A model generated the notes under the pieces. The model did not search any database, was not told the DNA's origin, and saw nothing but the letters and a program-made list of their open reading frames with translations. A DNA stretch of 64,000 nt, taken from Telopea speciosissima (Eukaryota; Streptophyta; Magnoliopsida; Proteales; Proteaceae). The first letter of the stretch is position 1; the number at the start of each line of letters is the position of its first letter. Shown in pieces: positions 1 to 64,000 of the stretch. The position numbers were made by a program, and so were the translations under genes. The stretch spans positions 47,793,043-47,857,042 of the forward strand of contig NC_057926.1 in NCBI RefSeq assembly GCF_018873765.1. The letters run 5' to 3'.

Positions 1-359
1 CACCAGTTTTTTCAGGGGCAAAACGATCTGATATGACTCATATTTATTGGTATGGGTGTCAATGGATCCTAGGACAAAGATGGCTGAGATATCTCAGCCC
101 AAACCCAACCCTATCAAACTCAACCCAGCCCACCGCTGATTGGCTGATTGACCCTGATTTTTGCTATGGCTTAATTGACCCTAACTTGCCCTGTTTTTTT
201 TTTCCATTTGTATGAACATAAATCAGACCGAATTAAACTTAACCCAAGACCTCAACCGTGGCCCAACCCAACCCAAACTCAGAGTGGTTCAGGCCGACAG
301 CCAAATTTACACTCCTAATGTCATTAGTGCACCTGCCTCTTTTGTCATATTCCAAAAAG
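1..359. other. Intergenic, low-complexity, no gene seen
   Basis: Rich in degenerate 'cccaaccc' and 'aacccaa' words, as in decayed repeats. The open frames here have no recognisable domain and biased composition (Pro, Asn, Thr, Gln), so I do not call a gene. Confidence 0.5.
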
Positions 360-487
360 GACTAGATCCTCTACGATGGAAAGGCAGTGCACATCCGACG
401 GCACAACAGAGACGGTGGCACACATGGCCTCTGTTGTGCCATCAGATGTGCACTACCGCCCCCATCGGTACTACAAAGGATTTTAAT
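360..487. repeat. Hairpin MITE (family F)
   Basis: Two inverted arms surround a short loop. The left arm holds 'gcagtgcacatccgacgg' followed by 'cacaacagaga'; the right arm holds 'tctgttgtgcc' followed by 'atcagatgtgcactaccgc'. A partial relative lies near 40044-40115. No coding potential. Confidence 0.6.
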
Positions 488-1523
488 ACTTCCAAAAGGA
501 ATCCTTTAAAAATAAGATTAAAAAACATAAGGTTTCAAAATGATCAAATCCTTGGGGTAAAAAGAAATGTGAAACAGACAAAGTAAAAGTCGATGGTCAA
601 ATCACCCTTTTTTTAATAAAAAAGTAAAATCACATATCCTTTGGAAATTTAAGTCCCATTAGTCTGGAGTTTTCATATTCTACTTTGATTAATAATCAAA
701 TAAATAGAAAGGCAAAGCACAATAGAAGCTGTATTAACACTTTTTTTGGTAGATAATTACAATTTTGAGAGCTCAACAAAGACATTGATTAGTACCAATC
801 AAACTGGTAAACCATCTACAAAAACAAATCAAGGGCACACCCTTGAATTCCCTATCCAATCCACCTTGCAAGTTGCAATTCTTCAATTCCCATGTTCCTT
901 TTTCATACAACCCAGTAGCAAATTCAGAGAGCAATCATGGCTCACAGTTTCTTTCCACCAGATTATGTATCAGTCCAAGCTCCAAAGATTATCACAGAAA
1001 CCATCTCCATTAAAACCAAGAACTCAAAATCTCCTAAGATCCATATTTGATTATCTTCAATTTATGTTACCTGCGTTCAGGGGTTAGAACTAAAAAGAAC
1101 AAACATGATATAATAAGAATCTAAAACTCAAAGAAAGATTTTTCAATCAACAGATTCTTGCTTACCCTGACCAGTAGAAAAACAGAGTTTCCAACCCAAA
1201 TTACAGAAGTGTATGTGAGAGAGAGAGAGAGATAGACAGACTCTGTTGTTTCCTCTCTTTGAGAGCCCACATCAAACAAATTATATAGCTACATCTCTCT
1301 TGCTTTCTTAGATGATTTCTTCTTACACTTCTCAGATGCAAGTCTGTTAAAAGAAGGAGAAAAGGAGGAAAACCCGGAAATCACAGGAATGGGAGGGTTA
1401 GGGAAGAAGATTTAAAGTTTCCCAACACTGAGAAAGTGAGAAACAAAAGGAAACTCTGTGTTTCTTCCCAACCATCCCACTCCCAAAACTTCCCGTAATA
1501 CCTCTCCCTTGCCCTCTTCCTTT
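488..1523. other. Intergenic, mostly unassigned
   Basis: AT-rich sequence with a short GA microsatellite near 1216-1232. The 113-codon frame at 746-1087 shows no domain I recognise and is Ser/Thr/Gln-rich, so it is not called. The part from about 1330 to 1500 resembles 6800-7000 (see the paralogous segment). Confidence 0.4.
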
Positions 1524-1740
1524 CTATCTGGGTAACCATCCATGATGAAGGTTCTTCTTTGCTGGTGCAAAGACCATACTTCCATAAACCATGATTAAAT
1601 AGAACGGCACACCAATCAGAGCACTTACAAGCATAGCTGCAACCCTTATCTCTTTACCACCAGAAAAGAACATTATATAGGAGGTGGCGGCGTGTAGCAG
1701 AAGTTAGGGTTTCAGTGTTTCACTAAAAGGTTCCGTAGAT
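1200..1740 (-). repeat. Paralogous segment, copy 1 of 2
   Basis: On the minus strand this segment aligns by eye with 6570-7090. Shared words are 'gggatggttgg', 'aaccctcccattcc' and 'tgatttcc', with CT-rich blocks and an upstream 'aaccct' leader in the same order. It may be an old segmental duplication of a transcription unit or an unrecognised repeat. Confidence 0.45.
1524..1673 (-). CDS. Candidate small single-helix membrane peptide, 49 aa (unknown)
   Basis: Reading the minus strand from ATG at 1673 to TAG at 1524 gives 49 residues. The start is charged (SGGKEIR), then comes about 26 hydrophobic residues (VAAMLVSALIGVPFYLIMVY and on to MVFA), then a basic tail (PAKKNLHHGWLPR). That is the layout of one transmembrane segment with a basic C-terminus. 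Upstream on the same strand lies a leader-like stretch with 'aaaccctaactt'. I do not recognise the family. It may be the last exon of a longer gene or a chance frame. The flanking sequence has a diverged copy at 6570-7090 in which this frame is not kept, which argues against strong constraint. Confidence 0.3.
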   Translation of the reverse strand: MFFSGGKEIRVAAMLVSALIGVPFYLIMVYGSMVFAPAKKNLHHGWLPR

Positions 1741-1913
1741 TAAAATTACAGGAAAACCCCTGCTGTGCTGAACTTGAACAAAAATATTACTTGTTCAAAA
1801 ATGATAGGAGACGAGACAAAACCACAGTGATTAATTGATAGGAGTTGAGGAGACATCCTTGTTGGATTACCCTAGAAACATAGAAAGATGGTCAAAAGAC
1901 TACCATCAAGTTT

Positions 1914-3490
1914 AATGGAGGCAATTACTATCACTACCTTAGCCTATATTTATTAAAATTATTCTATTTTAAATTTTTTATCTGAAATTACCCTACTTTT
2001 AAATTTTTACATCTCCTTCTACCCTCATGTTTTTAAATACTTTGATTATCCTTTCTTTTCACTTAGTAACTTGCTAATCTATTTAACCTACCATTCACCT
2101 TCTACTTTTTACTATTTTAAGGTTTTACTATTTTTATCCTTAAAATAATAAAAAATGAAACAGCCACCCACTTCTTCTCTCCTGTTTTTTACTCCATTCA
2201 GTTTTTTTTTTTTGTTGTTTTTTCTTCAATTTTTCTATTGAATTAATTTTTTATTCAACATTTCATCATCATCGTTTTTCAAACAGATCATGGTTCTAAG
2301 TATTGGTATCGTGTCGCCTGATACGGGCGATGTACCGGTTTTGTTAGTCATCGATACCGATACCATGCTGATACCGTATTAGTAGCACGGTACTAACATG
2401 GGGTAAAATGGTCAGAGAACTCTTTTTTAAGGAAATTCAAGGGTACCGATTTTTTAAGCTAATTTTTTATTCGACATTTCATCCTCATCGTTCTTCAAAC
2501 AGATCATGGTTCTAAGTATTGGTATCGTGTCGCCCGATACGGGCGATGTACCGATTTTGTTAGTCACCAATACCGATACCATGCTGATACCGTATCGGTA
2601 GCACGGTACTAACAAGGGGTAAAATGGTCAGAGATCTCTTTTTTAAGGAAATTCAAGGGTAATTTTGCCCGATACAGTCAATCCAGGCCGATACTGTATC
2701 AGTATCGTATCGGTTTTGTAGGTTACCGATACCCGTTCCGATACCGTACACTAAAACCATGGAACAGATCGACTCTCATAAAAAATAGTAAAAAGTAAAT
2801 TGAATAAAAAGAGGAAGAGAGAGAAGAAGTGGGGTGTTTTGAAGAGAGTCCATCTATTCCATGGTTTTAGTGCATGGTATTGGAAGGGGTATCGGTAATC
2901 TGCACAATCGATACAGTATCGGCCTGGATCAATTGTATCAAGCAAAATTATCTTTGAATCTCCTTTAAAATGAGCTTTTTTTTATACTATTTTACCCCAT
3001 TTTTGTACCATGCTACCAATACGGTATCGACACGGTATTGGTGACTAGCAAAACTGGTACGTATCACCCGATACGGGTGATCGGGTGATACCATACCAAT
3101 ATCGGGTGATACGATACCAATACTTAGAACCATGATCTGTTCGAAGAAGAACGATGAGGATGAAATATTGAATAAAAAATTAATTAAATAGAAAGATTGA
3201 AGAAAAAAAAAACTGAATGGAATAAAAAAGGGGAGAGAAAAGAAGCGGGTGGGTGCTTTCATTTTTTACTATTTTAATGACAAAAATAGTAAAAAATAGA
3301 AGATGAATAGTAGGTTAAATAGACTAGCAGGTTACTAGTGAAAAGGAAGGGCAATCTGGGTATTTAAAACTATGATGGTAGAAGGAGATGTAAAATTTTA
3401 AAAGTAAGGTAGTTTTAGAAAAGAAGTTTAAGATAAGGTACTTTTAGTAAATATAGGCTAAGTGTAGGATAGTGATAAGAATTGCTGGAA
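1914..3490. mobile_element. Long fold-back (inverted-repeat) element, about 1.6 kb
   Basis: The outer sequence from about 1920 ('caattactatcactacc') runs rightward as the reverse complement of the sequence ending about 3487. The two arms are about 650-850 bp and meet near 2800-2850. Matching landmarks on both arms are 'agcctatatttatta', 'acatctccttctacc', 'tatttaacctac', 'ttccattcag' and 'atcatggttctaagta'. The left arm is longer because it carries a 216-bp direct duplication. I found no convincing target duplication and no transposase. Confidence 0.7.
2287..2670. repeat. Direct tandem repeat, 216-bp unit, GATAC-rich
   Basis: The unit beginning 'atcatggttctaagtattgg' at 2287 restarts at 2503. 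Each copy contains the words 'gatacgggcgatgtaccg' and 'gataccatgctgataccgta'. The third, inverted copy sits in the other arm of the fold-back, around 3000-3140. Confidence 0.75.
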
Positions 3491-4890
3491 AAAGAAGGGA
3501 AGAAATAAAGTTGAATACCAAATTGCTTTAAGTATCACTAAACCCTAAAAAGCCAAACAATGCATGGATTGGGCCTCATTCCAATTTATCGTGTCTTGGC
3601 CATATCAAACTTGATGACCCCCCCCTTCCTTTTTTCAAGACAATGTTGTCAACAATCTATTGGCCTGGGAATCTGGGATGGAAGCAGTTTGGAACTAGAA
3701 ATCGTTTGAGACAGTTAACCAAAATTTTAGCAATAATTTTATAAGAAATATTATAAAGACTACTACGGCAGAAATTAGAAAACCTAACAAAATTCTCTCT
3801 CTTTTTTTGGATTAAGTAAATCAAAGTATGATTACAACCCTGGGGCCGATAGAAGAAAAGAAAGATGACACAAAATTTAAGGCATCATCACTAATAATGT
3901 CCCAAAATTTATGGTAAAAATAGGTTTAGAAACCATTTACACTAGGGGCTTTGAAAGGACCAGAGAGAAAACAAAATGTCTATTTTCCTCCAATTCTAGG
4001 GGGACAATCAAGGAGAGAGACTGTTTATGAGAGATCAAAAGATCAAATAGACATTCTACAAAGCTTAGGTCTAATGAAATTAGATAAAGTAGAGATTAGA
4101 CTTAGGTGATCAATGCTGTTTTATGTTTGTCCATCTTTCTTTCTTCTTCTTGTATCTTTTTTTTCTTTCTTTTGTCCTCTTTTGTTCTTGTTTTTCTCCT
4201 CTTTCGAGGCGTGGACCATTTTAAAGCAAGGGCTAATAGTGATCCTCACGGAAGCTGGTGCTGTTTCTTCTTTTCCATTTTAAAGCAAGGGCTAATTATA
4301 GTGATTTTTCTAAAGGTGTTGGGTTCATAGGGGTTTGGGTTAGGGTTTCAGGTTTCTAGGGTTTATAATTTCGTTGCTTCAATGCCTCTTGTTTGTGTGG
4401 AAGTATATTCTATGGCAATAATTTGCTTGTGAAGAATGTTATGAGTGTAAAACTTTCTTTGGGCCTAACTGAACGGATCACAAGCAATTCTTTGAAGTCA
4501 CACATGTTTTCAACTAGTTAAATCTCCCACAAGGAGAGAAGTGAAATGGTTTATAAGAAAACCATAGCAGAAAAATAAATTTTAGTTCTCTAATCATATT
4601 AGCTCTATGATCATGTCTATGTCTCGAGTAAGTATTGGGTATTAACCAACCATTGGAAAGAGAGAACAATTATGTTTAATATTGTGCCTCGTAATAAACT
4701 TAACTCTTTTACCATCAAGCAATGCATGAGATCTAACAATCTTATCGGCAACGATTACACAAACACAGAGACGATATCCTTGAATCGTTCCCTCCTTAAA
4801 TCATCAACCCTAGTCTCACAATTAGATTTAAGTAAGCCATCTTCCTTTCTCCAACACTCGCCATATATATTATTTGTTGTTTGTTTTGTT
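3491..4890. other. Intergenic, no gene seen
   Basis: AT-rich sequence with poly-T tracts. The frames at 4106-4330 and 4672-4941 are low-complexity or domain-less. The stretch at 3805-3860 ('ttttttggattaagtaaatc') looks like the reversed 3' end of an old LINE. Confidence 0.4.
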
Positions 4891-4894
4891 TTTA

Positions 4895-5110
4895 GGACAA
4901 AGTTTTCCTCCATCCTTAAGAGGATGGTTCATCAACCATAAGGTTCACAAACCATTCTAAGATTTTAGTATGTTCCAAAATACCCTCCTGATATCCACTC
5001 CCACCATATCTTTTTTTTTTTTTTTTGGTAAAAACTCCCACCATATCTCATCCCTCAATGAATGGGATCCCATTTATCATGAATTGAGGGAAACTAAACT
5101 TTATTTTATG
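4895..5110. repeat. MITE-like repeat (family H)
   Basis: It shares 'gtatgttccaaaataccctc' and the 'aaagttttcctccatcc' arm with sequence at 20080-20275. Its reverse complement appears at 21370-21480. It has itself been hit by an ultra-short poly(A) insertion at 5012-5033. Confidence 0.5.
5012..5033 (-). mobile_element. Ultra-short LINE 3'-end insertion
   Basis: A 22-nt insert (poly-T followed by 'ggtaaaa') is flanked by a perfect 15-bp duplication 'actcccaccatatct' at 4997-5011 and 5034-5048. On the minus strand it reads TTTTACC plus poly(A), which is how L1 elements in this window end. Confidence 0.8.
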
Positions 5111-5221
5111 TTGTATAAATAATGACATCATGTATGCAGTTTGAAATGTTTATTATTCTATAAAAATATCAAATAAATAGGACGATCGCTTTAATCGAAA
5201 AGATTAGAATGCCTCACTTCC

Positions 5222-5299
5222 CTGTTCTTAAGCCCTATTCCTTCTTTCAATATCAGTCCTCTGTTCTTAAGCCCTATTCCTTCTTTCAATATCAGTCCT
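5222..5299. repeat. Perfect 39-bp tandem duplication
   Basis: The 39-base unit beginning 'ctgttcttaagccctattcc' occurs twice head to tail (5222-5260 and 5261-5299) with no mismatch, so the duplication is recent. Confidence 0.9.
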
Positions 5300-5564
5300 A
5301 TAAGGCCACACTGCAATGCACCCCAAATGCACACACCACACAGAATTTTAATCCTAATCACTACTGTGTTGTGTTTACTATTAGATTGGTAGGAAACCAA
5401 AAATGAATAAACATTTTAAGACACAGCATCCTTCACCATTGGATGTCAAACCAACCAGGTGTCAATATCTCCATCCAAACCGCACTTTAAAGGAATTAGA
5501 GAACATCTTTTTTTCGACAAGGGATGTGACTTTTATGATAAACATAGAAAAAAAAAACCACAGA

Positions 5565-5945
5565 TCAGGTCCTTGTCCAAGGCCCTGCTCATGAATTTAA
5601 CTCGTCTACAAAGAGCCCAACACGCCCAAGGTGTTGGCAGACGTTCGACTGTATAACACACATCCTTAGGCATGCACTGAGATATGTGCGGCACAGCTCA
5701 ACTAGATGACCTCTGCCAACACCTTGGGAGTCCTTGGAGACAATCCTAACCCCTGCTCATCGAATTAAGCTCATCTCCAAGTAGACTAGCACGCCGGGCA
5801 ATGTCACATAGATCCCTAGACATGTGCCGAGATATGTGCAACATAACCCCTCCCTCAGATGCAAAGCTCAACACCCAAGGTTCTGGCTGTTGAATAGGGA
5901 TGTGTGCACCACCATGGGTTCCCCGGAGACTAGCTAAATTCGTGT
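5565..5945. repeat. Two adjacent copies of MITE family C
   Basis: Hairpin-forming repeats centred on 'caaggtgttggcag', 'gagatatgtgc' and 'gccaacaccttggg' lie back to back (about 5565-5745 and 5745-5945). Relatives are at 26775-26945 and 35800-35955. All share the outer word 'ggagac(g/t)agctaaatt(c)'. Confidence 0.65.
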
Positions 5946-6569
5946 ATATCTAGTTCTATTTTTGACTGTTTTTACTTTCCCTTTCCTGCGGTAATTATGA
6001 CAGTAGGTAGTTAGTAGATGATGTAACGATCTAACGATACCAAACCTTAATAATTGGATCAAGAAAGACCATGTTTACAAATGAATTTATGGTTTACTTT
6101 ACAGAATACAGAAGAAAAAAAAAAGAATTTACAATCAACCATCACACTGCTCAAAACACCAAGAAATCTGCAGAACTGGATACATCGTGACGTGTGTTTT
6201 TTCCCCTTTTCCCCTTAATCTAACGAGCTGAAATGGAATCAGAACCTCCAATTCAGAGACCCAGATTACATTTTTCTGTAGTTGTGTTCTGTACGAATCT
6301 AGAACAAATTTAACCACATCTAAATTTCAAGCAGCGCAACCCAATTGGGAGGTTCTCTGTCCTGAAATGAGCTCTGCGATCAAAGTTAGTTCGTTAAAAT
6401 AACTTTTGTCCGAACCCACCAGCTCTTCTTCTCCTTCTGCTGCTTCATATGTATGGAAAAACCCTGAAAAATCAGATCTCATAAACCAAATAGGTTAGAA
6501 CATAGAAAAGACCAAATAAGAGTATTGAATAACCTGAATTTTGCTCAAGTTGTAAAACCCATCACCATT
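5946..6569. other. Intergenic, no gene seen
   Basis: AT-rich, no recognisable coding or repeat family. The 60-codon minus frame at 6135-6317 has no domain. Confidence 0.4.
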
Positions 6570-6729
6570 TGAGATGCAAAGGATGTAGAAACAGGGGGAA
6601 TAACCGGAAAAACTGGAAATAGTTGGTATGGGGGGTCTAGGGAAGATTGAAGATTACTTTTTTTTTTTAGTTTCCTCCACTTTCCCAGACCCCCATACCA
6701 ACAAATTCCTGAAGTTCAAAATCTTGATC

Positions 6730-6792
<63 letters not shown>

Positions 6793-7090
6793 ATAGAAGA
6801 TGGGAGTGTATTGTGTTGAAAGAAGAGGGAAGAGAAGAAAACCTGGAAATCATGGGAATGGGAGGGTTGGGCAAGAAGATTTTCAAGGATTCTAAGAAGA
6901 GAAAAACAAAAGAAAACTTGCTCTCTTCTTGCCAACCATCCCAATCCCAGAACTTCCAGTGATCCATCTCCCTTCCCTCTCCTTTGTCTCTGATCTGTGC
7001 ATCTGCAGAACTCAAAAGAACAATATATATTAGGTTAGGTGGAGGTGTGTGACGGCAGCTAGGGTTCCCAAAATTTGTAATATTGTACAA
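6570..7090 (-). repeat. Paralogous segment, copy 2 of 2, with CT microsatellite
   Basis: The diverged counterpart of 1200-1740. It contains an uninterrupted CT dinucleotide run (about 6732-6790). In the minus frame it can be read as MDHWKFWDWDGWQEE and onward to a stop at 6791; the equivalent stretch of the other copy reads KFWEWDGWEE but lacks an in-frame ATG. I do not assign a protein. Confidence 0.4.
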
Positions 7091-8181
7091 AGATTTAGGG
7101 TTTCATGGAGAGTTTCATTTGAAATTACATAAACACCCCCCTTGAATTGCAGGCAAAACTAGAAATAGAAAACGCTTTTTTAATGGAAATGAAAAATAAC
7201 ATTAATTAGGCAAGATTTGGTATGATTTCTATTTTAATTTTAAATTATTTTAATAAATAATCAATAAATAGATTTTTAGTCAAAAAATTGATATTGAAAT
7301 TGTTTTGATTGCATAAATCTAAAATATTTCAAGAATAAGAAAACCATTTGGTATGGTTGTATGTGAGACTATCAGGAGAAGAAAAAGAGTGGTATTTTAT
7401 TTTTAACATGATTTTATTGTTTTGCCCATCATAAACCATTTGCTTATTAAAGAGCAAAAGTGAAATCAGTTTCAATTTCAAAATTTGAAACAACTTCTCA
7501 GCTATTTTAAAATTTCTGTTTCATTTGATTTTCTATTTCCACTGAAATAAGGTGCAAAAATCAAACCAAAAAATTTTTGATATATAAATCACCCCCATGA
7601 AATTGAAATAGAAATCATATCAAATCAGGCCTAACGAGAAACATATGTACAACATTCATAACAATCATAGATTGTTTTTCAACTCTAACTTGCCTAGCTA
7701 ACTTATATATTTATATACACAAAGAAATATAATATGGGAAAGAAATAGTTATTTGGGCATGTAGTTCTTGTACTAGCGTCGGGCCAAAGAGAGCATGCTT
7801 ACGAAGGTGGAATGATAACTTCACATGCTCCAGAGTCTGAGCATAGAAGCTATACGATCGAATATCCCCTTGTCTTATTACTAAAAGTTATTTTAATCAG
7901 GAGTATAAAAAAAATTTTCAAAATAAATTGAAGGTGACTTATCATTATGTCATTTTAAAAAAATAGTCAGTGCCCTTATGAAATGACAAGATTACCATTT
8001 TATTAAATAACTTTAGGAAAAAGATAAAAGACAAAAAAATGAGATTACAACTTCATAGTTCACCTACTTAATGACAACAAAGTGCACACACACACACACA
8101 GGGAGGACCGAACCAAAGTATAAGGTCAATCAGTTATCTTCGTACTTTCATTAGGGATTAAGTCCAACCTCGTTGAACATG
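7091..8181. other. Intergenic, no gene seen
   Basis: Very AT-rich, with a short CA run at 8089-8100. No open frame above 60 codons lies within it and I see no repeat family. Confidence 0.5.
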
Positions 8182-8196
8182 AGTATAATGACATAC

Positions 8197-8214
8197 TCTA
8201 TCGCAAAAAAAAAA
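8197..8214 (+). mobile_element. Ultra-short LINE 3'-end insertion
   Basis: An 18-nt insert, 'tctatcgc' plus ten A, lies between 'agtataatgacatac' (8182-8196) and 'agtataatgatatac' (8215-8229), a 15-bp target duplication with one mismatch. Confidence 0.75.
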
Positions 8215-8245
8215 AGTATAATGATATACAAAGGGGATGGAGGAC

Positions 8246-8453
8246 TTTTTTTTTTTTTGTTTTTTGGACTATCCTACTCAAGGGCCCATAGGCCAACTAC
8301 AAGCTAAGGGGAACGCTAAGACAAGCCCACAATCTACAACTAGGAGGGGGAGGGGGAGAAATGTGTCTTTTTTTGGCACAATATGCAATCCAGGAGAATC
8401 GATCCCTTGACCTCCTGGGGGGCATGCACCAACTTGCAATGCCACCAACCTGC
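8246..8453 (-). mobile_element. tRNA-derived SINE with target duplication
   Basis: Read on the minus strand, the 5' end starts 'ggttggtggcattgcaag', which resembles an A box. About 30 nt further comes 'gggatcgattctcc', close to the B box GGTTCGANNCC. The element ends in an A-rich tail (the T-rich start at 8246-8265). It is flanked by the 10-bp duplication 'gatggaggac' (8236-8245 and 8454-8463). It has no protein coding capacity, as expected for a SINE mobilised by LINE enzymes. Confidence 0.75.
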
Positions 8454-8463
8454 GATGGAGGAC

Positions 8464-9601
8464 ATGGTAAGCGGTTAATATATGCATCCACATTTGAAAA
8501 TCAATTGAAAAACTTTCAGTAGCATTTCAGCATTATAGGATGCATTTTCGAAAAAGTCAATATAATAGAGGTATGAAAATAAAAGTATTTTTGAAAAACC
8601 GACATTATAACAACGTACTAAGATTTGAAAATTGTAAATATAAGTCTAATATATCATAATAATGGTGATCTAAGCATAACCTTGAATTATGGCAAAAATG
8701 CCCAATCCAAGCACGATTTGCCAACCCAAAAAAATAAAAACTACATATTCTCATACAATACAAAAAATTATATAATAATAGTTAAAAAAAAAAAAAATAC
8801 ATTTTTGAGACCCAAAACGAGTATGTCAAGGGAATTCAGGAAGATTCCTACACTTCTGTAGTAATTGAGCTGAATTTCGGAGCTTTCGGGACACTTCGGG
8901 ATTTTAAGGATTTTTCGGGAATTTCCTCTCCCACATGCCTTGTGTCTTGCAAATCAATAATTCTTGCTTCATTTTCTCATCATTGTTCTGGCAGATAGAG
9001 GATTTAAGTGTGCTTTTCTTGGACCGGATATGATGATGCCTGTTATTAGAGAATTGGAGAGGCTGTTTTTCTCTCATGGATGAGTCAAATATTTGCTTGC
9101 TCGATAGATGATCACTGAACCTTACCATGGACTGATTTAAAGAGCAAAATTCCTTCGTTTATAAGTTAAGACTATAAACGAAACCCAATGCCCATGATTA
9201 TGCTTTTTGGAGTTTTGGGGGGTCTGTGCGTAATTAGTTTGGTAATGCAGTGAGACGGTTGATATTATAGGAGTTAGTGGATGTGCTTTAAATATAGGCA
9301 AACGGCAGTGGATGGCGCTGATAGTCTTTGCAGCATTTTATGCAAACTATCTGAAATCTCCAATGGAAAAACTCATTTTGTTTGCTCAATTATAATGAAA
9401 TCAGAAATGCTTTGAAATTGGGTTGTTTCAGTACATTTTTGTTTGTTTTGGTACTAGAGCTGTCTCAAAAGAGAGAGAAATGTTTTAAAAAAAATTTCCC
9501 CCCCCCCACCAAAAATAATTGGACTTAATATGCATAACATCATACAAAAAATGTTCAATTTGCAACTGAAATAAATTCTAATAGCCTTACCAACTTCTTC
9601 T
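8464..9601. other. Intergenic, no gene seen
   Basis: AT-rich. The frames at 8625-8861 and 8904-9128 are Lys/Asn/Ser-rich and have no domain. Confidence 0.45.
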
Positions 9602-9619
9602 GAGATAGCTTCAAATTTT

Positions 9620-11584
9620 TTTGGGGGAAGCAACTATGGCAGAAGCTTGAGCATTGAATGGGATTCTAGAGGAATACTGTAGATATTCAGGGCAGGCCAT
9701 CAACATCAATAAAACAAGAGCACACTGTAGTAACAACGTGGACTCTGCAATTAAGAGACAAATGAGAGAATTCTTTCAGATCAGTCTATCTTCCTCTATT
9801 GATAAGTATCTGGGGATTCCATTTGTGGGAGGAAAACTTTCCAAAAAATCATTGCTCAGATTTACTTGTGAGAGTCAACAAAAAACTTCAACATTGAAAA
9901 ACGCAATTCCTCAGCCCTGCAGGTAAATTAGTTTTGGTCCAGTCGACATTGTCTGCCATGCCATTGTATGTAATGTCTTGTTTCAAGATTCCTGCATCAG
10001 TTCACAAGACATTGGATGTTACAAGTAGGAATTTTTTCTAGTCTAATGGCAGTAAAAAGATGATTCCAACTATTTCTTGGACTACTATTTGCGAACCTAA
10101 GAGGTATAGGGGCCTTAACATTAAGCAATCAGCCTCGATGAATCAAGCATTACTAGCTAAGAAAGCTTGGGAACTAATGACAAATCATTGTTCGTTGTGG
10201 GGGAGACTGATGAAAAACAAATACTTCCCAAATTCGACGTTCCTACATGTTCAATGCCCATCTACAGCCTCCTGGGGTTGGAAATCTATTTGTTCAGCAA
10301 GAGATCTCATTTGAAAAGGCCTTTTTTATTCAATTAGGGAATGGGCATTCTATTGATCCATGGCTTGATTATTGGATGCCATCCTTTTCTCCATCTGTCG
10401 CTCCATTGCCATTGCTCATGGGAGCTCCAGAGAAGGTTGCGGATTTGATTGATTTTCAAATCGGCTCTTGGAAAAGGGAATTAATATTTCATTGGTGGCC
10501 CCCAGATGTTGCATTTCGTATCTTATCGATTCCTATTCCTATTTTTCCTGGAGATGATAAATTTATATGGGCAGCAAATTCTAATGGCTTGTTTTCGGTG
10601 GCTTCGACATACAACATCGCTATGAACGACTTTTCACATCATAACGATTCACTCTGGCTCAAGATCTGGCACCTCCCTTCTATCCCTAAGGTGCAACATC
10701 TTATATGGAAAATTCTTCACAATAAACTTCCCCTACCTGATATTCTCATTAGTTGGGGACTGAATTTGAGTCCGTTATGCACTCTTTGCATGGACCATAA
10801 TCAATCTATGGAGCATCTATTTGGTGGCTGCATTAAGACTCGGTACGTATGGCATCAAGCGAGGTTAATTCATCTCTTCAGGAATCAACCATTTAGCTCG
10901 GCATTGCGCATTCTCATCAAAGATCAGAATAACTCAGAGAAAGACATCATCTTGTTTATTGCCTATTGCTGCAATATTATTTGGAACATATGGATCAGTT
11001 ATTGGGATTGGACTTTCCGGCAGCAAATCTTCAATCCTAATGAGATTGTTCTTAGATCCATCAGAGGAGCCAAGGAGGTTGCTAATCAATTCCATTTTGC
11101 TTCGATCAATTCCAGAAGATTGGTTTGTTGGATTCCGTCGCCTCAGTAATTTGTGAAATTCAACATCGATGGAGCTAACTTGGGTAATCCGGGCAATGCT
11201 GGGATTGGGGGAGTCTGCCGAGACTCAAACTCTAATTTCATTTGTTGCTTTTCGGAAGGAATTGGGTGGAATTCTGCCTTAGTGACCAAAGCTTTGGCGG
11301 TTCGAAAAGCATTGTTGATGGCTCAGTCACTCAATTTAAGGAAGATGATCTTTGAAACAGACAATCTCTTAGTGATGCGTCTTCTAAGTGGCTATTCGGA
11401 AACTATTCCTTGGCGAATCAGGACTATCATCATATCAACGATTGCTTCAATTTGGTTCCAGCTTTTGATAACATTAGGTTCTTCTCCCCCTCCTTAGTTT
11501 ATTTCTCTTGCTTTGTATGGTGACTATATTGGAACATTGTTCCATCGTTAATAAAGTCTTTTCATAACAAAAAAAAAAAAAGAA
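9620..11584 (+). mobile_element. 5'-truncated L1-type LINE, about 2 kb
   Basis: The insert ends with 'cttttcataac' plus a poly(A) tract at about 11570-11582. It is flanked by an 18-bp imperfect target duplication: 'gagatagcttcaaatttt' at 9602-9619 and 'gagataactccaaatttt' at 11585-11602, two mismatches. It carries the C-terminal part of a plant L1 ORF2: the end of the reverse transcriptase, the zf-RVT region and an RNase H domain. The 5' part, including the endonuclease, is missing, as is usual for LINE insertions. Frameshifts and one in-frame stop make it dead. Confidence 0.85.
9654..11497 (+). pseudogene. L1 ORF2 remnant (RT C-terminus, zf-RVT, RNase H)
   Basis: The protein is readable in three consecutive frames. 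At 9654-9926 comes RT tail sequence (SGQAININKTRAHCS, KYLGIPFVGGKLSKK). At 10060-10314 comes RYRGLNIKQSASMNQALLAK. At 10247-11149 comes the zf-RVT region (LWLKIWHLPSIPKVQHLIWK, then CTLCMDHNQSMEHLFGGC). After a TAA at 11147-11149 the same frame continues at 11153-11497 with an RNase H-like start (FNIDGANLGNPGNAGIGGV) and ETDNLLVMRLLSG. At least two frameshifts and one stop disable it. It would have made the reverse transcriptase that primes on nicked target DNA. Confidence 0.85.
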
Positions 11585-11602
11585 GAGATAACTCCAAATT
11601 TT

Positions 11603-12329
11603 GATTGTATGTTTGACAAACCAAGGGGGCCGAACGGCCATCCTCTTTAAAGTGAAGATGTATTCAGCAAATGATCCGCATGCTAAAATTGTCTTCTTTG
11701 TTTCATGTTTCCCACAATTTGTTAACAAACCCGGCCCTACACGGTTATGATGTCTGCAATTCCTTTCTCATAGGTTGCTTGCTTGTCTCATGATCTTGGA
11801 GGTGCAGAGCTATCATGGATGATGACTTAACCCAGTTAGGATTCCTAGCGTTCTCTTGGGTAAATTAAGCCAAACTTCTATTACAGAATTTATTTTTATT
11901 TAATAACATAAAAACCACTGTCTTCATTCGCATAATCCTAGCTATTCGTTGTCTTCACGAAACTAGCATCTTCTACCGTACCCGTGTGTGATTGAAGGTA
12001 ATCTTCATCGTCTTCTCGCAAGCAACTCCAACCTTTGCACGATTGAGGCCAGCAACTCCAACCTCTGTTTGGTCGAAGCCTTCTGGTGGTTGAATCGAAG
12101 GTGCACTTTGTCATCTTCACGCCAACCTATGCTCTGGTAGACTAATCGAAGGCAACATTCACCATGGAAATCCTTTGTGAACAAAACCCTCTATGGAAAC
12201 CCATCTCCACAACTCGTCTTCACCCTATGTGGAAACTTATTTCTGTAACAATTATGTTAGTGCGACTCATACACGTTTCTTCTTTTTTTGCTTCCAATTA
12301 TAGAATTTTTATTTTCAATGTTACCATAT
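11603..12329. other. Intergenic, no gene seen
   Basis: No domain-bearing frame. The block 11940-12120 has a short internal near-repeat ('agcaactccaacct' twice at about 12021 and 12051). Confidence 0.45.
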
Positions 12330-12338
12330 TATATTTAA

Positions 12339-13790
12339 GGGAAAATTTCACAGACACCCCTTAAAAGTATTCAATATCTCAGAAACTTACCATACTTGGT
12401 CAAAATGTCACAGGCACCCTTTATTTTTATGAATTTGTTTCAATTTAGTCCACTCTGATAGTCTTTACAGTTAAGTGTCTATTAACTCTTTTTAAATAGT
12501 GAAATTACCCTTACCACAATGAAATCCCTATAATACCTTAAATGATGAATTAATGATCTTAGAAGTTAGTTTTTAGAAAAAGACAATTTCGCCCTTGTTT
12601 TTAATCAATACTTTTTTTTTATTCCTTTTTTCTCCCCTTCTTCTTCCCCTTCTTCTCCTTCTGCTGTTTCTTCCGCCACTACCACCACTCCTTCTCTTGC
12701 TCCCCTGCAACCCCGCCACCACCCTCTCCAGTCTCCCCTACCCGACCATGCTCTCAGCAATCCAATCCCATAAAAACCCTAACTCTACAAATTAAAAACC
12801 TAACCCTACAAATTAAATGCTAAATATTGTTTGTCCTGGAGATCGATCACCATATAGAAGGTAACCTCTCTTCCACGCTCTCCTTGTGTTCTGATAAAAC
12901 GATTGCCCATCTGCAAAATCTCGAAGATCAGCCATTAGTTCAGCTTTTTTTGCAGGGTCCATGGCCAATGTATCAAAAGTACTTGGGTGCTTGAATGGCA
13001 CAGCTTCCCATGGATGACCCCTCGAATCAAGAGCTCCACCTCGAGAATTTGTGTAGAGAAGTCGATCTTGATTTTTTCTTCTGATCTCATTGGCCTTCTC
13101 CATGATGTAATCAAGATAAGAATCAAGGATCAAGACCTTATCTTTCTTATTGATTCGAAGAGTGAAGCCTCTCTTCTCATCAGGAAGAGGTCTCCAAGCG
13201 TAGCTTTGAGATTGTCTCTGTGTGACCACATGCTCCCAAGTTGCTGTGACGCCATTGAATGTATCGACCAAGCAATCATTATTTGATAGCCCAAATGTGA
13301 AGGCACTTGAATTCTTGGCTCGAGTGAGGCTCAAACGGTTGCGGGTGATTGAAGCAAAGCTGCTGAGGTAGAGTTGAGCTGCATTGTACAGCTCGTTTGT
13401 GTTGACACCATCGATCTCTGTGATGTCAAAGTAGCAGTAAGAGGAGAACCATTGGAAGGTACGAGTGAAGAGCTTCAGAAGGGTAAAATGAAGCTCTGGC
13501 GGGAACAGGGAATGTAGGGTTAGGGTTTTGTCCTTAATAACTACGGGGTAAAATGGATATTTATGGAAGAAGATGGAATGACAGTTTTGTCCTTTTATTT
13601 AAATAATTAAGGGGTAAAATGGATATTTCACAGTTTTGTCCTTTTATTTAAATAATTGAGGGGTAAAATAGATATTTCACCTTTGGGTACTAACTGTGCT
13701 TAACATTTGGGGTGTCTGTGATATTTTGATCAAGTATGATAAGTTTATGAGATATTGGATACTTTTAGGGGGTGTTTGTAAAATTTTCCC
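12339..13790. mobile_element. Pack-MULE (Mutator-like) carrying an AAA-ATPase gene fragment
   Basis: A 1452-bp element. Its ends are inverted repeats of about 95 bp: 12339 onward reads 'gggaaaatttcacagacacc', and the reverse complement of the right end reads 'gggaaaattttacaaacacc'. The arms stay alignable through 'caatatctca' and 'tcacag(g/a)cacc'. It is flanked by a perfect 9-bp target duplication 'tatatttaa' (12330-12338 and 13791-13799), the length made by Mutator-superfamily transposases. It encodes no transposase, so it is non-autonomous. Its interior is largely a captured fragment of a host gene. Inside the right arm is a short direct repeat built on 'ggggtaaaatggatatttca'. Confidence 0.9.
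12849..13503 (-). pseudogene. Captured fragment of a BCS1-like AAA-ATPase gene
   Basis: From 13503 downwards on the minus strand the frame reads PPELHFTLLKLFTRTFQWFS, then SSYCYFDITEIDGVNTNELY, LSLTRAKNSSAFTFGLSNND, GFTLRINKKDKVLILDSYLD, RLLYTNSRGGALDSRGHPWE, PFKHPSTFDTLAMDPAKK and RAWKRGYLLYG. This is the AAA-associated N-terminal region of the plant mitochondrial/ER AAA-ATPase family (At5g57480-like). The match stops exactly where the Walker A loop (PPGTGKS) should follow; here it reads DRSPGQ and soon ends. The membrane anchor before PPEL and the whole ATPase core are absent, so this is not a working enzyme. The frame is open over about 218 codons, which suggests a fairly recent capture or some constraint. 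Confidence 0.88.
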
Positions 13791-13799
13791 TATATTTAA

Positions 13800-13970
13800 A
13801 GACCCATAATCGACCAAAAACACACACATCAAAAACAAAAAAAAAAGTGCCGGTCCACAATCGGGTTTTTTTTTTTTTTTTTTTTTAATAATTAGGGCAA
13901 AGCTCAAAAGTGTAAGTATTTGAAACTTATCTGATGCATTAAAAAATGCAAATATTTTATTTAAAAAAAT
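13800..13970. other. Intergenic spacer with poly-T
   Basis: Contains a T tract (13867-13886) and nothing else I can name. Confidence 0.5.
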
Positions 13971-14160
13971 GGGTCGGATCCCTCTACTGTCGAGCTACCC
14001 GTATTGCACAGTGCGTCCCAGACACTGCAAGCCGGCATAAAGACTGCCTTACCCCTGCCTGAGCGCCTTGCCCGAGCGGGGATAAGGCAGTCGTTTCTGC
14101 CTTGCTATGTGTGGGGCACACGGAAATAGGGGCAGCTCCAAAAGTAGAGGATCCAGATCC
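13971..14160. repeat. Hairpin MITE (family D)
   Basis: The left arm 'gggtcggatccctctactgt' pairs with the right arm 'aaaagtagaggatccagatc', and inner arms 'gactgccttacccc' and 'ggataaggcagtc' also pair. The flanks 'ttaaaaaaat' and 'ttaaaaaaca' may be a degraded 8-bp target duplication, which would suit a hAT-like element. Confidence 0.65.
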
Positions 14161-15759
14161 TTAAAAAACACTAATATTTAGTTAAATAATGTATTTTTTT
14201 TAAAAAATACTATTGTTTTATTAAAAATACTAAACTATTATTAAAAACACTATTCATTTATTAAATAATTAGAGTGAGACGGTTTGCACACACAAAAATT
14301 AGGGCAAACCGATAAGTTACAGAGCGAATTACATGTTCCCCCACTTGTGTTTGAACCATTTACAAAACACTCCTTCCATTGTTTTAACATTTACATGGAC
14401 TCCCTTGGGTTATTGTGGGGCTTACAAGTAAGCCTTGCCCGTTAAGTTGAAACCGTTAGTGAAAGCTAAACATTCTTGTTTTTTTGGTAAGAGAAGCTAA
14501 ACATTCATTTCAACAAAAAAAAACAGAAGCTAAACATTCATAAATGGTCATATTACCCTTTAATAATGTACATTGACCCTTTTACCTTTATGTTACAAAA
14601 TCCAAACCCATCTCCTCAACTATTGTTCTAATCTCATCTCCCTCCATCTATCACATTTTTCTTCTCAAGCAATTTGCGAACCTCCACTATCCTCTTCGGC
14701 GATCTATGAGAGAGGAGCTCCACTCTCCATTCCGACTATCTTCAAGATGCGAAGCAGGGAAGGTTAGGTGTGCCGGCAGTAGGGGTGGCGGTGCCTACCC
14801 ATCCTCTACAACATTGTAAATCCACCCACAGCCCAATAGTTTTGATTTCTAGTAAATAAAGCCCGTTTATAATCCATTTTGCTGTCTGATAAATTTAAAG
14901 CCCGTTTAAAGCCCATTTAACCTGATTATTGGTAGCCCGATTAAGGACTAAGTACCCAACCAACCGTTTATAAATGGGACCATGTCTAACATATACAGCC
15001 CAATTACTTAAATGGATCGGTCACTGTGCGAGGTCCTAAAACGAGGAAGCCCGATTAGGTCTGACGGATTGATACCCCTACCCCCCCCCCCCCACCAAAC
15101 AGTTACTAGTATATAGTCCTAGTTTTGTGCCCCTAGTATATTATGAGTCAACGGTAAATGATTTTTTCATCTTTTGGTGCAACTTTTGAACATCAAAACT
15201 TAGGGGTTAGGTGAGTCTAATATGTTGACACTATACAAGTTCTCAGAAGAAATAAGTGGAATATGGTTCATGAATTAGTTTGGGTTTAAAGAATTAGTGA
15301 GAAGAAATAAATTGATTAGACTTTTCATCAGTTCTTTGGGTCTTCAAAAATGCATTTGGACATTGAAGGGTTCAGTCAATCACTTTCACCAATTGAAACA
15401 ATCTGAAATAAAATTCAATCATACGACTCTTTGGAACAAAAAAAGGTTAACTTAGAAATTTTTCAGGTCAAATTTGAACCGTGTCAAATTGGCTATCTAA
15501 CCAGAAACTTGACTGATCAACAGACTTGGGTTGACCGATTCCTGAATCTGACTTAGCGAGGTAGAATGCTCCATTTCAGAAATTTGACCATGATTTTATA
15601 TGTTTTTTAATACAAAAGATCCATCATATTGGGTTATGCAACAATTCTGTTTTTGGTAAGAGTTTTAGAACCATTCCTGATCATGTTTATTTGGTAACTT
15701 TTAAATAAAATATAGGAATTATGAATTGGAACAAGATATGATATAGAATCCAAACCCGA
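14161..15759. other. Intergenic, repeats only
   Basis: Holds the double ultra-short insertion at 14462-14541, a poly-C tract at about 15081-15093 and 'agcccgtttata'-type degenerate repeats around 14860-14960. No gene seen. The start of a MULE-type arm may be present at 14325-14400 ('aattacatgttcccccactt') but I find no partner. Confidence 0.45.
14462..14541. mobile_element. Two successive ultra-short retro-insertions in one target
   Basis: The target word 'aagctaaacattc' occurs three times (ending 14475, 14506 and 14539). Between copies 1 and 2 sits 'ttgtttttttggtaagag' (minus-oriented TCTTACC plus A-rich tail). Between copies 2 and 3 sits 'ttcaacaaaaaaaaac' (plus-oriented A tail). The copies are nearly identical, so both events look young. 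Confidence 0.75.
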
Positions 15760-15767
15760 CCCAATAG

Positions 15768-15934
15768 GGGTCTTTATCGCCCCCAGTACTAGGGGGTGCT
15801 GTGCGCATCGTGCGGCGCAGCACTGCCCATGTGTGCACTGTGGGGCCCACTATGTGTCTATACACACATGGGCGGTGCTGCACCGCACAATGCGCACAGC
15901 ATCACCCCTAGTACTGGGGGCGATAATTTTCCGG
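15768..15934. mobile_element. hAT-like MITE, 167 bp
   Basis: An almost perfect hairpin: 'tatcgcccccagtactaggg' on the left pairs with the reverse complement of 'cccctagtactgggggcgat' on the right, and 'cccatgtgtg' with 'cacacatggg' near the loop. The element is flanked by an exact 8-bp duplication 'cccaatag' (15760-15767 and 15935-15942), the length made by hAT transposases. Confidence 0.8.
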
Positions 15935-15942
15935 CCCAATAG

Positions 15943-16429
15943 ACCAATTTACCACCTACTAGTACCACAAATTCCCTTTTTTTGTTTTTGATGAAAGAAA
16001 AGAAACCAGCTTAAGTATTATGAACAAATACAACCTGATTGTCATGCGCATAGGCCGCAAGATTGCGAGCCACTTCCTTTGGATTCAAGGGTTGACCCGC
16101 CCCATTGACAGATTACTGTAGGCCCCACCATCCACCATTCAACCTAACACATGTTTTTTATGTTTTTGCTAAGAATTCAACCTAACATCAATCACCATCC
16201 TTGTATTTAAGAATAGGGAGAGTGTTTCATGTTAGGGAGCGTAGCCTACGCTAGGAGATGAAGCACCTAATATAAGTGTTCCTGAAAAGGAATCATTTCA
16301 GGGGTAAGAGGAGGAAAGGAGAGAGATAGACACAATACACAGGGTGGGGGGAGGCTTTGTGTAACCGGGGTTTTCCCTTGGGCTTGAACCATAAACCTGA
16401 ACAGGTTTAAGGGTTTCATTATTAGCCAA

Positions 16430-16461
<32 letters not shown>

Positions 16462-16974
16462 GAGAAAATTTTTCCCTAAGAATACAGCTGTTTACCTTTC
16501 TTCCTTAGACACCATTTGTTTTGGTGTAAAATTTTACACAGTAAATAATTTTACATGTTGAAATGTTTTTCAATGTTTGTTTCCATAAAAAACATCAAGC
16601 ATTGAAAAACTTTTATACATACACAATTTTATATGTCAAATTTTTTGCAATGAAAATTTTCGAGTAAAATTTATGTCGAAACAAACAGAGCCTTAAGAAT
16701 ACAACTGATTAGAGTACAAAGAATCCTAAAACGTTCTCATTAAAAAAAAACAAGTGGGAGACGGGTGAATAAGAACGCTAATTAGTTGTGTGGTTCCTAT
16801 GCTCAAACATAAGACAACAAAATTACCCCTCAATCCCCAGTGAACTAAAACATCCCATTCAGTCAAATGCTTCTGCATATGCTCTTATTAGTCCCCAAGC
16901 TGACAAAGACCCTACCACCAACAACGATCTCTTGCCAACAGTCCAACACCCCTTCTCCCAAAAAAAAAAAAAAA
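15943..16974. other. Intergenic, no gene seen
   Basis: Contains the ultra-short insertion at 16150-16174, a GA microsatellite (about 16432-16455) and a 78-codon frame (16788-17024) that runs into a MITE and has no domain. Confidence 0.45.
16150..16174 (-). mobile_element. Ultra-short LINE 3'-end insertion
   Basis: The insert 'catgttttttatgtttttgc' plus 'taaga' lies between two copies of 'attcaacctaaca' (16137-16149 and 16175-16187). On the minus strand it reads TCTTAGC followed by an A-rich tail. Confidence 0.65.
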
Positions 16975-17118
16975 GGTTAAAAGATCTCTGCCCAGGAGTG
17001 TGGCCTATGTTAGCATTCCGATGAGTCTATCTCCCTCCTCCCCATGTGGAAAGACACCTCTGCCACCTTGTTTTAAGGAGGAGACAGATAGATTCATGGG
17101 AGTGCAAAACTGTTTTCC
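16975..17118. repeat. Hairpin MITE (family A), right end lost
   Basis: Shares 'ggagtgtggcctatgttagc', 'gatgagtctatctccctcct' and 'ccccatgtggaaagacacc' with copies at 27367-27534 and 40695-40873. The right terminal arm is shorter than in those copies. Confidence 0.65.
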
Positions 17119-17480
17119 AAACGAAAAAAAAAAATATTCCTAAAGCGCAGCTCAATCTTGAGTGAACCTGTGAGGCCCACCTTATTTTGGAATGCAAATC
17201 ACATTCGTCAAATCAGAATAATTTTGTGACCTACCAATATATCGATCCTCCAACTTTGTGCTTAAAAAAGTAAGGCTGCATTTGGTAAGTATTTTTGACA
17301 TGCATTTTAGGTCGATGAAATCTCATAAAATGATAGAAAGTTTTTCCCCTTCTAGTGCTTTCATGAATGTCCTTAAGATGGGATGACTTGTTCTCCAATC
17401 AAGAATCCAAACTCTAGACGCAATAAAGACGCCTCATGTTTAACGAGTTGGCAATTCTCAGTTGCCAACTCTCTCTCTCT
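17119..17480. other. Upstream region of the USP gene
   Basis: AT-rich DNA with no repeat family that I recognise. It presumably holds the distal promoter of the gene that starts at 17603. Confidence 0.4.
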
Positions 17481-17494
17481 CTGTCTCTCGTGCT

Positions 17495-17502
17495 TATATA
17501 TA
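17495..17502 (+). promoter_or_regulatory. TATA box of the USP gene
   Basis: 'tatatata' lies 101 bp upstream of the USP start codon, just after a CT-rich tract (17471-17490), a common plant core-promoter arrangement. The leader between it and the ATG ends in GA repeats. Confidence 0.6.
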
Positions 17503-17602
17503 GTATCTGTTTAAGGCTCAGTTAAGTTAACCTAAAGTTCTCTGCTTCCATTATTATAGACACAAAGACAGAGAAGAAAACTGAAAGAGAGAGAGAGAAA
17601 GA

Positions 17603-19339
17603 ATGGAAAAAGCACGTACAATTGGGTTGGGAATGGATTACTCTCCAACCAGCAAAGCAGCCCTTCGATGGGTAATTGATAATCTGGTGCAGGGTGATCA
17701 AGATCGACTCATCTTGATTCATGTTCGATCTTCCAAGTCTGATCATGACCAGAAGAAGCTTTGGGGAGACTCTGGATCACGTCTCTACCTTATTCTCCTC
17801 TTTGATTAATTCTTTTCCTCTCTTTTTTTTTTAAAAACCTCAAACCTTTCTGTTTTCTTATTAATAAGTTTTGTTAATTTTTTCTCTTTTTCGGGGTTTC
17901 CAGCTTTAATTCCTCTAGAAGAACTTAAAGAGACAACCGTATCAAGACAGTACGGGCTCAACCCAGATTCAGAAGTTCTTGATCTTCTAGATACTGTCTC
18001 GAGGACAAAAGGGGTATTTCTCATATTCCACTACTATTGTGCGCCATATGGGATTAAAGATTCCTTTTTTTCTTTTTTTTTTTTTCACTCTTATTTCCTA
18101 TTGTTTTGAGAAGTTGTGAATTGGGTTTATATGAAAACAGGCTAAGGTGATGTGTAAGGTGTACTGGGGTGATCCAAGGGAGAAGATATGTGATGCTGTG
18201 GAAGAACTCAAGCTTGATTCCCTTGTGGTTGGTAGTAGGGGCTTAGGAGCCCTTAAAAGGTAATTAGTTTCTCTTTTACATTTCATGTTCTTCTATTTCT
18301 TTCTTTTTACACTTTTTTCAAAAAGGCAAGTTGCTAAAATGGGCTTGGAGTATGGAGGACTTAACCTAAACCTTATTTCACAATCAAAACAAGGGTATGG
18401 TTGAGTGGTAGGTGACCCGAAGGCCATCATCCACTTCTAGGGATAATGATTATGTTTCATAGTCCTTGTTTAGATAATGATAAAAGGAAGCGCAACACCC
18501 CAATGTGTAGATTTTTGTGCACGTCCTCACATCTCATCTAAGGACTCTACATCCTCTCTCCTTAATAAATGCTATTGGATGATTCATCATCCTCCCCTCT
18601 TATTGGTGCAAAACTTCACTCTGGCGTCTAAAACCGTCTCCTCTACAAAATATATTGATGCAATTCTCTGAGTACTAGTGTTACAACAATAATAACTTAT
18701 AGTTGTCGATCACACTACTTAATACAAGAGGACTCTCGTACACTGTCGAACCCATTGTGTGACCTAATTGCCTAATTGGATTCGATTTTAGTACCGATAG
18801 AGATTGCCCCTTTGGGGTGGGGGTATGAGACATTTTTTTTTTTCTTTTTAAATGGATGAAACCATATTCTTTTTAAAAATTTCCTTTTATTTTGTTTGTG
18901 GGAGAGAGTTTCCCACAACCCTAGCATGGGGAGGAATCTATACGCAACATCAATGACGATATGGAGAACAATATCTTCAACATGAGGCCTATATGGTCAG
19001 ACTAAGAGAAGAAAAAAATCTCATGTAAGAGGGAAATAGCACCTTAGCATTGTGGAAAACTTTTTTCTTTTATTTATATTAAGGGCAAGAAATCTCTACT
19101 TGATCGTATGGTTTTTAATTACACAAGCATTGTTTCACAGTGCCCTGTAAACGGGCATAGGAAACACCACTAAGTAAAGATCTTTCTTTTTTTTTTTTTA
19201 TTTTCGAGCTGAATAAAGAAAATTTTCTATCTATGATAATTAATGCAGGGTTTTGCTTGGGAGTGTGAGCAATTACGCGGTGTTGAATGCTACTTGTCCG
19301 GTCACGGTTATAAAGGGAACACCAGTTTTGAAGCCCTAA
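17603..19339 (+). CDS. Universal stress protein A-like (USP domain), 4 exons, 165 aa
   Basis: Exons are 17603-17780, 17904-18013, 18141-18259 and 19249-19339; phases 1, 0 and 2 all close and every intron is GT-AG. The protein begins [20 protein letters not shown] and is a single USP domain of normal length. The nucleotide-binding motif G-2X-G-9X-G(S/T) is intact in [17 protein letters not shown], with the following [16 protein letters not shown] strand. The family consists of small soluble Rossmann-like proteins that bind ATP and are induced by stress; no enzyme reaction is established for this type. The start is the first ATG after the TATA box, and the leader is GA-rich. The third intron is about 1 kb. 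Closest remembered relatives are At3g03270-like proteins ([19 protein letters not shown] and LDS(I/L)V(L/V)GSRGLG in common). I am confident of the family but not of the biological role. Confidence 0.93.
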
Positions 19340-20079
19340 TTTTTTTTTTCCTTCTCTTGGAAGAAGAAAAGCTGCTTGGTGGGATTTGGAATTTTGCTTG
19401 TTCATGTAAAGACCTTATTTTTGTTTTTCTGTTTGGTTATAGCTTTTAGATTTGAATGGTTTCGTAGCACACCTGTGATCTCAACTTATAACCTGAAAGT
19501 GATATCTATGTAGTGGAGATATGTGTGCCTTGTTCCATATGTGTAAGCTTTACTTGATCAATTCTCTTTAATTATTTTTTCTACAAATAAAGATGATTTA
19601 TCTGCAACTATCACATCCTAAGCTTTCTGGTCCAGATTCCTTTAAAGTCCAGAAGAAAAAACCAAAAATGGTCCGGTTCTATTTTCCCTGGTTTAACCAT
19701 CGATTAATTTTTTTTTTTTTTAAATACAAAATTGCTCAAAGTTTGGCTGAAGCTAGCAGAAAAGAAAAGTTTAATTTCATATCTGATGTCTAAACCAGTC
19801 TGATGAAGCCCATGGATCAAAGTCCTTCTAAGAAATTGGACCCATTTTGAAAGTCCATATTTGGAATGGTGTGTGTGTCCCTTTTATCAAATTTGGGGTG
19901 CTGAAAATAGGTCTTATATTTGGAACATATTGAAAAATGCTACAAGTCAAAAAAATTTACAATTAAGGAGAATCGTCAAGATTTTATCAGTCCCCATTTG
20001 TAGTTCAATGGTCTAGATTGAATGATTCTGATCTGATGGATCCTAATAAAGTGGCTTAAGGGATATTTCTTCTTCCCCT
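19340..20079. other. USP 3' flank and intergenic
   Basis: A possible polyadenylation signal 'aaataaag' lies at 19585-19592. The rest is AT-rich with no gene. Confidence 0.4.
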
Positions 20080-20275
20080 ATAGTGAAGGAAAACTTTGAC
20101 AGTTCACCCACCATCCTAGGGTTTTGGTATGTTCCAAAATACCCTCCTGAGACCCATTCCCGCTCTCTCATGCCCTTTGGTGAATGGGAAATTCCCATTC
20201 AATTGTAATAAATTGATGGAATCTCTTCACCGTGGTTGAAGCAAAGAGACTTTGTCAAAAAAAAATTTGCAAAAA
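20080..20275. repeat. MITE-like repeat (family H)
   Basis: Shares 'gtatgttccaaaataccctc' with 4968-4987. Arms such as 'gtgaatgggaaattcccatt' are locally palindromic. Confidence 0.5.
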
Positions 20276-20639
20276 ACTTTCCCCCAAAAATAAAATTCTT
20301 CTATTGCATACCACTATTTATAAAGAAGAAAATACTGTAATCAACCAAACTTTCTAGCTAAACCTAAACCTAGCTGATGGGCTATTCTAGTAAATCTAGA
20401 CTTCATATTTAATTTAGAAGATAAAATTAACCTTATACAATGATGAAAATTACTACATAATTATTCTCTTGGCATCAAATATTCCACACTATTAATTAAG
20501 AGAGAGATAATTCAATGCTAAATGATTTTTGGAGTGCTTCCTACTACCAACCAGATGCATTCACCTTCCCCTTCATCTGAGCATCTGTGGAATTATTTCA
20601 CATATAGAAATAAAAATAGTAAAAAATGATTGAATACTT

Positions 20640-21480
20640 TTAAGGATCGAGTTTCCTCCATCCATAGTGAATGGGATCTCATTCACCGTAGAATGGGAGG
20701 GAGAGGGAAAGGGTATCGGGAGGGTAGGCTTATCAATCGATACGGTTTTGATAATATGGTACAATTTTGATATGGTATCAAAAATAGATATTCAATACCG
20801 ATATCGTATCGTATCATTTAAAAATCCTATTTTCAAAATCATAATCGTATCATTATTGTACGGTTTCAATACGATATGAAAAGTGGTATAGATTCGGTAT
20901 AGAAAACGGTACGAGATAGGGTGTAGCTGTTTGTGGTGCGTGAACTTTGGGAGTTGAATTATAATTTGTTATAAAAAAACAAGGAAAAAGTGAAGTCTGA
21001 GAGGTGAATGCATAGATATTTAAGATGTGACAGTGACAGAAAACGTCTGACAGAAAAGTGAGAAAACATCTTTAGTCAATCAGTCCTTGTAAGTTGGTTG
21101 CCCAATTTACAAATATGATAAAGGCAACTATACCCTTCAAAAACGGTATTGCGTGTTGAACGACCTTTTCAACTTTTATTTATTTAATTTTACAATTACA
21201 CCTTTCAAAACGGTATGGTTTCGATACATACCAACGGTATTGTATCTAATACCAATATCGTATCGTATCATGATCAATACCATTTGATCATATCATATCG
21301 TATCATTTTAAAATGGTACGACTTGATACGATTTTATGTGGATGGTTTTGGTTTTAGTATATGGTTTCAGTTCCAAATTGACACCCTTACGGGAGGGTAT
21401 TTTGGGACATATAAAAATCCTAAGAGAAGTTTGTGAACCGTCCTCTATGGGTGGAAGGAAACTTTAGTCCTACTTTTCAT
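20640..21480. repeat. Family H arms enclosing degenerate GATAC repeats
   Basis: The outer parts (20640-20710 and 21370-21480) resemble family H arms in opposite orientation. The interior has many 'cgatacgg', 'gtatcgtatcat' and 'aataccgatatcg' words at about 20715-20930 and 21195-21345. No gene; the short frames here are made of these words. Confidence 0.45.
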
Positions 21481-21490
21481 TTGAAGATTT

Positions 21491-22725
21491 TTTTTTTTTT
21501 TTGGGATAGAAAAAAAGGCTATTCATTCATACGCGTCCAATGCCAAATAAAGGAAAACAAAATACATAAGATAGATAGAGAGCATGATAAACACAAGGTA
21601 TGGATATACGATATCCAAAACCAAGGAGTGAAAATTGATCCGGTCTCACATGCCATTGACTGGGTCATCCAGAGTAGGGGATGGAATACAACCATATCTC
21701 TAGAGAAAAAACTGTAGACACAGCCAAAGATAAGCGCATGCATAGACGTGCCAATAGAGGGGGGCCCATACGTGCCGAACAAACCAAAAACACAAGACTT
21801 CCCAAGCGTGCCGACACGTTGCTACAATCTACTTTCAAACAGACTTGCTAGAGATACAAAGTTCTGCTGGATCGACGAGTGGAGCTTCGATAGAAGTTAA
21901 AAAACCATCTGAAACGTTGCCACAGCCTACTTTCGAATAGATCTGCTGGATTGGCGAGTGGAGATTCATCCGACAACAGAAGAGGTATGGTGAAGGTTGA
22001 ACGGCGGCTGGAGTTTCTGAGTCAACGATAAACTCAGTACTACCAGCACTTGGGTCAACAACACCCGCAAACAGACAAACAAAGAAAATGGAAAAGGCGG
22101 AGCGATGATGAACCGTGAAAAAAAAGGTGGGTTCATCGTCATCGTCGTCGGCATCGTCGGTATCGTCACCAACGGTTCCAAGAATCATGGTGAATGGAGC
22201 AGAGAAGGAGAAGAGAAGTAGTACATGCACAAACGGTGGAGAAAAACACGTACAAATGACGGAGATGGGTTTCAATCAAGAAACCGAATGATGCAAACTG
22301 GATAAAACCGAGAAAAGGTTTCGGGCAAGAAACAAGAAACTTGGCCGATAACAACGATCAAAAGAGGTTTCGTTCGAGAAACCAGCCGGTGCCCGAACCT
22401 TTAATTCATAGATAGATCAAAAGCGAGCAAAGCAGCAGCAGGAGGTCAGGATCTTCTTCGTATTTCGACGGCGGCCAAATCGTAAACCAAGCAAAGCACC
22501 CCTAACAAGAACCATCGATCATGATCTGAAAATGAAAGTCATATGAAGAAATAACCGACAATTGAAAGAAGAAATAGAGAACAGGTGGGGGCGTCGCTCC
22601 TTTGAGGAAAACCTAAATCGCTAATCCACACTTTGACTTAAATGGAATTTCTTATGCGAAGCTAATGGGGCACCGGAGGGGATAGAGCTGAATATTAATC
22701 ACACATCTGGTCTTTTGTTAAGTTA
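21491..22725 (-). mobile_element. LINE-mobilised retroposon of unknown source, 1.2 kb
   Basis: On the minus strand the element ends in poly(A) (the T run at 21491-21502) preceded by 'ctatccc'. It is flanked by a perfect 12-bp target duplication 'atttgaagattt' (21479-21490 and 22726-22737). The 5' half is CT-rich, like a plant L1 leader or a host 5' UTR. The longest frame, 21835-22275 (146 codons), includes an acidic run (DDADDDDDEP) but no domain I recognise, and no reverse transcriptase is present. It is either an internally deleted LINE or a processed copy of a host transcript. Confidence 0.75.
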
Positions 22726-22737
22726 ATTTGAAGATTT

Positions 22738-24323
22738 ATTAACAAGAAAGAAATTATGAGGGTACAAAATTCTTTCACTAGAATACTTTCAGCAATGCCC
22801 ACTTCATGACCCAAACTAGCTAGTCAAGGCCCAAGAAAGTATCTTCGAGCTTGCTTTATGACACCCTATTAATGGGCTCTAAATTAAGATGAGCCCAACA
22901 TGTTGAGTCCAATAGGACTAAGATAACATTACTTGCCAGGCAAGAAAATATGTAGAGCACCAATAAAAAAATAAAATATAGTTAAAGGGAATAAAAATAG
23001 ACAATAAGCCTAGGACAAGAGATCTCTACTTAGTCGCATTGTCTCTACACAAGTGTCTACCCCGGTTGTATACATTCCTCTTACACACTATCTCTCTTCC
23101 CTAACCATGTGCACTCCTTATATACATATTGTGAATCACTCCCTCCTGTGCCCCATTGGATTGGTGTGGGAGACACAAATACACATGGGAAGCAGGTAAT
23201 TCCCTCCCCCCCAAACAATCAAGATCACAATTACCTGCATGCATTAAGTTGGTTTTGCATCGATTCAATTAACTACGATTGTTCTAATAGAGAAAAAAAA
23301 TAAATTTTGAACTTAAAACTATGAAGAAAAGAATGAAAATCACAAACAAACAATCACACAATGAATATAAAGATTAATGTGGTTTGGCAATTTGTTTGTG
23401 TCCACAGTGAAATGAGATCTGCAACACTATTAATGGAGAATATGGTTACAATCGCTCGTCTTCACACCTCTCTCAGATTAATTATAAAGAAAGAACCTCA
23501 CAAAAAATATATAGAAAAATCCTATACAAGTTATTTTCCAAAATACCCATATAGCCCATAAAAAAAATTGATTCGTCGGGCTCTTCAAGTCCTATGACCT
23601 CTTAATGACCCTTCAAAATTAGCCCACTTATGCAAACAATGGAATACAAGACATCATCGTACCCCCCAAAACCCAACAGTTCCGAACCCATCAAGTATAA
23701 TACTAAGTAAGTGGGCTAATGACTCTTACATGTGGCAATGAAGAAAAGAAGGGGATGAACCATTAACTATAAATTAACCAGCATTGAATTTAATATGTTT
23801 ATAGCCACGTCACATCTGTTATTAGCTGGCTTAGTTTATTGATTTTATAACAATTGAAGTTTCTGATTTGGAGAAGAGGTTTTGGTGTCCATATAAAACC
23901 TTTTTTGATAAATCAGAGTATGACTTTGGTATCTATGTAAAAAACAATGACTTTCTCAATTGTTTTTAGCCTTTTTCCTTTTTACTTGAAAAAGTCTTTA
24001 TTCTAGATAATTTTTATGTATGAATCCAATAACCTCTTATCCAAATGAAAAGCGCCAATTATTGCTTTTAATTAATAAACTAACAAAAGAATAACACATT
24101 ACCTAACCACCATGCATAATCAAAATTATCTAAGATGAAAACTAAGGACAAAGGGATGCTAAAGGTGTTGAGAACATAATATGTAGATTTGATTATTATT
24201 ATTATTTAAGATCAAGTACCTAGAATATTTTTTTTGGGGTGGTGGTGGTGGTGGTGGTGGTGGGGAACATTGCTTTATTCAATTTGTAGAAGTCAAATCA
24301 TTGAGTTTGGTTGGTCAATATAA
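22738..24323. other. Intergenic, no gene seen
   Basis: AT-rich. Holds a GGT-repeat microsatellite at about 24238-24262. The frames at 23109-23303 and 23361-23561 have no domain. Confidence 0.45.
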
Positions 24324-24332
24324 TAAAATTAA

Positions 24333-25738
24333 GGAAAATTTATACACACCACCCCTTAGGTTTGACGAAAGGATATTTTCACCCCTAGTTTTGGAAAATT
24401 CTGCGCACCTCCTGAGGTTTGCAAACGGTAACAAATAAGCCCATTTCGTCAGTTCATGATTAACATTGTTAAAATTTAGGGGTAAAGTGACAAAAATACC
24501 CCTTCAATAGAAAAAAAAAAAAAAAAAAAACCCTGCAACTCATCTTCCCCAAATCCTTTAGGGTTTGAAAAAGGGAAAGATGAGTTGCTGGTGGAATAAG
24601 TGAGCAGGTCTTTTGTATCAATTCCTTTAATTGGGCTTTTACTGTTCTCTCCTCATCCGTCAATCCCATATCAAATTCAATCACCTGATTTTCCATATTT
24701 AAAGGTTCGAATTCCATGGATAATTATCTAATGTTTATTTTTCCTGCTATAATCCAAAATGAAATACAGGAAGACAAAGCATTATACAGAATTCACACCC
24801 AAAATAAGGATCTAGACACACAGCCACAACCTCCACCGGATCTTCGCAAGCAAAACCTTTCAGAAGAGAGTCTTGAAGAGGAGGGGGGGAAAGATGCAAA
24901 CTTCTAGGGATTACACTTTAAGTAGTGTCTAGGGTTTCATCTGAGAGATTACAGAAGAGGTGAAATTGGCATTGCAGTACTCCGAAGCGAAAAAAATCTG
25001 AAGCTATTAATAATCTCCAATTCTCCAAAACAAACTCTGAAAAAATCTAAACCTAATCTCTATTAATTTAAAAATCTTATAATCTAACAAATATCCAAAA
25101 TAGAAACCATATCTAACTTGACTTCCCGTGTAATGGTGAAATTGACGGAGCTTCTTCTTCTTCTTCTGTAGATGCGACGACGACTTCGTCGTCGGTGCTA
25201 TTAATCTTATCAGCTTTCTTAGTGTCAAAGAGAAGGAATTCAATCGTTAAAGAAATGTGAAAAAACAAAGAAAAGGCTCTGCGGCTTCAGCGGAGGCGAG
25301 GTTGGGGTTAAAAACATAGACTAATCGGTGTTATAGAATCTCACTGCCGTTTGATTTCGAGTTTAACGAGACTAATCGGTGTTATAGGATGGTTTTGTAA
25401 GCAAAACACACAGTCAAGACGATGGGTCGAGTTCATACCTGTCTTTCCTTCCTTTTCAGAAATCAATAATATCCAACGAAGAAAGAAGATTTTCAGGATA
25501 CCTGCAACTCATCTTCCTCAATCGATGTTTGGGGAAGATGAGTTGCAGGTTTTTTTTCTAATTTTTTTTACAAGGGTAATTTTGTCAATTCATCTTTTAA
25601 CAGTGTTAGTCATGAATTGACGGAATGGGCTTATTTGTTACCGTTTGCAAACCTCAGGGGGGTACGAAGAATTTTCCAAAACTAAGGGGTGAAAATATCC
25701 TTTCGTCAAACCTCAGGGGTGGTATGTGTAAATTTCCC
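24333..25738. mobile_element. MULE-type element, 1.4 kb, non-autonomous
   Basis: Long inverted arms (about 190 bp): the left begins 'ggaaaatttatacacaccac' and the reverse complement of the right begins 'gggaaatttacacataccac'. The arms stay alignable through 'gtttgacgaaaggatatttt' and 'gtttgcaaacggtaacaaat'. A perfect 9-bp duplication 'taaaattaa' flanks it (24324-24332 and 25739-25747). The termini resemble those of the Pack-MULE at 12339-13790. No transposase is present. The interior has a frame reading MEFEPLNMENQVIEFDMGLT (minus, from 24717) and a Ser/Thr-rich plus frame around 25160-25250. I recognise neither; they may be captured exons. Confidence 0.87.
25502..25551. repeat. Inner palindrome of the MULE arm
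   Basis: 'cctgcaactcatcttcc' and 'ggggaagatgagttgcagg' face each other within 50 bp. The same word also occurs in the opposite arm near 24532-24555. Confidence 0.7.
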
Positions 25739-25747
25739 TAAAATTAA

Positions 25748-26774
25748 TTGGGTTAATTAATTGCTAAATTCATAAGATTAAGCTAATATATTCATAAACT
25801 TAGACACCAATTTTTTGGTAAGAGAAAACTTCATTAACAAAAGATAAGTCATCTCAATTCAAATACAACTTATTCAACCAATTAAATGGGTTGCCTAAAT
25901 GAGTCCAATTTTCCATTTAACTCTATTTAAATTCATAAATCGAAAAACTAACAAACATACAAGTAATTCAAAACCTAATTTAGAATAGTAACCCTAAATA
26001 AAGAATCTTAATTTAGAAAATTATCACTCCAATAGATATTCCTAACTCGACCAAAGATAAGCAAACTAGCTATTCAATTGCTTTATTTGGATTTTTATGT
26101 TTCTTTCAAAACTCTTACAAAAAAATAAGAGAAAAGGTTGGACACATCGTCAATATACCGTAAGCTAACGCCCTTTGTGTCTATCTCATTCTTCCCCTTT
26201 TTAAATGATCCCCTACCCCTCCTGTATGATGCTCTGTCTCATACCCCCATGGTGTCGCCTGCTAACTTACCACACACTGATCAGTCTACCTATTCCTCTC
26301 CCAAAAAATAAATAGAGCCATCAAAAGATATGTCACAAATTTCTCCGCTAATTCTAAGTAATAGCCCTCTATTACCTCCTTTGCATTAGAAATTTCGTGA
26401 TCATTGCATAAACCTAAATCAAGATGATTATTTATGTTAATGACTCCATCCTTTATCAAAAAACAGGGAAAATAAAAAAAAAATTTTAAACGATAAATAG
26501 ATACTAAAACCTTACTCTATAGCAAGTAATTTGAAGATTTTATTTGCTTCATCCTTTATTACATGTTAGCTCATATGAGGTGGAGGGCCACTATCTCTCT
26601 CTCTCTCTCTTCTTCTCGTTTGCTGCCCAATCAACTAGGTAGAGTCTTTTGATTCTCTGTTTTTCCATTGTACAAGGTTAAGACAGTAAAAGAAGCATTT
26701 CGTTGGGACCAATTCTTCCAACTTCCCAACAACATTAAAATAAGGTTTCCTAAATGAATGGTAAGGGAAGTCAT
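25748..26774. other. Intergenic, no gene seen
   Basis: 25811-25845 ('ttttttggtaagagaaaact' then 'tcattaac') reads on the minus strand like the 3' end of an L1 (AGTTTTCTCTTACC plus A-run). The rest is AT-rich, with a CT microsatellite at 26594-26612. Confidence 0.45.
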
Positions 26775-26945
26775 CAGGATCGTCTCCAGGGAGGCGTGCG
26801 CCCAGGGTGCTGTCAGGGCATATCCAATGGTTGAGCTATGTCGCACAAATCTCGACACACATCTAAGGATATGTGCAGCACAATCCAGCGACTGACAGCA
26901 CCCTGGACGTGCTGGGCTCCCAGGAGACGAGCTAAATTCGAAAAG
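26775..26945. repeat. MITE family C copy
   Basis: The outer arms 'gtctccagggaggc' and 'gggctcccaggagacgagct' pair, as do the inner arms 'gggtgctgtcag' and 'ctgacagcaccc'. Same family as 5565-5945 and 35800-35955. Confidence 0.65.
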
Positions 26946-27366
26946 TCATTTCTTCATGATAGTTATCTACCACAAAACAATATAATATACTTGCCACTCA
27001 ACTTTCTCAACTTGTTGGTCACATCATTTTGTTGAATTAATTTTTAGATTAATCTAAAACTTCTTCATTTGTCACATCAATAAATCTTTCTATTCACACC
27101 CAAGATATATATATATATACACATATATAACTAGGGGGACAGTCTCATACATAATGTGAAATATGGTTGAAATGGACTACAAATTAAGATCCTTAAATGG
27201 TCTATCAAGAATGCTTATATGGATAGGAATAATTAAATCATCAATGTACACATGGTAGAAAAGTAATTGATTTTAAAGGAAGCCCCCTTATTAGAAGAGT
27301 ATTGGGGCTTTACTTGTACACGTACCCTTCTCCACCCCCACCCCCCCAAAATAATAATAATAATAA
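26946..27366. other. Intergenic, no gene seen
   Basis: AT-rich, ends in a TAA/AAT trinucleotide microsatellite into which the following MITE inserted. Confidence 0.45.
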
Positions 27367-27534
27367 GGGAAAAAGTTCTCTGTCTGGGAGTGTGGCCTAC
27401 GCCAGCACTCCCATGAGTCTATCTCTCTCCTCCCCATGTGAAAAGACACCCTGCCCCCTTATTTTAAGGAGGAGAGAGATAGACACATGGGAGTGTTGGC
27501 GTAGGCCACACTCCCGTATAGAAAACTGCTTCCC
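27367..27534. mobile_element. Intact hairpin MITE (family A), 168 bp
   Basis: Ends GGGAA and TTCCC. The arms 'gggagtgtggcctacgccag' and 'ttggcgtaggccacactccc' are almost perfectly complementary. It is flanked on both sides by 'taataataa', which could be a 9-bp duplication but lies in a microsatellite. This is the best-preserved of the family A copies. Confidence 0.75.
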
Positions 27535-27887
27535 TAATAATAATAATAAAAAGGGGAAGATCCTTCTTTTCTTCAATTGAATTATGCAACTAAAAAGGCC
27601 ACCTTGCAATATAGTATGAAGTTTGAAATATAAACTTAGCTGAACATTGTTAGATCAAAAGTGATTTAACTTTCAATTCATATATCCTAATTGCTTGTTG
27701 CTATCAACAAACTTAAAAAAGGCATGTTGCATGCCCAAGCCCTTGCTTCTTATTTATTTATGAAAATTGGTCTTGTTGCGAAGTGCTAATACATGATGTT
27801 CCAAAACAAATGACACAAAAACAAATATTTTACTGTAAAAATAAATAATATTTTGATAACATTTGTTTCACTTTAAATTCAATTTAT

Positions 27888-28015
27888 GGGAGAATGTTCT
27901 CTGTGCCACAGCGCAAGCTACGCCCAGGCACATGGGCTTGCCACTCAGGGAGGCAGGGTGGTCATTGCGCCCAACTCCATGTGCCTGGGCGCAGCCTACA
28001 CTGCAGCACAGAGAA
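27888..28015. repeat. Hairpin MITE (family B)
   Basis: 'atgttctctgtgccacagcg' on the left pairs with 'gcagcacagagaacaaac' on the right, and 'cgcccaggcacatggg' with 'ccatgtgcctgggcg'. Relatives are at 31841-31980, 41794-41938 and 54397-54590. Confidence 0.7.
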
Positions 28016-28083
28016 CAAACTAAAACTTGACATGTAAGCATAAAAACTTAGGGTTTGTCTATTCACAAAATTTCAGCTCTATC

Positions 28084-28098
28084 TTTTTTTTTTTGGGT
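28084..28098 (-). mobile_element. Ultra-short LINE 3'-end insertion
   Basis: The 15-nt insert 'ttttttttttgggta' lies between two perfect 16-bp copies of 'aaatttcagctctatc' (28068-28083 and 28099-28114). Minus-strand reading is TACCC plus poly(A). Confidence 0.8.
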
Positions 28099-28467
28099 AA
28101 ATTTCAGCTCTATCCAGTTTATCACATAGTTGATCTTTTTGTTAGTCTAGAGATACCCTAGAATTTTATGGGTTTATCAAACCCATGAAAGAAAAAATAG
28201 TAAAATTTTCTTTAATGTTTCATTAAAAACTGTAAAGAGACAAACCGATTCCTTGCTAGAGCAATACTACCAACCGGTTCATTACTCATAACAAAGCCAA
28301 ATTACTCTTGGTCTTACCTAGTAGACTAGCACTAACAAATCAGATTCACATCAATAGAGAAACTGAGGAGCCAAAAGAGAGAGAGATTGGGGAGGGGGGG
28401 AAGGGATAAGAGAGGAAATTAAAAAGTAAGAAACTCATAGAGGTTCCTTATACTTGGAGTAGTCCTT

Positions 28468-31400
28468 TTAGCAAACCCCATTAGTCTTCTTTTTGTCCTG
28501 AACAAACTTCCTCCAAGCCATAGTGATCTCCCTCTGTGTCTCCAAAGCAGTCTTCTTCAAAATAAGACTAACATTACCATTACACTCTTCTTTCTTATCT
28601 TCACAAGCCACAGCTAACTTGGCCGAGACCCTAGCAGGTAGAGCATCAAGTTCATGTAGTACCTTCTCAATATCCAACACAAGTCGCTCAGCAAAAGTGC
28701 GAGAGAAATCTTCACGGATCACAACACGAAGAACTGTTACATGTTGTGCATCTGGTGGCATTGTATATGCCGGCACAATCCACCCGAACCTCCTCAACAA
28801 GTCCGATATCTCGAACTCGTTGTGCTGACTGTTATCCTTTAGAGAGAAAGCAACCAGAGGGACACCATCAACCTTTGAAACAATGTTGAACCTCCCAGTC
28901 TTCTCCAATCCTTCTTTTAGAACTATCATGTTTTCACGGCAGTTCTCCATCACATTCCGGTATCCCTCATACCCCAAGCGAATTAGTTGATAGTATTGAG
29001 CAATTACTTGACTGGATCCTGCAATTTTTAGGAAACAATAAGGGCTTAATTATGAGCTGATGGAACGCGTTAAATCAAGTCCTTTAACCTAATTGATACT
29101 AGGTTGACCCAATCTAATCTAGCGTCCATACACTAGAGTAGGGCCTGTTAGGCGCATAAAAGACCACCATGCTTCCGCAGTCGTCATCCTAGTGTTAGGT
29201 AGCCCATTCCAAACGGCTCCACTCTACTCTAGGGTCTCTCTTAAGTAGCCCTTTCTGTGACTCGAAGCCGTGAAGTGGTGTCTGGCTCTAGAACCAAATG
29301 TTAGGTACTTGACTGATACGTCAAAAGCTCCAGAGCTGATGGAACACGTTAAATCAAATACTTTAACCTATATCATACTAGGCTAGCCCAATTTAACGCC
29401 CATACACTAGAGTGGGCTTGTTAAGGCACATAATATGCTATGTCATAGATTATGGGTGAATTACCTTTAGAGAAGTTGAGGGTGAAGGTGGGTTGATCAG
29501 CTCCAAGGTAGTTGATATGGAAGATGAGTTCTTCAGGCAAGTCTTCCTTGTTTCTCCAAATGACCCACCCAATACCGGCATAGACAAGACCGTATTTGTG
29601 GCCACTAACATTGATGCTCTTAACCAGCGGCAACCGGAAGTCCCATTCGAGCTCCGGGTCAAGGAATGGTGCAATGAATCCACCACTAGCTGCATCAACA
29701 TGGATTGGGGTATCCCATCTGCAAAAATGTAACATATACTATCAGTTTGCATGCGTTGATCCCTAATTTCGATTTGAACCGGTTTAATTTTGAAGAACAT
29801 GATGAACCAGTCCATTTTATGGGTTTGGTCCGGTTTATGTAATCTCAGCCTGGTCTAAAATGAGACAACATTTGCAAGTTCTAACTTGTTAGTGATCAAG
29901 ATCAAACATACCCTGTTTGCTTGTTCTTTTCTACCAAGAGATCGTTCAATAGCTTAACATCTTCGAACTCTCCATTAAGGGTCGAACCCAAGATAGCAGC
30001 GACACAGATTGTGTTCTCGTCGACCATTTCAACAGCTTTCACGGGGTCCATCACATAGTAACCTTCACAAAGCTTCACCTCCTTCAGCTCAACCTCAAAG
30101 TACCTTGCAAATTTCTCCCAGCAAACCTAAACCATAAGGAGACCATTGTAAGCGAACAAAATGGATAAGGCCCAATTTCTGAACTCACTAATGAAGAGCC
30201 CAAAATTATAGGCCCAAGGCCCATAATAGATCTATTGGGCCCATTAAAACCATTAAGTATATACCTGAACATTAGCACCAGTGACGATATTGGGCTTATC
30301 ACATGGTTTTCCTTCAGCCTTCCTTTTGTTTTGCCACTTCCTCTTGAATGCAAGCCCTGCAAGCATTATAGCCTCCGAGGAACCCACCGTTCCAACACCG
30401 ACGGCCGTCTCCGAATCCCCGAGTGGAGCATTGAATAGATGAGCTATCATGTTAACGCATCGATTCTACTCGAATACAAAAAGGAAAAGGAATTCATTAA
30501 AATTGACTATCACCATAGTTAAAGCAACAATTAGCTAAAGAAAAAAGCTCTAAAGCAAGATCCATTCCATCAAAGTTTCACAATCAGTATTATGAGCCCC
30601 TAAACTATATTAATTGGGCCCAGGCCCATTACTAGTTAACCAACTTCAAAAGCAATCTTCCCCTAACATTCAATTTTTCTATTATTATAGTCAATAAAGT
30701 TAGTCCATTGCGCGTTGGACTCGATCAAACAAATAGTTTATTTGTTGAAAGTTGAAAGTTGAAAGTTGAAAGTGTATACCTCATTATTTAACTAGAGGAC
30801 TTGTTTGTCGCTTGGATACTTTAATTATGTATTAAAATTTAAAACACTGGAAACTCAGATTAATTAACTAAAAATAGAGATTTGTTATCTCAAGAACCAA
30901 GATTCCAATCCAAGTGTCAATAACTAGAGTTCACAGTCTAGTAACTGTAGTCCTCTACAGAAACTCCCCTTGATGAACACTTCCTAGTTAGTGACTCATT
31001 CTTCAGAAGGCTTTGAGTGATCCGAAGACCCTAAAATTCTATCTATACCGTTGGATCGTTACCGACAATGAGGGTCTGACAATCAATTACTAAGAAAGTA
31101 AGAATAGGCTCTCCTTTTATCACAAAAAAGAATAGGCTCTCCACTGCATCTCAGCCGTCTATCTGATTGACCGATTCAAATATTTGTCTTTTCTTGTTTT
31201 TACCCAACTAGACTTTTGTGTCTAAAATTGCGCCTGTAGTCACGAGTCACGAGAACGTTCATATTTTTCAAAGGACCTTTTCAAATCCCATTTTGAAAAG
31301 TTGAACCACTTGTCCGGATTCAAACTACGAAAATACCCTGTACAAACAACTTCTTTGTAGGGTCAATTCAGTCATAATAGTTGAGAGCAAAGGATAAGAA

Positions 31401-32894
31401 ATGTGGGCCACACTACAAATCCCTCTGGGTATCGTGACGTGTTGGCAACGCCAAGTTGTTTGACGCTTGTCACGAAGCACAAATTGGTGACCAATCGTGG
31501 CTTACAATTATTGCAAGTCTGGGCCCAACTTAGGAAACCAAAAAAGAATCAAAGGGTGTTTATTGTAAATAGACATACCGAAGTGTATAAGTCGTCTCAT
31601 AATCCAATTTACCAAAACACCCTTGAAAGTTAAAACATATTTTCCTTTGCCTTCACATGGGAAGTGGTGGTTGGGCCCGTCGAGCCGCGGTCCTGTCCCC
31701 GTGTTGCCGGGATCCAAAATTGTCTTTCCAGTGACCTGTGGCACTAATGACGGAACGGTAACGGAAACCTAATATGTAGTCACAGTTATAATGGCAGTTA
31801 TAACATTTTCCTTCAAACAGGGTATTATAATAAAATAAAGGCCAAATGTTCTCTGTGCAATAGCGCAGGTTGCACCCGGACACATGAGAGTGGGCAAAAT
31901 GGTCACCCTGCCCCCTGAATGAGCAGCCCATATGTCTGGGTAGCCGCTGCAACTTGGGATCGCAAGAAAGTTCTTGCGTCCCAGGTAGTAATAAATTTTT
32001 TTTATAAATTTGCTACTTGAGTCTCTAGAGTCCCTCACACACACACACACACACACACTTATAGTGATCAATTAAAAGGTAAGACTACATACATTATGAC
32101 CCTTGGAATCTCAGACCCTCCCGTGGCAAGCAAGAGCCTTGTGGACAATGGGTACGCCCTTTTAGTCAGTAATGGTTAGTAGCACATAATTCCTACTTAT
32201 TATTTTGGTTTTTTGATCCTTGATTCGGTTGAAAATTATTTTTTTTTTTTTAAACTCCTAAAAAAATTAGGTTCTAATCAACCGTTAAGATGTGTGTAAC
32301 ACAATCCAACCGTTGGATATGTCATTGGGAACCGGATCCCTCACGAGGTGATCGGTTACCTACCCCACAAGAAACAAATACGTAAACAGTAAGTGTGTGT
32401 AGCTGTGAGCTGTACTGCAGATTATAGATTTAATGATAATAAACAGTAAGAGAGAGAGAGAGATGCCTGAAGTTCAGTGGTGACAGGGTACTCGTCCATG
32501 TCGACGTAGTTCTTGTTAATGGCGGCCATCATGAGCTTATCGCACTCTGGTTCCATCCAGGTGGTGACGAAGGAGGCCAAGTTCAGCCTTGGGTTCCCAT
32601 CGAGCATCAACTCGTCGTTGATGATCTGATACGCCGCTTCCTTTGGTATCGAATTCTCCGGCATCTTGAACCTGCATAAATTTAACCAAACCATATTATC
32701 TCTACCTAATTAAATCTGGTTCTTCAAATTAAGAACTCATTAAATAATTTAAAAAAAATGTAAACTAAAACAGAAGAGAAGAGAAATGTCATAGATGATG
32801 ATGATGACCTTGGAAGGGAAGTCCTGACGTATCGGGAAGCGAAGGTGGAGTTGATGGAATCATCGGACCCTGATACAGTCTTTGAGAGAACCAT
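28468..32894 (-). CDS. GAD: Glutamate decarboxylase (PLP-dependent, calmodulin-binding), 6 exons, 503 aa
   Basis: Minus-strand exons are 32894-32809, 32671-32467, 30465-30265, 30126-29912, 29718-29465 and 29018-28468, adding to 504 codons including TAA. The enzyme converts glutamate to GABA and CO2 in the cytosol. The start [20 protein letters not shown] and the block [20 protein letters not shown] are typical of plant GADs. The PLP-binding lysine is K277 in [15 protein letters not shown], preceded by HVDAASGGF. The last about 30 residues ([16 protein letters not shown]) contain the Trp and Lys cluster of the Ca2+/calmodulin-binding autoinhibitory domain, so calcium activation is expected. 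Length is normal. Intron 2 (30466-32466) starts with GC instead of GT; all other introns are GT-AG. A TATA box lies about 100 bp upstream. The paralogue number cannot be assigned from the sequence alone. Confidence 0.96.
29050..29435. repeat. Direct repeats of about 105 bp in GAD intron 5 (TRIM-like)
   Basis: 'gctgatggaacgcgttaaat' at 29055 recurs as 'gctgatggaacacgttaaat' at 29336. Both repeats run on through 'actttaacct' or 'cctttaacct', 'atactagg' and 'catacactagagt' to 'ggcgcata' or 'ggcacata'. About 175 bp lie between them and code for nothing. The layout of short direct repeats with a short middle suits a terminal-repeat retrotransposon in miniature, but I could not find an exact 5-bp target duplication. 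Confidence 0.5.
30744..30771. repeat. GTTGAAA heptamer microrepeat
   Basis: About four tandem copies of 'gttgaaa' lie within GAD intron 2. Confidence 0.8.
31115..31128 (+). mobile_element. Ultra-short LINE 3'-end insertion (in GAD intron 2)
   Basis: The 14-nt insert 'ttttatcacaaaaa' lies between two perfect copies of 'agaataggctctcc' (31101-31114 and 31129-31142). The A run is on the plus strand. Confidence 0.75.
31841..31980. repeat. Hairpin MITE (family B) in GAD intron 2
   Basis: Starts 'atgttctctgtgcaatagcg' with the family B inner words 'acacatg' and 'gtcaccctgccccctgaat'. The right arm is degraded. It is followed by a CA microsatellite at 32036-32058. Confidence 0.6.
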
Positions 32895-32996
32895 GGCTCC
32901 CTGGTGTTTGATCTTTTGTTAGAGAGAAGATGGAAATAGGAAGAGAAGGAAAGATGTGATCTGGTTGCTTGGAGAAGATGTCAGGAGGTTTTGGGG

Positions 32997-33006
32997 TTTT
33001 ATATAG
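32997..33006 (-). promoter_or_regulatory. TATA box of GAD
   Basis: On the minus strand 'ctatataaaa' lies 103 bp upstream of the GAD start codon, followed by a GA/CT-rich leader. The spacing suits a TATA box. Confidence 0.65.
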
Positions 33007-33110
33007 GCCAAGAGAAATAGTGGTTTATTAACATGGAAGGAAAACTCCTCCACCCTTCTTAACTTCTTTTTCCTTTTTTTTTTCCTTTTTCCATATGATC
33101 TAAGGGGGGA

Positions 33111-33294
33111 ATAATTATCACCTCCAATTCTTCAATTTGCGGGCACCTCCAACTCCTTCAATTTCTTTAATAAGGGGGAGTGGATCCCATCTTGAGCAGT
33201 GTTTTTGGGTAAAAGATAAAGTGGTCATTTCAACCCCTATGTGAGAAATTGGAGGGATTAAAAAGAACAACAAATTGAAGGGGATAACGATTCG
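33111..33294. repeat. MITE (family I)
   Basis: The left arm 'ataattatcacctccaattc' is the inverted counterpart of the right arm ending 'gaaggggataacgattcg'. The same arms occur split by a solo LTR at 34563-35335. Confidence 0.6.
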
Positions 33295-34370
33295 AGAGGC
33301 TGGGGGCTGTAGAGTTGACCATTTTCGTAGACAAATATAAAAAGAACTTATGGTATCCATTAAAAAAAAAAACCTTATGGTAAGCACATTCACACCAAGG
33401 TTCAAAATTCAGGCATCGGTCTCGATAACGGTCATGGCCAAAACCTTTTCAGATCGGTATCGGATCGGTCAAAATCGGTCCGGATTAGTCAAAAACACTC
33501 AAAAATCGTTTTTTATGGATCGACTCTTCGATTAGGACCAATAGATGTTGTGATATCAGATCGGACCGATCGATATTCTTCGGATTGGATCGGACTAGTA
33601 TCGATAAGTATCTGTTAAAATAATATATAAAAAATAACAAAAAAAAATGAAAAAATTACAACCACCTCCCAGGAAGAAGAGTAGGTGTAAAACTACGTGA
33701 CGTTGACCCTTGACATGATAAATATAATATTTTGTTTATAAAAAAAATGATAAAAATAATATATTATGGTAAATATTGAATTACGACGATGAAATGATTA
33801 AGGATGACATGATTAAGTATAAAATAATATAATATAAGTCATTTTATGATTAGTGTGTGACTGCTTAAGCACTAAGCAGTGATAGGAATCCGAACTTCAT
33901 AACTAAATATTATCGTTATGTATATAGTAATATTGATGAAGTTCTCGGATCGGATCGGCCAATCCAAACGAGAATCCCGATCTAGGTATCATTCCAGTAA
34001 AATGTCAAAGGATCGGTCTGATCTTGGGATCAGCTTCAGTCAATACCGATTCGATCCAACCGATCCGATCCAAGATTATGAATCATGATTCATACCATAA
34101 ATATGGATCGATAAGTAGCTCAGGTCGGGTCGGGTCGGGTCGAAGTCCTATTTGGTGACATGAACATGGTAGCAGTGGTGGTGGAGGTGGAGGTGCAGTA
34201 GACTAAACTAGGGTTAGGGTTAGGATGAGTTAATAGTTAAACCCAGGTTAACCTAAGGGTTGGTGTAACCATGGTTAGTTAAGAGGTTAAAACAAAATTT
34301 TAAATTCTGACCATTGGATTCTTGCTTTCCACGTGTCACTCAGCCAAAGGGTATTGTTAAGGATTTTTTT
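33295..34370. other. Intergenic with degenerate ATCGG repeats
   Basis: 33400-33600 and 33945-34090 are built from words such as 'gatcggtatcggatcgg'. No gene. A short 'agggttagggttagg' at 34209-34223 is only two units and is not a telomeric array. Confidence 0.5.
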
Positions 34371-34562
34371 TTTTTTTTGGGTAAAGCTAAGGAGCTTACA
34401 GGTCTCCAAATGCAGAGGAGAAAAATTGGCCTAGCAGGGAAGCTAGGGAGCAGGAGACTACAGAGAGAGGACTAAAGGCGTGTTTGACAAGCGTCTAATT
34501 CTTTACCTTAAAAAAGAGACAACCTTCTAATTCTATGGGAATGATTTTTCCATCTATACACT
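34371..34562. other. Intergenic, probable LINE 3' relic on the minus strand
   Basis: A T run followed by 'gggtaaagctaaggagctta' has the form of a reversed retroposon tail. No coding region recognised. Confidence 0.35.
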
Positions 34563-35335
34563 GGAAAATTATCTCCTCCAGTTTGCTGATCGGTCCAGTT
34601 CCCCAGTTCCTCTAATAGGGGGATGATGGATCCCATTTGGGCAGAGTGTGTAAGAAATCTGAACAAAAAGAAGAAGACAGAAAGATGGCCTGAGTCGAAC
34701 GAAATCGTTCTGTCCTTAAGACAGTATTTGCACCCTCCTAATCCTGCAAAGGATTGCAGCAAACCTACTTCCAAAGATAAATCAGGCAGAGTGTTATTGG
34801 TTGCAGAGACAATAAGACTGTGAAGCTATTAGAGATTTTTTGATATGTGGACCGAGAGAATTCGTGGTCCATTTATAGGCCCACAAGGCTTGTTCGGATG
34901 GGTCACACCCATTGGCTCATATGGCTTGACCTGACAGGTCATGACTATTGGGCTGGGCTCCCTTGGCTGTTCGTGTGGGCTGCGATGATGCGCACGTGTG
35001 AAGTGCAAAGTGCGTCATCAAAGCGTCACATTGCGCCTCATGCACATGCACGCACATGCGTACGAGCTCGGACGGTTACCGTCCTCACTGTCAAGTGCAC
35101 CGTACAATCTCTTCTAGCATTACATGTGATAATAATAACTACTAACTACTAACACATATAAACCCAATGAGCTTTCCTTTCGTAGCCGATGTGGGACTAA
35201 AAGTCCACATCAATATTTTGAAAAATTCCAACAAAGTGTTTGGGCATGGGTAGAGAGATCATTTCAGCCCCCCTTTGTTAGAGGAACTGAGGACCTGGGC
35301 CGGTCAGCCAACTGGAGGTGATAAAGATCCTTAGA
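34563..35335. mobile_element. MITE family I interrupted by a solo LTR
   Basis: The left half ('attatctcctccagtttgct', 'agttcctctaatagggggat') and the right half ('cctttgttagaggaactgag', 'ccaactggaggtgataaaga') are inverted counterparts. They are now about 590 bp apart because an LTR inserted between them. Confidence 0.7.
34649..35233 (-). mobile_element. Solo LTR, 585 bp
   Basis: On the minus strand the unit starts 'tgttggaatttttcaaaata' and ends 'cagatttcttaca', the TG...CA ends of an LTR. It contains 'tagtcccacatcggc', common in plant Copia-type LTRs. The flanking pentamers are 'gagtg' (34644-34648) and 'aagtg' (35234-35238), a 5-bp target duplication with one mismatch. No internal retrotransposon sequence remains, so it is a product of LTR-LTR recombination. 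Confidence 0.75.
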
Positions 35336-35355
35336 GTTTAGACAAATTCTGCTTT

Positions 35356-35545
35356 GGTAACTTGTTTTACTTTTGAGAGCTAAGTTTGAGAAAATTAAAA
35401 TAAAAAACACAAAACTGAACCTTCTAAGTTGTCATACACTCATACCACTTGGTAAGTTGTTTTACTTTTGAAAGCTAAGTTTGAGAAAATTAACAGAAAA
35501 AAAACAAAACTGAACCTTCTAAGTTGTCATACACTCATACCACTT
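35356..35545. repeat. 95-bp tandem duplication
   Basis: The unit beginning 'ggtaacttgttttacttttg' occurs twice (35356-35450 and 35451-35545) with only a few differences. Confidence 0.85.
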
Positions 35546-35799
35546 CAAATTATATTCAAAGAGTGCGTGCAAGAAAAATACACTCATCTAAGGTTATAAA
35601 TGTCTATTTTCGTATTGTACGTAGTTGATAGTATCTCTGTATAGTTTCGGATATCCTTCGCGCACCATCCTAATGCCTCTATCAAGGGATTTTCCCTTCA
35701 CTTTAGGAAAAGTGTCCACAAATTTGTAGTGTATTGGCATGGATTGTGGCAATGTGGTTTACTTTATTTTTTTTATTTTAAGGGATTGGTTTGCGGATC

Positions 35800-35955
35800 A
35801 GGACTGGGAGTCTAGCGCCCAAGGTGTTGTCAGGGGGCATCCAGCGGTTGAATTATACCACACGCATCTCGGAGCATATCTAAGAATGTGTGCGACACAA
35901 TCCAACGACTGACAGGACCTTAGGCATGCTAGACTCCCTGGAGACGAGCTAAATT
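35800..35955. repeat. MITE family C copy
   Basis: Arms 'gggagtctagcgcccaaggt' and 'catgctagactccctggaga' pair. The right end carries the family word 'gagacgagctaaattc'. Confidence 0.65.
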
Positions 35956-36689
35956 CTTGATTTGGTGTTAAGTTGCATGACCATTGTAGGGTAGATGGCT
36001 ACACCAGATGTTAGAAGGAAATAGTACCTTAGCGTTGTAGGAAATCGGAACGAGTCAAACCGGGAAGCGGTCTCTGGGAGAATGGTAGTGAGATCAAACT
36101 CTGACACCCATCAAAATTCAAGTAGTCAAAATCTGTAGATCCTTGTGAAGTTTGAAATTCAAACTATTTGAAATTTCTAAAAACTACACCACCTGAATTA
36201 TTTTACTGTGGGCCTATCCTCAACTTTACTGTGGGACCCATCACCGCGTTGGAGGTGGGAAGGAACCTTCTTTCATTGCCGACTCCAGCGCATTATCATC
36301 CTTTCCGTGTGGGGTTCATTGGATTTCCTAATAAGTTTTTTTTTTGGTAAGGATTTCCTAATAAGTTCAAAAGACAAAAAACTAGAGGAGCACATACATG
36401 TTGCCTAAGGATAATTGGGGTTTGTTTGGAAGCCAAGAGAAAAAATAAAGGGTTAGTTGTTGCTACTGGGTGGAATCTTTCCATTTTAAAGGATAAGAGT
36501 TTGGTGGAGTAGAGAGGAATGCAGTTTCTTAGTCACATGGTGGGCCAATAAGATAAATTTGAACCAATAAATTAGAAGAAGATATAATGTATTTGTCAAT
36601 TTGTTTTCCTTTTTTTTTTAATTATGACACTTATCAAAGAATATTTTATGCAAATTCGACATATTCTCTTAAGAGACTCATGGAAAGAT
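35956..36689. other. Intergenic with one ultra-short insertion
   Basis: No gene recognised. The frames at 36168-36408 are artefacts that read into the poly-T insert. Confidence 0.45.
36338..36350 (-). mobile_element. Ultra-short LINE 3'-end insertion, 13 nt
   Basis: The insert 'ttttttttggtaa' lies between two perfect 17-bp copies of 'ggatttcctaataagtt' (36321-36337 and 36351-36367). This is the cleanest example in the window: the duplication is longer than the insert. Confidence 0.88.
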
Positions 36690-37005
36690 ATATATAGAAA
36701 GGACAAGAAAGATCTTCATATAGCTTTTATTGACAAAAAAATATCCTACGACAAAGTTCCTAGGTAGTTAATCTCGCAAATACTAGAGAAAAGAAGGGTG
36801 TCATATAAATATGTGGACATCACTAAAAATATGTGTGATGATGTAATGACTAGCGTAAGAAATATTGGGCTGGGGGTCAAGGTACTGAGTTTCCAATTAC
36901 AGTTTGATGACACCAAGAATCAACCTTAAGCTGTTATTTGTTTACTTTTATCATGAATGATTTAACTAGAGGCATACAAGATAAAGTTCCTTGGTGTATG
37001 TGTTG
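36690..37005 (+). pseudogene. RTE-type LINE reverse-transcriptase relic
   Basis: From 36711 the frame reads DLHIAFIDKKISYDKVPR, a stop, then LISQILEKRRVSYKYVDITK and NMCDDVMTSVRN. These match the pattern 'AFIDLEKAYDKVPR ... Y(I/V)D(I/L)I(K/R)xMY(D/E)xxxTxVR' of plant RTE-clade reverse transcriptases. A later frame near 36950-37005 reads like 'DLTRGIQDKVPWCM'. Stops and frameshifts make it dead, and no tail or duplication can be seen. Confidence 0.7.
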
Positions 37006-39487
37006 AGCTACTTGACGGAGGATTCTAGTCTAACACTCCAGCATTCTTAGGACAAAGTTTTCCTTCACTGCATGTGAAGGAAAAATACAACCTCAATGGC
37101 TGATAATGTCTGCCTCCTCTATTTATGATTAGATGATAAACTTCCATTGTTACATTACCTTATACCCTATGAACACCATCTGAACCCACTAGTTACCTTT
37201 ACCATGAGTTTAGGAAAACTTGGTCTTTCTTTCTTATGTTTTTTTAAGATACTCACCCTTCAATAGGACCAACTTCTCCATCAATACTACTTCTTGTGAC
37301 TTGGGATGATCTTCCAAGTTTGGTGGCTTAAGTGCTAATCCTAAGGCTATGTTTGGATGCCAAGAAAAGAAAATTAAAAAAAAAAAAAAAATGAATTTGA
37401 AAAGAGAGATGAAAACATAAAACAATCATCGCATCATCTTGACTTTGAAATTTGACTTGGGGCAAAAGCTAAATCTATTGCCACTTGCCTTACCTCCTAC
37501 CTCTTAATTTGGTATTTTTTGTTGCTATTGAAAATTTTAACTTCCAATACATCACTTCACTTTCTTTAGTCAAAAAAAGATGCCGTGTTGGCATTGTAGG
37601 AAATTGATGAAAGAAACACATGAAGTAAAACGTGGCATGGCTAGAAATGATTTTCACATAATTTATCATAAATTGAAGTAATTCCCAAATCAGTTCTATT
37701 ATGATCATTCTTCAAATTTTAGCAATAGTTTTACAATAACCTTAACTGAAATGCTGAGAAAAAACACAAATCTTTTAGCCTTGTAACAAGTATAACCTTC
37801 AATAGACTTGATTGAAGAACAAGGTCCTTGTAACGGATCCAATTAGATTTTTTTTCTTTAAAACAAAAAAAAAAAAAAAAAAACCAAAAAAGTCTTAGGT
37901 TCAAATTGATTATTTCCATGACACGTGTTGAGTGAAAGTAAGTGGTGGTTTCAAATTTTTAAATTGGGTTGATGAGTTCATATTTTTTTTTAATTTTTTT
38001 GTTGTTTTTGGGGACAGTTGGAACTGGGGGACGCGGGGAAAACATCATAATAAACCACCTGATTGGCCAACAGTTGTCCAAAACCATCAACAACCGTTGG
38101 ATCAAATTCAAAACCGTCAAATCAATCACTGACATGACTTATTCTTAAGAAATTAGGATTCCTTGATGACGGAACATTTTGAATTTTCCGTCTATTCAAA
38201 CAGAGAGGACTTTTACTTTTACTTGAAGGAAAAAAAAAAAAGTGGAGAAAACTGTTGAGATGCGTTTTCGATTTCAGAACGAACGCGTTTTGCATATTTC
38301 AGCAGTGAGCTAATCTAATCCTTTGGTCTCTCTCGCTTAGTCGCTTTCTTGATATCTCATGCATTTTTTCTGGTCCTTACTTGTTTCCATGGAATTCAAT
38401 GAACACTTTAAAAAAACATTTCATTTGGAATTTGATTCTTCAATAACTCTTCCCATCTTATGCTTATTTGATTGTTTCTCTACGCAAGTGTTTTTAAAAA
38501 GGATTTAAAAAGGGTAGAGGCTGAGTACGCTAGCACTGTGTCTAGGCTAAGTCTGTATCTCTCCCACTTAGGGATTGAGAAATTAGTATCGGTATTGGCA
38601 GAGATTGATATTAATCTAGACTGGTTGGTAACAGTTTGGATTTATCAATATTATCTTTACTTTCATTTAAAATTGGGGTTTTTTTTTTAAACAATTTTAC
38701 TCTTAGTATGATATCGATACTTACTCGATCCACAACCAGCCAAGCGATACTGATACCTCATTCCATGCTCCCACTCCTTATGGAAATAGGCCCATCTCAC
38801 ATTCTTTATCGATTTTGATTCAATTCTAATCTGATTCATCTTAAAATTTGCTAAGAATTGTTACAAAATTGGTCGGACTTGGTTGGACTCGGTAGGCGAA
38901 AAACCAAGATTAATCAGAATCAGCTTCAATTGAATTCGGGTCAATTCGGCCGATTATATGTTAATTTTGATGTCAGCTTTTAAAAATCACAATATATTTT
39001 TTCCCCTAAGTTAGAATAAGTTGTGGGCATGAGAAATTCCTCCACATGTTGGTGGTTGGAAGCTTTCTCCAAACAAATTATTAAGTCTTATAGCCAATTT
39101 TACTAAACCGGGCTTGGCCATAGTGGCCCTATTATTTCATGAATTGCACGACCCAATCCGGTCCAATTAGCAGCCCAACGCTTGTAATAGAGGCCCAAAC
39201 GTATACTTCTTATGTACAAGGACCTGTCAATGAATGGGTCCCACCTTGTCATGGTTTGGGGTGTCCACATCATTCATTCCACGTGGCTAAAAGAGAAAGG
39301 TTAATTTCTTATATGCTAAGAAATAGCTTTATAGCAACATCAATAGCTTTCCCTTGCAAGCATTGCTTATAAGTTATAAGTGAAACAGATGGCAATGGAT
39401 TTGGTCCAACCGTAATCACCACAAGTGAATCCCTAACCACAAAACTTCTGAAGGAAGCAAGTTAATGGTGGAAGCAACTAACAATAA
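37006..39487. other. Intergenic, no gene seen
   Basis: AT-rich. Family H fragments lie at about 37040-37085; degenerate 'gtatcggtattgg'-type words at 38580-38960. Open frames are short and biased (Phe/Lys-rich). Nothing supports a gene. Confidence 0.45.
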
Positions 39488-39635
39488 GGGCAACAGAAAA
39501 ATGGAAAAGAATCTCTAAACTGCCAGGGCAGCTACACTAGCTCTTCTCTATTTTTCTCTATATGATATCATTTTGCCGCATCTCATTGGTGTGTTTCTCT
39601 ATGCCGTTTGCTCCAGAAACCCTCTCCTTTACAAA
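39488..39635. repeat. MITE-like repeat (family E)
   Basis: Shares 'aatctctaaactgcc', 'tatgatatcattttg' and 'tctctatgccg' with 40876-41038. Confidence 0.55.
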
Positions 39636-40694
39636 AATTATGTACACATGGATGTACCCAACACCACAGAGCTTCAGAAAAGACACCCTATGTAAGAGCT
39701 TATTCTGGGCCAGTTTATGGGCTCACAACTCGAAGTGGTGAGCCAGCCCAAACACCCCTTATAGCCCGAAGTATCATGGTCAAATATGGCATTTCTAATG
39801 TGAGCCCATGATGACTCACGTATATGGTAACTAATTCACCTCCCCATCTTAACCAAGTCCGGATCAACTACCCGTATGTGTACGCTTCACATATTGATTA
39901 GGTGATGATATAGGGCAAATGTCATCACCACCGTACATGAAGCATACATGTACGGGTAGGTGATCCACTTAGTAATCCCATCACTTCTTTCCCATGTTTG
40001 CTGGGAGAAAGTCTCATATGGTATTTTGAGGTGGAGTTAAAGGATGGCACACATGGCCTCTGCTGTGCCGCCAGATGTGCACCGCTGCCCCGTCAGTATT
40101 GCAGAGGTTCCTAGTCCAATTAAAGATCGTGAAGATGAGGGGAAACTACTATGTGATGGACCCTTTGAAGGCAGTAGAGATGAGATAGTTCAAGATGACA
40201 CAATTTATTTTGTGCCATCCTTGGCTCAACCCTTACTAGAGAATTTGAGGATATTAAGCTCTAGATCAATGATCTTCTCACAGATCAGAAGAACAAGAAA
40301 ATGTAGAAAAACCCCCATTGTATATATTTTGGTTCATTCAAGCAAAATTCCATAAGGCCTAGATATCAAAACTAGGGATAGAAATGCCTCCCATTTAGCA
40401 TATGATGGGCGTATAAATATACCAAAATTTGGGTCAAGCCTGCTGCCAGGCTCATTTACCTATAATGGAGCATTATCAGTGGTTTGGGCTCAAATCAAGA
40501 TGCACAAAAGCTAACTATGGCTTGGTTCAAGGCTCAAAATGACCAAGCTTCCAAGCCCATAATGAAGCCCAATTAACTTGCACAAGCAGCCAGTTACCAG
40601 CCCAAACATCATTTCTAAAGCTGTGTGCCTTTATGGACTTTCTTAGGCTGAGGAGATAAGAATCTTTGTCCTTGCAGACTTGCTATTTTTTTAT
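39636..40694. other. Intergenic; partial family F copy at 40044-40115
   Basis: The 103-codon frame at 40044-40355 begins inside the family F sequence ('atggcacacatggcctctgc') and shows no domain. 39860-39965 holds inverted words around 'acccgtatgtgtacg' and 'catgtacgggtag', another small hairpin. Confidence 0.45.
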
Positions 40695-40873
40695 GGGAAG
40701 CAGTTTTCTATGCGGGAGTGTGGCCTACGTTAGCACTCCCACTCCCATGTGTCTATCTTTCTCATCCTCAAAACAAAAGGGCAGAAGTTTCTTTTCATAT
40801 AGGGAGGAAAGAGAGAGAGAGACTCATGAGAGTGCTGGTGTAGGCCACACTCCAAGATAGAGATCTTTTTCCC
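40695..40873. repeat. Hairpin MITE (family A)
   Basis: Starts 'gggaagcagttttctatgcg' and ends 'gatctttttccc'. The inner arms 'ggagtgtggcctacgttagc' and 'gctggtgtaggccacactcc' pair. Confidence 0.7.
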
Positions 40874-40875
40874 TA

Positions 40876-41038
40876 GGGAAAAGTTTCTCTAAGCCGCTAG
40901 GGTAGGGTACACTAGCATCCTTGCGTCTATCTTCTCTCCTTCAAACATGAAATGATGTCGCTGCCCTCCCATATACAATATCATTTTGACACAGCTCATT
41001 GGTGTGCTCCTCTATGCCGCTTATTCAGTGACCCTTCT
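40876..41038. repeat. MITE-like repeat (family E), next to family A
   Basis: Starts 'gggaaaagtttctctaagcc', ends about 'gccgcttattcagtgaccc'. It lies 3 bp from the preceding MITE, so one probably inserted next to or into the other. Confidence 0.55.
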
Positions 41039-41043
41039 TCTTG

Positions 41044-41075
<32 letters not shown>

Positions 41076-41793
41076 AATTGATGTGTAATTGGTTAGCAAA
41101 TATTGTTGTGTTAGCCGCAAATGGATCTTACAATCTTTTTTGGATGAAGGGCTAAAAGAATGATGAATGCCAGCAACTTTTGTGCATTGCGAAAGGAAAA
41201 GACACACAATTTTCTTAATTTTGATTAAAACACAAAAAGTAAATAAAAAACAAAAGAAAAACATAATAAGTCAGAAGTAGTGATAAGTCTATGTCTCTCT
41301 CTCTCTCTCTCTCTCTTGTTGTCTTTTATTTTTTATTTTTTTTTCCTTTCTTGGATTCCAATACACTAAGGAGGTATGTAGTAAGACTTAGAAGATCTAC
41401 TAAGCTCCCATGTACTTTATTTGCTTGTACTCTAAGTAGGATTAAAGTATACAAATAAATTAAATGTGCTTTCCTCAACCTAAAAAAATAAGAGTAAGCA
41501 TGGATTAGGGTAATACCTTAATAAAGGAAATAAGAGCAAGCATGGATTAGGGTAACTTGAAAGCTAAAAAAGCCATACTTTGTGTACACTTAAAACCACT
41601 TGACATAAAAACCCACCTCACACTTATAGTCTTATGCTTCGATCAATAACTTAATAATCCTAAATTTTCAAAATCTATTGTTGCGTCAATCACCAATTGA
41701 TGCTTTAGATTTCAAGGGTAAGGGTACAATCTTTCAAATGTTTTTTTTTTTACTTTGTTCTTGTCTACAATAAATGACCTTAATTAATTAAAG
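41039..41793. other. Intergenic with a long poly-T
   Basis: A T run of nearly 30 lies at about 41045-41069. A near-perfect direct repeat 'aagcatggattagggtaa' occurs at about 41497 and 41538. No gene. Confidence 0.45.
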
Positions 41794-41938
41794 GGCTGAT
41801 GTTCTCTATGCTATAGCGTAGGCTGTGCCCAGACACATGGGCTGGGTATTGCTGCCATTCAAGGGGACAGGGTGGTCATTTTGCCCATCCTCATGTGTCT
41901 GGGCGCAGTCTGCGCCCCCGGCACAGAGAACATTTGAT
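41794..41938. mobile_element. Hairpin MITE (family B) with target duplication
   Basis: Starts 'gggctgatgttctctatgc', ends 'ggcacagagaacatttgatc'. The inner arms 'tgcccagacacatggg' and 'cctcatgtgtctgggcgc' pair. 'ttaattaaa' occurs on both sides, a probable 9-bp duplication in AT-rich DNA. Confidence 0.7.
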
Positions 41939-42392
41939 CTTAATTAAATTAACAAGAATTTAAGTCACATTAAAGAGTAATAGATAAATCGAAAGATGGT
42001 AACATTCATTGCAATCTACTTGCAAGTTATCATAATATAAAACTCCACTAATTATACGCATAATATTTTTATTTTGCTAATGGTCGGCAATGTATGTATG
42101 TATGTATTGATGATGATAAATAAATAAAATTACAATAACGGCAACAACCTTTAGCTGCTACTTAAAACAAACATTCAGGGACTTTTAGGTCCTATCAAAA
42201 TCTGTAGTGTGGTCGACCCAAAATATAAGCATAATAGAAGTTATGAAGACCAAAATGATATTGGATATGCTTTAGACTCTTCCTCACTGTAGGTACCATG
42301 ATTCTGAATTGATTCATGAAGACCAATTTATATTGGTCAATTCACTCGAGCTGATTCTTATTTTTGAAACCATGCAAAGACTATGTACGGAT

Positions 42393-42612
42393 TAAAATCC
42401 TTTGCAATTCTTTCATCTAGCAATGTCTTGCAGTTCGGAACTGAGAGCTCGACACGTGGAAGATGCTTCATCCAATGGTGCGAGCTTGATTGACCCCATT
42501 TTTTTTTTTTTTTTTTTTCCTTTCTTCTCAACTTTGGCACCATTGGATGTCGCATCTTCCATGTGTCGAACTCTTAGGCCTGAACTATAAGGACACTGCA
42601 GAGGATTTTTTT
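42393..42612. repeat. Hairpin MITE (family G)
   Basis: The left arm ('aaaatcctttgcaattc', 'gagctcgacacgtggaagat', 'catccaatggtgc') pairs with the right arm ('ggcaccattggatg', 'atcttccatgtgtcgaactc', 'ctgcagaggatttttt'), around a T run. Confidence 0.7.
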
Positions 42613-43555
42613 AGAACTAGCAGACTTAGCAACTAACTTTACCAATTAACAGTACTTTTAAATGTTTCGATGATGACAACCTCCTCTCTATGTTCTTCAG
42701 AACACTACCATATAAGGCAGTTTTAGAGAAGTCTGTAATCCTCCCGAAGGATAACTTTGTAAATACCTCTTTTTCTTAATTTATATGTCTTTGGGAAACC
42801 TCACGTAAGAGAAACTGAAGTTGACACGCAAAACCACTAATTCTTGCAAGTTTTGTAATGTCACGAGACGATAATGCCATAATGGATGGTGACATTGAGT
42901 ATAGTTAATTAGTTTCCATGGAACAATATTGCCAGTTGGTGTTGTTGGACATTGTGTCCATTAAATTTAAATAAATTATTTAATTTAATTAATTTTTGTT
43001 TTTATTTTTATGGATGATTGTGTGTAAAGAAGTATGACGGGGTTCGCAACTAAGGTTAGAGTTGAACTTTTTGTTGGTATGGTTGTCGCATTGTGTGTTC
43101 ATAATAATAGAAATTCTAAACATAAATGTAGGTATATATTAGTGTGTGTATCAAACTCGATCATTTGAGGACCCTGCATGGTTTACTATCGAATATATTT
43201 TGTGAGAATAAGAATTCTCCGGAAAAAATCTTAAGCTCTCCCTCTCTCTCTCTCCAAATGTTGGGTGTTGTCATCTCAAGGGAGGGTTCCGCTGCCTTCT
43301 TAGTCCATCAAATATTGAGCTATGAACTGTTTGAGGTGTTTTGCTTGCAACACTAAAAGGTAAACCTAAACCCAATTTTGATGTTTGATTCGAATACCTC
43401 ATATTGCGTGAGATTCAATCCGTCACTCTGAATTAAAAAATTTTGATTTGAAGCCAAGACCGCCTACATGGTATAGACCTTGTAGGAAATCATACCACCA
43501 CTTATTCTTGTACGTCTCTCAATAATTGTAAGTTCCAAATCACATATAACACCAT
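42613..43555. other. Intergenic, no gene seen
   Basis: AT-rich. The 70-codon frame at 43144-43356 has no domain I recognise. Confidence 0.45.
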
Positions 43556-43960
43556 ACAATAACAACATCATAGCCATATCCCAACTTAATTGGGTCGGTT
43601 ACATGGATCTTAAAAGAGACATAAGCAAAACAAAAAAGGAAATAAAAGAGATGGGGGCAAAAACATCGAGAGAAACTCTAGGGAATCTACCGTAGCTACG
43701 AACCGCTTCCTAACAACCCGAGATTCTGCTCTAGGTCTTGAAATGGAGTGTGAAACAGACATTCTGCTCTAAGTGTCAAAACTCTAGGGCATCTACCATT
43801 GCTACGAACCTTTTCTGAAAAACCCGACATTCTACTCTAGGTCTCGAAACGGAATATGAAACAAAGGGCAACATCACATCATCAAAGTCCAGCTAAAAGG
43901 GATCGATCGCATGAATCTTTGATCTCAATCAACTATATTTGAGGTTATACTAAAAACAAG
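43556..43960 (-). repeat. RTE-type LINE 3' end relic
   Basis: 'aacatcatagccatatccca' followed by 'acttaattgggtcggttaca' is the reverse complement of the familiar 3' terminus of plant RTE elements ('...cc(a/g)ac(c)caa(c/t)t..ttgggat..ggct(a/t)tgatg'). The repeated block 'acgaacc(g/t)(c/t)tt(c/t)ct' with 'cattctgctctag' is present twice. No protein remains. Confidence 0.6.
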
Positions 43961-44014
43961 GCTTAAGCAGTGTCACATCATCAAGAGCGTAAGCAAAATC
44001 ACATACATCATTAT

Positions 44015-46004
44015 GGATCCACATCCTCTACTTCCTCTAGTGGTACTTCCATCCTACTTCCCTAGCTTGTCATTGTGCCACCTGGTTTTATAAAGATCCA
44101 ACGGCTGTGAAAGAATGAATTTAAAAAATTTTGAATTTCATCTGAGCCATGTCTGAACCAACTTAAACCCCAACTCAGTCAAACCAATCCAACCGGTTCT
44201 TAACCATCAAACCGAACCACCAAGTGGTTTTCAAAACCCTATCTTAAATCCATTTTGTTCAAACCCTTCTTCCCAAACGAAGAAGGAACCGTCGTTCGTG
44301 CTCTCTTTTGCCATGAACATCAAACCGGCTGAGAGATCGCAAAGTTCAGGGAGACGTTTCAAAGCCCTTCTTCTCCTACCACTATGGCACCGTCTCAGTA
44401 CATTCAAAGCCATTCTTCTCCTCTTCAAGCTCTGTAGAGCATCTTCCATGAACCAAGCTGGGTGAGTGCGCAGAGTTCGGCCAACGTTTCCTCTTCTTCT
44501 TCCGAAAAATCAGAGTTCAAGGAGACGTTTCAAAGCCCTTCTTCTCCTACCACTATGGCACCGTCTCATTCAAAGTCATTCTTCTCGTCTTCAAGCTTTG
44601 TAGAGCATCTTCCATGAACCAAGCAATAGAAATATAAAGTTTAGAAAAAAAAGTTATCTGTACACATTTCAGATGAGAGACATCAGCCAGCCAATTTCGA
44701 AGATCAGAATACCACAATGCAAACTACATACTGCTTTTTAAGTTCATATGGGATTTAGACTCAATCACAGAACAAATTTCCTGCTCATTTAACAAAAACT
44801 TAAAAAGTGGAATTGGTGTAAGATTTACTACTAGAAATCCAAATTGAGCAATGCTCAAAGGTGGGGAAGCTCACTGATTGTACGATATCCAACAATATAA
44901 CAATAATAGATCTCTTCTAGTCCAAAAAGAGGGAGAAAAAAAACCACTTTCCCTCCACTTGACCTTTCAATTGCAGAACTCAAAGAACTGAACACCTTGG
45001 GATAACTCTCTTCTGCAAGCTAAACCAGAGAATTTTTGGGTTCCTCATAATTTTTGCCAATTCCCAAACCATTATTTTTTTTCACAAAGAAATCCATATG
45101 GCTCATAATCTTCTTTTCAAACTGTCATAAACCAAGGATACCTCCTAAATGCCACGAGAATCTTATTCTCAGAAAAGCCCCACCTTCAATATGCCTTCAA
45201 TTTCTGCTTCCATGTCGATTTGTTCATTATTGCAAACCCATAGAGAGCAATAATGCAAACCCAAGTATTTTGAAGGGTCGAAACCCATTTACTGAATATC
45301 CTTAAGTATCTGTTTGAACCGGCCATTTTTATATGTCTTCGTTCTGGGATAGCAAGTTAGTGAAGTCACAATATTTGACCCAGGTAGGCAGGTACTCCAT
45401 TTTTTCTCAAGATTGCGATATTTTGAGCCACATTCTGTATATTATGATTGATAGTTTTGTTTTCTAAGCTGATGAACAAAACCTTTCCATCTTCGGTGAA
45501 TCCGTGGTTTCTGAAGAGGGTAATAACCAAGTCTCGTCCAGTTCCCTCAGCCCCACTTCCCTCCCACGGTTCTGCAACTTCGTCTTAGGGCTTTGGCTTT
45601 CCCATCGAAATGAACTGGGGATCTGAAATGGAGATGGGTATAGTTTGATAGGGCTTGCAACAACGTTAGATAGCTCTGCTCCTCTTCCTCGTCCAGTTCC
45701 CTCCGCCCCACATCCCTTCCCTCTCACGGTTCTGCAACTAGATTTTAGGGCTTTGGCTTTCTGATCGATTTGAAATGGGGATTTGAAATGAATATGGGTT
45801 TAGTTTGATAGGGTATGGTTCGGTTAGGAATAGATCGGTCGGGTTGGGTTGTTTATGGTGGTTCAAACATGGCTCAGGTAAAATTCAAAATTTTTTGAAT
45901 TCATTCTTTTATGGCCATTAGATCTTTATAAAACGAGATGGCATGCTGGCAAACCAAAAAAATAGGATGGAAGTACCACTAGAGGAAATAGAGGATGTGG
46001 ATCC
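44015..46004. mobile_element. MULE-type element, 2.0 kb, non-autonomous
   Basis: Arms of about 150 bp: the left starts 'ggatccacatcctctacttc' and the right ends 'aatagaggatgtggatcc'. They remain alignable through 'agtggtacttccatcct', 'tttataaagatc' and 'gaatttaaaaaattttgaat'. It is flanked by 'acatcattat' (44005-44014) and 'acatcactat' (46005-46014), a 10-bp duplication with one mismatch. The interior has an internal direct repeat (about 44340-44460 and 44515-44630) and a second pair ('gttctgcaact', 'tagggctttggctttc') at about 45570 and 45730. No transposase; no captured gene recognised. Confidence 0.8.
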
Positions 46005-46014
46005 ACATCACTAT

Positions 46015-46860
46015 AGCGTAGGTAAATTCTCAAAAAAAAAAATCTCTAAAAAAGAGCGAAAACGATCAAAATAACCCTCTGCACTTACTTACCAATTTAA
46101 GACATTATTGTCCTTTCATTTAGGTATGGACCTTTTCTGGGACGTTATCAATATATCTGTGATTCTGACCTCCTCATACACCCACGAATCCGGATTAGCT
46201 ACCCACACCTATCAGAAGGAATATCCTCAGAGAATTGACTTTTCGGAAATAATTTCTGGTAAGTGGTGTTGTCGATACCAATATTTGATCCTTGGTTGTT
46301 TAGGAAGGTACACTTGATTCATACCATTTAAGCAACCTAAGATATCTGTCTTTTGGTAAATAATTTCATTCATGAAAGTTATAACAATGCCCAACAAATC
46401 AACGACCCAACTTATTGGTTGGTGGGTCCCAATAACAAATAATGAAACTAACTTCATCAGTCAATCACGGTTTGAGGTATTGATATCATATCTCCGGTAT
46501 ATGTACTGGTTTTGCGTGATCGATTCCAATACCGTATCAATAACACTATAAAAAAAGAGTAAGATGGTTAAAAAAACCTATTTTTAAAAAAGAATCAAGG
46601 ACAAATTTATTTGATACGACCGATCTATATCAATACCAATCCGGTATTATATCAGTTTCTGAGTTGACCAATACTTCCAATACCGTGCACTAATCATCCG
46701 AATTGTGACCCAACAATCATACGTACTTAATTTAAAGCTGGCTGAGAGGACAGTTAAGAGAACTTCAATGGAAAAATAGAGAACAAAATTTATACCCAAT
46801 GGAGAAGGATCTTATGTTAAGAAGTTGATCCTTTGCACAAATTAATCACTTTAGTGGGAC
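46015..46860. other. Upstream of the NPF pair; LINE tail and GATAC repeats
   Basis: 46350-46390 ('cttttggtaaataatttcat', 'tcatgaaagttataacaatg') reads like a reversed L1 3' end. 46470-46700 has degenerate 'aataccgtatcaata'-type repeats. No gene. Confidence 0.45.
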
Positions 46861-47176
46861 CCATTTGATCCTGTATTCTCATCTCATTACCAGAAAAAAA
46901 AATTGTTTTCTTCTCATTACCCAAAAATAATTTCTTGGGAGTTTGAAGAAAAATCTTGGAAACTAAACTGAAATTCTGAATGAAGATATAATATTAGTTG
47001 GAAAGGTCGTTGGCTCAGATGTCCAGTCCTTACATCGGCAGTTATCTCAATGTTATCCATGATCTATCCTCTCATCTCTATAGCCCTACTCTTATTGAAT
47101 CAACACACAGAAGGATTCCTTCGTCCCTCCCCCTTCTCCACCCTATCCACTCAAACTTTTTTTCATAGTCACCTGT

Positions 47177-50100
47177 ATGGGTTCTATGGAGGAGGAGAGA
47201 TTGCTCTTGGAAGATGGGCTCATAGAGGTCAGCTCGATTCATCTGCATTATTTTTATTCTTTTTTGTTGATTAATTTCTTCAGGTTCTATACTTTAAAAC
47301 CTTCTGCTTTAGATTTGTATCCTTGTTCTGAATTTTATTCTTCAAAGGGTGTTGTTCTGTTGTGTTGTTTTACCCATTTCAGCTGTTTCAGAAGTTTCTT
47401 TTTTTTGGTGGGTAAGTTTCAGAAATTGTTCATTTGAAGTAAATTGAAATCCCGAGAGAGAGAGAGAGAGACTCCCACACCCCTTTTTGTTTATAAGGTT
47501 AGGGTGGGCGCAGGGAAGGTGGTGTGTGGCTAGTTGTTACAGAGGACAGGTGTTGAATCCAGTGATCTTTTTGCCTGTGTAGTATATTGTGAAATCATAA
47601 GAAGGAACTTGTTAGTTTCTCATGTTCTCATCACAGAAGCCATTTAGGGTACAAACATGCCACTAGCTTGAACTTTAACTGCACTTTCTTTCATTTTCTC
47701 AGTATTTTATTGCTGGTTCAGATTGGATCATATACTATGGCTTTCTCAACCAAGGCACTGGATTGATTATTTTTGGGTTTTGATGTTTTTCTCTAATTGT
47801 TTACTTTTAAACTATTGAAGTCCTGTACATTTTCAATTTTTTTGTTCTTTTTTCATAGATGCTCTAATCATGGACTGGGAGCAATAAAGTGGAAATTTTA
47901 TCCTGTCTAAGCAACTAAGAACACTATATACCCTTTTGTAGTTGGAGTGCAAGATCGTTTTCTTTTCTCCTGTGAGCATGGAAATATCAGATCATAATGG
48001 GCAAGAATTTGGTGTAGTTTATTAACTTGTAAGCATCAACAATCCTGTTAACTTCTTTGTTTCTCCATGTAGATGAGATTGGCCTGGTACATACAATTTA
48101 AGAATATTCCTCCAAAGAACTCCAAAGGTTCAGCATCTATTTCAATGCCTCTACTATTTCTAGATATTTCTAGGAGTTGATGTACTTCATATTTTTTTCC
48201 GCAGACCGAATTAGGAAACTTGGCTGTTTGATATGCTGGATTTGAAATTCCCCAAATCAATCAAAACCACACTAGCAATAGTTTAAACAAAAGGGTTGTC
48301 CCCTATGAAATGAATCTAATAAGAAAAACCCCGTCACTTAGGATTTAGATTATAGAAAGTACTGTATATGTGCAGAGAAGAAAAGAGAAACAGAATCTGA
48401 CCCAAACTGTGCAGTGGGCTTATGCAACTCATACTCAATGCACCTTTACAGCCCTCAATTATCTCAACACCAGCATCATTTGACGAATCCCTTTATAACC
48501 CTCAATCCTGCGGCCATCAGAAGCAGGATGTTCATGCCACCATAGACCTGCATTCACGCATTAGTGTTTCAGATGTATCTTACTTTTGAGCATTGATGAG
48601 ATGGTTTGAAACCCCCAAAAAATGAAATGGTTTCCATATCCCTTAAAGAAGTACAAAGTGTGTTTAATAATTCACATAAACAAGTTACTTGAATTAGCAG
48701 TTCAAGATGAGTGATTTATTTAGAGTAAACCTGTGGTTCAAAGTCATGATTTCCTATTTTGTTAATCTTGCCTTTTAGCCCATGTAACTACGTTGCTTGC
48801 AGGATGGTTCAATACATTGACTACAAGGTTTTTGATGATAAATATAAGAGGAAAAGCAAAGATTTCTTGAGTGAATCTGACCTCAAACACAAGATTTTAT
48901 CTCAATGATTGTTTTAATCAATGCTATCTGATTGTTCACAAGATTTGATCACATTGGTTGCTTATACAGTCTAATCATCATTGAGAATGGTTTAAGTGTT
49001 GCCAAATCATAAAGAGTCAAAATCATCATTGAGAATGTTTTAATTCCATGTGGATGGAATTGTTGCACAATATGTACAATTGAGTTGGTGTCAACAGTTA
49101 AATTAAATTCCCTTACATAAGACATCTTTGAGAAAAGAGATGGTGATGACATGGCAATTGATGAATGTGCATTTGTTTGGACACCAAAAAAGCAAACTTG
49201 TGTACAGCTACATCCTCCTCTCCCCCCTCCCCCCCACAAGAGAGAGAGAGAGAGAGGTGCATAACATATATATAGGTTTTGGACTTGACTTGAATTGAGT
49301 TGGTGTCAACAGTTAAATTAAATTCCCTTACATAAGACATCTTTGAGAAAAGAGATGGTGATGACATGGCAATTGATGAATGTGCATTTGTTTGGACACC
49401 AAAAAAGCAAACTTGTGTACAGCTACATCCTCTCCCCCCTCCCCCCCACAAAGAGAGAGAGAGGTGCATAACATATATATAGGTTTTGGACTTGACTTGA
49501 ATTTGGTTCAGTTAATTGCAGAGTCCTTCTACCTGACCTGTCTACCCCTTAGTAATTTGCAGAAATCTAGTAATCCCTTCTGTGTATAGGACCTTTTCTT
49601 GGTACTAACCTGTCTTGCAGAAATTGATCATGAATTACCTGCAAGAAAGAGAAATGATTATATCCTTGATATATAAATTCATCAAGCCACTTGAACTTTT
49701 TATATAATGCTTTAGAAAGATTACCTTTAAAAAAATAAAAAAAATAAAAACAAAAAACAAAGAGCTAATCTGCCTTGTGGTACTCTCAGTCTGTAACTTT
49801 TATACTAACCATTGTCATAATTGGAAATAAAGCACAACACGTAATATACCCTTAGGGTGTCATTTCAGGATTTGATGTTTTATGCACTATAGAACCGAAC
49901 TGCGAAAGTATGGGATCTATCCTATGTGTAAAGCTTATATTTTTTATCATCCATTTATCTTTTTTAGACTACCATAACTCTTCCATTTCCCTTTGGAACT
50001 TTCTACTCCATTGAGACCATCTCCCTCCCCCACCCCCCCCCCCCCCCCCCAAAAAAAAAAAAGAAAAGAAAAACCAAAGGTGTGAGGGTTATGGAGCATT

Positions 50101-53100
50101 TTATAACAATACCTTCATGTACTTTTTCTTCCATATGCTTCAGAATGGTAGCAGAGGACCATACACAGGAGATGGATCTGTTGACATTAATGGGAAGCCT
50201 GTGTTGAAGCAGAACACTGGGAACTGGAGAGCATGCCCCTTCATTCTGGGTACTCACTGTTCATACTGCGTTTGCATATCTGCTAGAGTCCATTATAGAT
50301 TTGACACTTGGAAAACAAAATGCAGGTACTGAAGGCTGTGAGCGTTTGGCATACTGTGGAATTGCAGCAAATCTTGTTACTTATCTCACAAGCAAACTAC
50401 ATGAAGGAAATGTCTCTGCTGCAAGAAATGTTACCACTTGGTCTGGCACTTGCTCTCTTGCACCTCTCATAGGGGCTGTTTTAGCTGATTCATATTGGGG
50501 AAGATATTGGACAATTGCCGTTTTCTCCATTATCTACTTCATTGTAGGTACATATTGGGATTGTGTTCCTTTGGTTAATTTAATAATTAATTTTTGTGGG
50601 ATCTTGATTTCTTGCATAGAACATATATGATGAACATGAGATATATAATCCAGAATGAACTCTACCTGACCTCCATAACCTCTGAGCTCAAAATTTTAAA
50701 ATTTTCTCATCATTCCTGTATAGAGATTAGGCTTGTATGGCTAAGGGCCACCACTTGAAATATTGGGTCCTTCATGATTTGTGTGGATTGAAGGTTTCAT
50801 TGAGGATGATGTATGTCCAGTCATCATATAATACATCTTCATTTTTTTTTTCCGGTAATTTACTTGGTTCTTCAATTTTCTTCTCTTTGTATTTTCTGGA
50901 CAGCTGACTGCATGCACTTCTGTATAGGGAATGGGTACTTTGACCCTGTCAGCTTCAGTTCCTGCCTTCAGACCTCTTCCCTGCAGTGGTTCTGTTTGCC
51001 CAGATGCTACTCCAGCTCAATATGCTATATTCTTTTTCAGTCTATATCTGATTGCCCTTGGGACTGGTGGAATCAAACCTTGCGTCTCATCCTTTGGGGC
51101 AGATCAATTTGATGATACTGATCCGAGAGAGAGAGTGAAGAAAGGGTCTTTCTTTAATTGGTTTTACTTGTCTATCAATATTGGGGCTCTTATATCAAGT
51201 AGTCTTCTCGTTTGGATTCAAGACAATGCCGGTTGGGGACTAGGTTTTGGTATTCCTACTCTGTTTATGGGCCTTGCGGTTATAATTTTCTTTTCAGGCA
51301 CACCCTTATATAGATTTCAGAAACCAGGAGGAAGCCCTCTTACAAGAATGTGCCAGGTTGTGGTTGCATCTATCAGGAAGTGGAACTTGGAGGTCCCTCA
51401 AGATAGTTTTCTGCTTTATGAACTACGAGACGAAACCTCAGCGATCGAAGGGAGCCGGAAATTGGAGCATAGTGATGAACTCAAGTATATCCCTCTTAAC
51501 CTACAATGCTTATTCTACTCCCCTTCCCCCAAAATAAAATAAAATAAAAACTCATTTTAATTCAGGAAAATTTTAAAAATCCTAGGTCACAAGTTCTAAT
51601 ATGTATTTTTCGTTACATTTTAGTTTTATAATTCTGCACAAGTGTCTATTAACTTGGTCGTGAAATTTTCAGGACTCTTGATATTACTCTGTTTCTTTAT
51701 TGGGGAGTTAATTCTGTCCGTTTTCTTCTTTACCTGTGATGTTCTTTTTTTCTTGCTTGTGTGGGCTTGTAACTTGGATAGGTTAAACTTTGAGAACATA
51801 TATAATACCCAAGGAATTGCAAGTGTTTAATTAGAGTGGTTGAATTGAAATAGTCGTAAAGAAGTTAGTTAAGTTTCCTCTAATTCTTTTAATTTTGTAT
51901 GAGAATAGGGAAATTAGGATTAATTTTATTATCTATGCATACAGTATAATTTTACACATTCATATGTATGAGTTAATTAAAGAATGGAAATAGGAGAATT
52001 TTCAAAGTTAATCTGTCATTAATGAAATTTAAGATTATCAAATTAAAATATCTAGATTATGAAAAGCTGCAACAATAATAAAAAAAGATGCAGACAAGTG
52101 TTACAGATAAAACATCACCTACGCCGTTTTGCCTGTTTAACATTATGGGGCATATTATGAGACACCCATGAGAGGACATTTACGAAGCATGTCACCTAGC
52201 ATCAAATATCTGCCACGTGACTCTGTTGGGGCCCAAATTTTGGGGACAGGTTGACCTGAAGACATTTATTCCCCCCCCCCCACTTTTCCTCATAACCCCC
52301 CATCCCTGCTATGAGGGGTAAACAAAAAAGAAAAGAGGAATTATCATAAACTGCCTATGGCCGTCAATTGATCCAATCTTGATTGATATCCAATCTCTGT
52401 CCAATTTGATCACAGTAATCTAGCAAGGCCTGGTCTACTCTGATTGACATTACATACATTATTTTAATTTGTTTGTTTTAGAATTTGTAAGATGTGTTTA
52501 TTTCTCATATGAGCTAAAAATGCTCTTTTCCAGTGTTTTCCTTTTATTTCTGTCATAAATTGATCTTATAACACAAAATGCAGGCCTAGCAGATTCGATA
52601 AAATCATAACCAGTGGTACGGTATTAATAAATGGCTTGCATCATATTTGAATTGGATATTTGAGTCTTTGTTTGCTTTGAATTCGGATCGCCAAGGTTAT
52701 CAAATTACAAAATTTCCTTACTGGATACAGATGGAATCAAGGGATATGGATGGTATCAAGGGTGGTCCAGTTTAAGTCTGGGCTGGTGACAGCCCTAAAG
52801 CCGTCCCACCTTGTGAGAAGTTAATAATGTTTCTGTTGTATTGACTGTAGAATCATGCAAGTTGGGTCTTCAGGTTGATACAGATATATAGTGGCGTCTA
52901 TTGAGTGCCTCTGGTAGAGCACTTGATTTACTTAGCGAAGAGTAAATTTAACCTCTTAAATTAACTTCACCTAGTCCCCTCTCCCAAAAAAATATTTTCA
53001 TTGAATATTTTCCTCGAATATTAAATTTACTTAGCAAAGAGTAAATTTAACCTCTTAAATTAACATCACCTAGTCCCCCTCTCCCAAAAAAAAAAAAATT

Positions 53101-54108
53101 CTTATTTTCATTGAATATTTTCCTCGAATGTAATACACTCTACAATGTATGTCAAATATATACTTATAGAATATAAAGTAATGTTCGAATTGACATTTTT
53201 GAAGGTTTATCTTATTTAATTTCATGTATCTGCGACTGACATTGAAAAATTTTACCTGCAAGATCTTGACAGCTTGGTTATTCCACAGGTGCCTTGACAA
53301 AGCTTCCGTGGTGTCAGATCTAGATGTTAAACAAGACTATTCCAATCCATGGAGGCTTTGCACTGTATCACAGGTGGAAGAACTGAAGATTCTGATACGC
53401 ATGATTCCTATTTGGGCTACTGGAATAGTGTTTTCTGCTGTTTATGCTCAGATGTTCACCATGTTTGTGGAGCAAGGGATGGTTATGGACACGACTATCG
53501 GTTCCTTCACCATTCCTCCAGCATCATTGTTAACATTTGACATAATCAGTGTTATTGTGTGGGTTCCAATGTATGACAGACTCCTTGTTCCACTTGTGAG
53601 AAAGTTCACTGGTAAGGAAAGAGGATTCTCAGAGTTGCAAAGGATGGGGATCGGCCTCTTCATATCAATTCTAGCAATGTCTGTTGCTGCAATTGTAGAG
53701 ATCAAGCGGTTAGATATTGCAAAATCACTTGACTTGGTGGAGCATAATGTGGCAGTACCTATGAGTATTTTGTGGCAGATACCTCAGTATTTTTTGGTAG
53801 GGGCTGCTGAAATATTTATCTGCATTGGACAGCTCGAGTTCTTTTATGAACAATCTCCCGATGCCATGCGCAGTTTATGTAGTGCTTTGTCACTTCTCAC
53901 AGCTGCATTTGGGAATTACCTTAGCTCCTTTATCCTGACCATTGTGACAACCCTAACAACTAAAGGTGGAAACCCTGGGTGGATACCCAATAATCTAAAT
54001 GAGGGGCACCTTGATTACTTCTTTTTGCTCCTGGCAGGTCTTGGCTTCTTGAACCTGATAGTTTATATCTTCTGTGCCACAAGGTACAAATGCAAGAAGG
54101 CTCCTTAG
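47177..54108 (+). CDS. NPF/PTR family proton-coupled peptide-type transporter, copy 1, 5 exons, 583 aa
   Basis: Exons 47177-47227, 50144-50249, 50326-50543, 50928-51484 and 53289-54108; all phases close and all introns are GT-AG. The product is a 12-helix MFS membrane transporter most like Arabidopsis PTR2/NPF8.3 (di/tripeptide uptake with H+). It begins [17 protein letters not shown]. The helix-1 proton-coupling motif is intact as E55-G-C-E58-R59 ([11 protein letters not shown]). The helix-4 signature is [19 protein letters not shown] with K175. Later blocks are [51 protein letters not shown] and [17 protein letters not shown]. Length is normal. Intron 1 is 2.9 kb and contains a recent 215-bp duplication; intron 2 is only 76 bp. 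Subfamily placement is from memory of PTR2; substrate is inferred. Confidence 0.93.
49079..49500. repeat. 215-bp tandem duplication in NPF copy 1 intron 1
   Basis: The unit beginning 'attgagttggtgtcaacagt' (49079) restarts at 49294 with almost no change. NPF copy 2 has only one, more diverged, version (about 57927), so this duplication post-dates the gene duplication. Confidence 0.85.
52926..53130. repeat. 99-bp tandem duplication in NPF copy 1 intron 4
   Basis: 'atttacttagcgaagagtaa' at 52926 recurs as 'atttacttagcaaagagtaa' at 53025. Copy 2 has a single version at about 61550. Confidence 0.8.
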
Positions 54109-54396
54109 GAATTCTCCAAACAGGGTGCATTACTACTACAGGCCTAGCCAAATACATGTACTGTACATATGGTTATGCAATTAAAATTTTAACATCATTT
54201 CAGGTAGAATCTGCAATTATTGCTGGTCACCTTGTCGATGGTTTGACAAGTTATATTTTTCCTCACCTAAGGTGTAATTGTACAATAAGGTCTGCAATAA
54301 GATTATACATAATTTTGTTTTTCTGTCATTTTAAGTTTTTCTTTTTCTTTTTTTATTTCTCATTTCTTTTTTGGATTTCTTAATGTATTATTGTTT
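54109..54396. other. 3' flank of NPF copy 1
   Basis: Aligns with the 3' flank of copy 2 (62643-62770) for about 150 bp, then becomes T-rich unassigned sequence. Confidence 0.5.
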
Positions 54397-54590
54397 ATGG
54401 GAGAAAGAATGCTACCTGGGTGCATGCAGTGTATTGCCCCGGTGCCTAGACACATGGGCTAGTGAAACGACCACTGCACTTCCATGAAAAGGCGGAAATT
54501 CCCAGGGGTGCAGCAGTCATTTTGCTCATCTCTGTGTCTGGGCGTAGGGGCAGCACACCGCACACACCTAGGTAGCATTCTCTTTCCCTA
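54397..54590. repeat. Hairpin MITE (family B-like)
   Basis: 'gggagaaagaatgctacctg' on the left pairs with 'ctaggtagcattctctttccc' on the right. The inner words 'cacatgggct' and 'gtctgggcgtagg' recall family B. Confidence 0.65.
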
Positions 54591-54807
54591 TTGTTATATA
54601 TTGTGTACTAAACTCGAGGTGGAGAATACACAATGATTATGCACTCTAGCAAACATAATCCATTCCTTATTCCTTTCAAACGTATCCCTATTTGGCCCTT
54701 TTAAAGGTAAATTTTGTAATAAATATTTGGGAAAAAAGAACTCTGTGCGGGAGTTCTCTCCTTCCCGTATGAAAAGACGCTAACACTCACATGAGTCTAG
54801 AACCTAC
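54591..54807. other. Intergenic spacer with family A fragment
   Basis: 54730-54800 ('gggaaaaaagaactctgtgc', 'cgtatgaaaagac', 'acatgagtctag') is a truncated family A piece. Confidence 0.45.
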
Positions 54808-55295
54808 AATTAAATTAACTCCAATGACTTTTCATAGGATAACTGATCTGACCATGAGATTCAAGTCCCGTCAAAATACACTCTAGGGAAGGTGTTAGGC
54901 ACCCCAATGCCCAGTGAAAATCAGTCTTCCATTTATTTGATTTTTACTAAATAATGAAAATTTCCCAGAAATTCTGAAATGAAATTATAATTGAAGTGTC
55001 ATACATATACCCACAAGACCACATCACATTTTATAAGAGTAAATATTTACTTGCATTCTAACTTAGATGCTAAAATTTTAATTGCATAACCATATGACAA
55101 GATACATTTGAAAGGGATAGGGATGGAAAATTTTCATTATTTAGTAAACATCAAGTAAATGGAAGACTGATTTTCATTGGGCAGATTGGGGTGCCTAACA
55201 TCTTTTCTGGATTGTATTTTGACGGAATTTCAATTTCATGGTCAGATCAATTATCCTACTATAAAAAGTCATTTGCAGTTAATTTAATTGGAGTT
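54808..55295. repeat. Fold-back element, about 490 bp, between the NPF genes
   Basis: 'caattaaattaactccaatg' at the left end is the inverted partner of 'gcagttaatttaattggag' at the right end. Inner words 'ggtgttaggcaccccaatg' and 'ttggggtgcctaacatct', and 'cttccatttatttgatt' and 'aagtaaatggaagactg', also pair. Arms are about 165 bp. No coding capacity. Confidence 0.75.
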
Positions 55296-55889
55296 AAAAA
55301 AAAAAAAAAAAAAAATTCCCCTTGGCAACATGAAGGGTATTTCCTTCTCTAATTTTGTTTTTCTATAGTCTACAGAGTAAGATTGATGGGTATTACCGTA
55401 TAACATTATTTCCTAAGAAAAAATAAAATTTTTCCCTTGGCAATGTGGAGGAATTTTTTTTTCACCTCTAAGGCTCTATTTGGTTGCAAAGGGAATTGAG
55501 GGAAAGGAACTGAAATTTTCACATCTAAAAAAGAGATTTTTGTAATCATTATCTTACATGATTATATCAGGAATTTCAAATCACTCCATATTTGGTTATT
55601 AAATTTCACATTACTTTGCATCCAAATCCCTAGGATTTGAAAAGTAAAATGAAATTTACATGTAAAATATTTGATTACTAACTAAATATGAAATTTATAC
55701 AGTAATATTAGTAATGATTACAAAAATTTCCTATTTTTTGGGAGTGGGATCTCTCTCTAAATCTTCTTTAACTTAATTTTTTTCTTTTAAGAAAATTAAG
55801 CATGGAAGGTAAGTTAGCAATCACTTGAGACTTTGATGATGTGGTTATACATCAAACTGTAGAGTAATTATATTTAATGGGAAGAAACA
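55296..55889. other. Intergenic spacer between NPF copies
   Basis: AT-rich with an A run at 55297-55316. No gene recognised. Confidence 0.45.
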
Positions 55890-55980
55890 TTTGATCATGT
55901 ATTCTCATCTTATCAGTAAACAGTTAGAAAGTTCTTATCAGCCCAACTACCAGTTGTCCCTTCCCAAAGTAACTGTTGTT

Positions 55981-55990
55981 CTATATAATA
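55981..55990 (+). promoter_or_regulatory. Possible TATA box of NPF copy 2
   Basis: 'ctatataata' lies about 230 bp upstream of the start codon. Copy 1 lacks it at the matching place but has 'tataatatta' slightly further down (46987-46996). Confidence 0.35.
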
Positions 55991-56216
55991 ATGAAATTCT
56001 GAATGACGAAATCTTATTTTAGTTGGCAAGGTCCTTGCTCCATATCCAGTCCTTACATAAGCAGATTCCTAATAAATATATCCATGGCCGGTCCTCTTCT
56101 CTGTATACCACATCTGTTATTGAATCAACAGATAGAAAGGATTTCATCCACCTTCCCCACCCCAACCAAAACCCCCTCCACACAACCCACCCAAACTTTT
56201 GTTGATAATCACAAGT

Positions 56217-59200
56217 ATGGGTTCTCAGGAGGAGGAGAGGTTGCTCTTTGGGATTATAGAGGTCAGCTCGATTTATCTGATTTATTTTAGTCCTTTTGTT
56301 GTTTAAATTTCAGATTTTTCGAGTTAAAACTTTTTGGCTTTGGATTCTATTTGAAAAGAATGATTGGGACTTCAGTGAATCTCAGTTCTGGATTTTATTC
56401 TTTCAATTAACTGAGGATGTTGTTTGTGGGTTGATTCCGAAGGGCCGTTAAGAGGCAGTTAAGGACTATATGGGTATTTCGGTAAAATTTCTGTATAGGG
56501 TCTCACTATAAATATGTAGCGAGGGTACTTTCTCGGCGAGTGGCTGGAACCCTATTCTCCATTGTTAGTGAAACAGATCTTATCTCACCGCGGACGTAGA
56601 CAATCTAGCCGAACCACATAAATCCTTGTGCTCATTGTGTGATTGTTGTTTGCGATTTTCATTCTTTTCTGCATCGCTTTAGGATTCATTTTTCGACAGT
56701 TCTGCCGTGTTTTCACCCAATTCTGTTCTTTCAGGAGTTTCTTTTTGGTGGGTCTGTTTCAGAAATTGTTTATTTTGAAGTACATTGAAGTCCCAGGATC
56801 TGGGTATTCATCTCCTATTGAGAGAAATAGTGATGGACAAGGAAGAAAAGGGGGCCATAGATATATCATATTAGTTTCTCATGTTCTCCTTCACATAGTC
56901 ATTTGTGGTACAAACATGCCACTAGCTTGAACTTTAACTGTACTTTCATTTTCTCAGTATTTTATTACTGGTTCAGATTGAATCAGATATTGAGGCTTTC
57001 CCAACCAAGCCACTGGATTGAATATTTTTGGGTTGCGGTGTTTTTGTCTAATCATGTACTTTTAGATTATTGGAGGCTTGTACATTTACATTTTTTTTTC
57101 ATGGGTGGGTGTAATGGAGTGACAATTTATCCTGTACGATGAGGTGCAAGATCCTTTTCTTTTCCTCTGGTAAGCATGGAAATATCAGGTCATTATGAGC
57201 AAGAATTTGGTGTAGTTTATGAACTTGGAAGCATCAATAATCCTTCAACTTCTTTGTTTGTCCAGGTAGATGAGATTGGTCTGGTATATACAATTTAAGA
57301 ATTTTCCTTCAAAGAACTTCAAAAATTCAGCATCTATTTCAATGCAGCCTCTTTTGCCAAATCCATTTATAACCTCAATCCTGTGACCATCAGAAGTAGG
57401 ATGTTCATGCCACCGTAGACCTGCATTCTTGCATTAGAGTTTCAGATGCTGCTTAATTTTGAGCATTGATGGAATTGTTGGAAACTCCCAAAAATGAAAT
57501 GGTTTCTATGTTTCTTACAGAATTATATGTGTGTTTAATAACTGACATAACCAAGTTACTTGGATTAGTAGTTCAAATTAGTGATTTGTTTAGAGTAAGC
57601 CTGAGGTTCAAAGTCATGATTTCCCATTTCTTTAATCTTTCCTTTTAGCACATTTAACTATGTTGCTTGTGGGATGGTACATAAATTGACTGTAAGGATT
57701 TTGATGACAAATATAAGAGGGAAAACAAAGATTTCTTGAGAGAATCTGACCTCAAACACAAGATTTTTTTATTTCATTTAATCAATGTTGTTTGATTGTT
57801 CACAATATTTGATCACACTGGTTGATTTATATAGTCTAATCAATCATTGAGAATGTTTAAATGGTTGCGAAGTCATAAAGAGTCAAAGCCATTAATCCAT
57901 GTGAATGGAATTACTTTCGACGGTGTACAATTGAGCTGGTGTTAACAGTTAATTAAATTCCCTACTTGGGCATGTTTGAGAAAAGAGATGATGATGACAA
58001 GGCGATTGATGAAGTTTACTTGGAGCAGTGTGCATTTGTTTGGATATAAAAAAGCATACATGGATACACCTATAACTCTTCTTTAGACTACCATAACTCT
58101 TCCATTTCCCTTTGGGACTTTCTTACTCCGTTGAGACGATCCCCCTCCCCTCCCCCCAACCACCCTTCAAAAATAATAATAATAATAATAAAGAGGCAAA
58201 GAAAATCAAAAGGAGAGCTGGTTATGGAGTTTGTTACAACTATACCGTCATGCACTTTTTCTTCTGTGTGCTTCAGAATGGTAGCAGAGGACCATACACA
58301 GGAGATGGGTCAGTTGACATTAATGGGAAGCCTGTGATGAAGCAGAACACTGGGAGCTGGAGAGCATGCCCCTTCATTCTGGGTACTTCTTGTTCATACT
58401 GCATTTGCATATCTGCTAGAGTCCATTATAGATTTGACACTTGGAAAACAAATGCAGGTGCCAGAAGCATTGAGAGTTTTGCAAACTGTGGAATTGGAGC
58501 AAATCTTGTTACTTATCTCACAAACAAACTACATGAAGGAAATGTCTCTGCTGCAAGAAATTTTACCACTTGGTCTGGCACTTGCTCCCTTGCACCTCTA
58601 ATAGGGGCTGTATTAGCAGATTCATACTGTGGAAGATATCGGACAATTGCAGTTTTCTTCATAATATACTTCATTGTAGGTATATATTGGAATTTTGTTC
58701 CTGTTTGGTTAATTTAATTATTAATTCCCATGGGATCTTGATTTCTTGCATAGAATGTATATGATGAACATGAGATTTATAATCCAGAATGAACTCTACC
58801 TGACATCCATCACCTGTGAGCTCAAAAAGTTAAATTAGGCTTGGATGGCTACAGGGAATTAGGTCAAAGTTGTACATTTTTTTTTAACCCGAATATTATC
58901 TGGGACCCAGGTTGGCCCCTAGGATTTTATTAGAAAAATATGTAGGCAAATAGCTGCCTTACCCCAAACCCGAAAGCACTTGAGCTCACTCAAAATAGAC
59001 AAACCACCCAAACCCATAAGGGGATTACCCTTCATATTTTTCTAAAGTTGTACATAATTTAGAAAGAAAGGGAGGAAAGGTTACAAGTCAGAAATCAGTA
59101 CATCCATTGAACTGCTAAAATCTCCATCTTATTCTGAGCCACTCCTATTTTGTCCATGATGGTGGGCCACCAGTTGAAATGTTGGGCCCTATATGATTTG

Positions 59201-62200
59201 TGTGGATTTAAGGTTCATTGAGGCTGATGTACCTCCATTCATCATATAACACATCTTCATTCCCCCCCCCCCCCTCAATTTACTCTTGTCTTCAATGTTC
59301 TTCTCTTTGTATTTTCTAGACAGCTGATTGCATGAACTTCTGTATAGGGAATGGGGACTTTGACCCTGTCAGCTTCAGTTCCTGCATTCAGACCTCCTCC
59401 CTGCGATGGTTCTGTTTGCCCAGCCGCCACTCCAGCTCAATATGCTATTTTCTTTTGCAGTCTATATCTGATTGCTATTGGGATTGGTGGATACACACCT
59501 TGCATCTCGTCCCTTGGGGCAGATCAATTTGATGATACTGATCCAAGAGAGAGAGTGAAGAAAGGATCTTTCTTCAATTGGTATTACTGGTCTACCAATA
59601 TTGGGGCTCTTATATCAAGCAGTTTTCTTGTTTGGATTCAAGACAATGCTGGCTGGGGACTAGGTTTTGGCATTCCTACTCTGTTTATTGGTCTTGCCAT
59701 TGTAATTTTCTTTTCAGTCACACCCTTTTATAGATTTCAGAAACCAGGAGGAAGCCCTCTTACAAGAATGTGCCAGGTTGTGGTTGCATCTATCAGGAAG
59801 TGGAACTTGGAAGTCCCTCAAGACAGTTTTCTGCTCTATGAAGTACCAGACAACACCTCTGCAATTGAGGGGAGCCGGAAGTTGGAGCATAGTGATGAGC
59901 TCAAGTATATCCCTCTTAACCTATGTTGCTTATTCTACTCCTCTCCCAAAAACATAAAAAAAACTCTTCTTAATTCGGTAAAATTTAAAAATCCAAAGTC
60001 ATTAGTTCTAATATGCTATTTGCTTTACATTTTTAGTTTTATAATTCTGCACAATTGTTTATTAACTTGGTCATTGTGGATTTTTCAGGACCCTTGATTG
60101 TACTCTGTTTCTTAATTGAGGAGTTAAATTCTGATTGTTTTCTTTTTCAGCTGTGTTGTTCTGTAGTCTTGCCTTTGTGGGTTCGTAACTTGGATAGGTT
60201 CAAATTTGAGCTTTCCCTCAAAGGTTTGAGAACACATATGATACCAAATGTACTTGCATGTGTTTAGAAGTTATTGACTTGTTGAATTAAAATAGTCATA
60301 AATTAGAAAAGAGAAGCTAGGATTAATTTTATTTAATATGCATAGAGTAAAAGGTTTACACATATATGTATGGATTAATTAAAGAATGGCTAGAAGAGAA
60401 TTTTCAAAGCTAAGCTGTCATTATTGTAATTTAAATTTATCAAATTAAAAGATCTAGACTATGAAAAGCTGCCACAGTAATAGAAAAGATGCAAGCATGG
60501 TTTACAGATAAAACATCACCTAAGCCCTTTTGCCCCTTTAAATTTATGGGGCATATTCTGGGACACCCACGCTCTAATCTTCCCCCTACCCCGCCCCCCC
60601 TGCTCACATCTCCCCTACTGTTAAGTCTCACGGTGAGGCCTGCCCTCTGCATCTCTCTCTCTCGCACACACACACACACACACACAAACAGAGTTATGAG
60701 ATCACATCATCATTAGGCCCTTTATTATAGTGCCACCTCATTATATGGAGGGTTAAAAAATCCAGTTACAAATTCTGTTTGTAACCTGCTTGGTTACAAA
60801 CAGTACAAGCAGACACACCCTTACTTAATTGTTGGTATTAATGCGTATTTAGTGTGCTGTAAATATTTACTGATTTGTTCTAAGCATAAAGACACTTATT
60901 TCCTCCTTCCCTCACCACTCTCCACCCCTGCAATGAGTAGTAACCAAAGAAAAAAAAAGAGGAAGTTGATAAGCTGCCTATGGTTGTCAATTGATGCAAT
61001 CTTGATCGAGATCCAATCTCAGTCCAGTTTTATCATAGAAATTTTGCAAGGGCCTGGTCTAATCTGATTGACATAGCATAAACTTGTTTACCATTACATA
61101 CATTGTTTTAATTAGTTTGTTGTAGAATTTTTTAACACGTGTTTATTTCTCTAATGGGCAAAAAAGACTCTTTCTAGTGTTTTCCTTCTGTTTCTGTCAG
61201 AAGTTTATCTTATAACAAAATGCAGGCCTAGCAGATTCGATAAGATCATAACCAATGGTACAGTATTAATAAATGGATTGGATCATATTTGAATTGGATA
61301 TCTGAATCTTTTTTGGATTTGAATTCGGATCACTAAGGGTTATCAAATTACAAAATTTCCTTATTGGATTCGATTGGGATCAAGTGTGATCCAGTTTAAG
61401 TTTGATCTGTTGACAATCCTAAAGCTGTCCCACCTTGTGAGAACTCAATAATGCTTCTGTTGTATTGACTGTAGAATCATGGAGGTTGGGTCTTGGGGTT
61501 GATACAAGTATACAATGGCGTATATTGAGTGGCTTCGGTAGAACACCCAATTTACTTAGCGAAGTGCAAATCTAATCTCGTAACATCACCTAGTCCCCCC
61601 CCCCCCCCCAAAAAAAAAAAAAAATCTTATCTTTTATTGAATATTTGCCTTGAATGTAATGCTTCAACTCTACAGTGTATGTTGAATATATACTAATAGA
61701 ATATGAAGAATGCTTGAACCAACATTTTGGAAGGTTTTATCTTTTTGAATCTAATGTCTCAATGACACACATTGATTTTTTGTTGCCTGCATGATCTTTA
61801 CAACTTGGTTATTCCACAGGTGCCTTGACAGAGCTGCTGTGGTGTCAGATCTAGATGTTATACAGGGGGATTTCTCCAATCCGTGGAGGCTCTGCACTGT
61901 AACACAGGTGGAAGAACTGAAGATTCTGATACGCATGTTTCCTATTTGGGCTACTGGAATAGTTTTTTTTGCTATTTTTGCTCAGATGTTCACCATGTTT
62001 GTGGAGCAAGGGATGGTCATGGACACGACTGTCGGTTCCTTCACCATTCCTCCAGCATCATTGTTAACATTTGACATAATCAGTGTTATTGTGTGGGTAC
62101 CGGTGTATGACAGACTCCTTGTTCCGCTTGCGAGAAAGTTCACAGATAAGGAAAGAGGATTCTCAGAGTTGCAAAGGATGGGCATCGGCCTCTTCATATC

Positions 62201-62642
62201 AATTCTATCAATGGCTGCTGCTGCAATTGTAGAGATCAAGAGGTTAGAAATTGCAAAATCACATGACTTGATGGAGCATAATGTGGCAGTACCTATGAGT
62301 ATTTTGTGGCAGATACCTCAGTATTTTTTAGTGGGTGCTGCTGAAATATTTACCTGCATTGGACAGCTTGAGTTCTATTATGAACAATCTCCCGATGCCA
62401 TGCGCAGTTTATGTAGTGCTTTGTCACTTCTAGCAACTGCATTAGGGAATTACCTTAGCTCCTTTATTCTGACCATTGTGACAACCATAACAACTAAAGG
62501 TGGAAACCCTGGGTGGATACCCAATAATCTAAATGAAGGGCACCTTGATTACTTCTTTTGGCTCCTAGCAGGTCTTGGCTTCTTGAATCTGATAGCTTAT
62601 GTCTTCTGTGCCACAAGGTACAAATGCAAGAAGGCATCTTAG
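56217..62642 (+). CDS. NPF/PTR family transporter, copy 2, coupling residues lost, 5 exons, 582 aa
   Basis: Exons 56217-56261, 58277-58382, 58458-58675, 59348-59904 and 61820-62642; phases close with no stop or frameshift. It is the tandem paralogue of the gene at 47177. Most helices are almost identical ([60 protein letters not shown]). The helix-1 motif that reads EGCER in copy 1 reads R53-S-I-E56-S57 here, and the following LAYCGIAAN is FANCGIGAN. The helix-4 signature [12 protein letters not shown] reads [12 protein letters not shown], so the conserved Lys is T173. [10 protein letters not shown] has become [10 protein letters not shown]. In this family these residues couple transport to protons, so the protein may be uncoupled, altered in substrate or non-functional. 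Intron 2 is 75 bp, a multiple of three without stops, so its retention would add 25 residues in frame. Confidence 0.88.
56435..56650. repeat. LTR-like insertion in intron 1 of NPF copy 2
   Basis: 'tatagggtctcactataaat', 'accctattctcc' and 'tctcaccgcggacgtag' with 'gccgaaccacataaatcc' resemble the transcribed part of plant Copia LTRs. It is absent from the matching place of copy 1. I could not fix its exact ends. Confidence 0.5.
58383..58457 (+). other. 75-bp stop-free intron (exitron-like)
   Basis: GT-AG intron 2 of NPF copy 2. It is 25 codons long, with no stop in the host frame. The same intron in copy 1 (50250-50325) has one extra A and is 76 bp, so retention there shifts the frame and soon stops. 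Confidence 0.7.
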
Positions 62643-62779
62643 TATCCTCCAAATAGGATGTGTTACTACTGCAGAACAAGCCAAATGCATGTATTGTACA
62701 TATGATTATGCAATTAAAAATTAACATCCAGGTAAAATCTGCAATTATTGTTGTTCACCTTGTCAATGGTTTTGACTGT
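62643..62779. other. 3' flank of NPF copy 2
   Basis: Alignable with the flank of copy 1. No clear AATAAA; the transcript end is not determined. Confidence 0.5.
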
Positions 62780-62784
62780 ATCTT

Positions 62785-63000
62785 TGTTGGGTATATTTTA
62801 TACCCTTTTATATGTTCTAATATAAGTCTACTTGAATAAGGAATCAGGTTGTGGTGGGCCCCTCTGGACATAGCCAATCTAACCTAAAACCTTAATCTTT
62901 CCTATAAATATTAGCTGAGATAGCAACCTATTTATTCCAAACTTGATATGCAGGGTGTACTGCTTTAAGCAACCGTGTGCTTAAATCCAAAACCCTAACA
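62785..63000. mobile_element. Small solo LTR, 216 bp
   Basis: Begins 'tgttgggtatattttatacc' and ends 'caaaaccctaaca', giving the short inverted ends TGTTGGG and CCTAACA. It is flanked by a perfect 5-bp duplication 'atctt' (62780-62784 and 63001-63005). It contains 'tcctataaatatta', a possible LTR TATA. It sits just downstream of NPF copy 2 and could supply a new transcript end. Confidence 0.82.
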
Positions 63001-63005
63001 ATCTT

Positions 63006-64000
63006 TTCCCCACCTCTGGTGTAATTCGACTGTATATATCTCTTTGCTGTCGATTGTTTTTCTTTAGATGCATTAATGCTCAATTATGTTGATTTTTTAA
63101 GATCATTGTAGTACTCTGTATTTTGGAACTCTATAAACAGAATGCCAGTAAAATATGAAATCAGAGGTTGAGTGGTATAAATTTGAAATGATCATCTATA
63201 AACAGAATGCCAGTGAAATAGACTTACATACACTAGTCAGAAGAACATTAAGGCAGTTAAGGCAATTGCCACATGAAGAGTGGGCAAAAAATGGACTCAA
63301 CTTGTTAAGGCATTTTTCAAAATTTACCTTTACTTTTGTAACAATTATTAGTATTCCATCTAGTATTCAAGAGCAGATATGACCCGGATTTCATTTCTAA
63401 AATTCCATCTAACAGGAATGGTCTCTTTCGATTCTAATCTGAATTGGCTAATCCACTTGATCAGGGAATTCTTATAAAAAAGGTTTAAATGCCATGTGTG
63501 AAACCATTAGAAAAGAAAACTATATGCTCCATTAGTTGCAAGTAAAGGGAATGAAGGGAAAGGAAATTAGTTTTAAAAAGAAGGGTGAGGATTCTCTAAC
63601 AAAGCGATGGAGGGAGTGCACCAATGAGGAGCGACGAACCAGTTTCGTTCATAGAGGGATAGAGAGGTCATTTTATATGAGTGAGATAGATGGAGAAAGG
63701 GTTAGTGTATCCTCCGTAGTCACCTCAAAGAACCCTTTTTGTTGGAAATATTCCAAAATATTGGCGAGAGGAATGAGAACTTTTACATCGCTGACAACTG
63801 GTTGAAGATGTCAATCAACTAGATAACTGTACATGGCATCATGAACCTGAAAATATATAAACCTTAGGGGAACAATTGGGCTAGTCATGTCACTTGACAC
63901 GATCCTTAAGACCGTAAGTACCCTCTATGGTGCAACCGAGAGTAGTGTGAAAAGACATACTAATACATATGCCACTTAGCTTAAATAGCCAAAATCAGGT
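63006..64000. other. Intergenic, unassigned
   Basis: Contains a short direct repeat ('tataaacagaatgccagt' at 63133 and 63197). The 89-codon frame at 63536-63805 is Lys/Glu/Ser-rich with no domain, so it is not called. Confidence 0.45.

Follow-up and report, generated by a model that had tools for sequence, protein, structure and literature searches.

Two tandem NPF/POT genes of Telopea speciosissima

The window, that is the whole stretch of DNA that was analysed, comprises 64,000 nt of the forward strand of Telopea speciosissima (GCF_018873765.1, NC_057926.1, 47,793,043–47,857,042). Two genes, copy 1 and copy 2, whose starts are 9 kb apart, lie in tandem with 2.1 kb between them. By general resemblance, both are presumably NPF8-like. 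Copy 2 (56217..62642, + strand) consists of five exons encoding 582 amino acids, and the exon model confirmed the open frame across 582 codons noted in the preliminary description and gave four GT-AG introns. The changes discussed below also lie where they had been placed, with exon 3 starting at 58458 and the helix-4 codons in exon 4 (59348–59904). The features of both genes are as follows:

47177..47227, + strand, copy 1 exon 1 (exon model)
50144..50249, + strand, copy 1 exon 2 (exon model)
50326..50543, + strand, copy 1 exon 3: helix 1 with ExxER (direct reading, exon model)
50928..51484, + strand, copy 1 exon 4: helix 4 with Lys175 (direct reading, exon model)
53289..54108, + strand, copy 1 exon 5: helix-10 Glu485 and stop codon (direct reading, exon model)
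56217..56261, + strand, copy 2 exon 1: start codon (exon model, alignment)
58277..58382, + strand, copy 2 exon 2 (exon model)
58458..58675, + strand, copy 2 exon 3: helix 1 with RxxES for ExxER and Tyr replaced by Asn; Trp to Arg and Ser to Phe downstream
59348..59904, + strand, copy 2 exon 4: helix 4 with Thr for the conserved Lys, GGYTPC versus GGIKPC
61820..62642, + strand, copy 2 exon 5: C-terminal bundle with helix-10 Glu E484 retained, and stop codon

Copy 2 matched PF00854 (PTR2) with 407.7 bits over the whole profile (positions 1–392) and copy 1 with 434.9 bits, at a curated cut-off of 27, which places copy 2 in the NPF/POT (PTR2) family. PTR2 was the sole Pfam match of copy 2 and, as the profile begins after helix 1, the ExxER motif lies outside what this match tests. 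The two proteins are 88% identical, dS is about 0.16–0.18, and the genes have diverged across all exons and introns, with only two coding indels, both multiples of three. Exon 1 of copy 2 is two codons shorter, in frame, than that of copy 1, the long form being present in copy 3 as well, and it retains an EEERLL stretch, presumably of the acidic di-leucine type. Of the marks of a decayed pseudogene, namely a broken frame, broken splice sites or an omega near 1, none was found in copy 2.

Changed and retained residues of the coupling network

In POT/NPF transporters, the helix-1 ExxE[K/R] residues and a helix-4 Lys form a salt-bridge network that couples transport to H+. Direct reading and the exon model gave ExxER for copy 1 and RxxES for copy 2, and in helix 4 Thr (T173) occupies the position of K175 of copy 1. 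An outright loss of the motif together with its helix-4 Lys partner had been claimed for copy 2. The replacements of the first Glu (E1) by Arg, of the motif Arg by Ser and of the helix-4 Lys by Thr bear out one part of that claim; the other part does not hold, since the second Glu (E2) of the motif is kept, as is the Glu of helix 10 with which the helix-4 Lys is proposed to pair (E485 in copy 1, E484 in copy 2). Copy 2 thus departs from the ExxE(R/K) motif and, with T173 and E484, from the opposite charges on helices 4 and 10, neither of which strictly defines the family. In addition, the xYY tail has Asn in place of its first Tyr, and further conserved positions were replaced in helices 4, 5 and 7. 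The changes G249V and S120F (copy-1 numbering) could damage any carrier; Gly249 is common to NRT1.1, NPF2.10 and SLC15A4.

For the direction of change, seven genes of the same genome were compared, three on C11, one on C6 and three outgroups on C1/C2. ExxER and the helix-4 Lys were present in all eight other genes (copy 1, c3, c4, c5, C6, C1a, C1b and C2), sister genes having an ECCERLAYYG-type helix 1, and RxxES and Thr are therefore derived in copy 2. Copies 1 and 2 are sisters with a support of 100 in DNA and protein trees, c3 comes next to them, and C6 lies outside with a support of 97 (DNA) or 62 (protein). These within-genome relatives superseded a polarisation with NRT1.1, NPF2.10 and SLC15A4 only, by which the 69 sites were divided into 23 copy 1-like, 12 copy 2-like, 8 resembling both, 22 resembling neither and 4 lacking an outgroup residue. 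No relative was found in viral and GTDB collections. Polarised replacements fell on columns invariant in the seven genes in 22 of 39 cases for copy 2 and in 3 of 25 for copy 1 (Fisher p = 0.0005).

Replacement differences between the copies affect 69 of 581 codons. In the helix-1 stretch 8 of 16 codons differ, as had been counted before, and all eight are replacements, with no silent difference. When the whole protein was scanned, p values for clustering were 0.007 and 0.03 with windows of 10 and 16 codons, and 0.14 and 0.12 with windows of 20 and 30 codons; for the polarised copy 2 branch alone they were 0.003, 0.011 and 0.005 with 10, 12 and 16 codons. The helix-1 cluster is thus real but moderate. 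Invariant columns hit on the copy 2 branch numbered 16 of 118 in the N-bundle and 6 of 148 in the remainder (p = 0.007), for an N-bundle boundary at column 240 that was chosen by us. Three copy 2 codons carry two changes each (GAA to AGA, TGT to ATT and ATC to TAC). By eye, an origin of the Glu-to-Arg codon by a compensated frameshift (+1/-1 base) is about as parsimonious as seven substitutions.

Selection on the copy 2 branch

Codon models were run with a custom script of our own, not a published program, and gave omega values of 0.36 for copy 2, 0.37 for copy 1, 0.43 for their ancestor and 0.155 for the remaining branches. On the copy 2 branch omega = 1 was rejected (2dlnL 17.5), so that copy 2 is under purifying selection, without free drift, in agreement with its earlier characterization as an otherwise preserved protein. 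An omega of copy 2 above that of copy 1 was rejected (2dlnL 0.006), as was positive selection on copy 2, for which the branch-site omega2 was fitted at 1.00.

A freed site class fitted on the copy 2 branch with 2dlnL of 26.6 and a share of 0.35, and did not fit on the branches of copy 1 (2dlnL 0.24), c3 or C6 (both 0). The copy 2 value of 2dlnL dropped to 3.05 after masking of the helix-1 and helix-4 columns, helices that were picked after the data had been seen, and to 13.9 after masking of the three multi-nucleotide codons only. A release of constraint concentrated in helices 1 and 4 is supported by these values, with the masked helices chosen post hoc. The ancestor of both copies was already loose (2dlnL 9.6 for that branch), nine invariant columns being changed in both. 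With an equal omega in copy 1 and an ancestor of this kind, relaxation per se is not special to copy 2. Among the nine columns is the position of PepTSt Tyr30, occupied by Cys in copy 1 as in copy 2; copy 1 itself may therefore be altered.

Possible functions of copy 2 and known systems

Tentatively, and at somewhat less than an even chance, we favour the reading that copy 2 is a maintained tandem NPF/POT paralogue with a released coupling network, probably a carrier that is uncoupled or altered. Following its divergence from copy 1, the constraint on the proton-coupling and substrate site of its N-bundle would have been lifted, and the replacements of E1 by Arg, Arg by Ser, the xYY-tail Tyr by Asn and the helix-4 Lys by Thr may have been fixed by drift or under weak selection, with fold, frame and helix-10 Glu retained. 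Without E1, Arg and Lys, proton binding is predicted to be untied from the gating steps, and copy 2 would be an uncoupled carrier, an exchanger or a leak through which a peptide or other solute moves down its own gradient. We infer this loss of coupling and type of transport from sequence. Ala mutants of E1, E2, Arg or Tyr30 of PepTSt/GkPOT lost proton-driven uptake and kept counterflow (PMC4331665), as did mutants of their helix-4 Lys (PMC3950950), and mutation of the helix-10 Glu abolished transport in the members tested (PMC4331665). In planta, MtNPF1.7 complemented when E2, K or the helix-4 Arg was changed to Ala, but not when E1 was (PMC8282211); this tolerance, together with the proton coupling of the atypical bacterial POT DtpC (YjdL) despite loss of E1 and Arg (PMC9309889), counts against the uncoupled reading. 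Many plant NPFs have lost the motif, and DtpC is still coupled; "uncoupled" is therefore a prediction for copy 2.

Early decay, proposed in the preliminary description, is a possible but doubtful alternative. Copy 2 would lately have become dispensable, with replacements due to drift and a frame intact only because little time has elapsed. The invariant-column share of its changes is near random (22 of 39 versus 266 of 568 columns, p = 0.26), positive selection is absent, and a mean omega of 0.36 could reflect a constrained period followed by a neutral final quarter. However, with indels arising as in the aligned introns (45 of 54 frame-breaking, per 536 substitutions) the probability of an intact frame is about 0.006 if the last 24% of the branch was neutral and about 4e-10 if the whole branch was, stops alone giving 0.20 and 0.001; moreover, both coding indels preserve the frame, and the changes cluster in the N-bundle instead of being spread evenly. 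Unlikely as well is a copy 2 that is still proton-coupled with a changed substrate, like DtpC (Q1xxE2Y), in which E1 would become dispensable once the Arg binding the peptide carboxylate is lost, with the proton on E2. Its retained E2 and helix-10 Glu, the coupling of DtpC and the changes at conserved positions of helices 4, 5 and 7 fit this. In DtpC, however, E1 is replaced by a neutral residue and not by Arg, and DtpC is said, in a reference title of PMC9309889, to depend on the conserved transmembrane Lys that copy 2 lacks, Lys mutants of PepTSt, GkPOT and NRT1.1 losing proton-driven uptake. The preliminary description named proton-coupled relatives with the same substitutions as evidence against its reading; DtpC, a peptide transporter that has lost E1 and Arg, retains E2 and is still proton-coupled, answers to this in part.

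We regard it as distinctly improbable that the network has been rewired and not lost, leaving a working carrier with a simplified core. The changes E1 to Arg (+2), Arg to Ser (-1) and Lys to Thr (-1) sum to zero, so the net charge of the five-residue network (E1, E2, Arg, helix-4 Lys, helix-10 Glu) stays at -1, with three charges in copy 2 versus five. The Arg, shifted by one turn along helix 1, may pair with E2 and counter-charge the helix-10 Glu. If rewiring were true, copy 2 would be young enough for every step to be replayed starting at copy 1. Very unlikely is a non-transporting copy 2, receptor-like or dominant-negative, which would bind substrate, or form a pair with copy 1, but not turn over: its frame and average constraint (omega 0.36) are retained and NRT1.1 is termed a nitrate transceptor (title of PMC3950950), but positive selection is absent and the lone PTR2 match comes with no signalling feature in the sequence. 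An assembly artefact, or gene conversion from an NPF gene with the same motif, seems extremely unlikely. In its favour, changes are clustered in some 40 bases of exon 3, and three codons are doubly changed. However, when exon 3 of copy 2 was searched against the DNA of the whole genome, six places were listed; the five other than copy 2 itself align from base 14 or 15 onwards, which leaves copy 2 as the only match to the first 13 bases, and RSIES occurred in none of 49 other NPF helix-1 sequences read, of 90 places; neither approach yielded a conversion donor. Furthermore, exons and introns of the two copies differ throughout in this one assembly.

With the frame of copy 2 kept under selection and several of its presumed coupling charges changed, the pair provides a natural experiment on carriers losing or rebuilding proton coupling. 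Surveys of the field leave undecided whether plant NPFs without ExxER are passive, otherwise coupled or changed (PMC6288477; PMC12780319). Surveyed motif losses mostly concern entire subfamilies with many added changes, whereas here a canonical and a non-canonical gene are neighbours and, with starts 9 kb apart and 88% identity, the role of four or five residues is testable by swaps. Among open-licence PMC texts we found no paper on Proteaceae peptide transporters or on NPF8 tandem copies with ExxER.

The ExxER/K motif is present in 1469 of 2383 plant NPFs, and 83% have opposite charges on helices 4 and 10 (PMC6288477). NPF8/PTR members (AtNPF8.1–8.5) share the PTR2 family with both copies, and copy 2 differs from them by RxxES and lack of the helix-4 Lys; across 42 plant genomes, 221 of 282 NPF8 proteins have the full motif and 244 of 282 the TMH4–TMH10 pair (PMC6288477, Table 2), so motif loss within NPF8 is a known minority state. 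NPF7 (full motif or TMH4–TMH10 pair in 0 of 181) and NPF2a (NAXT) are likewise plant NPFs without the motif; several NPF2a members of A. thaliana carry nitrate or chloride passively (PMC6288477). In these the loss spans the subfamily, whereas copy 2 is one tandem copy beside a canonical sister. Judged by the criterion of a motif free of chargeable residues, copy 2 belongs to neither subfamily, as E2 is still present and position 1 has become Arg. NPF6.3 and NPF2.10 were the only plant NPFs among the solved structures found. In AtNPF6.3/NRT1.1, which is 41% identical to copy 1 in our alignment, the network corresponds to E41, E44, R45, K164 and E476. Ala mutants of E41, E44 and R45 lost uptake and sensor response, and K164A/D lost nitrate uptake and kept nitrate-dependent currents (PMC3950950); in copy 2 the equivalents of E41, R45 and K164, three of the five, are naturally changed.

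Two tandem transporter genes and their coupling residues

The window contains a tandem pair of complete NPF/POT (PTR2) family genes, designated copy 1 and copy 2, and PF00854 is matched across its full profile length by both alike.

Features of the window
47177-54108: copy 1, 583 aa, four GT-AG introns (exon model)
49078-49463: in intron 1 of copy 1, 171-base tandem repeat, the units starting 215 bases apart and 95% identical; its counterpart in intron 1 of copy 2 occurs once
56217-62642: copy 2, 582 aa, four GT-AG introns (exon model)
10247-11149, plus strand: ORF with zf-RVT (zinc-binding reverse-transcriptase domain), 64.3 bits; probably a retroelement remnant
12813-13334, minus strand: ORF with AAA-associated domain, sub-threshold at 22.5 bits (cut-off 26.4); perhaps an AAA-ATPase gene
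28468-28977, minus strand: ORF with pyridoxal-dependent decarboxylase domain, sub-threshold at 24.4 bits (cut-off 27); from its resemblance, perhaps the final exon of a gene for glutamate decarboxylase

The preliminary description had copy 2 losing the helix-1 ExxER motif together with the helix-4 Lys, in an interval (58458-59540) that covers exon 3 and intron 3 of copy 2 and runs into its exon 4. The residues quoted for helices 1 and 4 of both copies are correct as written, and direct reading and alignment show that the 16-residue helix-1 and 12-residue helix-4 stretches of copy 2 differ from those of copy 1. The loss itself is partial: the first Glu (E1) and the Arg of ExxER are changed, but the middle Glu (E2) is retained, giving RxxES; similarly, the helix-4 Lys is changed but the helix-10 Glu of the charge network is kept.

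Over 581 aligned codons the copies differ by 69 replacement and 58 silent changes, and three methods gave pairwise dN of 0.058-0.060, dS of 0.156-0.176 and omega of 0.33-0.38 (bootstrap range for one of them, 0.23-0.48). Introns diverge by a K2P distance of 0.188 (3237 aligned bases), near dS. The 16 helix-1 codons do hold eight differences, all of them replacements, and this clustering had position-corrected p values of 0.007, 0.03, 0.14 and 0.12 in scans of 10, 16, 20 and 30 codons, respectively. Calculated per exon, as proposed earlier, omega between the copies was 0.45-0.51 in exon 3 and 0.26-0.42 in exons 4 and 5.

Relatives in the genome

Relatives were sought in the whole genome (822.9 Mb), where the window is C11:47793043-47857042. 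Contig C11 carries three further relatives outside the window, c3 on the same strand and c4 and c5 inverted; one lies on contig C6, and the outgroups are two genes on C1 (C1a, C1b) and one on C2. The tandem NPF array runs on downstream (C11 47860405-47891901) with one gene in the same orientation and two in the opposite one; exons 3 and 4 of the final gene are 8-9 kb apart, and retroelement-like sequence, recognised by eye, adjoins its exon 3. Trees joined copy 1 and copy 2 (support 100), with c3 next, the C6 gene outside (97 by DNA, 62 by protein), and then c4 and c5. ExxER and the helix-4 Lys are present in all eight genes compared besides copy 2. Among 50 of the 90 helix-1 places in the genome that were read, 44 carry the full motif, three are partial (copy 2 plus two of AGVER type) and three lack any charge, a count that leans toward the full motif because the 40 unread places score lowest.

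Selection on the two copies

Codon models (separate omegas, freed-class and masking tests) were run with a purpose-written script, not a published program. Omega was 0.155 in the background and 0.43 on the branch ancestral to the copies; copies 1 and 2 had values of 0.37 and 0.36, with no difference between them by this model (2dlnL 0.006). For copy 2, values of 1 (17.5), 0.2 (6.2) and 0.6 (4.7) were rejected, and 0.25 and 0.5 were both accepted. Since copy 2 matches copy 1 in omega and a value of 1 is rejected for it, purifying selection acts on copy 2, on average as strongly as on copy 1. Decay was assessed from how often frame-breaking indels arise in the introns and how likely mutation is to create a stop: an intact frame has a probability of about 0.006 if the last quarter of the branch was neutral and about 4e-10 if the whole branch was. 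With stops as the sole criterion, 20% of cases with a neutral last quarter would show none, and a neutral final period shorter than that is compatible with these figures.

Nine columns that are invariant in the seven comparison genes (c3, c4, c5, C6, C1a, C1b and C2) are changed in both copies, so constraint was loosened before the two split. One such change affects the ExxERxxYY tail at its second Tyr, which corresponds to PepTSt Tyr30 by position mapping taken from PMC3950950; given these shared changes, copy 1 too may not be fully typical as a peptide carrier.

Copy 2 is distinguished by where its changes fall. On its branch 22 of 39 polarised replacements are in columns invariant across the seven genes, against 3 of 25 on the copy 1 branch (Fisher p 0.0005). 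Unique departures from otherwise invariant columns, among nine genes, number 21 in copy 2, 3 in copy 1, 1 in c3, 0 in C6 and c4, 5 in c5 and, in the distant outgroups, 6 in C1a, 30 in C1b and 6 in C2. Altered invariant columns of copy 2 are concentrated in the N-bundle (16/118, versus 6/148 in the remainder; p 0.007). By exon block (2+3, 4, 5), replacements number 13, 14 and 12 in copy 2 and 1, 8 and 16 in copy 1, beside silent changes of 4, 14 and 12 in copy 2 and 4, 7 and 7 in copy 1. Exon 5 of copy 1 (window 53289-54108) is accordingly loose, with 16 replacements to 7 silent changes. Also, at the Trp position of the FFWLLAG type, copy 1 and C1b have Leu, and the remaining seven of the nine genes have Trp.

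When a class of sites was set to omega 1 on one branch and compared with the two-class model, the gain in fit was 26.6 on the copy 2 branch, where the class took 35% of sites, 9.6 on the branch ancestral to the copies, 0.24 on that of copy 1 and 0 on those of c3 and C6; allowing omega above 1 in the freed class brought no gain, giving no sign of positive selection. The copy 2 gain was 13.9 after masking three two-change codons and 3.05 after masking the helix-1 and helix-4 columns, 31 of 568 and picked post hoc.

Coupling in copy 2 and in characterised transporters

In mutant assays described in PMC4331665, PepTSt and GkPOT with alanine in place of E1, E2, R or Tyr30 lacked proton-driven uptake and retained counterflow, and the assayed conserved C-bundle residues gave transport-deficient proteins. 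Helix-4 Lys mutants of both behaved like the former group, and those of NRT1.1 lost nitrate uptake and retained currents, according to PMC3950950. By analogy, the residue pattern of copy 2 is that expected of a carrier which binds and exchanges but could not be driven. The charge changes at E1, R and Lys in copy 2 cancel out to zero and so leave room for a rewired coupling network, a reading that we regard as quite unlikely. Two other carriers argue for caution, so that loss of coupling in copy 2 is a prediction: DtpC has lost E1 and R like copy 2 and is nonetheless coupled (PMC9309889), and MtNPF1.7 tolerates mutants of E2, K and the helix-4 Arg, but not of E1 (PMC8282211).

Motif loss among plant NPFs is already well described: Table 2 of PMC6288477 lists ExxER as retained in 1469 of 2383 proteins, with the full motif in 221 of 282 NPF8 and 0 of 181 NPF7 members. 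Taken by itself, copy 2 is thus a variant of a familiar kind, and its value lies in a close canonical sister and in change concentrated in the coupling helices.
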